Assembly (NCBI GenBank): GCA_937128235.1
Contig: CAKZMG010000287.1
Coordinates: 1-33,314, forward strand
Source of the DNA: an uncultured Verrucomicrobiales bacterium
Lineage (GTDB): Bacteria; Verrucomicrobiota; Verrucomicrobiia; Verrucomicrobiales; Akkermansiaceae
DNA: 33,314 bases
Direction of reading: 5' to 3'
The translations under genes and the position numbers were made by a program. A model generated the notes under the pieces. It worked only from the letters and a program-made list of their open reading frames with translations, had not been told where the DNA came from and did no database searches. How positions within the stretch are numbered: the stretch's first letter is position 1; each line of letters opens with the position of its first letter. Shown here piece after piece: positions 1 to 33,314 of this stretch.

Positions 1-923
1 TCTGCTGGTGGATAGACAGTGAGTTTCACTGCGTCATCAGAGTTGAAATTCTTGATGATGATTTGGGTTAGAGCTTTTGTTTTTTGGGGCAGAGAGATGG
101 ATTCTTTTTGGTGTAGCTTAGTTGCCTTGAGATTAGAAATATCTACTAGCAGTTTTGATAGAGCTTTGGAGTCCACTCTTAGGCGAAGAGGTTTAGAAAT
201 TCTCCATGGGGACTGCGGGGTGGAGTGATCTAGCACGATTTCTCGCCCGGTTTGCTTGATCCTGATTTCTTCCATAAATTTTCTATTTAGGGCGAATGGA
301 CGATGATCTCGGAAGCCTTCAAAGTTGTCTTTGAATTTTGAGCGTATGGCAAACGTAGGGTCTGCTACAAGATATAGGATGTCATCATCCTCGGCATTTT
401 CCTTGATGACGTAAACGGTGGGAAAGTCTGTAGCTACTTGCTGCCCGCGGTCATCCTGAGTGATTATCCGATGTTTCCATGAGGAGTCCATGCCTATTTT
501 GTAGTTAGCTGCTATGTTTCCATTGATGTCTTTGATGGTCACTTTTGTCCAGTCATCTGAGAAGCCGTAGTCTTCTAGTTTGATCTGGCTCATTGGTATC
601 GCTTCCACTACTTCCGCATACATGGTGAATTTCAGGACTGGAGCAATATAGAGTATGCCAGCAGCTCTGTCCTTATATGGAGAAACACAATCCCATAATT
701 GGTTTCTATTGAGTTCAAAGACGTGTTCATTACCTTCCTTGTTAGAAAGTGTGATGGAGTGTCTATCAAGCAGAGCAGGGTTATCGAACAATGGATTACC
801 TGAGGGGACAGCACCACTTTCATCTAAAACAGATGAATCCCGTTGCTTCTGGATGTCCAGACCCAGCCAGTAGCTCAGAGAGGCGGTGCAGAGTATTAGG
901 AATATGGTGGTGAGAAATCGCAC
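1..923 (-). CDS. DUF4340 domain-containing protein (3' end outside window)
   Basis: The reading frame is open from a GTG at 921-923 to the left edge, giving about 307 residues with no stop. It starts with a short hydrophobic segment (VRFLTTIFLILCTASL) fitting a signal anchor, followed by a soluble beta-rich region. It lies 25 nt downstream of the GldG-like gene on the same strand. Order and content match the DUF4340 protein that commonly closes GldF/GldG-type ABC-2 operons, so a periplasmic accessory role is inferred. No in-frame ATG lies near this start and no clear Shine-Dalgarno is visible, so the exact start is uncertain. The substrate of such systems is unknown. Confidence 0.7.
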   Translation of the reverse strand, partial: MRFLTTIFLILCTASLSYWLGLDIQKQRDSSVLDESGAVPSGNPLFDNPALLDRHSITLSNKEGNEHVFELNRNQLWDCVSPYKDRAAGILYIAPVLKFTMYAEVVEAIPMSQIKLEDYGFSDDWTKVTIKDINGNIAANYKIGMDSSWKHRIITQDDRGQQVATDFPTVYVIKENAEDDDILYLVADPTFAIRSKFKDNFEGFRDHRPFALNRKFMEEIRIKQTGREIVLDHSTPQSPWRISKPLRLRVDSKALSKLLVDISNLKATKLHQKESISLPQKTKALTQIIIKNFNSDDAVKLTVYPPA

Positions 924-948
924 TATGATTGTGAGTGAGAGTGAAAAA

Positions 949-2634
949 TTATGAGCGTCTATTAAACCAGACTATGAATGCTACCAATGCTGCAAGGCAG
1001 GGGAGTATAGCGAGTATAGCTACGTTGATTTGAGTTTTTTGCTCTTCAGGGATAGTGATCTTCTGGTTCTGCACAGGTTTAGTGCCGATGGTGCCCACGA
1101 GATCTTCCCTGCCAGCGAGCCAGTTGATAGAAGAAATCATGAAGTGGGTTAGCTCGCTCCGCATATTGTTAGGTCTGAGGAATTGAGTATTGCCCATGAC
1201 GATCATTCTAGATGTGAGATGCTTGGTTCGGTCTAAATTCTGCTTGCCTCGCACCACCGCTATGGAGAGTGATACAGGCTGTGGTACTGGGCTATCTGGT
1301 GCAGATCCGTGATCCATACCTGGGTCGAATTGCACTTTATCTTTCTTATAATTCGTCTCTCCCCACCAGCCTGGTGCAGAATTGAGGATGGAGTAAACAT
1401 TGATGTTTTTAGTAGCAAGCTGATCCACATTCACGAGAGAGAGCGAGCGCGTCATACCATCTAGTTGAGTCGCTTGGTCACCGAATCCTTTCGTGATTTC
1501 ATTTCCTCTCACAAAGATGCCGCGAGCCTTAGTCAGTTTACGGCCGTTTAGCATACTGGTGACTCGGTCTTTTTCCACCATAATACCATAGCTAGCTAGG
1601 AATCTGCGTATCTTTACCAGCTTCGCATCTGGCTTGATCGTGATGAACATTGAGGCACTATTTCTGCCCCAGTATTCATTGAGGACTTGAATCTCGTTGT
1701 CATCGAAGTCCACATCAAGACCAATGATAGCGATGCCTTCTGCATCTGCTGGGATTGGCTTGTTAGATGAGATCTGGTATGGCTCAAGCTGGATGTTCTG
1801 GCTATCTAGCAGACTGTTAAATGTTCTCCAAGCAGGGGAGCCTTCGCCAAGTTCATCGACCTCGCTTTTATCTACGATGAAGTAAAATTTCCGTGGCTTG
1901 CCTTCAATAGCGCTGAGTAGATATGAGGTGATGATTTTCTCATCTTGCCACGCTGCAATGCGGGAGCCGTTTTCGGAAGTCACGAAAAGCGCGTTGATCG
2001 GAAACTGCCTGATGCGCTTGAGTGATACGGTATCGTTGGACTTTGATTTATTGTTCAGTAAGTTAGCTGCTGGAGGAGTGGCTGGTGTAGCTTTGGTCTT
2101 TTCCGCCTCAGTGCGAGCATCGATCAGGACGCTATCTTCATGAAATGACTTACTATAAATAGCAGATATCTCGTTGAGGCGGTTCGCATGTTTCACACGG
2201 TCTATGAATTCCACTTCAATTTCAGCAGCAGAATTCCGGCTGTATTCCTCGAACACGGTGCGTAGTCTCTGACTATAGATAGGGCTCTGTTTGGCGATGA
2301 CGAACACCTTGATCGTGTCCTTGTGATTCTTGAGTAGATCGCTTTGGAGGAATTTCAACGAATAATCAGATAGAGTATATTGCGCTCCAGCGGTAAGATC
2401 CTTTCTGATGTGCTTATCCGCTGTGAGATAGTTCAGAAGGCAAACGCAGATAAATGCGAGAACTAGCTGAAGCAGGATCATAGTCCCGATACCGATACGG
2501 TTAATAGCTATGTATTTATTTTCTTTCTCAGGTTCTGATTCTTGAATGATGTTTCCAGAATCAGGAAGTTTCTCAGTAGGTGCGAGAACTTCTGTATCAG
2601 GATCTTTGATGATGTCTGGTTTCTGTGAAGGCAT
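949..2634 (-). CDS. GldG-like ABC transporter accessory protein (ABC_transp_aux family)
   Basis: 561 residues. A charged cytoplasmic N-terminus of about 45 residues precedes a transmembrane helix (about 50-70). A large extracytoplasmic domain follows (about 75-530), and a second helix (about 537-557) ends in FNRRS. This two-helix layout with a big periplasmic domain is typical of GldG and other ABC_transp_aux proteins. The domain opens with a stretch like the family's DLTAGAQYTLSD start (LTxxxxxxLS). It begins 15 nt after the ABC-2 permease stop and is followed by a DUF4340 gene, the standard neighbourhood. In Bacteroidetes, GldG works with GldA and GldF. Gliding should not be assumed here, because the family is also common in non-gliding Verrucomicrobia and Planctomycetes. 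Confidence 0.82.
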   Translation of the reverse strand: MPSQKPDIIKDPDTEVLAPTEKLPDSGNIIQESEPEKENKYIAINRIGIGTMILLQLVLAFICVCLLNYLTADKHIRKDLTAGAQYTLSDYSLKFLQSDLLKNHKDTIKVFVIAKQSPIYSQRLRTVFEEYSRNSAAEIEVEFIDRVKHANRLNEISAIYSKSFHEDSVLIDARTEAEKTKATPATPPAANLLNNKSKSNDTVSLKRIRQFPINALFVTSENGSRIAAWQDEKIITSYLLSAIEGKPRKFYFIVDKSEVDELGEGSPAWRTFNSLLDSQNIQLEPYQISSNKPIPADAEGIAIIGLDVDFDDNEIQVLNEYWGRNSASMFITIKPDAKLVKIRRFLASYGIMVEKDRVTSMLNGRKLTKARGIFVRGNEITKGFGDQATQLDGMTRSLSLVNVDQLATKNINVYSILNSAPGWWGETNYKKDKVQFDPGMDHGSAPDSPVPQPVSLSIAVVRGKQNLDRTKHLTSRMIVMGNTQFLRPNNMRSELTHFMISSINWLAGREDLVGTIGTKPVQNQKITIPEEQKTQINVAILAILPCLAALVAFIVWFNRRS

Positions 2635-2649
2635 GGAGAATTTACAAAA

Positions 2650-3411
2650 TTAGTTTTTCCAACGTCTGTAATCTACGACGTGGTGCGTGAGCAAAAGTGT
2701 GAACAATGTCATGGAAAGATAATAAACAAACGGACGAGAATCGATGAGCCCCTGACCAAAGGTGTTAATATGCTCTCCCATGTTGATGTAATGAAAGAAC
2801 TGCGCGCTTGCAGCCCCACTAAATGACTCACCCATCATACCAGGAACGAGTCCTAGTACGAGATGGAATGCGAGTAATCCGAACGTGACAATCGCCGCGA
2901 TGATCTGGCTCGAAGTCAAAGAAGAAGCCAAGCAACCCACAGCGATGAAGAATGTGCCTATTAAAAATAAGATGACGAATATTCCCGTCATCTGCCCGCC
3001 GTTCAGCGGTGCTGGAGTGCTGGAAAAGAAGGAGAAAATTTTGATGTGCAAGAAGAGTGGAATCCACAAGCAACAATAGAACACCAGTGCTGCGAAATAT
3101 TTAGACAGCACCACATGCCAGGTCCGGATTGGAGCGGTCATGAGCGTTTCCAGTGTCCCACTGCGTTCTTCTTCAGAGAAGAGCTTCATCGTGACCAGTG
3201 GGAAAAGAAACAGGAAATAGATGGTGAAAATGTAAGTTGAGAGGCTATCTAATAATAAATTGTTCACCACTGGACGTTTATCATACTGCTCCAGCACAGA
3301 GGACAGACATAGCCCCTGGAGAAACATGATGATGGCAAACACGACCCACCCGAATGGGGTGCAGAAGTATTGCTTGAGTTCTTTCTTAAATAATATGTGT
3401 AAAATGCGCAT
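2650..3411 (-). CDS. ABC-2 type transporter permease, GldF-like
   Basis: 253 residues with about six predicted membrane helices (near 19-39, 59-78, 104-123, 141-165, 170-191 and 229-243). Residues 79-90 (SEEERSGTLETL) are the conserved cytoplasmic-loop motif of ABC-2 permeases of the GldF/NosY type, where the permease meets its ATPase. It is the first gene of the minus-strand run permease, GldG-like, DUF4340. The ATPase gene that usually comes first is missing here, since the next gene upstream is an unrelated sugar isomerase-like gene. No Shine-Dalgarno is evident. A 31-nt hairpin (3420-3450) ends only 8 nt before the start codon. Confidence 0.85.
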   Translation of the reverse strand: MRILHILFKKELKQYFCTPFGWVVFAIIMFLQGLCLSSVLEQYDKRPVVNNLLLDSLSTYIFTIYFLFLFPLVTMKLFSEEERSGTLETLMTAPIRTWHVVLSKYFAALVFYCCLWIPLFLHIKIFSFFSSTPAPLNGGQMTGIFVILFLIGTFFIAVGCLASSLTSSQIIAAIVTFGLLAFHLVLGLVPGMMGESFSGAASAQFFHYINMGEHINTFGQGLIDSRPFVYYLSMTLFTLLLTHHVVDYRRWKN

Positions 3412-3419
3412 AGTAGAAT

Positions 3420-3450
3420 CTGCTAGTCACGTGTTAGGTGACTAGCGCAG
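3420..3450 (-). promoter_or_regulatory. hairpin in the leader of the ABC-2 permease gene
   Basis: The arms TAGTCAC (3424-3430) and GTGACTA (3438-3444) are perfect complements around a 7-nt loop. CTGC (3420-3423) pairs with GCAG (3447-3450) across a 2-nt bulge, giving about 11 base pairs. It lies immediately upstream of the minus-strand permease start and occupies the space where a ribosome-binding site would be expected. It could limit translation, bind a protein as DNA, or end transcription coming from the upstream gene, but there is no T-run to favour a terminator. Confidence 0.4.
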
Positions 3451-3546
3451 ACATTCCAAGTGCAAAGAATACAATCCGTCAGAAATCTGTAAAAAATTTA
3501 CAAATCTCGCATTTGCCAGTTACTGCAAAATCTTGATGAGTTGTGA

Positions 3547-4440
3547 TTACCCCTTCACGTAAGCTCCACGCACCTTTTCAAGTAATGCTTGTGTCTTACG
3601 GATGCCTTCAGGCTCGGAGATCTTACCGCCTTCATATTCTATTCCTACATGCCCACGGTATCCTGCATCTAGGCAGATTTTCATCGCCTTGTAGAAATCA
3701 GTTTTGGTCTCATTTCCATCTTTATCGAAATCGTGGCTCTTCGCGCTCACGCCTTTGGCAAATGGGATGGTGTCTTTAAGCCCTTGATAGCGATCATAGT
3801 TATGGAAATTTCCGAAGTCTGGAAGTGAGCCGCAATTAGGCATATTCACCGTGCTGAGGACCTGCTTCAGCCAAGCTCCATCAGAGGAAAGTCCACCGTG
3901 GTTTTCTACAATCACGTTGATATTAAAGTCTTTAGCGAACTCTGAAAGCTTGGTAAGTCCAGCAACAACATTTTTCGCCTTTTCATCACGGTCTTTACCC
4001 ACTCCATGGGCATTCACGCGGATTGAGTGGCAGCCTAGAAACTGTGCCGCTTCCACCCATTTCTTGTGATTGTCCACGGTTTTCTGGAGTTTCTTATCAT
4101 TAGCTTCTCCGAGATGTCCCTCGCCATCGATCATGATGAGCACGTTCTTTATTCCCTCGTCTCCCGTGCGTTTTTTCAGCTCACCGAGATAATCTTTGTC
4201 CTTAGCCTTGTCCTTGAAGAATCCGTTCACATACTCTACTGCTGTGATTCCAAATGTATCTTTCGTATACTTAGGGAAGTCCATATTGGTGAGCTTCTTC
4301 TTCCACAGCATGCGGTGGAGTGACCACTCAGCGAGGGAAATTTCAAAGAGTGGTGTAGCCTTATCTTTAAGCGCAAATGCAGGAAGAGTTCCAGCAGCTA
4401 TCGTTCCAACGGATGTTTGTAAAAAGTTTCTTCTGTTCAT
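3547..4440 (-). CDS. sugar phosphate isomerase/epimerase-like TIM-barrel protein, Tat-exported
   Basis: 297 residues. The N-terminus ([10 protein letters not shown], then a small-residue hydrophobic run ending near AFA at 21-23) is a twin-arginine signal of the kind common in planctomycete and verrucomicrobial secreted enzymes. The rest fits the xylose isomerase-like TIM barrel (AP_endonuc_2 family). Candidate metal-site residues appear in the usual order: E179 in VENHGG, D208 in LPDFGNF, H236 in KSHDFD, and E268/E270 in GIEYEG. The reaction cannot be told from sequence. Hexulose, inositol or other carbohydrate isomerisation or epimerisation is typical of the family. It stands alone between the ABC operon and a small secreted protein. 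Confidence 0.82.
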
Positions 4441-4522
4441 GATGTAGCTAAATTAAGCCATCACAGCCACCACGACAAATGAAATTTTCAGATTATACAT
4501 AATTTCTGCCGATTAATGCCTA

Positions 4523-5128
4523 TTATTGATTTTCCTCGATGTTAGGTAACAACTTGTGATTTTCAGGGATTACTTTCTGAGGCTCAGGTTGGGGCGGGGC
4601 AGGTTGGTATTCTTTTAACAAATGAGTTTTCTTATCAAATGTGAGCTGGAGGTGGATGAGGATAGCACCAAAGTTTATATCTTTTGCATTGGTATTTTTG
4701 ATGAAGTGTTTGAGTGGCTTATCGATAACGGTGTATCTATCAGTGGAGACTTTAAGATTTCCATTGAAGCCATAGCTTACATGTTCGCCACTACGAACCC
4801 AGTTCAATCTTGTCCAAATGGTAGCAGAGTTATTTTGATCGATAAGGACTGGTTTTTGAGGTTTCGCTAAATATCTATCCAGAGGTCGAATTTTGCTAGG
4901 ATCTAGTTCGTATATTCTTGCGGTTTCAGACCATTGGAAACGTAGTTTTTTGGTATGATCATGCTCTATGAACATGGGTTGTCCACTGTCATCAAGGTGG
5001 ATTACATCGACTAAGATGACGATTGGGACATAGGCATACCCATGGGCGCGGATTTTTACAGGCTGATTTTTTTCATGAGCATAAACAAGAATACAGCTGA
5101 GAAATGAAAGGATGAGAATTTTAATCAT
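4523..5128 (-). CDS. hypothetical secreted protein
   Basis: 201 residues from the chosen start at 5128. It starts with a clear signal peptide (MIKILILSFLSCILVYA) with cleavage expected just after YA. The mature part holds several short beta-like segments and a Pro/Glu-rich tail (about 175-190), with no recognised domain. An in-frame ATG at 5170 would add 14 residues, but that stretch lies inside the 105-bp repeat 5142-5246, whose other copy is untranslated sequence behind the MATE gene. The signal peptide also begins at the later ATG. The gene is on the same strand as its neighbours and no function is proposed. Confidence 0.62.
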   Translation of the reverse strand: MIKILILSFLSCILVYAHEKNQPVKIRAHGYAYVPIVILVDVIHLDDSGQPMFIEHDHTKKLRFQWSETARIYELDPSKIRPLDRYLAKPQKPVLIDQNNSATIWTRLNWVRSGEHVSYGFNGNLKVSTDRYTVIDKPLKHFIKNTNAKDINFGAILIHLQLTFDKKTHLLKEYQPAPPQPEPQKVIPENHKLLPNIEENQ

Positions 5129-5141
5129 ACCGGTAATGTAC

Positions 5142-5246
5142 ATGCAATTTAAGGAAAATCCAAGAAGCATTCTGACTGAGTGTTAGTACCCAATTCTGTC
5201 TATCATGAAAAATCTACTTCACCTTAAAATACCACAACCTAACAGC
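5142..5246. repeat. direct repeat copy A (vestige of the MATE 3' end)
   Basis: It aligns without gaps to 9350-9454, with 13 mismatches in 105 positions by eye (about 88%). The half nearest the sulfatase is almost identical. On the minus strand, 5246-5214 still reads AVRLWYFKVK-stop, matching the MATE C-terminus AVRLWYFKVR-stop encoded by copy B. Copy A therefore holds the last codons and 3' untranslated region of a MATE gene with no MATE gene attached. With copy B it brackets the sulfatase gene. Confidence 0.85.
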
Positions 5247-5280
5247 CATCATTTGCTCATGGGTGATGGGTTGTGAGTTC

Positions 5281-8200
5281 TTACTGCGGTGGAACATATT
5301 CTACTCTGTAGAACTCACGCGGGGCTGAGTTTGATCCTAGATCAGGGAGCTCCACGATGACTTTTTTGACATTTCCAAATTCAACTACTGATCTTTCCCT
5401 GATCGGTTTGTATATACTCCAGGTCTGCAAATCAGTAGATTTTTTCATCACGTATTCACCTTCGGCATCAGCGGGACGAGAGTATAAAAATTCCCATGTT
5501 CCGTTCTTCTCAGATAGCTCTGAGGTCTTAGGCAGCACAGCTAAGGTCAGATGAAGTGTCGCTGGTCTAAAGTCTGTTATAGAGTCGTTGACAGCATAAC
5601 CGATGTGGTCAATTTTCGCTGGCGGGCTAGTCAATACCAGATCTAATGTCGAAGCTCCTTGCACTAAGGTAACCGTAGATGTTGCTGGGTTCCATGTCAC
5701 TCTGAGTTCATGATGTGCATTGAGACTACCAGTGATAGGAGTCGTTACAGTCTGTGCTCCATGAGTTATTCTATATACTCCTGCATCTTCATCTACTTCT
5801 ACTTTTACGAGGTCAGAAACATTGGTTCCTTCGCCAAACAGAAATGCTCCATTTGAGTTTGTTCCACTCGAAGTAGGATCAATCGCTAGCTTAAATGTCA
5901 CCTGTTTCGTTATGTCTTCTAGGATGGGCACTAATACTTCTCCCGTTCCGTCTAGACGCATCCCTAAGCTTGCGTAACTCACAGTCACTCCGTTACGAAT
6001 TGGGAACTCGTCAGTAGGGCGGAAGTATCTTTGCACTCCAGAAGTCTCATGCGCAGCATCCATGATTCTGCTAAGGTTCTCATGAATACTAGGGTTCACA
6101 GATTTAACATTGGTTGTCTCATTCGGATCAGTGATGAGGTTATAGAGTTCATCCGTGGTGACCACTCCAGTCGTTTTATTCACGACACGGTAGAGCTTCC
6201 AGTCTCCTTTGCGCACAGCTCTGGTCCAGCCGGAAGAAGCTGAAAACTCCCAGTAGAGGTAATCACGTATCTGCTGACATTCTGCTGGTTCACTGAAAAG
6301 TGTAGGTAGGATAGAGCGTCCTGTCGTGTCACTTGATGCAGCAGTTCCTGTAATATCCGCCAGAGTTGCCATCACATCATCGTGATGAGCGATAAGTCCA
6401 GAGGTCGTGTTAGGTGCTATTTTTCCTGGCCACTTGATGATGAAGGGCTCTCTGATGCCGCCTTCGTATAGGTTTGCTTTACCACCACGTAGTCCACCGG
6501 TGGAGTTAAAATACGCCCAGTCCACTTCATTGGCTTTCCATGGTCCGTTATCTGAAGTGAAAATGATGATCGTATCATCAGTCAGCCCTAGTGATGCGAG
6601 TAAGTCTTCGATCCTTCCAATATCACGATCCATCGCAGAAATCATAGCCGCGTATTCATGACGCTTATCATCAGTGTGAGTATAGTGCCCAGTGCCAGCC
6701 GCATAGATGGGTGCGCCAAAAGGTCTAGTAGGATAAAATTCATCCACACAGGTGCGTCCAGTATTTCCTCCTCTATCATTTGTGAAGACCAGTCCATCAG
6801 CATCTGTGATGTCATCAATGTGACCTGGTGCCTGTACCGAAGTATGAGGTATAGCATAGGCTAAATACATAAAGAATGGGGTGTCCTTGTTGGCTGTTAT
6901 CCAGTCCATTGCCTCCTTAGTTTCCGCATCATGAGAGTGCACGTTTCCGTTATTAAGTTTATTCCCCCGGCTATACTCGATGTCATCAAAGCCGGTATCA
7001 TTTGCCGCACCTGGGACATCTACGTTAGTGCCGTGTGTCGCTGCCAGAGACGCACTAAGGAAAGCTCTCTCTCCAGTTCTCCACTGGTAGGAAGGGTAGT
7101 AATGGTGAGCCTGCCACTGACCGAGGTATCCATAGAAATGATCGAACCCTTGATTTAACGGATCACCAGAAGTGCCCGGACCGCCCATGCCCCATTTACC
7201 TATCGCGGAGGTGACGTAACCTGCATCTTTCAGCATTTCAGGGATGGTTAGACTTTCAGACGAAAGTGGAAATTGATACGATGCTGGTAGCCCAGTATCA
7301 CCATTATTACGGATGTAAGCTCTGCCTGCATGTTTACCTGTCATCAACATCGCTCTGGTAGGAGCACAGACTGCGCAGCCTGCATAAAAGTTTGTAAACT
7401 TCATGCCTTCACTAGCGATAGCATCGAGATTGGGGGTGAGAATTTTAGTTTGCCCGTAGCATCCTAGCTCACCATAGCCTAAGTCATCAGCGAGGACAAA
7501 AATGATGTTAGGTAAGTTCGGTTGGCTAGAAGGATCATTTGGGTCAAATCCTCTAGCTACCTCTACACCGTCTGCACCGCGGTCATTATCACTGTTTACA
7601 TCTAAGGGATCAGTTCCTGTATCAGTTGCGGATACATAGATACCAGTGCCAGTCTCTACATTGTCAGCTAGCCCATCACCATCAGTATCTGTCTTCAATG
7701 GATCAGTTCCCGCAGCTAGCTCTACATTGTCATTGATAGTGTCGCCATCGGTATCTGCTTTTGTGGGGTCAGTGAGTCCCACATATTCATCATAATCTGA
7801 AATGGTATCTCCATCTAAATCTCCAGTTCCATCTCTCGATAAATTACCGAAGACAACTTGCTCATAGTTATCTGGCATGTTATCAGAATCTGAGTCAATG
7901 GCTGTGTTGATAATAGCGCCACTCAATCCATCTGAAATGAGATTAATGTTTACGCCCACCTGGGCAGCCACCCCATCTACAGTGATCTTGCTTAGGTGTT
8001 CGTTGGTTACATTCGTGGTAGTTTCACTAGTGAAATGAATTTCTCCTAAAAAGGGAGATTGAATATCCACAGTACTATTGTTTAAAGAATTACCGCCGCC
8101 TTGAAGCACAAGACGGGAATCTCCTGTGATGGAGATCTCTTGATCCACTAAAAAAGTAGCCGATAGCAGACCGCCCTGAATAACGATAGGGCTCTTCCCG

Positions 8201-9258
8201 CCACCAGAAGTGCCGTCATTATGAATACCAGAACTAGTGATGACTGAGCCACCTGTAATCGTTAGAGTGTGTCCATTTAATTGCAGACCTGCTCCGAAGC
8301 CGGATTCACCACCGACAGTTCCTGACTCTACTAATAAATCATATCCTACTGGCACCCCAGAATCTATCTGCGGAATAAAAGAATTTCCCCCCACAATGGT
8401 CCAGTTGGCCTCTTGGAAGATATCCTCTCCGTCACCACCTGCTGTCCAGACATAGTCTCCCTGAGCAGGAGGTGCTCCAGGGTTAGCCAGAGCCTGCACT
8501 TCCATAGCAGTGAGCGCATTATCATAAATAAGGATTTCGTCTAGTGAACCATAAAAGCCACTCACTGCCCTAGAAGATAAAACATTACCAAAGCACACGC
8601 GAGAGTTTCCTCCAGTATGAACAGTGTTAAGAGTAGCGCCATCAGTTGCCAAGCCCGTGATAAGCTGTCCATCAATGTACAGCTGAGCATCACCTATTTC
8701 CAATGAGCTATCGCCATCGGTGTCGCTTAGGACTACGGCGACATGATGCCAAGATCCGTCTTCGAGATTGATGCCTGCCACCGTTCCTTGTCTAGAATCT
8801 CCACTGATATCGAACTTCAACTGACCACCAGTAGTGCTAATGGCAAATTTCTGTGATGCAGTTTCAGAGCCATAGTTAAACATCACACCAGCGTGAGGCT
8901 GTGCACCAGCTGAGCGCATCCAGAACGCTACGCTCCTATCACTGCCCGCCACAGGTGGGGCTAGTTCAGATGTAGTATGCGGGTCATTATTAGCGCCAGT
9001 TGGATCACCGTAAAGTATTCCTCCTCCTGCGGGGCTTGCTGGGATGGACGTATTATTATAGTGCCTTTGGCTAGATCCCCATAGCCTACAATCAAGAATA
9101 GAATTTACGGTTTCAAATCCACCATTGAATCCACCGCTCGCAGGGGAAGAAGTTGGCATTTCCGCGTTGTCAAAGGACCACTGCCCTATAAGTGCCGCAG
9201 ATAGATGACTGCAAAGCGATAGTGATAAAATAGATAGTTTGAGAAGGTTATTGATCAT
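5281..9258 (-). CDS. multidomain secreted sulfatase (LamG, TSP3 repeats, sulfatase)
   Basis: 1325 residues, about two to three times a usual sulfatase. It has a signal peptide (about 1-21), a LamG/concanavalin-like domain (about 25-260), a beta-rich linker (about 265-450) and calcium-binding thrombospondin type 3-like repeats with DxDxDG motifs (about 454-572). The catalytic domain (about 582-1090) has metal-binding D591/D592 in LADDLGYG. C631 in CAPTRAMLMTG fits the C-x-P-x-R formylglycine motif, with TSDNGP (901-906) and K927 further on. A second beta-sandwich (about 1100-1255) and a C-terminal module common in verrucomicrobial secreted proteins (about 1260-1325) follow. It probably removes sulfate esters from polysaccharides at the cell surface. 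C631 needs a formylglycine-generating enzyme, not seen here. The gene is bracketed by 105-bp direct repeats. Confidence 0.92.
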   Translation of the reverse strand: MINNLLKLSILSLSLCSHLSAALIGQWSFDNAEMPTSSPASGGFNGGFETVNSILDCRLWGSSQRHYNNTSIPASPAGGGILYGDPTGANNDPHTTSELAPPVAGSDRSVAFWMRSAGAQPHAGVMFNYGSETASQKFAISTTGGQLKFDISGDSRQGTVAGINLEDGSWHHVAVVLSDTDGDSSLEIGDAQLYIDGQLITGLATDGATLNTVHTGGNSRVCFGNVLSSRAVSGFYGSLDEILIYDNALTAMEVQALANPGAPPAQGDYVWTAGGDGEDIFQEANWTIVGGNSFIPQIDSGVPVGYDLLVESGTVGGESGFGAGLQLNGHTLTITGGSVITSSGIHNDGTSGGGKSPIVIQGGLLSATFLVDQEISITGDSRLVLQGGGNSLNNSTVDIQSPFLGEIHFTSETTTNVTNEHLSKITVDGVAAQVGVNINLISDGLSGAIINTAIDSDSDNMPDNYEQVVFGNLSRDGTGDLDGDTISDYDEYVGLTDPTKADTDGDTINDNVELAAGTDPLKTDTDGDGLADNVETGTGIYVSATDTGTDPLDVNSDNDRGADGVEVARGFDPNDPSSQPNLPNIIFVLADDLGYGELGCYGQTKILTPNLDAIASEGMKFTNFYAGCAVCAPTRAMLMTGKHAGRAYIRNNGDTGLPASYQFPLSSESLTIPEMLKDAGYVTSAIGKWGMGGPGTSGDPLNQGFDHFYGYLGQWQAHHYYPSYQWRTGERAFLSASLAATHGTNVDVPGAANDTGFDDIEYSRGNKLNNGNVHSHDAETKEAMDWITANKDTPFFMYLAYAIPHTSVQAPGHIDDITDADGLVFTNDRGGNTGRTCVDEFYPTRPFGAPIYAAGTGHYTHTDDKRHEYAAMISAMDRDIGRIEDLLASLGLTDDTIIIFTSDNGPWKANEVDWAYFNSTGGLRGGKANLYEGGIREPFIIKWPGKIAPNTTSGLIAHHDDVMATLADITGTAASSDTTGRSILPTLFSEPAECQQIRDYLYWEFSASSGWTRAVRKGDWKLYRVVNKTTGVVTTDELYNLITDPNETTNVKSVNPSIHENLSRIMDAAHETSGVQRYFRPTDEFPIRNGVTVSYASLGMRLDGTGEVLVPILEDITKQVTFKLAIDPTSSGTNSNGAFLFGEGTNVSDLVKVEVDEDAGVYRITHGAQTVTTPITGSLNAHHELRVTWNPATSTVTLVQGASTLDLVLTSPPAKIDHIGYAVNDSITDFRPATLHLTLAVLPKTSELSEKNGTWEFLYSRPADAEGEYVMKKSTDLQTWSIYKPIRERSVVEFGNVKKVIVELPDLGSNSAPREFYRVEYVPPQ

Positions 9259-9307
9259 AGTAGAATTTGCATCTTAAGGCACGATATGTCGATTTAAAAC
9301 TTCACAA

Positions 9308-9331
9308 TAAAATGAAAGCGTAAGCATTTTA
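9308..9331. promoter_or_regulatory. inverted repeat upstream of the sulfatase, possible LacI-family operator
   Basis: TAAAATG (9308-9314) and CATTTTA (9325-9331) are perfect inverted arms around a 10-nt centre. The core TGAAAGCGTAAGCA matches 12 of 14 positions of the classical cre-type consensus TGWAANCGNTNWCA used by LacI/GalR-family regulators. It lies about 50 nt upstream of the sulfatase start, where control by a carbohydrate-responsive regulator would be reasonable. No regulator gene is nearby, so this is a weak prediction. Confidence 0.3.
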
Positions 9332-9349
9332 TCTAAGCTAACAAGCTAA

Positions 9350-9454
9350 ATGCAATGTGGGGAAAATCCAAGTAGCATTCTGAATAGATGGTAATAGCCA
9401 ATTCTGTCTATCATGAAAAATTTACCTCACCTTAAAATACCACAACCTAACAGC
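9350..9454. repeat. direct repeat copy B (3' end and trailer of the MATE gene)
   Basis: This is the partner of 5142-5246 at a constant offset of 4208 bp with no indels. It covers the last codons of the MATE gene (9422-9454) and about 70 bp of trailer upstream of the sulfatase promoter region. Because it is continuous with an intact MATE gene, it can be seen as the parental sequence from which copy A was duplicated. Confidence 0.85.
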
Positions 9455-10747
9455 TAGTAACACACTCGCAACAGTCAGACCTAGTGCGAGTCCCCACCAG
9501 ATGCCTACTCCTCCTATGCTGGTGTGGAAGGCTAGCCAGTAGCCGAAGGGGATGCCGATGATCCAGTAGGAGAAGAAGCCAATGATCGCTGGGGTGCTGG
9601 TGTCTTGCAGTCCGCGGAGCATCCCGATGGATGCCACCTGCTGACCATCGACTATCTGAAAAATCCCAGCTACCACAAGAAAGCTTGTAGCGTAGGAGAT
9701 CACGACGGGGGCGTGATCGATGAATTGCTCCGCCATCTGCCCGCCGTAGAGTAGAAAGGTGATGGCGGTGAGCGTGGAGAAGATAGCTGTTAGAATCCAG
9801 CCGGAGAGGTAGGTAGTGCGGATGTTAGAGGTAAGTTTTTGTCCTACTTTCTCACCTACACGGATGGTGAGGGCGATGGATATTCCCAGCGGGATCATGA
9901 AGGCAATACTGGCACAAACGAGCGCTATCTGCTGAGCTGCGAGCGCTTCCTTGCTCACCCAGCCGAGCATGATGCCGCTCATCACGAAGGCTCCTACTTC
10001 TGTTAGAGTCTGGAGTCCGGCGGGAAAGCCGAGCTTCAGAAGTGACTTTATTTTCTCAGTGTCTATTCGCGTGAGCCATCTGTAAGGAGTCCATTCTGCT
10101 AAATTTTTATCCATAGAGAACCAGACTAACATGGCGATGACTAAGACGATGCGCGATATCAATGTAGCGTAGCCCGCACCTTCTAGTCCCATTGCAGGTG
10201 CCCCCATGTTTCCGTAGATAAGCAGCCAGTTTAGGAAAATATTTAGCAGCACGGTAGCCATGCTGATGGTGAATGCCGTCCACATTCTGTCCAATGCATC
10301 GACATGGTTTTTCAGGGAAATGCCGACCAGTCCCGGGATCAATGATGCACTGATGATGACAAAGAATTCCCGTGATCGATTTGCGACCACTGGATCTTGC
10401 CCGATGCGTTCTATCCATGCATTTCCGAGCCACGCGATGAGAAAAAACACGGTGCCCACTAGCAATGAAAGATAGGCTCCATTACGGCAGACGGAGCGTG
10501 CCTCCGCCGCATCTCCCGCACCCTTCGCCGTGGAAGTGCAGATAGAGACGCAGGTCATGATGCCTATTCCGAAGACGAATGGCACATAGAAAAGATTGTT
10601 CGCCAGCGTGAGTGCTGCCAGCTCAGTCACGCCTAGCTTAGCCACCATCACAGAGTCCACCAGCCCTAACAGCATCTGCCCAATCTGTCCGATGATGAGC
10701 GGCAGCGCGAGGGTGAAGATAGTCTTACTTTCCTTTAAAATAGTCAT
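9422..10747 (-). CDS. MATE family efflux transporter
   Basis: 441 residues, the usual length for the NorM/MatE branch. It has about twelve hydrophobic segments in two MatE repeats. The N-terminus (about 10-50: TLALPLIIGQ, then GLVDSVMVAKLG) is the characteristic first MatE helix pair. The second repeat begins around residue 235 (LKLGFPAGLQTLTE). It probably exports drugs or cationic metabolites using a Na+ or H+ gradient; the substrate cannot be read from sequence. It is divergent from the carbonic anhydrase gene across 77 bp. Its final codons lie in direct repeat copy B, so this 3' end was involved in the event that placed the sulfatase downstream. Confidence 0.9.
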   Translation of the reverse strand: MTILKESKTIFTLALPLIIGQIGQMLLGLVDSVMVAKLGVTELAALTLANNLFYVPFVFGIGIMTCVSICTSTAKGAGDAAEARSVCRNGAYLSLLVGTVFFLIAWLGNAWIERIGQDPVVANRSREFFVIISASLIPGLVGISLKNHVDALDRMWTAFTISMATVLLNIFLNWLLIYGNMGAPAMGLEGAGYATLISRIVLVIAMLVWFSMDKNLAEWTPYRWLTRIDTEKIKSLLKLGFPAGLQTLTEVGAFVMSGIMLGWVSKEALAAQQIALVCASIAFMIPLGISIALTIRVGEKVGQKLTSNIRTTYLSGWILTAIFSTLTAITFLLYGGQMAEQFIDHAPVVISYATSFLVVAGIFQIVDGQQVASIGMLRGLQDTSTPAIIGFFSYWIIGIPFGYWLAFHTSIGGVGIWWGLALGLTVASVLLAVRLWYFKVR

Positions 10748-10824
10748 GGTGAAGTGCGGATGTCAGTCTCCACAGAAAAAGCCTATTGCCAAGCCTTACT
10801 GATCTATTCTACCATTATCCGCAC

Positions 10825-11430
10825 ATGAGCGATCTAAAACAGATATTCAAAAATAACATCGATTGGGTAAACTCCATTCGTGCTGAGAATAAAGACTTTT
10901 TCAAAAGTCTCGTGGAACAACAACAGCCAGACTATCTCTGGATCGGCTGCTCAGATAGCCGTGTCCCCGCTAATCAGCTCATGGGCTTGATGCCGGGTGA
11001 TGTTTTTGTGCATAGAAATGTCGCTAACATGGTAGTCCACGCAGACTTCAATACTCTGGCAGTGATTCACTACGCAGTAGAGTATCTCAAGGTGAAGCAC
11101 ATCATCGTGTGTGGTCACTATCATTGCGGTGGTGTTAGATGCGCGCTTACTGATGAGAAATTCGGCATCGTGGATAGCTGGCTCCAGCACATCAAGGACG
11201 TCAAGCGTCTGCATAAAGATGAGCTATCAACACTAGAAGGACAGGCTAAAGAAGACCGCCTCTGTGAACTCAATGCGATGGAGCAAGTTTACAATGTGAG
11301 TAAATCGCCACCGGTCCTAGAAGCATGGGAAAAGGGACAAGAGCTACATATTCATTCCTGGATTTACAGCATCGGAGATGGTAAAATTAAGAAACTCCAA
11401 GAAGCTGTATCAGGACCAATAGAGGAGTAG
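10825..11430 (+). CDS. can: beta-class carbonic anhydrase
   Basis: 201 residues from ATG 10825. It interconverts CO2 and bicarbonate in the cytoplasm. The zinc ligands and catalytic dyad are at the same numbers as in E. coli Can: C42, D44 and R46 in CSDSRVP, then H98 and C101 in CGHYHCGG. An in-frame ATG at 10786 would add 13 residues, but the later start matches the conserved N-terminus (MSDLKQIFKNN) and the expected length. It is convergent with the SRPBCC gene with only 18 bp between them, and divergent from the MATE gene. Confidence 0.94.
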   Translation: MSDLKQIFKNNIDWVNSIRAENKDFFKSLVEQQQPDYLWIGCSDSRVPANQLMGLMPGDVFVHRNVANMVVHADFNTLAVIHYAVEYLKVKHIIVCGHYHCGGVRCALTDEKFGIVDSWLQHIKDVKRLHKDELSTLEGQAKEDRLCELNAMEQVYNVSKSPPVLEAWEKGQELHIHSWIYSIGDGKIKKLQEAVSGPIEE

Positions 11431-11448
11431 AGGAGCTCATCTAAATAC

Positions 11449-11976
11449 TCAAATCTTTCCTAAGTCACATTTTAAATGATTTACAGCACTAGGTTTCGCG
11501 GCTTTGTGGCTTTGGCTGCCAAATTTTTCTGCGAGTATTTCAGAGCGAAAAGCAAAAATCTTCTTCAGCTGAGCTCTCACAAACAGCACGTGCACAATTT
11601 TCCCTAGAATGCCAAACGGTAATAAATAGTGAACCTGATCTTGCATCAAGACGCCATTCTCAGTCTCCGTAAACGTATGCCGATGATGCCAGATCTTATA
11701 CGGACCAGAGCGCTGGTCATCGATAAAATAATCATTCTCCCGCACATGGGTAATCTCAGTCACCCAGTTCATCCACACGAGTGGCATGAGCCTAATCTTA
11801 TAGCTGATGATCTGCCCTTGAACCATAGAATCATGCGAGCAGGTGAGGATCTTAAACTGCAAATTCTTAGGGGTAAGTTTTTCTAAATTTCTAGGAGTAG
11901 AAAAGAAATCCCATGCCTCGTCCATCGATATAGGAAGTTCTTGTTCTGAATTAATTACATGTATTGCGCTGCTCAT
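11449..11976 (-). CDS. SRPBCC family protein (polyketide cyclase/START-like)
   Basis: 175 residues. It has the START/SRPBCC pattern: an early helix with a DEAWDFFSTPRNLEKLTP-type segment (about 19-36), a run of beta strands, the WHHRHTF segment in the middle, and a long C-terminal amphipathic helix (about 128-152) ending near FRSEILAEKFG. Members bind hydrophobic ligands. This subgroup is often annotated as cell division inhibitor or SRPBCC protein without a proven role. It is a single gene whose upstream region holds MITE copy 1, beginning about 130 bp before its start. Confidence 0.75.
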   Translation of the reverse strand: MSSAIHVINSEQELPISMDEAWDFFSTPRNLEKLTPKNLQFKILTCSHDSMVQGQIISYKIRLMPLVWMNWVTEITHVRENDYFIDDQRSGPYKIWHHRHTFTETENGVLMQDQVHYLLPFGILGKIVHVLFVRAQLKKIFAFRSEILAEKFGSQSHKAAKPSAVNHLKCDLGKI

Positions 11977-12104
11977 AGTTTCAGTATGTATTGAAACTAT
12001 GATAAATAAAGTTTTTATTTTTGTAAAATAGTTTTTTTTATACCAGCCTGTCTGTTTTTCTAATTGCGAAGCACAATCTTAAAACATTTAAAATAAACAC
12101 TATA

Positions 12105-12264
12105 GGGAGCTTCTGGCAACCTGCTTTATGACAGATACGCAGGAAAAATTTTCATTATCAAGGCGGAAAAAGACCCGCTATCCAAAGATAATGGTTCTTT
12201 TTCTAACGAAGAAAATGGAAATTTTAACAAGTAGATGGCATAAATGAGGTTGCCAGAAGTTCCC
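12105..12264 (+). mobile_element. MITE-like element, copy 1 (160 bp)
   Basis: The 160-bp unit has 18-bp terminal inverted repeats of consensus GGGANCTTCTKGCAACCT: GGGAGCTTCTGGCAACCT at the left and the complement of GGGAACTTCTGGCAACCT at the right. It is flanked on both sides by TATA (12101-12104 and 12265-12268), a 4-bp target duplication. Its reverse complement aligns without gaps to 14802-14961, with about 20 mismatches in 160 positions. It has no coding capacity, so movement would need a transposase supplied elsewhere. Confidence 0.85.
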
Positions 12265-12424
12265 TATAGTCTCTTTTGTTTTGCAGATTGCTATCATACA
12301 ACGGCAGGGAGTGATTGCCAATCCCTCCGAGTGGGCGAGTTCTGCTATTGAGCTATTCTCTATCTCCTCCTAGCCCTAGTGGCCAAATTTCACTGTCCAC
12401 TGTCGGTCTGGAAAGTAGGTACAT

Positions 12425-12459
12425 AAAAAATCCCTCATATTCATAGATAAAAGGGATTT
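12425..12459 (-). terminator. rho-independent terminator of the YegP-like gene
   Basis: Read on the minus strand, AAATCCCT (complement of 12452-12459) pairs with AGGGATTT (complement of 12428-12435). The second arm runs into T residues (complement of the A-run 12425-12430). It lies about 85 nt after the stop of the YegP-like gene. The 16-nt loop is longer than usual. Confidence 0.5.
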
Positions 12460-12543
12460 GCAGTCAGTGGGGGATAACTGAACTAGATGGAAACTGGAGA
12501 CATCCAGTCGATTTTTTCGTGGTTTCTCTTGGTTTCTATTGGT

Positions 12544-12870
12544 TTAGCAGAGGTCTTTCACGCGGGAGTCAGCGATGTTGTTGCCGACTGACATGATGCC
12601 ATTTTTGAGTCCGCTTTCAGATTTATACATCTGGCTTTGACCGATGACTTGACCGTTGGTTGATTTGAGAACGAAGTATTTTCTGCCGTCTTTTGATTCT
12701 TTGATCTCGTAGCGGTTTTCGTCTGCTCCGTTAGTTAGGACTGATTTGACTCCGGTGACGCAGCCTACTTTGTCCTTATATGCCTGACCTGTCAGGATGA
12801 TCTGTCCATTGGCAGCTTTTAGTCTGTAGTGGAATTTTTTCGTCTTTTCGCTTTGGTAGATTTCAAACAT
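12544..12870 (-). CDS. YegP-like protein with two DUF1508 repeats
   Basis: 108 residues made of two tandem DUF1508 units. The first (about 1-50) reads FEIYQSEKTKKFHYRLKAANG, and the second (about 53-104) repeats the pattern with YEIKESKDGRKYFVLKSTNG. Each unit shows the family sequence F/Y-x-hydrophobic-A/S-x-N-G-Q, then a Y-x-x-K/S-x-x-hydrophobic-x-x-G/A-I/V stretch. E. coli YegP has the same architecture and length, and its function is unknown. It is cytoplasmic, with no signal sequence. It is the last gene in the block between the two MITE copies and has its own terminator. Confidence 0.85.
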   Translation of the reverse strand: MFEIYQSEKTKKFHYRLKAANGQIILTGQAYKDKVGCVTGVKSVLTNGADENRYEIKESKDGRKYFVLKSTNGQVIGQSQMYKSESGLKNGIMSVGNNIADSRVKDLC

Positions 12871-12974
12871 AGTGATTTCATTGTTGTTGTTATTAGTGAG
12901 CGTATTTCAGCTTTTTCATAACTTTAGACAGTGAAAACCAGAGTTTGGTCACTTTTTACTGCGAAATTAGAGGT

Positions 12975-14117
12975 TTATTCTACTATCGCGTATATATCTC
13001 CCTTATGGCTAATGATATACATTTCCCCTTGAGGGTCCATTCCAAATGAGGAGATGTGGGTAATAGGGCGTCCTCGCTGGGCGAAATAGTTAGTCCAGTG
13101 GTGCTCTGCGGTGATGTTTTTTCCATCATAGGCGATACTCCAGATCTTTGGTTTGACCCAGTCTGCGTAGAAGTAGTGGCCGTAAATGGATTTTATTTTT
13201 CCACGGTAAACATAGCCGCCCGTGATGGATTTTCCCACCCCGTGGTCGTATTCATAGATGGGATCAATGGCGGCTTTTGGCTTTTCTCCGCCGACTGATT
13301 TTTTAGGTGTGGCATGGGTTCCTTCTCTGGTTCTCCAGCCAAAGTCTGCTCCACGGAGCTGCTCGCTGGTCACGGCGTTAATTTCTTCCCAGTGGTTTTG
13401 CCCTACATCAGCAAGGTAGAGTGTGCTAGTCTGAAAATCCCAGCTGCATCTCCAGGGGTTACGTAGCCCGTAAGCGTAAATTTCATCACGGCTTTCGGGG
13501 TCTGAGATGAATGGATTGTCTTCAGGGATAACGTAGCCTTGCTCGACTGAGACATCGATGCGGAGTAATTTTCCTAATAACTGAGTTTTGTCCTGTGCGC
13601 GTTGTCTGGGGTCATTTCCGCTACCACCATCACCTAGACCGATGTAGAGGTAGCCGTCTGGGCCGAAACCTATCCAGCCACCGTTGTGGTTTCTGAAATC
13701 TTGGGGGACAGTGAGGAGTTTTTCTTCTTTAAATCCAGCTTGGTTCTTGAGTGTGTGAAATCTTGAGACTTGGGTGTCTCCATTGGTGTCTGTGTAGTAG
13801 AGATAAAAAAGTCCATCGGTTTTGTAATTAGGCGAAAATGCCATGCCTAAGAGACCTTGCTCATTCATTCTGATGTTGATTTGGTGGCGGATGTCTAGAA
13901 ATGGAGTGGGGAGAATTTTCTTTGCGTTGCGGTCATAGATCATGATGCGTCCAGCTTTCTCTAGGATGTAGAGAGCATCTGTGGAGTCAGCGGGAGCGGT
14001 TAGAAAAACGGGTCTGTCTAAGCAATCGATGATTTTTTCTGCACGCGGGAAGTTTTGTGCAGTGAGATTGATATGGGTGAGTAAGATGAGAGCGAGGATG
14101 GTGTGTAGGAATTTCAT
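12975..14117 (-). CDS. secreted PQQ-dependent sugar dehydrogenase (GSDH family)
   Basis: 380 residues. A signal peptide (about 1-20) precedes a six-bladed propeller of the glucose/sorbosone dehydrogenase family. Motifs include RPVFLTAP (35-42), GLLGMAFSPNY (88-98), H144 in FRNHNGG (likely catalytic base), GFGPDGYLYIGLGDGG (150-165) and YGLRNPWR in the later blades. The family oxidises aldose sugars with pyrroloquinoline quinone in the periplasm. The true substrate is unknown, and some relatives have no demonstrated activity. It overlaps the sigma factor stop by 4 nt (ATGA), so the two are translationally coupled. No PQQ synthesis genes are in the window. Confidence 0.85.
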   Translation of the reverse strand: MKFLHTILALILLTHINLTAQNFPRAEKIIDCLDRPVFLTAPADSTDALYILEKAGRIMIYDRNAKKILPTPFLDIRHQINIRMNEQGLLGMAFSPNYKTDGLFYLYYTDTNGDTQVSRFHTLKNQAGFKEEKLLTVPQDFRNHNGGWIGFGPDGYLYIGLGDGGSGNDPRQRAQDKTQLLGKLLRIDVSVEQGYVIPEDNPFISDPESRDEIYAYGLRNPWRCSWDFQTSTLYLADVGQNHWEEINAVTSEQLRGADFGWRTREGTHATPKKSVGGEKPKAAIDPIYEYDHGVGKSITGGYVYRGKIKSIYGHYFYADWVKPKIWSIAYDGKNITAEHHWTNYFAQRGRPITHISSFGMDPQGEMYIISHKGDIYAIVE

Positions 14118-14746
14118 GACTGATCTAGGTAATGGCTGAGTGATTCTCGGAGTGAGTTTCTGGCGCGGAATAGCTGGCTTTTCACAGCGGATACAGATAG
14201 TTCTAGCACATCTGCGATTTGTTCGTAAGGCATATTTTCATAGCGTCTGAGAATGACTGCTAATCGCTGCTTCTCCGGTAATTTATTGATCGCTAAGTCA
14301 ACTTGGCTTTTCAGTTCGGCTTGTAGGATTTCTTGGTCTGGGCAGCTTGCGACTCTGTCCTCCATCTGGGTGAAGCTATTTTCTTCCTGTTCTTCGAGTG
14401 AATGTTCCTTCTTACGTGATTTGCGCTTGGTTTCATTGAAGACGAGATTTCTGGTGATGGTGTAGAGAAAGGTAGTAAACTTTGCCTTCACCTCATAGCG
14501 CGGAGCAGCTTTCCAGAGACGGATGAAGACTTGCTGAGCGATGTCTTCTGCTTCTGAGGCATTGCCTAACATTTTAGCCACAGTTCCAATTACCGCATTT
14601 TGATGCAACTCAATGATCTGCTGAAAAGCGTTCTCAGCATCTCCCGCATCTCCTTTCATCGTAGCCCGCTTAACCCGTAGCATCAGCTCCACGTTGATGG
14701 CATTTTCGTCATCGTCTGGGCTGTTTGAAGTTTTGGGTGTCGGCAT
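14114..14746 (-). CDS. RNA polymerase sigma-70 factor, ECF type
   Basis: 210 residues. Region 2 (about 40-110) includes the AEDIAQQVFIRLWKAAPRY segment that contacts core polymerase and the -10 element. Region 4 (about 150-205) has the helix-turn-helix segment PYEQIADVLELSVSAVKSQLFRAR. The linker between them is acidic and Q-rich (about 118-140). No anti-sigma gene with a membrane helix follows. Instead the stop codon overlaps the start of a secreted sugar dehydrogenase gene (ATGA), which may be its direct partner or target. MITE copy 2 lies about 55 bp upstream and may shape its promoter or leader. Confidence 0.9.
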   Translation of the reverse strand: MPTPKTSNSPDDDENAINVELMLRVKRATMKGDAGDAENAFQQIIELHQNAVIGTVAKMLGNASEAEDIAQQVFIRLWKAAPRYEVKAKFTTFLYTITRNLVFNETKRKSRKKEHSLEEQEENSFTQMEDRVASCPDQEILQAELKSQVDLAINKLPEKQRLAVILRRYENMPYEQIADVLELSVSAVKSQLFRARNSLRESLSHYLDQS

Positions 14747-14801
14747 AATGTCAGTGCTAAATAGAACACCGCTTTAAGCTACTAGTTGCAATTTATTTTA
14801 A

Positions 14802-14961
14802 GGGATCTTCTTGCAACCTCATTCATTCCATCTACTTGTTAAAATTTCGATTTTCTGCGTTAAAAAAAGAACCATTATCTTTGGATAGCGGGTCTTTTTC
14901 AGCCTTGCAAATCAAAATTTTCACTTCGTAGCTGAAATAAAGCAGGTTGCAAGAAGAACCC
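14802..14961 (-). mobile_element. MITE-like element, copy 2 (160 bp, inverted relative to copy 1)
   Basis: This is the same 160-bp unit as 12105-12264 in the opposite orientation, about 87% identical by eye and without indels. Its ends are GGGATCTTCTTGCAACCT and the complement of GGGTTCTTCTTGCAACCT. It is flanked by TTAA on both sides (14798-14801 and 14962-14965), a 4-bp target duplication. The right-hand TTAA contains the trpC stop codon, so the element lies directly against trpC and upstream of the sigma factor gene. Confidence 0.85.
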
Positions 14962-15780
14962 TTAAGCTTCTATCACATCTGGATCTGAGGGAGGAGATGA
15001 TGCGCGGAGGTCTAGGTAAGCATTTATTTCCTCGGCAGGTGTGTGGGCACGCATGAGGGTCTCGCCTACGAGAACTGCGTTCGCACCTGCATTCATGACG
15101 CGCTGTGCATCCGCAGGATTCTTGATGCCTGACTCACTGACTAAAATCACATCATCAGGAACCTCATCGACGAGTCGCTCGGTGATGCCGAGGTCGGTGG
15201 TGAAGGTTTTTAGGTTCCTATTATTGATGCCAATGAGGTCTGCTCCGAGATCGAGTGCAGTTTCCATTTCTGGTAGGTCATGAACTTCTAACAGGACATC
15301 GAGCTGGAAGTCTTTGGCGGTGTTATAGAGTTTCTTGAGCTTCTCCGCATCCATGGCGGCAGCAATGAGTAGCACAGCATCCGCACCGGCGATCACTGCC
15401 TCGTAGATCTGAGCTTCATGCACGATGAAGTCCTTCCTGAGGCATGGTATCGGGGACTCGCGGGCGATTCTCGATAGATAGGAGAGATGCCCTTTGAAGA
15501 AATTCTCATCTGTGAGGATGGACATGCAGTTTGCTCCACCATGGATGTACATGTTAGCCTGGCGCACTGGATCGAAGTTCGGGTCGATGATCCCCGCAGA
15601 TGGGGATGCTTTCTTGACCTCTGCGATGACTGCGAGCTGGTCAGGACCGAGATCTAAGGCAGATCTAAATCCTTTGAACTCGTTTCTCTCCAGGGCGGCT
15701 GCGCGGAGTTTGGCAGTGCGAGGAATGAGGGATTCTACCTCTTGTTTCTTGTAGTTGATGATTTCAGTGAGCTTGTCCAC
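14962..15780 (-). CDS. trpC: indole-3-glycerol phosphate synthase
   Basis: 272 residues, a typical monofunctional TrpC. It closes the indole ring of tryptophan: 1-(2-carboxyphenylamino)-1-deoxyribulose 5-phosphate to indole-3-glycerol phosphate. Conserved motifs include IAEVKKASPS (52-61, with E54 and the lysines), PCLRKDFIV with K116, LLEVHD, GINNRNLKTF, LVSESGI and GANAVLVGE for phosphate binding. No other trp gene is adjacent. The last residues (about 258-272, ASSPPSDPDVIEA) lie beyond the conserved barrel. The TAA stop belongs to the TTAA duplication of MITE copy 2, so the insertion may have reset the C-terminus. Confidence 0.95.
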   Translation of the reverse strand: MDKLTEIINYKKQEVESLIPRTAKLRAAALERNEFKGFRSALDLGPDQLAVIAEVKKASPSAGIIDPNFDPVRQANMYIHGGANCMSILTDENFFKGHLSYLSRIARESPIPCLRKDFIVHEAQIYEAVIAGADAVLLIAAAMDAEKLKKLYNTAKDFQLDVLLEVHDLPEMETALDLGADLIGINNRNLKTFTTDLGITERLVDEVPDDVILVSESGIKNPADAQRVMNAGANAVLVGETLMRAHTPAEEINAYLDLRASSPPSDPDVIEA

Positions 15781-15894
15781 GTGGATAAGCTAGGTGGTAG
15801 TTGGTGCTTGTAAATGCGATTTTTTGATAAAAAATGCTTGCTGATCGTTGGCATTGATGTAGAAAGCCGCTCACGAAACGCATGTTTTACAGAT

Positions 15895-15969
15895 GCGGGT
15901 GTAGCTCAGTGGTAGAGCGCGACCTTGCCAAGGTCGATGTCGAGAGTTCGAATCTCTTCACCCGCTCCA
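15895..15969 (+). tRNA. tRNA-Gly(GCC), copy 1
   Basis: Cloverleaf with acceptor arms GCGGGTG and CACCCGC, discriminator T and an encoded CCA (15967-15969). The D arm has GTAGCTCAGTGGTAGAGC and the T arm has GAG-AGTTCGAAT-CTC. The anticodon GCC at 15927-15929 sits in loop TTGCCAA, with closing stem CGACC/GGTCG. It reads GGC/GGU glycine codons. Confidence 0.96.
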
Positions 15970-16024
15970 TTTTTCATTTTGGAGAATATGGCGGCGTTTC
16001 AGTTTCAGATAGGCATCATGTTAA

Positions 16025-16099
16025 GCGGGTGTAGCTCAGTGGTAGAGCGTGACCTTGCCAAGGTCAATGTCGAGAGTTCGAATCTCTTCACCCGCTCCA
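16025..16099 (+). tRNA. tRNA-Gly(GCC), copy 2
   Basis: Second tRNA-Gly 55 nt after copy 1, identical apart from two positions in the anticodon stem (TGACC/GGTCA instead of CGACC/GGTCG). These are compensatory and keep the pair, now T-A instead of C-G. The anticodon GCC is at 16057-16059 and CCA is encoded at 16097-16099. Probably co-transcribed with copy 1. Convergent with the DUF4130 gene. Confidence 0.96.
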
Positions 16100-16153
16100 T
16101 GATGTGTCTTTTGTGGGGAATCAATACCACTTACAAGTGTCTGATCAGGATTA

Positions 16154-17044
16154 TCATTTAGAATCCTCTGAGTTATTGAGTTGCTTTAGGTGATCTAAAT
16201 ACTTGTTTTTTGGCTCTGGTTTTAGTGGGCGGTTTTCTTCTTCCATCATGCCGTTGACTTTGTCTGTGCTGGTCTGGATGAGGTCTTCTATGATCTCGGC
16301 TTCAGGTAAGTTTTTCCAGTATTTCTTGGGCATCTCGCTTTGCATCATTTTTATTTTGACGCGGGCTGGATTGAAAATACTGCGATAGTAGCCGCGCCAG
16401 AGTTCTTCGAGTTCATCTCCGTCTGGTGCTTGGGATTTGTCCACACCTTGGGTGTAGCTTATGTCGGTTCCATCCCAGTGCACGCATTCGTCTGGGGTGA
16501 GGATGGACCAGTTCATGCCGGCGAAGCGCTTGCGGAAAAATGGTGTGTTCACCCTGACGATGAGGTGCTCTGGCTCAAACCATGCGACGTAGTTTTCGCG
16601 GTCATTGGTTTCTACCTGGATCTCTCTAAATCTAACAAACGCACGCATTTTGTGAATGTCTCTGCTGATGGATTTTCTCATTTGCTCTAGCTTGCGCATG
16701 GTATCGTTGGTCTGATCAAATAAAATTTCTCGCTCTTGCTCGTAGGTGACTGACCAGAGAATATGATAGAGCATGGACCACTGCTTCTGCGAGCGATGAC
16801 AGCAGACGGTCTGTGCCAGCTGAATGAAAAAGGGAGGGACTTTTGCTCTGTTAGAGGTTTGAGGTTTTTGTTCAGGCTTATTTTCAGGAGTTTGTTTTGT
16901 CGTCTCCGAAAAGCCGAATAGTTCATCACTGTCGTCTCCTTGAGTGGACCAGATTACATCGTTAGGATGCATTTTCTGATCTAACAGAGATCTAGCTTTA
17001 CTCCGCCAAGCGCGGAATGTGGGTTCTATGGTAACGGTTCTCAT
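16154..17044 (-). CDS. DUF4130 DNA metabolism protein (TIGR03915 type), partner of the radical SAM repair protein
   Basis: 296 residues. The family core spans roughly 66-255. It includes the RKSISRDIHKMRAFVRFRE segment (123-141), YVAWFEPEHLIVRVNTPFF (152-170), NWSILTPDECVHWDG (178-192) and YYRSIFNPARVKIKMM (219-234). These are signatures of DUF4130, found as TIGR03915 next to the radical SAM family TIGR03916 and in many bacteria fused or linked to a UdgX-type uracil-DNA glycosylase. Here the glycosylase part and gene are absent. It starts 2 nt after the radical SAM stop, so it is the second gene of a tight operon under the same LexA-type control. The biochemical role is unproven. Confidence 0.88.
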   Translation of the reverse strand: MRTVTIEPTFRAWRSKARSLLDQKMHPNDVIWSTQGDDSDELFGFSETTKQTPENKPEQKPQTSNRAKVPPFFIQLAQTVCCHRSQKQWSMLYHILWSVTYEQEREILFDQTNDTMRKLEQMRKSISRDIHKMRAFVRFREIQVETNDRENYVAWFEPEHLIVRVNTPFFRKRFAGMNWSILTPDECVHWDGTDISYTQGVDKSQAPDGDELEELWRGYYRSIFNPARVKIKMMQSEMPKKYWKNLPEAEIIEDLIQTSTDKVNGMMEEENRPLKPEPKNKYLDHLKQLNNSEDSK

Positions 17045-17046
17045 GA

Positions 17047-18360
17047 TTAAAATTCTCCGTGTTTAGCTTCAGCTTGAGCGGCGATGCTGGTGGTTTTAGG
17101 GATGATGATTTGTGCAGTGAAATCCAGTTCTAACTGTTCTGGAGGTGGGGCGAATTTCGCGCGCAGTGCCTCACTATCCAGTTCGTGTTTGGCGGGGTTA
17201 TGATTCACACAGATCATGAAAGGAAGGGTCTTTTTAAGATTCACTCTGAGCTTGATGAGATCTTCTAGCCGCACTGCGTGATGCCTGCGAAGTGCTACGA
17301 TGCGCTGGGCATTTCTGACTCCTAGACCAGGGATGCGGTAGAGCATTTCTAGTGCCGCGCGGTTGATGTCTAGCGGGAAAAACGAGCGGTTCCGCAGTGC
17401 CCATGCGAGCTTGGGGTCGATGTCTAAGTCTAGGTTAGGTGCTTGCTCGGTGGTGAGTTCGTTGACATCGAATTTATAAAATCTCATGAGCCAATCTGCC
17501 TGATAGAGCCGGTGCTCGCGGATGAGAGGAGGGGACTTTAGCGGTAAGATCACAGATGGCTCAGGGATGGGGCTAAAGGCGGAGTAGTAAACGCGGCGGA
17601 GTTTGAAATTCCCATAGAGATCACCTGCTCGGTTGAGGAATTGGCTATCGTTAGACTGATCCGCCCCCACGATCATTTGCGTGCTTTGTCCCGATGCGTA
17701 GGTGGGTTTTTTGACGCGTGAGTTTGCTTTTTTAAGTTCCTTTCTGGTGGCTTTGGTTTCTAGGATTTTGGAATGGATGGTGGACATGGCATCTCTGGTG
17801 CGGTGCACATTTTTCTCTGGTGCGAGTTCCTGTAAACCTTCCTGAGTGGGAAGCTCTACATTGATGCTGAGACGATCCGCATATTTCCCAGCTTCTGCGA
17901 TGAGTTCGGGTGATGCTTCTGGGATGGTCTTGAGATGGATGTATCCGCGGAAGTGATGTTCCTCGCGCAGAGATTTAGCGACCTTGATGACTAGCTCCAT
18001 GGTGTAGTCAGCACTGCGGACGATACCTGAGCTGAGGAATAGTCCTTCGATGTAGTTGCGTTTATAAAAGGAGAGCGTGAGATCGACTACTTCTTCTGGT
18101 GTGAAACGTGCGCGTCTGACGTTGCTGGAGCGGCGGTTGATGCAGTAGTGGCAGTCGTAAAGGCAGACGTTAGTGAGCAGAACCTTGAGTAGAGAAATGC
18201 ATCTGCCATCGGGCGTGTAGGAATGACAAATGCCCGCTCCGCCTGTGGAGCCAACGCCTTTTCCGCTGGAGGAATCCTTGCGTGTGGTCCCAGAACTGGC
18301 GCAGGATGCATCATACTTAGCAGCATCCGCGAGTATCTCTAGCTTCTGTAGTTTGTTCAT
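17047..18360 (-). CDS. putative DNA modification/repair radical SAM protein (TIGR03916 type)
   Basis: 437 residues. The radical SAM cluster motif C-x3-C-x2-C is at C66, C70 and C73 (CLYDCHYC). Upstream cysteines C20, C45 and C54 are also typical of this family. The barrel extends to about 300, followed by a helix-hairpin-helix DNA-binding motif (about 336-375, IPGLGVRNAQRIVALRR). The family is distantly like spore photoproduct lyase, and a DNA repair role is inferred from domains and from linkage to DUF4130 and, elsewhere, UdgX. The N-terminus (KLEILADAAKYDASCASSG) is conserved, which fixes the ATG at 18360. The operator-like sequence directly against this ATG leaves no room for a Shine-Dalgarno. 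Confidence 0.9.
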   Translation of the reverse strand: MNKLQKLEILADAAKYDASCASSGTTRKDSSSGKGVGSTGGAGICHSYTPDGRCISLLKVLLTNVCLYDCHYCINRRSSNVRRARFTPEEVVDLTLSFYKRNYIEGLFLSSGIVRSADYTMELVIKVAKSLREEHHFRGYIHLKTIPEASPELIAEAGKYADRLSINVELPTQEGLQELAPEKNVHRTRDAMSTIHSKILETKATRKELKKANSRVKKPTYASGQSTQMIVGADQSNDSQFLNRAGDLYGNFKLRRVYYSAFSPIPEPSVILPLKSPPLIREHRLYQADWLMRFYKFDVNELTTEQAPNLDLDIDPKLAWALRNRSFFPLDINRAALEMLYRIPGLGVRNAQRIVALRRHHAVRLEDLIKLRVNLKKTLPFMICVNHNPAKHELDSEALRAKFAPPPEQLELDFTAQIIIPKTTSIAAQAEAKHGEF

Positions 18361-18361
18361 G

Positions 18362-18384
18362 TGTTCATAATGCTCTTATGAACA
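18362..18384 (-). promoter_or_regulatory. LexA-type operator of the radical SAM operon
   Basis: A 9-bp perfect inverted repeat (TGTTCATAA at 18362-18370 and TTATGAACA at 18376-18384) surrounds TGCTC. The right part reads TGCTC-N4-GAACA (18371-18384), one mismatch from TGTTC-N4-GAACA, the LexA box reported for Verrucomicrobia. Three half-sites, TGTTC, TGCTC (GAGCA on the other strand) and GAACA, recur at N4 spacing, so overlapping sites are possible. It overlaps the predicted -10 and ends 1 nt before the start codon of a DNA-repair gene, as an SOS operator would. Confidence 0.7.
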
Positions 18385-18394
18385 TTATTTTCAA
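18367..18394 (-). promoter_or_regulatory. predicted promoter of the radical SAM operon
   Basis: On the minus strand, TTGAAA (complement of 18389-18394) serves as -35 and CATTAT (complement of 18367-18372) as -10, with a 16-nt spacer. The -10 ends 6 nt before the ATG at 18360, so transcription should begin at or next to the start codon, predicting a leaderless mRNA. The LexA-type operator covers the -10 and spacer. Confidence 0.5.
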
Positions 18395-18423
18395 GTAATA
18401 TTTACTTTTTACAGAATACTAGT

Positions 18424-18437
18424 GCTCTGGACAGAGC
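18424..18437. promoter_or_regulatory. inverted repeat in the radical SAM/xylA intergenic region
   Basis: GCTCTG-GA-CAGAGC is a perfect 6-bp inverted repeat in the 211-bp divergent region. It lies about 135 bp upstream of the xylA start and could be an operator for the xylose genes. No consensus for a known regulator was recognised. Confidence 0.25.
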
Positions 18438-18571
18438 TTGTATTAAGTGGGTAGGGATAGTTTTGATATACCGCCTCAGTAGCTAAATAGCATAAATCGT
18501 AATTTAGAGTTTTTCTTTTGAAGTATGTGATTAGAGTAATAGTTCAATTTAAACAAATAAACTTTCTATTT

Positions 18572-19876
18572 ATGCAATATTTCGACTGTGATAAGATTCA
18601 ATATGAGGGGGCTTCTTCAAGAAATCCATTAGCGTTTAAACATTATAATGCGGAGGAGCTGGTGGATGGCAAGGCGATGAAAGATCACTTGAGATTTGCG
18701 GCTCCTTACTGGCATGTGATGCGCAATGAGCTGGCTGATCCATTTGGTGGAGGAACCGCACAGATGCCTTGGGATGATGGCTCTAACTCGGTGGAGAATG
18801 CTCTGTCTCGGGTGGATGTGTTTTTTGAATTTCTGGATAAAATAGGGATAGATTTCTACTGCTGGCACGATAGAGATATAGCACCTGAGCTGAATGATCT
18901 CGCCGCATCAAATGCAGCATTGGATCAAGTGGTGGCAAAGTTGAAAACAAAACAGCAGGAGACTGGGGTGAAGTTGCTCTGGGGAACTGCGTGTCTGTTC
19001 TCGCATCCAAGATATTCACAAGGTGGAGCGACTTCTCCAAATGCTCAGGTCTATGCGTATGCTGCGGCACAGGTGAAGAAGGCTCTGGAGTGCACGAAGG
19101 AGCTGGACGGTCTGGGATACACGTTCTGGGGTGGTCGTGAGGGATATGCAACGTTGTTGAATACGAATATGAAGCGTGAGGTGGATCACTTGGCAGCATT
19201 TCTGCATATGGCGGTGGATCATGCTAAGAAGATCGGTTTTGATGGTCCATTTTATATTGAGCCTAAGCCGCGCGAGCCATCGACTCATCAATATGATACG
19301 GACTCAGCTACGTGTTTGAATTTCCTGCGTGAGTATGATCTGATGGATCATTTTAAGTTAAACATAGAGACAAACCACGCGACTTTAGCGGGGCACACAA
19401 TGGAGCACGAGCTGACTGTTTGTGCGAATGCGGGGATGCTGGGAAGCATCGATGCGAACCGTGGTGATGAACTGATAGGCTGGGATACGGATCAGTTTCC
19501 TACCGACATTTATCTGACCACGCAGGTGATGCTAGTGGTGTTAGAGATGGGTGGGTTTACGTCTGGTGGGCTGAATTTTGATGCGAAGAGACGCAGGGAA
19601 TCTCATGAGCCTATTGATCTGATGTATGCGCATATTGGTGGGATGGATGCCTTCGCGCGTGGTCTCAAGATCGCATCTGCGATACGTAATGATGGGCGTA
19701 TGGCGGATTTCGTGCAGGCTCGATATAGCACGTTTGATTCTGATATTGGTGCGAAAGTTGAGGCTGGTGAGGTGACGTTTGAGGATTTAGAGAAATATGC
19801 GCTGTCGCATCCTGAGCCTAGCTTGGGGAGTGGTCGCCAAGAGCTGATGGAGAATTTACTTAACGAGTATATTTAG
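18572..19876 (+). CDS. xylA: xylose isomerase
   Basis: 434 residues from ATG 18572, matching the E. coli-type (class II) xylose isomerase. It converts D-xylose to D-xylulose in the cytoplasm. Active-site residues sit at E. coli positions minus two: H99 and D102 in CWHDRD, E230 and K232 in IEPKP, E266 and H269 in IETNHATL, D294 in DANRGD, and D305/D307 in WDTDQFP. A longer frame from ATG 18518 adds 18 residues with no family equivalent, and [13 protein letters not shown] aligns with the known N-terminus, so the later start was chosen. xylB follows 1 nt after the stop. Regulation is probably xylose-responsive, but no XylR gene is present here. Confidence 0.96.
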
Positions 19877-19877
19877 T

Positions 19878-21434
19878 ATGTCCTATTCACTGGGGTTAGA
19901 TGCATCTACGCAGAGTATTTCCGCTATCATTATTGATGTCGAGGTGGGCGAAGTCGTCGCTGAGGGATCGGTAAATTTCGGGGAGCGCTTGCCTCATTAT
20001 AAGGCACCATCAGGATTTATTGCTGGTGGTGAAGGCGGAGAAGTTCACTCTGATCCGCTGATGTGGTTAGATGCTTTGGAGATTCTGTTAGAGGAGTTAT
20101 CAGGGAAATTTGATCTCTCTAAGGTAAGCGCAGTTTCGGGTGCAGGACAGCAGCATGGGTCGGTATATCTGAATGAAAAGTGGCTTGCAGGGGTAAGGAA
20201 TTTTGACTCTAACAGATCACTTTCTGAGCAGGTGAAACCATTGCTGGCGAGGAAGACTTCTCCCATCTGGATGGACAGCAGCACGAGTGCGGAATGCCGT
20301 GAAATAGCTGAAGCTGTGGATGGCGATGAAGTGATGTGTGCGAAGTCTGGCTCAGTAGCTATTGAGCGATTCACTGGTCCGCAGATTCGTAAATTTTATC
20401 AATGCAATCCAAGTGCTTATGATGAAACTGCAAGGATTCATCTGGTGAGTTCGTTTCTATGTAGCGTTCTAACAGGACGTGATGCGGCTATTGATACGGG
20501 TGATGGAGCGGGGATGAATCTGTTGAATATCCAGAGCTGGGAGTGGGATGATGAGTTGTTAGATGCAACTGCTCCTGATTTGTTAGAGAAACTCCCCGAG
20601 GTGAAATTTGGGGAAAGTGTGGAGGGTGAGGTGAGTGATTATTTCATCCAGAGGTATGGTTTCTCAGAGGGTGTGGAGGTGACTATTTTCACGGGAGATA
20701 ATCCGAGCAGCTTAGTGGGGATGGGGGCGAGCGAGCCCGGGAAGGTGGTGATTTCTCTTGGGACATCGGATACATTTTTCGCGGCGATGAAGGATGTGGT
20801 TTCAGATCCCGATGGTTGCGGGCACGTGTTTGGGAATCCCGTAGCTGGGTCGATGTCATTGCAGTGTTTCGCGAACGGGTCACTGGCGCGGGAGGCTGTG
20901 AAGGATAGATTTGGTTATGGCTGGGATGAGTTTACGAAGGCATTTTCTGTGACGGAGTGTGGAAATGGCGGGAATTTGATGTTGCCATTTTTTTCTCCAG
21001 AGACGAGTCCGAGATTGGATTTAGCTGAGCCGATCTTGGAAGGGAGTAAAGCTTTTGAAGCGTGGGAGAATGCAGATGTAGCGGTCAGAGCGTGTGTTGA
21101 GGGGCAGTTTCTGAATATGAAGCAGAGAGTAAAATGGATGGGGTTATCTACTGATGTGATTTATCTAACTGGGGGAGCTTCTAAGAACGATGCGATTGCT
21201 CAGGTGGTTTCAAATATTTTCCAAACTAGGGTGGAGAGATTAACGGTGAGCAGTTCTGTGGCTTTGGGGGCAGCGATGCGAGCAGCGTCTAACAGTCTGG
21301 GGAAAGTGATCGCTGATCTGGAGAAGGTGTTTTGTCTTCCAGATGAAAATGGTAAGATTCATCCTAACGTGAGCGAGAGTGTCTATGCGGAATCTGCGCG
21401 GCGGATAAATGAGTTAATTAGCAAAAATTCTTAA
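19878..21434 (+). CDS. xylB: xylulokinase (FGGY family)
   Basis: 518 residues. It phosphorylates D-xylulose to xylulose 5-phosphate, which enters the pentose phosphate pathway. The FGGY N-terminal domain (about 1-265) opens with LGLDASTQSISAIIID and contains SGAGQQHGSVYL. D274 in TGDNPSS is the likely catalytic base. The C-terminal domain (about 280-518) contains SLGTSDTFFA and LTGGASKNDAIAQV, typical nucleotide-site elements. It starts 1 nt after the xylA stop, a two-gene xylose operon. The length and the HYKAPSGF and VHSDPLMWLDA segments look closer to the longer, animal/plant-like xylulokinase clade than to E. coli XylB (484 residues), an impression that would need a tree. Confidence 0.93.
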   Translation: MSYSLGLDASTQSISAIIIDVEVGEVVAEGSVNFGERLPHYKAPSGFIAGGEGGEVHSDPLMWLDALEILLEELSGKFDLSKVSAVSGAGQQHGSVYLNEKWLAGVRNFDSNRSLSEQVKPLLARKTSPIWMDSSTSAECREIAEAVDGDEVMCAKSGSVAIERFTGPQIRKFYQCNPSAYDETARIHLVSSFLCSVLTGRDAAIDTGDGAGMNLLNIQSWEWDDELLDATAPDLLEKLPEVKFGESVEGEVSDYFIQRYGFSEGVEVTIFTGDNPSSLVGMGASEPGKVVISLGTSDTFFAAMKDVVSDPDGCGHVFGNPVAGSMSLQCFANGSLAREAVKDRFGYGWDEFTKAFSVTECGNGGNLMLPFFSPETSPRLDLAEPILEGSKAFEAWENADVAVRACVEGQFLNMKQRVKWMGLSTDVIYLTGGASKNDAIAQVVSNIFQTRVERLTVSSSVALGAAMRAASNSLGKVIADLEKVFCLPDENGKIHPNVSESVYAESARRINELISKNS

Positions 21435-21474
21435 ATATCTGTGCAAGGTGGTGCGGTTTTGTTAGGAACAGGGC

Positions 21475-21897
21475 ATGGAAGATGAACCAATGCTGAAGAT
21501 CCGATCGCGGACGGATTGTCCATGCGGGACTGAGAAAATGTATCATGATTGTTGCCGACCTTATCACATAGGTAAGGCTCAGCCTGATACTGCTGAGTTG
21601 CTGATGCGTGCTCGCTACTCCGCATTTTTCTTTAGGCTGGTGGACTACTTGGTGAGTTCAACTCATCCAGATGTTAGAGGTAAGGATTTGAGGGCAGAGC
21701 TGGATGATGTGGTGGATGATATGTTGTGGCGAAAATTAAGAATAATCAGCAAGAGTAAGGGAGGTGCTGATGATAAGAAGGGTAAGGTGGAGTTTATAGC
21801 TCAGTATCATTGTGATGGTGAGTTTCTAGAACTGCATGAGAGGTCACGTTTCAGAAAATATAAGGGACAGTGGAAGTATGTGGATGATAAAGGTTAA
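21475..21897 (+). CDS. YchJ-like protein with SEC-C zinc motif
   Basis: 140 residues. The N-terminal SEC-C motif (C15-x-C17 then C26-C27 in DCPCG and YHDCCRPY) is a small zinc-binding knuckle also found at the SecA C-terminus. The remaining NTF2-like part (about 38-135) carries the family signature ELLMRARYSAFFFRLVDYLVSSTHP. This matches the UPF0225/YchJ family, whose function is unknown. It begins 40 nt after xylB with an AGGAACAGG-like ribosome-binding stretch; a second ATG at 21490 is also possible. It may be read through from the xyl operon, though nothing ties it to xylose use. Confidence 0.86.
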   Translation: MEDEPMLKIRSRTDCPCGTEKMYHDCCRPYHIGKAQPDTAELLMRARYSAFFFRLVDYLVSSTHPDVRGKDLRAELDDVVDDMLWRKLRIISKSKGGADDKKGKVEFIAQYHCDGEFLELHERSRFRKYKGQWKYVDDKG

Positions 21898-21906
21898 GTT
21901 GTAAAT

Positions 21907-22419
21907 ATGGAGAAGGAATATAATGGAGAAGATAATAGTTTAGTGTTCACACGGATGCCTGCGGATGGTTTTGATAACTTCATGGCAGACCCTGAGTTAG
22001 TGATTGCTGTAGTTGAAAATATGGGGTTTGGTGACAAGGAGGAAATTTCTAAATTGGCTTTAGAGGACATGGATAAAGCTTTGCAGGTTCTGGAGGGGTT
22101 CGGACAGGGGGAGTGGATGAGCTTTGGTTTTGAGAACTGCTGGGCGAGCTTTTTGGATAAATTTCCACAAGATAAAATATTAAAAATGATAGTGGATGAG
22201 GGGAGGAACACGCAAATTTACACTGAGTATGGGGAAATACGAGTGCTTAGCCAGAGTCAGGTGGTGAGGGCTTCTGAGGGGCTGAGTAAACTTGAGTTAG
22301 TAGATGGCTCCCCAAGTGAAATGGGAGAGCTTATGGTAGAAGCTTGTCTGCCAGGGGTACAAAATTTTTTCAGTATTGCAGCGGGATTGAATGAATTTGT
22401 TTTGGTGAGTCGTGTTTAA
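21907..22419 (+). CDS. hypothetical protein
   Basis: 170 residues, soluble, acidic, with no signal sequence or membrane segment. Nothing in it was recognised. It appears mixed alpha/beta, with a middle segment rich in aromatic residues (WMSFGFENCWASFLDKFP, about 75-92) and a hydrophobic C-terminal part (about 148-170). It starts 9 nt after the YchJ-like gene, so co-transcription is likely, and is followed at 2 nt by the small frame that may begin the next gene. Its operonic position with two other small proteins is the only context available. Confidence 0.6.
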   Translation: MEKEYNGEDNSLVFTRMPADGFDNFMADPELVIAVVENMGFGDKEEISKLALEDMDKALQVLEGFGQGEWMSFGFENCWASFLDKFPQDKILKMIVDEGRNTQIYTEYGEIRVLSQSQVVRASEGLSKLELVDGSPSEMGELMVEACLPGVQNFFSIAAGLNEFVLVSRV

Positions 22420-22420
22420 T

Positions 22421-22907
22421 ATGAGCTATATCCTCAATATCGTGTATCTTGGACTAGATGGTAATTTTAAAAGCAAATAAAGCTGAGGGATCGTTCTTGG
22501 GGCGGGGGACTCACGTGTGGCTTGAGGTTACTGATGCGGAAGGGAATAAAACAACCTTTTCTGGTGTTAAGAATGGCAGAATGTTAGATGTTATCAGAGA
22601 TTACAAACGCGATTATGATAGAGATGCCGCTCGCGGATTGTTAGAAATTTCTCCACCTGATCATCTGACTGAGGATGAGTGGAGTATGGCTGTGTTATCA
22701 GCCGCTGAGGAAGTACTAGATGAAATGCATGGAAACTATGCGTTTAATGGAATTTTTCCATGGGGGAAAACGAGTAGTGGAATCCCACGATCAAACTGCT
22801 GCTGTGTGGCTCAAAACATCATCAAACGTGCAGGCGGTGAGATACCTGATGATAAGATTAAAGGCGTTCTACCTGGGCTGGGCAGAGGTTGGAGAGATTA
22901 TTTATAA
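22421..22907 (+). CDS. possible permuted papain-like (NlpC/P60-superfamily) protein, maybe frameshifted
   Basis: The frame from ATG 22458 encodes 149 residues with a His in GTHVWLEVTD (H19) and a Cys cluster in RSNCCCVAQNII (C113-C115). His before Cys with this spacing resembles circularly permuted NlpC/papain-like hydrolases; this is an inference from motif shape. A separate frame from ATG 22421 reads MSYILNIVYLGLDGNFKSK-stop, a beta-strand-like start 2 nt after the previous gene. Removing one A from the T4A4 run at 22472-22479 would join the two into about 161 residues. The start may therefore be 22421 with a frameshift, or simply 22458. The 3' end overlaps the convergent esterase-like gene by 10 bp. 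Confidence 0.5.
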
Positions 22908-23773
22908 TCACCGATAAAGGTACCTTCTGGAGCATCGTCTAAAAAGCCGTGATCGGCAATAAAGTAGTCTGAGCTTTCTAGTGATCTGACGAAGTTTTCT
23001 TGGTTCACATTAAAATTAAAAAAGCTGTGTGTTCCTTGCTTGAATGGGTAAAACATGCAGGTGTTTTTCTTGCGCTGCATCTTCTTGGTGAACTGCTCTA
23101 TGTCCCCGATCGGTGTGGTTTGGTCAGCAGAGCCATGATAAAAAATCATCGGTGGTGCGTTCTTGGATATGCAGCGAGTTGGGCTGGTTTTAATAGCTGC
23201 TTTTTTGTCTTCAAAGAGCTCATAGGCAGCGGTTTTCTTAGTCGTGTCAATGATCGCACTGTATAGGATGAGCGCATTCGGACGGCTATCAAATAGTCCA
23301 TTGTCCTCCACATCAGGATTCACCGCAGCACAGAGTGCGATGTGAGCGCCGCTACCAGCACCGCAGGCAATGATCTTATGCGGATTAACTCCAAGGAAGA
23401 GATGGCTCTCGCGTAACCATAAGATGAGTGACTGCGCGTCTTCTATCGCTTCTTTAGGCGTGCTCTTATGGATGGATGACACGCGGTATTCAGCGAGGAT
23501 GACAACTGCTCCTCGAAGCACAAAATGCAGTGCTTGAGGGGCGAATTGACTCACCATTTGGTTATCCCATTTTCCACCGTGAAAGAACACGATGGCAGTG
23601 CGCTGCTCATCTTCTAGGAAGTCTTCTGGATAGAGAAAATGTGCATCGAGATTAGTCTCGCCTTCCTCCCCCTCAATCCTTTTGTAGGTATGGATGACTT
23701 CTCCCTTCAGCAGCTCTTGCTCGCGCATTAGCAGAGTGGGTGAGTTATTGTCGATGATAGTTTCTGGCTCCAT
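22898..23773 (-). CDS. alpha/beta hydrolase, BD-FAE/acetyl esterase-like, with atypical nucleophile elbow
   Basis: 291 residues, cytoplasmic, alpha/beta-hydrolase fold of the esterase/lipase type used on acylated sugars. HGG at 65-67 forms the oxyanion hole, and EYRVSS (95-100) follows as in the family. D217 in GSADQTTP and H249 in GTHSFF are good candidates for the acid and base. The nucleophile elbow, normally G-x-S-A-G-G-H, reads G138-A-G-S-G-A-H144. The expected Ser position is Gly140 and Ser is shifted by one to 141. Either Ser141 serves with altered geometry or the protein is not a classical serine hydrolase. Single gene, convergent with the papain-like gene and divergent from the secreted protein gene at 23865. 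Confidence 0.82.
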   Translation of the reverse strand: MEPETIIDNNSPTLLMREQELLKGEVIHTYKRIEGEEGETNLDAHFLYPEDFLEDEQRTAIVFFHGGKWDNQMVSQFAPQALHFVLRGAVVILAEYRVSSIHKSTPKEAIEDAQSLILWLRESHLFLGVNPHKIIACGAGSGAHIALCAAVNPDVEDNGLFDSRPNALILYSAIIDTTKKTAAYELFEDKKAAIKTSPTRCISKNAPPMIFYHGSADQTTPIGDIEQFTKKMQRKKNTCMFYPFKQGTHSFFNFNVNQENFVRSLESSDYFIADHGFLDDAPEGTFIGDYK

Positions 23774-23864
23774 GGTGACTGGTGAGAGGATGAATATGGT
23801 TGTTTCTTTTGTAAACGATGTTTTTTTATTTTAAATCCTACCGAATCAGTGCCAATATTCATTT

Positions 23865-24779
23865 ATGAACAAACGATTATTAACTTTATGCTCCGTTCTT
23901 TTCACTCTCTGTTTGGTGAGTGTGGAAACGCAAGGTCAAGTTCAGGTGGTCACTGTGAATGCGCCGCTGAAATCTCAGCTTGAAGGTGTTTACATGCAAT
24001 GGAGGACGGCAATGATCAAGAAAAATTACAACTTGTGGGCGCAATATACCGCTAGACATAGGCAACAGCATATCAAAAATCGGATCGTTTCTGAAAAGAA
24101 AGCATTTCCCGCATGGATTTTTCAAGTGCCAGTAAACCCACCTGCATTGGCTGGGCTGAAGCCTGTGAGCGTGAGCGCAAAAGGAGCTACAGCTACAGCA
24201 GTGTATTTTGGTAAAGTGGATTTCGGTGTGGGTGGTAATCCACCAGAGAATATATTACTTCTAAATTTCGTCAATGAACGCGGAAGGTGGAAGTATGATA
24301 AAGCAGAATTTATCCGACTCAACGAACTGTTAGATATCCGTAAGCAGCTCAAGGCGGGTAATTATAGCTACATCAAACAGAAGGATTTCCAGCCATCGGG
24401 TGTGATTCCACAGATGCCGATTGCAGTTCAACCCGCTCAATACATCGCTAAAGTTTACGCCTTCTGCCCGGGTAGAGAGGTGAAGATGAAGGTGAATAAA
24501 ATTTCTAACCACAGATTCCAGAATACGAAGATGTCTGAGGTTGTCTTGGGTGGAGGTCTGGCTGGTTTAAATGAAGTCCAATTTGCAACTAAATCACTCG
24601 AAGGAAGTACCGGGAAGGAAGCTCTCTGTATTCGTGTTTACCTCATGTCCACGGTGAAAGGGGTGAAGCCGATCAAGATGTTTGAATACCTAGTGAAAGA
24701 AGACGGAAAGGTGAAACAGTTTGGTAGTTCTAATTTCACCATCAATCAAGACGTAGTGAATAAGCTTAATGGCAAGTAA
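23865..24779 (+). CDS. hypothetical secreted protein
   Basis: 304 residues. A signal peptide (about 1-24, LCSVLFTLCLVSVETQGQ) is clear. The first mature part (about 36-155), with WRTAMIKKNYNLWAQYTA and a NERGRWKYDKAEF ending, resembles SnoaL/NTF2-like folds that appear in many secreted verrucomicrobial proteins; this is only a resemblance. The second part (about 175-300) is a beta-rich domain with no recognised family. It lies 12 nt upstream of the alpha-mannosidase gene on the same strand, so the two are probably one transcript and it may act outside the cytoplasm in mannoside use. Confidence 0.68.
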   Translation: MNKRLLTLCSVLFTLCLVSVETQGQVQVVTVNAPLKSQLEGVYMQWRTAMIKKNYNLWAQYTARHRQQHIKNRIVSEKKAFPAWIFQVPVNPPALAGLKPVSVSAKGATATAVYFGKVDFGVGGNPPENILLLNFVNERGRWKYDKAEFIRLNELLDIRKQLKAGNYSYIKQKDFQPSGVIPQMPIAVQPAQYIAKVYAFCPGREVKMKVNKISNHRFQNTKMSEVVLGGGLAGLNEVQFATKSLEGSTGKEALCIRVYLMSTVKGVKPIKMFEYLVKEDGKVKQFGSSNFTINQDVVNKLNGK

Positions 24780-24791
24780 CGTAGTGCTAAA

Positions 24792-27700
24792 ATGCAAAAG
24801 CTAACACCCGTAATTGAGGAGCGCATCAGAGTGGCTCCTGAGCGTTTTATACGTCCACTTATAAACCGTGAAAAACTTACCCTTAGCGTAGAAGCTGTCC
24901 ATGTGGGTGGTGAGCCTATCCCCTATGGAGAAGCTATTTCACGAGAGTTTAAACCTTTTGAAGTAGGGGGGAAGTGGGGCGCGAAATGGGATACCACTTG
25001 GTTTAAATTTAGCGGCACTGTTCCGCTAGAGTGGCAGGGTGAAGAGGTGGTGGCTCTGGTGAATCTCAGTTTTGAAGAGAATGAAGGTTTTGGTAGAGAG
25101 GGGATAGTCTGGAAAGACGGGAAACCCCTCATTGCCGTGAACAGAAACCGCCAATCTATACCTCTAATCGACTCTGCTGTGGGTGGTGAAGAAGTCGTAT
25201 TCTATGTCGAGGCTGCGGCTAATCCTGCAGCGAAATGGTTTTGGGGGGATGGTGATTTATTGATGCCTGAGTATGATGGCGAGCCGCTTTTTCAGCTTCA
25301 TACCGCGGAGCTAGCGACGCGTGATGATGAAGCTTACCAGCTACTCATGGACTTCACGAGTATCTCGGATGCAATGTTTGTCATGGCTGAGGATCTGCCT
25401 AGACGTGGGCAGCTTTTGCGCGCATTGAATGAATCTTGCCAAGAGCTGGAACCAGGGAATCCATACTGTGTGCAGGCGGCCCGGATGGTTCTGTTAGATA
25501 GTTTTAGCAGGAGCAATGGCGATACGAATCATGAGATCACAGCAGTGGGACACGCGCACATTGACACCGCCTGGTGCTGGCCGCTGCGTGAGACCATCCG
25601 TAAATGTGCGCGCACATTTATCACAGTGCTTCGCTACATGGAGCGTTATCCAGATTATCAGTTCGCATGCTCCCAGCCAGTCCAGTATCTCTGGATGAGG
25701 AAATACTATCCATCCATCTATGCGGAAATCAAAGCCGCCGTAATGCGTGGTCAATGGGAAGTCATCGGTAGTATGTGGGTGGAGGCAGACTGTAACATCA
25801 CCTCGGGCGAGTCACTGATCCGTCAGATTATTCATGGGAAGAATTTCTTCATCGATGAATTTGAAACAGAAACTAAAGATCTCTGGCTTCCAGATGTCTT
25901 TGGCTATGCGGCTGCGCTACCGCAAATTTTAACGAAGTCTGGGATTCATAGTTTTCTGACTCAGAAAATTTCATGGAGCGATACCAATAAGTTCCCTCAT
26001 CATACCTTCAACTGGCAAGGCATTGATGGTTCAGAAATTTTCACTCATTTCCCTCCAGTGGATACCTATAACTGTAATCTAACAGCGAAAGAGATCATGC
26101 ATTCACAGAAGAATTTCCGTGATGCCGATAGAGCGAGTAAGTCACTTATTCCTTTCGGATATGGTGATGGAGGTGGCGGACCTACTACTGATCAGATAGA
26201 AAGAGCCCGTCGCTACAGTGATTTTGAGGGGCTTCCTAAAGTAGAAATGGGAACGGTGTTAGATTTCTTTGATCAGGCTAAAGTGGATGCGGTAGATCCA
26301 CCGGTCTGGAAAGGTGAGCTCTATTTAGAACTTCACCGAGGCACCCTCACTAGCCAAGCCTATGTGAAAATGATGAACCGCCGCTGCGAGCTTCTCCTGC
26401 GCGATGCAGAGATGCTCCAAGTCATCATGCAAGCACTCGGTGAAGAAGATCTGTTAGAGATAATGCCTGCAACAGAAAATGTTCCAGTCTGGGATGTGGC
26501 GGGGCATATTAGAGCAAAGCATGGAAACCTAACAGCCCGAGCATTAGACCGAGCTTGGAAGCTTTTATTGCTCAATCAATTCCACGACATCATCCCAGGT
26601 TCATCTATTCACTGGGTGTATGAAGACTGCCGTATCGACTATCCTAACATTGAGGCGATTGCGCTTGCCGTGAGAAATGTTGCGATGAAGAAGCTTAGTA
26701 ATTTAGTAGATACGAGCGGTCTAACAGATCCTATCTTAATCTTTAATTCACTGACTCAGACTCGAAATGAAGTGGTGGAACTCCCAACTGGTGATCTGGC
26801 ATTGGTTACCGTTCCGCAGTGTGGTTACGCAGTCATTTCAGGTGAGTCAGCACAGGAAGCAGATGCTCTTCCAGTGGGAGTGTCAGCAGTGGAGGTGGAG
26901 CACACGGACGATGGGATGAAAATTTATAATGGTTTAATCAGCATATTAATTAGTCATTCTGGACTCATTGAAAGTTTCTATGATGTAGAGAGCAGTCGTG
27001 AAGTGATTGCTCCAGGAGAAGTTGGAAACGTTTTCCAGATCCACAAGGATTACCCTAACAAATGGAACGCTTGGGATGTGGATTTCTTTTACAATGAGAG
27101 CGTAGAAAGTCTAACAGAACACGGAATAGTAAGTATAGTGCATCACACTGACCTCCGGGTCGTGCTTCATGTTAGCAGATCATTTGGTCAGTCTCAGATT
27201 GAGCAGCAGATTGTAGTCGATGCTGGTAGCCGTAGAGTAGATTTTAAAACTGAAGTGGACTGGCAGGAGAGAGACCGCTTACTTAAAGTGTCATTCCCGG
27301 TAGATATTTCTAGCTATCGCGCTAGCTATGAAATCCAGTATGGGCACGTAGAGAGATCCACGCATGATAACACCTCATGGGATACTGCTAAGTTCGAGGT
27401 CCCCGCGCACAAATGGGCAGACCTATCTGAGTCAGATTACGGAGTGGCATTATTAAATGATTGTAAGTACGCGTATGACATCAAGGGCAACAACATGCGT
27501 CTCACACTTCTCAAGGCAGCGAATGCTCCAGACCCAGAGGCGGATAGAGGAGTGCATCAGTTTACCTACTCACTCCTACCACATGCTGGGTCACTTCAGC
27601 AAGGTCAGGTGATTGAGCAAGCTTATGCGCTCAATGTTCCGCTAGTGATACAAAAGACCGATGAGCATGAGGGAGATCTGCCTTCAGAGAAATCATTCTT

Positions 27701-27953
27701 TGCGGTGAATCGCCCTGGAGTATTTATTGAGGCAGTGAAAAAAGCTGAGCGCACAGATGCTGCTGTAGTGCGGATTTATGAGGCGTATCAATCGCGTGGT
27801 GAAGTGTGTGTAAGTTCATCACTTCATGCCGAGTCAACGGTAAGTGAGATTGATCTAATGGAGAATGAGCTTAGCGAATTAGACTCTAACAATGGTGAGA
27901 TACAAATGAAAATTAAACCATTTGAGATAAAAACGATTCAGTTTGGTAGCTAG
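24792..27953 (+). CDS. alpha-mannosidase, glycoside hydrolase family 38
   Basis: 1053 residues, the size of class II GH38 enzymes. It hydrolyses terminal alpha-mannosides by a zinc-dependent retaining mechanism. An N-terminal beta domain (about 1-245) precedes the catalytic barrel, with H254/H256/D258 in VGHAHIDTAWCW (zinc ligands) and nucleophile D368 in LWLPDVFGY. Helical-bundle segments (about 500-640) include HRGTLTSQAY and LLLNQFHDIIPGSSI. A C-terminal super-sandwich (about 650-1053) includes a QFTYSLLPHAG motif. There is no signal peptide, so it is predicted cytoplasmic and would act on imported oligosaccharides. It follows a secreted protein gene at 12 nt. Confidence 0.95.
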   Translation: MQKLTPVIEERIRVAPERFIRPLINREKLTLSVEAVHVGGEPIPYGEAISREFKPFEVGGKWGAKWDTTWFKFSGTVPLEWQGEEVVALVNLSFEENEGFGREGIVWKDGKPLIAVNRNRQSIPLIDSAVGGEEVVFYVEAAANPAAKWFWGDGDLLMPEYDGEPLFQLHTAELATRDDEAYQLLMDFTSISDAMFVMAEDLPRRGQLLRALNESCQELEPGNPYCVQAARMVLLDSFSRSNGDTNHEITAVGHAHIDTAWCWPLRETIRKCARTFITVLRYMERYPDYQFACSQPVQYLWMRKYYPSIYAEIKAAVMRGQWEVIGSMWVEADCNITSGESLIRQIIHGKNFFIDEFETETKDLWLPDVFGYAAALPQILTKSGIHSFLTQKISWSDTNKFPHHTFNWQGIDGSEIFTHFPPVDTYNCNLTAKEIMHSQKNFRDADRASKSLIPFGYGDGGGGPTTDQIERARRYSDFEGLPKVEMGTVLDFFDQAKVDAVDPPVWKGELYLELHRGTLTSQAYVKMMNRRCELLLRDAEMLQVIMQALGEEDLLEIMPATENVPVWDVAGHIRAKHGNLTARALDRAWKLLLLNQFHDIIPGSSIHWVYEDCRIDYPNIEAIALAVRNVAMKKLSNLVDTSGLTDPILIFNSLTQTRNEVVELPTGDLALVTVPQCGYAVISGESAQEADALPVGVSAVEVEHTDDGMKIYNGLISILISHSGLIESFYDVESSREVIAPGEVGNVFQIHKDYPNKWNAWDVDFFYNESVESLTEHGIVSIVHHTDLRVVLHVSRSFGQSQIEQQIVVDAGSRRVDFKTEVDWQERDRLLKVSFPVDISSYRASYEIQYGHVERSTHDNTSWDTAKFEVPAHKWADLSESDYGVALLNDCKYAYDIKGNNMRLTLLKAANAPDPEADRGVHQFTYSLLPHAGSLQQGQVIEQAYALNVPLVIQKTDEHEGDLPSEKSFFAVNRPGVFIEAVKKAERTDAAVVRIYEAYQSRGEVCVSSSLHAESTVSEIDLMENELSELDSNNGEIQMKIKPFEIKTIQFGS

Positions 27954-28071
27954 AGGTAAGTTTCTAACCTATGATAAATCAATGCTTTGTAGAATTTGTT
28001 AGAGTGAATGTAAAAAATAATGAGGATTTTATTTGAATTACCCGCCGAGGTCACTAGTATTCAATTTATCT

Positions 28072-28395
28072 ATGAAAACCACGATCAAACTCTTCGCTAT
28101 GGCTCTATTCGCAGTTCTTTTCACTTCTTGCTGTAATTTCGGTAAGGTGGGAAGCATCACTGGAGAAAAGAAAATTCTAGTTAATGAATACACAGGTGCC
28201 AAAGGAGGCATGACTACTGTTGAGAAAACAGTAAAAGTAAAACACTACTGCTGTAAGTGTGGATCATCATTCTGTCCTAAGCCACAGTGCTGCGGAATCA
28301 TCAATAAGAGTGTTCTTTCACGCGCTACAGGTCAGTCAGGATCAGGTGAGCCGCATATTGGTCTCATTCCTACCATGAAGACACTTGCACCATAG
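28072..28395 (+). CDS. small Cys-rich lipoprotein, hypothetical
   Basis: 107 residues from ATG 28072. The N-terminal signal MKTTIKLFAMALFAVLFTSC has a lipobox-like end (LFTSC), predicting lipid attachment at Cys20. The mature protein has a cysteine cluster (about 64-78: HYCCKCG, FCPKPQCCG) that could bind a metal or form disulfides. A longer frame from TTG 28033 exists but would put 13 unrelated residues before the signal. The gene is followed by a strong terminator (28463-28500), so it forms a single transcription unit or ends the upstream one. Function unknown. Confidence 0.7.
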   Translation: MKTTIKLFAMALFAVLFTSCCNFGKVGSITGEKKILVNEYTGAKGGMTTVEKTVKVKHYCCKCGSSFCPKPQCCGIINKSVLSRATGQSGSGEPHIGLIPTMKTLAP

Positions 28396-28462
28396 GTCGC
28401 ATATTTTCATCTAAGATAATTAATTTCATAAACACCACATACTAAACACACACCTACGAGAT

Positions 28463-28500
28463 AACGCTCACTTGGTTCTACCGAGTGAGCGTTGTTTTTT
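28463..28500 (+). terminator. rho-independent terminator after the Cys-rich lipoprotein gene
   Basis: AACGCTCACT pairs with AGTGAGCGTT around a short TGG/CCG-extended stem and TTCTA-like loop, followed by GTTTTTT. The stem is about 12 bp and the T-run 6, a strong plus-strand terminator. Confidence 0.85.
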
Positions 28501-28502
28501 AT

Positions 28503-28525
28503 ACATGTGATGATTTAGCACATGT
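28503..28525. promoter_or_regulatory. perfect inverted repeat upstream of the PDH E2 gene
   Basis: ACATGTG (28503-28509) and CACATGT (28519-28525) are perfect inverted arms around 9 nt, placed right after the terminator and about 105 bp upstream of the E2 start. This fits an operator rather than a terminator, since no T-run follows. The regulator is not identified. Confidence 0.35.
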
Positions 28526-28631
28526 GTCGCTTATTTCTGTACCGAGAAAAGTATAGATATTCCTTGCTCAAAGTCTCATTTTTTAAGACAACTAAGTGCA
28601 TAAACCAACTCAACCAAATCATTAGAATCTC

Positions 28632-30038
28632 ATGTCAGTAAAAATAGAAATGCCAAAGCTCTCAGACACCATGACTGAGGGAACTCTTATCTCGTGGAAC
28701 GTAGCAGTAGGAGATGAAATAGAGATAGGAGACGTTATTGCCGAGATCGAAACTGATAAGGCATCTATGGAAATGGAAGCTTTTGACGAAGGTGTTCTCA
28801 CAGAAATTCTCGTTGAAGCTGGGCAGAAAGTTCCAGTTGGAACCGCACTAGGTGTTCTAGCAGAAGATGGAGACGATGCCTCTACTCCACCAGCTCCAGC
28901 ACAAGAATCTTCTGCAACTCCAGCAGCTACTCCAACAGCAGTTCCAGCAGCAGCCTCTCCTGCAACATCTGCAACTCCTCCAGTAGCCAGTCAATCTAAC
29001 TCAGATGGCGGGCGTATTAAAATTTCACCACTAGCCAGAAAGTTAGCCGCTGAGAAAGGCACGGATATAGCTTCTGTTCAAGGCACTGGCCCAGGAGGAA
29101 GAATAACGGCTTCTGATATTGAAAATGCAGGTAGCTCTTCTGTAGCCTCGGCTGTGGATACTACGGTAGCAAAAGTTGCAGCAGCGGCAGTGGCAGTGGC
29201 TAGTCCCGTAGCTTCTGCAGTGGCTAACACAGTCGCGAGTGCTGGCGAGGCGATCAAACAGGCAGTCTCTACACCAGTAGCTAAACCTATACCAGCTCCA
29301 GCTCCAGCAACTCCGGCAGCATCCGCAATCAGCCCTGTAGTGGCAGGTGAAGATAAGGTCACCCCACTCAGTGGAATGAGAAAAATTATCGCGGAACGTT
29401 TGCTCACATCGAAGCAGACTATCCCACACTTTTACCTCCACGTAGAAGTAGATGCCGCGCCACTCATGGCTCTCAGAAAACAAGTAAATGCTCAAGCTGA
29501 GCAATCCCACGGAAACAAATTCACCTTCAATGACTTTGTCGTAAAAGCCATGATCAATGCTTGCGCTAAAGTTCCAGAGGTCAATGCTTCATTTAATGGT
29601 GATAGCATCGTCCAGTTTGCCAATGTTGGAGTCTCCATCGCCATCGCAGTGGATGACGGACTCGTGACTCCAGTCGTCAAAAACGCTCAGACCAAATCAC
29701 TCCTGGCTATCTCGCAGGAGATCAAAGAAATGGCAGTCAGAGCGAGGGATAATAAACTCAAACCAAATGAATTTGATGGCGGAACGATTACTATTTCTAA
29801 CCTCGGAGCATGGGGGATCGATAGCTTTGATGCCATCGTGAATCCACCACAAGCCGCGATCATCAGCGTGGGTGGTATTATCGAAAAAGCAGTTGTTAAA
29901 AATGGCGAAGTCGTCCCAGGAATGCGCATGAATATAGGCATGAGCTGCGACCACCGCGTAGTCGATGGAGCAGTCGCCGCAGGCTACCTAAACGAAATTA
30001 AAAAACTTCTAGAGCAACCATCACTAATGCTCATCTAA
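28632..30038 (+). CDS. dihydrolipoamide acetyltransferase, pyruvate dehydrogenase E2
   Basis: 468 residues. The E2 core transfers acetyl groups from lipoamide to CoA. There is one lipoyl domain (about 2-77) with the attachment lysine K43 in ETDKASMEME. An Ala/Pro/Thr-rich linker (about 83-125) leads to the peripheral subunit-binding domain (about 128-166, ISPLARKLAAEKG and GTGPGGRITASDIE). A very Ala-rich second linker (about 167-240) precedes the catalytic domain (about 243-468) with H441 and D445 in SCDHRVVDG. The lipoyl lead MPKLSDTMTEGTLISWNV favours pyruvate over 2-oxoglutarate dehydrogenase. E1 and E3 genes are not adjacent. Confidence 0.93.
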   Translation: MSVKIEMPKLSDTMTEGTLISWNVAVGDEIEIGDVIAEIETDKASMEMEAFDEGVLTEILVEAGQKVPVGTALGVLAEDGDDASTPPAPAQESSATPAATPTAVPAAASPATSATPPVASQSNSDGGRIKISPLARKLAAEKGTDIASVQGTGPGGRITASDIENAGSSSVASAVDTTVAKVAAAAVAVASPVASAVANTVASAGEAIKQAVSTPVAKPIPAPAPATPAASAISPVVAGEDKVTPLSGMRKIIAERLLTSKQTIPHFYLHVEVDAAPLMALRKQVNAQAEQSHGNKFTFNDFVVKAMINACAKVPEVNASFNGDSIVQFANVGVSIAIAVDDGLVTPVVKNAQTKSLLAISQEIKEMAVRARDNKLKPNEFDGGTITISNLGAWGIDSFDAIVNPPQAAIISVGGIIEKAVVKNGEVVPGMRMNIGMSCDHRVVDGAVAAGYLNEIKKLLEQPSLMLI

Positions 30039-30058
30039 GTAAAATTAGCTCACAATTC

Positions 30059-30775
30059 TTAGAGGTAAGTTTTCAGCCACTCATCGATATGACCAGCGAG
30101 TGCCTCCCAGTGACCTGCAAACGAGTGGTCTGTTCCTTCTATGACTACATGTTTTTTCTTTCCTTTGAGGTGATTAAAGAGATGTACACTGTCATCTGGA
30201 AGCACCACATCATCCTCAGATCCGTGGAGGAGTAGCCATGGTAAACGAATGTCTTTTACTGCTGGAATGACAGTATCAATCTGTCTCAGATCATCCATAA
30301 ATTTCTGTGAAAGGGGAGTCTCCTCGTCTTCCCACATATAGCCTTCGTCAGGCACTACATCGCCAAATTCAGTCTCCGCAAATACCTTCGTCCGCACCAT
30401 GCCGGCGAGCGATACCATCACGCTAATCCTGTCATCCTTAGCGGCAGTGAGCGCACCAACGGCTCCACCCATACTATATCCGATGTAGGCTATTTTTTTA
30501 GTGCCTTTTACCTGGTCAAGTATCGCCACTAGGTCATCGCTTTCTTTGGAAATGGTAGCGTCTGTAAATTTTCCCTCACTATTTCCACAGCCACTGAATG
30601 AAATGCGCATCGTTGGCCAGCCCATGTTAGCGAGCATGTTAGATAGCTCCACCATCATTTCGCGATCTTTGTCACCGGTTACTCCATGTGCCAAGATCAC
30701 TAGTTTATCGTTCACGCCATCGACATCATGGAAAGCATGATCTATCTTTTCTCCGTGCTTATTTCTTATCTGCAT
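30059..30775 (-). CDS. alpha/beta hydrolase (serine aminopeptidase/esterase-like)
   Basis: 238 residues, cytoplasmic. The fold markers are AHGVTGDKD (29-37, oxyanion region), S101 in GYSMGG (nucleophile), D188/D189 in LHGSEDDVVLP (acid) and H217 in GTDHSF (base), a complete triad. This matches the Hydrolase_4/dienelactone-like group that also includes feruloyl esterases and peptidases, so the substrate is open. It is convergent with the E2 gene, with only 20 bp between the stops. An upstream promoter probably lies in 30776-30900. Confidence 0.82.
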   Translation of the reverse strand: MQIRNKHGEKIDHAFHDVDGVNDKLVILAHGVTGDKDREMMVELSNMLANMGWPTMRISFSGCGNSEGKFTDATISKESDDLVAILDQVKGTKKIAYIGYSMGGAVGALTAAKDDRISVMVSLAGMVRTKVFAETEFGDVVPDEGYMWEDEETPLSQKFMDDLRQIDTVIPAVKDIRLPWLLLHGSEDDVVLPDDSVHLFNHLKGKKKHVVIEGTDHSFAGHWEALAGHIDEWLKTYL

Positions 30776-30908
30776 GGCTAAGCTATAGTGTCACGCATGA
30801 CTGATAACAAGCCAGAAACAATAGGTTTAGAAACAAGAATAGATCTATTAAGATCAGGTTGCCATTACTGATGTTTCAAAGATATGATAAAAAGTTATTC
30901 TATATTTA

Positions 30909-30936
30909 TTGACTTCTAAAATATGTTAATTATAAA
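30909..30936 (+). promoter_or_regulatory. predicted sigma-70 promoter of the PEP-CTERM gene
   Basis: TTGACT (30909-30914) and TATAAA (30931-30936) each match 5 of 6 consensus bases with a 16-nt spacer. Transcription would start near 30943, leaving a leader of about 117 nt before the ATG at 31060. Confidence 0.55.
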
Positions 30937-30946
30937 TGAGAATCAT
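30935..30946. promoter_or_regulatory. Fur-box-like sequence overlapping the PEP-CTERM promoter
   Basis: AATGAGAATCAT matches 11 of 12 central positions of the Fur consensus core AATGATAATCAT and overlaps the -10 and expected start site, a typical repressor position. The flanks match poorly (about 12 of 19 overall), so iron control is only a possibility. Confidence 0.3.
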
Positions 30947-31059
30947 GCTAGTGAAAAAGTTCTTTCGTTGTTCCTACATGCGTTAGAAAAGCATTTTGCC
31001 AAAGCATGTTTTACATAACCATCCCCTTAAAAAATAAAATCTAAACTTAATTAAAAACT

Positions 31060-31800
31060 ATGAAAAATACAATACTATCAGTAGCTTCTATAGGAGTTCT
31101 TGCCATAACATCCCAAGCTCAAACCACATTTTTTGGTTTTGAAAACTTAGGAGCATCTCCGCAAACAGAAAATTTCGCTGGAGGATTAGCCTTCACTCAC
31201 TCTAGCCAGGGTAAGTATAATACAGATATTTCCACAACTAGATCAGAGATCAATATGGATGAAACCACTAAGATTGTCGATAGTACTGATGCTCATGAGG
31301 GAGACACATACGCTTATATTCCGAATCGTCAGTGTGTCTATCCGAACCCAGCTATAGGCTATGAGGTAGGGAAAACTTATGAAATTTGTGTCTGGGCATC
31401 AATGGCGAGTGCCTCTGATAGCGGAAGGCTTCTGATTGAGTCTCATGATTTGATCAATGGAGATAACATTAGTAGTCTTACGATCACTTCGGGTGTGGGT
31501 ACTGTCACTGGAGTCGGTGGGCAAGAGCGAGCAGAGTTTAACATGGCGGCGAATAGCGGATGGAGTGATACGGCATTAGATTCAAATGGAATAGCGTGGC
31601 AGAAGTTTTGTGTCTCATTTACAGCATTGAAGAATATTCCACAATCAGGAGATTCATCCTTCGCTGTGACTAATGGCTCATCTGTCAGTGAAGCGGGTAT
31701 TGTGCTTGATAGCGTTTCAGTTACTACTGTGCCCGAGCCCTCAAGCACCGCGCTTCTTGGGCTAGGAGCGTTAGGATTTATAGCTCGCCGTAAAAGATAG
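31060..31800 (+). CDS. PEP-CTERM sorting domain-containing secreted protein
   Basis: 246 residues. A signal peptide (about 1-20, ending SQAQ) precedes a beta-rich body (about 25-215) that looks like a carbohydrate-binding type fold. The C-terminus is a textbook PEP-CTERM signal: VPEPSS (near 224-229), a hydrophobic helix TALLGLGALGFIA, then ARRKR. Such proteins are cleaved and surface-attached or released by an exosortase, a system linked to exopolysaccharide. No exosortase is in the window. A good promoter with a Fur-like box lies upstream, and a hairpin follows the stop. Confidence 0.9.
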   Translation: MKNTILSVASIGVLAITSQAQTTFFGFENLGASPQTENFAGGLAFTHSSQGKYNTDISTTRSEINMDETTKIVDSTDAHEGDTYAYIPNRQCVYPNPAIGYEVGKTYEICVWASMASASDSGRLLIESHDLINGDNISSLTITSGVGTVTGVGGQERAEFNMAANSGWSDTALDSNGIAWQKFCVSFTALKNIPQSGDSSFAVTNGSSVSEAGIVLDSVSVTTVPEPSSTALLGLGALGFIARRKR

Positions 31801-31839
31801 TTTCTTTAGCTTACACTGAAGAAAATCAGTTTAATTTTT

Positions 31840-31876
31840 GAAGCCCGCCTTGATTCAATGCAAGCCGGGCTTCTTT
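31840..31876 (+). terminator. terminator between the PEP-CTERM and rhomboid genes
   Basis: GAAGCCCG pairs with CGGGCTTC, with an inner CTTG/CAAG stem across a short mismatch, followed by a weak T-tract (TTTGT). It lies about 40 nt after the PEP-CTERM stop and 21 nt before the rhomboid stop on the other strand. Confidence 0.7.
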
Positions 31877-31896
31877 GTATCTTCGTGTGAATGATT

Positions 31897-32526
31897 TTAT
31901 AATGGGGAGTCAACTTTCAGCGCCTTCATTTCCTTAGATCTTCTCCAGCCAAACCACATTCCAGCAGCCATTCCGCAGAGGTGACCTTCCCAGGAGATTT
32001 CTTGTTTGAAGATGGGCAGCACTCCAAATATCATGCTGCCATAGAAAAATCCTACTAAGAGGCCAGTCACGATCCAGGGTAAATTTCTCTCAAGAAATGC
32101 GCGAATCATGACATAGCCAAAGTAGCCATAAACTAGTCCGCTGGCTCCGATGTGGATGTCGCTTCTGCCGATGACCCAAGTGCCGATTCCACCGAGTAAG
32201 ATGATGGTAGTAGTGGCGACGATAAAGTTTTCTTTTTCAGCTTTTAGCACGATCCATCCCAGAACGAGAAATGGGAATGTGTTGGAGAGTAGGTGCGAGA
32301 AGTCTCCGTGTAGGAAGGGCATCAGCGGAATGCCGATGAGTCCAAAGAGTGTGCGGGGGTGAACTCCTAATGCGTCTAAATGTAAGTGGAGAACAGCGTC
32401 TAAGATTTCTAAAACCCACACGAAAGCCACGGCAGCTAGTAGTCCACGCAAGCTGGCAGGGATGAAGCTGGTCCAGCTACGTTTCTCAGGTGTGGTGTAG
32501 GTTATGGGCGATAGGTTGTCTGGCAT
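31897..32526 (-). CDS. rhomboid family intramembrane serine protease
   Basis: 209 residues, about six membrane helices. The catalytic serine S129 is in GASG (HIGASGLVYGYFGYV) and the paired histidine H182 in EGHLCGMAAG. The HGDFSHLLSN motif (73-82) of helix 2 supplies the conserved oxyanion His and Asn. These are the complete rhomboid signatures, so it should cleave transmembrane proteins inside the membrane; its targets are unknown. It follows the S2P-like metalloprotease gene by 60 nt on the same strand, so the two may be co-transcribed. It is convergent with the PEP-CTERM gene. Confidence 0.92.
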   Translation of the reverse strand: MPDNLSPITYTTPEKRSWTSFIPASLRGLLAAVAFVWVLEILDAVLHLHLDALGVHPRTLFGLIGIPLMPFLHGDFSHLLSNTFPFLVLGWIVLKAEKENFIVATTTIILLGGIGTWVIGRSDIHIGASGLVYGYFGYVMIRAFLERNLPWIVTGLLVGFFYGSMIFGVLPIFKQEISWEGHLCGMAAGMWFGWRRSKEMKALKVDSPL

Positions 32527-32586
32527 ATGAATACTTTACTGCCAGTTTGGGAATGTGCCAAATGAAATTAGAAGGTGTGTGATTTA

Positions 32587-33222
32587 CTATTTGTATCTCT
32601 CTAGCATCTGGTAGTTCTGGAAGGCAAACATAGCCATGAAGATACCGAGGAAGTGAAAGCCAATAGAAAAACCTACAACACATGCAGCTATGGCTACACA
32701 CATACTGATAGTGATGGTTAGCTTGATTCTACGCGGTCCTAAAGCAGCTTCTAACATTCTGCCGCCGTCCATTGGTAAGACTGGGATGCAATTTAAAACT
32801 GCCCAGAATATACTGAGTATCCATAAATAGCTTACAAAGTCTCTAATCATAGAGTTAGGTAAATCTAAATAGGGGATAGAAAAATAGACAGCTGCTCCAA
32901 ATAGAGCTTGGAGTAGAGGTCCTGCAAGTGTGACTAGAAATGACTGGGTGCGAGTGAGTATTCCAGCCGGATGAGTAGCGTATCCGCCAAATGATGATAA
33001 GACGATTTCAGTGGGTAACTTGTATTTCTGGATCATCAGTGCGTGTCCCATCTCATGAATCAACAGGGAAATAAATCCAGCTACGACAAATAATAAAGCA
33101 CCAAGTAAAATGGCATCACCAGCTCCTCCTCCTTGGTTGCTCAAGAAGCCTAGTAGCCCCATTGTGATCCAGAATACTGGCTCCACTCGCACTGGGATTT
33201 TAAATAGTGTAAACTCTAACAT
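32587..33222 (-). CDS. M50 family (site-2 protease-like) membrane metalloprotease
   Basis: 211 residues, about five to six membrane helices. The zinc site is H56-E57-x-x-H60 in LIHEMGHALM, with D152 in PVLPMDGGRML as the third ligand. This matches the compact S2P subgroup lacking PDZ and CBS domains. It would cleave membrane-bound substrates, perhaps anti-sigma factors, but none is encoded nearby. It starts 3 nt after the stop of the partial gene at the right edge, so it is part of a longer minus-strand operon that continues into the rhomboid gene. Confidence 0.9.
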   Translation of the reverse strand: MLEFTLFKIPVRVEPVFWITMGLLGFLSNQGGGAGDAILLGALLFVVAGFISLLIHEMGHALMIQKYKLPTEIVLSSFGGYATHPAGILTRTQSFLVTLAGPLLQALFGAAVYFSIPYLDLPNSMIRDFVSYLWILSIFWAVLNCIPVLPMDGGRMLEAALGPRRIKLTITISMCVAIAACVVGFSIGFHFLGIFMAMFAFQNYQMLERYK

Positions 33223-33225
33223 AAT

Positions 33226-33314
33226 TTATTGTTCTATCTGATTAGTGATTTCGTGGAGGGCATTCCACGCGCTTACGAGTGCGTAGAGACCTGCCATTTC
33301 GATGGAGGTGTCTA
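33226..33314 (-). CDS. C-terminal end of an unidentified gene (5' end outside window)
   Basis: On the minus strand a frame enters from the right edge and reads 29 codons (DTSIEMAGLYALVSAWNALHE and on to QIEQ) to a TAA at 33226-33228. The helical, amphipathic composition and the 3-nt gap to the S2P-like start support a real, coupled gene. Too short to identify. Confidence 0.55.
   Translation of the reverse strand, partial: DTSIEMAGLYALVSAWNALHEITNQIEQ

Follow-up and report, generated by a model that had tools for sequence, protein, structure and literature searches.

Two elements flanking a three-gene block

The window, by which we mean the whole 33,314-nt stretch of DNA analysed, contains two inverted 160-bp repeats on either side of a sigma factor, a dehydrogenase and a YegP-like gene. 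It raises the question of whether the pair is one unit acting on these genes, a conserved RNA structure, or two copies of a small mobile element. Both elements are very probably copies of a non-autonomous MITE that an IS5-family DDE transposase moved in trans, a reading that draws on direct observation of dispersal in many copies, of exact duplications and empty sites, of similarly ended IS5-family elements in other genomes of the genus and family, and of a clan of related elements in five genera. The features concerned are as follows.

12101–12104, unstranded: target duplicate TATA on the left side of copy 1 (host contig C38 has a paralogous empty site)
12105–12264, + strand: MITE copy 1, 160 bp, in forward orientation with the CCTGCTTTA end leading
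12105–12122, + strand: left terminal inverted repeat of copy 1
12247–12264, − strand: right terminal inverted repeat of copy 1
12265–12268, unstranded: target duplicate TATA on the right side of copy 1
12544–12870, − strand: DUF1508 (YegP-like) gene (Pfam PF07411), bystander, a neighbour conserved in relatives
12975–14117, − strand: glucose/sorbosone dehydrogenase-like (GSDH) gene (PF07995), bystander, conserved in relatives
14114–14746, − strand: sigma-70-family (ECF-like) gene (PF08281, PF04542, PF07638), bystander, conserved in relatives
14798–14801, unstranded: target duplicate TTAA on the left side of copy 2 (orthologous empty site)
14802–14961, − strand: MITE copy 2, 160 bp, in the opposite orientation to copy 1 and from a more divergent subgroup
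14802–14819, + strand: left terminal inverted repeat of copy 2
14944–14961, − strand: right terminal inverted repeat of copy 2, differing from the consensus at one base
14962–14965, unstranded: target duplicate TTAA on the right side of copy 2, holding the TAA stop codon of the next gene (complement of 14962–14964)
14962–15780, − strand: indole-3-glycerol phosphate synthase (IGPS) gene (PF00218), whose stop codon is the copy 2 insertion site

The original prediction of two inverted elements of exactly 160 bp, about 87% identical and free of indels, is confirmed in coordinates and lengths (140 of 160 bases alike, or 87.5%, in opposite orientation), and TATA and TTAA are duplicated at the flanks, as it had said. 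The ends are GGGAGCTTCTGGCAACCT/GGGAACTTCTGGCAACCT in copy 1 and GGGATCTTCTTGCAACCT/GGGTTCTTCTTGCAACCT in copy 2; the predicted 18-bp terminal inverted repeats are thus present, with one of the four ends differing by one base from the consensus first proposed. Neither element had been expected to encode protein, and stops interrupt all six frames in the three host copies tested, which include both window copies. In an Rfam scan of the window the elements had no match above the gathering score, and only two tRNAs were found. The features by which MITEs are recognised are all present: a length of 160 bp (below ~600 bp), no coding content, terminal inverted repeats, a target duplication, dispersed copies and empty sites.

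Copies, target sites and empty sites

The search of the host genome that had been proposed found 13 two-ended copies and 8 partial places in an assembly of 347 contigs that is 94.6% complete. There were 35 match rows, some being one copy read on both strands, including 12 near-full-length copies; given these 35 rows, the repeat pair is not due to chance. Seven other host copies are 96–99% identical to copy 1 and a further four 88–91%, and copies 1 and 2 belong to different subgroups. Some end-motif places (C95:553, C148, C106, C115, C237) are without flanking GGGA, and others (C203, C206, C219, C82:21650, C161) resemble single ends or decayed ones.

Exact 4-bp duplications flank 8 of the 13 host copies (5 are without), 14 of 21 copies in genome G041, and 14 of the 20 loci inspected in other genomes. 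Most targets fit TNNA; the proposed insertion into AT-only palindromic tetranucleotides was too narrow, as TCAA, TTTA, TAAA, TCTA and GTTA are also duplicated. In the two window copies alone, the palindromic 4-mer could extend the inverted repeat. Because other copies carry the non-palindromic TCAA, TTTA, TAAA and TCTA on both sides, the flanking 4-mer is a target duplication rather than such an extension.

Each window copy also has an empty site, as it had been suggested to look for. That of copy 2 is orthologous: once the element and one TTAA are taken out, the host sequence from the IGPS tail to the sigma start measures 100 nt, and the IGPS–sigma junction of G095 is also 100 nt and alignable to the host sequence without copy 2. 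That of copy 1 is paralogous, host contig C38 reading AAATAAACACTATCGTCTC where the window reads AAATAAACACTATA, the element and TATAGTCTC, with one base different; no orthologous empty site of copy 1 was found, a tblastn of the gene at 11449–11976 having no match in six stretches beside YegP/sigma in relatives. Multiple copies, exact duplications and empty sites bear out the view that the elements are MITE-like and moved by transposition. The searches made in this analysis, like the first reading, did not recognise the family, which is apparently an undescribed MITE family related to IS5.

Spread in the family

Looking for copies in related genomes, another check that had been proposed, a covariance model search detected the clan in 9 of the 145 genomes of the family and 5 of 16 genera, the nine including two that were the model's own sources; the MITEs are thus present in several genera of one Verrucomicrobia family (Rubritalea relatives). 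A query of the 145 family genomes for DNA similar to the 160-mer, with no more than 5 candidates scored in each, matched the host alone, and sister families surfaced only with the end-sequence search and the covariance model. An exact two-ended pattern over genome contigs returned 0 stretches, the host's own records possibly being left out. Interior homology between the host and G041 rests on the multi-family alignment, since pairwise comparison by itself is unconvincing (z of −0.7 to 3.0 for the inner part), and the hairpin tip of the host elements is unlike that in other genomes. The elements at G043:C46 are two separate insertions with different flanks. Intergenic repeats of the Verrucomicrobia that were otherwise unexplained are now tied to a transposase family, and this multi-genus set offers material for asking why a bacterial MITE keeps its length and whole palindrome.

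Hairpin covariation and stop codons

It had been proposed that a transcript of the element could form a long hairpin, and the full-length hairpin does covary: both partners have changed in 31 of its 52 pairs (shuffles: 0 of 500). Conserved structure had been posed as the alternative to mobility; both hold, mobile copies with empty sites occurring together with a covarying hairpin. Stop codons are touched by 11 of 34 copies in two genomes (5 of 13 in the host, 6 of 21 in G041), as against an expected 3–6%. In other genomes the signal is weak (2 of 20 MITE loci), and at IS ends no bias towards stop codons stands out (2 of 34 one-sided ends, including a few chance motif matches). Covarying hairpin and stop-codon contacts are two features past the routine MITE, and the stop-codon insertions provide material for the question of targeting versus selection.

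These features could also come from a structured RNA or terminator conserved by the host and spreading as a repeat, its hairpin acting at mRNA 3′ ends, for which the covariation, the stop-codon contacts and the strand difference all speak: the forward-strand clan consensus folds at −45.4 kcal/mol versus −17.8 for the reverse, and G–T cells outnumber A–C cells by 105 to 35 over the union of pairs. We consider this unlikely. Counted as distinct changes, G–T against A–C comes to 7:6, 18:10 and 35:24 (p 0.19), and to 8:11 on shared pairs, so that a constraint specific to the RNA strand is unsupported although the cell counts lean to the forward strand. Moreover, among the 11 stop-codon copies of the host (G000) and G041, 5 are co-oriented with the gene and 6 reversed; neither window element contains a called terminator-like site or has an Rfam match; and relatives have an empty site at the position orthologous to copy 2.

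The reverse strand offered a candidate conserved peptide, RNLMNSF..RLDLRK, which was set aside: several relatives do have a frame free of stops, but one-base length changes shift it, and the host copies are stopped. Variability is nominally higher at one codon position (0.81 bits, versus 0.59 and 0.63 at the others), and no peptide is claimed.

IS5-type relatives and the mover

The host's genus and family contain IS5-family elements whose ends match those of the MITE. The MITE shares with the IS5 group NF033581 (transpos_IS5_4), as represented by these IS5-type elements, the ends GGG..C.TC.GG.AACC and 4-bp duplications; MITE ends agree at 16 of 18 bases, compared by eye, with those of G050 and with the GGGCACTTCTGGAAACCT ends of G041, G058 and G095. 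The passage from IS to short element can be seen in two deletion derivatives: L068 of G050, an 807-bp element duplicating TAAA/TAAA, has a left end like the host's at 16 of 18 bases and holds two transposase fragments that match NF033581, each below the full-length cut-off, and L094 has 429 bp and duplicates TTAA/TTAA. Longer transposase genes lie beside such ends at L161, L162 (1312 bp, from G043), L163 (1270 bp) and L165, the last with an internal stop codon and the duplication GCAA/GCAA, and MITE and IS with similar ends co-reside in G043 and G129. Unlike the IS5 elements found, the MITE has no transposase and a different interior; no IS with its sub-terminal sequence was found, the likeness being confined to the ends, and no matching ends could be recognised in the stretch scanned for L160, the only IS5-type gene seen intact in the genus.

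The proposed check for a full-length IS with matching ends turned up IS elements with similar ends in related genomes and not in the host. There, IS5 queries from the genus and family had no match, PF05598 gave one hit just under the cut-off, and the 11 PF01609 hits did not match the IS5 query; judging by their motifs, we take these 11 to be ISAs1-, IS1182- and IS4-like. Tblastn with IS5 transposase pieces likewise had no match in the stretches around the other end-motif places, for which ORFs were listed at C95 only. The mover of the host copies is not seen, because no transposase of matching type was found in the host's 347 contigs (94.6% complete), and these copies look stranded.

Movement by another family such as IS1182 is very unlikely: the transposases of L160, L162, L163 and L164 do match the IS1182 model, with 99–137 bits under its cut-off of 270, but score 243–260 against the IS5 model, whose cut-off is 140, and L077 in the host, a decayed gene that we read as IS1182-like and count for this alternative, has only a weak end match nearby (3 mismatches).

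Under the IS5 explanation, the transposase would recognise the ~18-bp ends GGG(A/C)NC(T/C)TC(T/C)GGNAACC, move the element and join it at a 4-bp TNNA target, duplicating that target. Such an enzyme probably moved the host copies, and its gene may later have been lost from the host or be missing in the assembly, which would leave the family stranded. Pairing of the arms would keep the full palindrome, through arm-to-arm correction of a DNA hairpin or because transposition needs the hairpin, and not through any RNA function for the host; stop-codon insertions may persist as the duplicated TNNA would restore the stop and leave the gene intact. Counting against the explanation are the failure to find a host transposase, sharing of ends only, L160 without recognisable matching ends, the 5 of 13 copies without exact duplication, and the target. 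PMC10359306 reports the IS5 target as YTAR, which TTAA fits and TCAA, TTTA, TAAA, TATA and TCTA do not. The MITE is related to the IS5 family; an IS5-like target is not claimed.

A further proposal is speculative, and we hold it more doubtful than probable: that the clan is old and family-wide, near-constant at ~159 bp, with the whole hairpin constrained and the arms staying complementary while they drift, so that the folded element would be its working form (as hairpin substrate of transposition or through arm correction), and that it settles preferentially on stop codons, where TNNA would rebuild the stop and make insertion harmless.

The genes between the copies

IGPS, sigma, GSDH and YegP have the same order and orientation in G087, G095 and G022, all without the elements, and IGPS–sigma adjacency also occurs in G050, G058 and G066. 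Because the block is collinear in three relatives that lack the elements, the copy pair neither carried nor inverted it, and the genes between the copies are bystanders. The idea of a composite transposon or invertible segment comprising these three genes, raised in the original prediction from the opposite orientation of the copies around them, is so improbable that we discard it, given this collinearity, the separate duplication and empty site of each copy (a composite would have moved whole, with a single duplication around it, and the entire block would be lacking at empty sites), and the different subgroups of the copies, which suggest separate arrivals. Composite origin is refuted, and a false composite-transposon reading of the locus removed.

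Relation to known short elements

ERIC is a palindromic bacterial repeat of similar size, often intergenic. Correia/NEMIS, RUP and similar palindromic repeats are described in PMC2229807 as ~100–160 bp long, mostly with inverted ends and many intergenic. By these descriptions, the present MITE is set apart from ERIC, Correia/NEMIS and RUP by other ends and targets (for RUP, TA and IS630-Spn1). MITEAba12 of Acinetobacter and MITECca01 of Cardinium are short non-coding elements whose ends are common to transposase-bearing IS, the former tied to co-resident ISAba12 with 9-bp duplications and the latter to co-resident ISCca4 (IS982) (PMC6382973, PMC9769881); the present MITE differs in having no mover found in its host, a 4-bp duplication, and a clan across five genera. 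QMITE2 of Coxiella is reported mainly in 3′ untranslated regions, according to a review (PMC10969869), whereas the insertion point of the present MITE is often the stop codon itself.

A pair of MITE copies and their empty sites

The window carries two 160-bp elements in opposite orientation, with three genes between them:

12105-12264, inverted relative to copy 2: MITE copy 1, 160 bp
between the copies: sigma-70-family gene, glucose/sorbosone dehydrogenase-like gene and DUF1508 (YegP-like) gene
14802-14961, inverted relative to copy 1: MITE copy 2, 160 bp
right of copy 2: indole-3-glycerol phosphate synthase (IGPS) gene

As originally predicted, the two align with no indels and ∼87% identity (140/160 bases), and each has its own 4-bp duplication, TATA/TATA at copy 1 and TTAA/TTAA at copy 2. 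The predicted 18-bp terminal inverted repeats are present, but one of the four ends differs by one base from the proposed consensus. The long hairpin expected of a full-length transcript was recovered: the consensus fold makes the entire element a single hairpin, and near-full-length stretches of both copies folded better than 200/200 shuffles (z −4.9 and −3.8). Rfam matches in the window were two tRNAs outside the elements, with none to the elements themselves.

Both copies have empty sites. Removal of copy 2 and one TTAA leaves 100 nt from the IGPS tail to the sigma-factor start, alignable with the equivalent junction in the related genome G095, also 100 nt; no element occupies that junction in G087, G022, G050, G058, or G066 either. 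For copy 1 the empty site is paralogous, given by a sequence repeated within the host: contig C38 reads AAATAAACACTATCGTCTCTTTTG, while the window reads AAATAAACACTATA, the element, then TATAGTCTCTTTTG. The IGPS, sigma, dehydrogenase, and YegP genes are collinear in G087, G095, and G022 without the elements; the block is therefore ancestral, and the pair neither brought nor inverted it, so we reject the proposal of a composite or inverting unit. Of 12 IGPS loci in the genome collection, ten at 69–93% identity come from MAGs that carry the labels Rubritalea, Akkermansiaceae, Verrucomicrobiales, or Verrucomicrobiia, and two at 39% bear names of other groups.

Two other repeats lie to the right of copy 1. 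A ∼35-bp sequence at 12265-12299 (TATAGTCTCTTTTGTTTTGCAGATTG...) has nine other host occurrences (C274, C28, C207 twice, inverted and spanning 206 bp, C130, C38, C143, C140, and C5), and is possibly one terminus of a different mobile element that copy 1 entered. On C143 (1324-1361) a 38-bp MITE fragment adjoins this 35-bp repeat, an arrangement that might reflect insertion of one into the other. The second, ∼97 bp at 12301-12397 (CGGTAGGGAGGGATTGCCAAT...GAGCTAT...), has 13 more host matches at 76–85% identity and is apparently unrelated to the MITE.

Copies in the host and across the family

The host genome (3.86 Mb, 347 contigs, 94.6% complete; the window is C287) holds 13 two-ended copies, 12 of them near full length, along with eight places that are partial or have one end (C338, C205, C298, C234, C143, C161, C219, and C82:21643); a contig break has probably divided a single copy between C205 and C298. 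Copy 1 and seven others form one group (96–99% identity to copy 1); four more divergent copies, copy 2 among them, stand at 88–91%. An internally deleted copy of 115 bp on C324 (1496-1610) keeps both ends, has flanks ATAA/ATAT, and lies at the stop of a 301-aa ORF. Exact duplications flank 8/13 two-ended copies (TATA, TCAA, TTTA twice, TAAA, and TTAA three times). TCAA, TTTA, and TAAA are not palindromic, so the tetranucleotides cannot be a mere extension of the inverted repeat, and the AT-only palindromic targets of the original prediction do not hold generally.

A sister family in genome G041 yielded 30 loci: 21 distinct two-ended copies, one repeat of another, and eight partial or without proper ends. 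Exact duplications flank 14/21 (TTAA, TAAA, TATA, TTTA, TCTA, and GTTA). A covariance model trained on 16 copies from G041 and 2 from the host, searched under strict filters with no more than 20 candidates scored in each genome, limits that make the counts lower bounds, found members of the clan (the MITE family with its sister families) in at least 9 of 145 genomes and at least 5 of 16 genera, including at least seven genomes beyond the two model sources. Another 20 loci were read, with exact duplications at 14; the elements are 158–161 bp long at 17 of the 20 and 113, 153, and 165 bp at the remaining three. Of the duplications named above, TCAA, TCTA, and GTTA depart from the TWWA pattern. 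Certain blocks recur across genera (CAGATCAAGGC, TGAATGAATTCATAAGG, and AACGC.GAGATGG), some missing from the host's copies. In genome G043, two same-orientation copies lie 442 bp apart (C46, 1906-2065 and 2348-2507); each has its own TTAA/TTAA and different flanks, which indicates separate insertions.

The elements are real and ordinary in kind, a MITE family tied to IS5-family elements; what lifts them above a routine MITE is how widely they occur, their nearly constant length, the covarying hairpin, and the landings on stop codons. Our literature search, judged mostly from listings, found no paper on this family, on an IS5-type MITE of Verrucomicrobia, or on MITE insertion at stop codons. 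The family is apparently undescribed, though it may be listed in ISfinder. For bacterial repeats, MITEs, and IS we drew on PMC2229807, PMC6382973, PMC9769881, PMC10359306, and PMC10969869.

Maintenance of the hairpin

The hairpin is maintained. Against shuffles that ignore relatedness, and with structures taken from the same alignments, both-side changes occur in 7/61 pairs of the host copies (2.3 in shuffles; reached by 0/500), in 8/57 pairs of G041 (reached by 33/500), and in 31/52 pairs of 19 clan members (0/500). Counted by cells, again ignoring relatedness, the values are 29 versus 11.7 for G041 and 126 versus 42.9 for the clan (0/500 each); slid controls of the clan did not exceed 17 pairs or 37 cells. 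Beyond the terminal 24 bp, the palindrome exceeds nearly all shuffles in 17/19 members (at most 5/200 as good) and is less clear in two (16 and 17 of 200).

Selection on one strand's RNA would tolerate G-T over A-C changes. Distinct G-T and A-C changes stood at 7:6 and 18:10, and in the clan at 35:24 on the union of pairs (p 0.19) and 8:11 on shared pairs; cell counts lean to the forward strand (105:35). From the distinct changes we infer that a DNA-level cause is more likely than selection on the RNA of one strand. One arm of the hairpin might be corrected by the other; alternatively, the hairpin might be a requirement of transposition.

IS5-family elements with similar ends

A search for a full-length IS with matching ends, a candidate mover, had been suggested; IS with similar ends were found in relatives, but none in the host. 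The end-sequence search of 12 genomes of the genus led to G050, G058, G095, and G041. G050 has an 807-bp element (L068, TAAA/TAAA) and a 429-bp element (L094, TTAA/TTAA), both with left ends GGGA(A/G)CCTCTGGCAACCG; two fragments within L068 match IS5 model NF033581 with E values of 2e-6 and 2e-14, neither of them reaching the full-length cut-off. Other genera of the family supply a 1312-bp IS with both ends, its contig stopping 3 nt later (L162, G043), a 1270-bp IS whose contig stops at the right end (L163, G129), an IS whose left end is preceded by TAAA (L161, G137), and a ∼1.29-kb element flanked by GCAA/GCAA with its transposase interrupted by a stop codon (L165, G067). The MITE and an IS with similar ends co-occur in G043 and G129. 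The four transposases scanned, L160, L162, L163, and L164, score 243–260 bits with the IS5 model (cut-off 140) and 99–137 with the IS1182 model (cut-off 270). L160 (G073, same genus) is intact, with no recognizable matching ends.

Queried family-wide, the L108/L160 protein finds its gene in 13/145 genomes at E 1e-30, the host not among them. None of the 11 host PF01609 matches, which we take to be ISAs1-, IS1182-, and IS4-like, matches that protein, and the single PF05598 match in the host falls below cut-off. G058 has ten hits to the beginning of an IS5-type transposase (L107, L112, L115, L118, L121, L123, L125, and L127-L129), all at contig ends; the element ends there read GGGCACTTCTGGAAACC(C/T). 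This suggests a multicopy IS, perhaps active recently, that broke the assembly.

Insertion at stop codons

Scored by script with the flanks joined, and with genes taken from ORF calls rather than annotation, the stop codon of an ORF ≥80 aa long shares bases with the duplication in 5/13 host copies (IGPS at copy 2 among them) and 6/21 G041 copies. Among TNNA sites that do not break an ORF, 6.3–6.4% (weighted) or 3.0–3.7% (unweighted) touch a stop, in a background of ∼104 kb for the host and ∼61 kb for G041, the latter being flanks of copies only. The enrichment in host and G041 (n = 20, leaving out one copy inside an ORF) gives p 0.0009 and 0.0012 weighted, and 2.5e-5 and 6.0e-5 unweighted. The signal is weak elsewhere (2/20 further MITE loci and 2/34 one-sided IS ends), and 2/10 one-ended host places touch a stop (C219 and C82:21650). 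The simplest explanation is that insertions at other sites were selected against; targeting is also possible. Relative to the gene, the 11 stop-codon copies are co-oriented in five cases and reversed in six.
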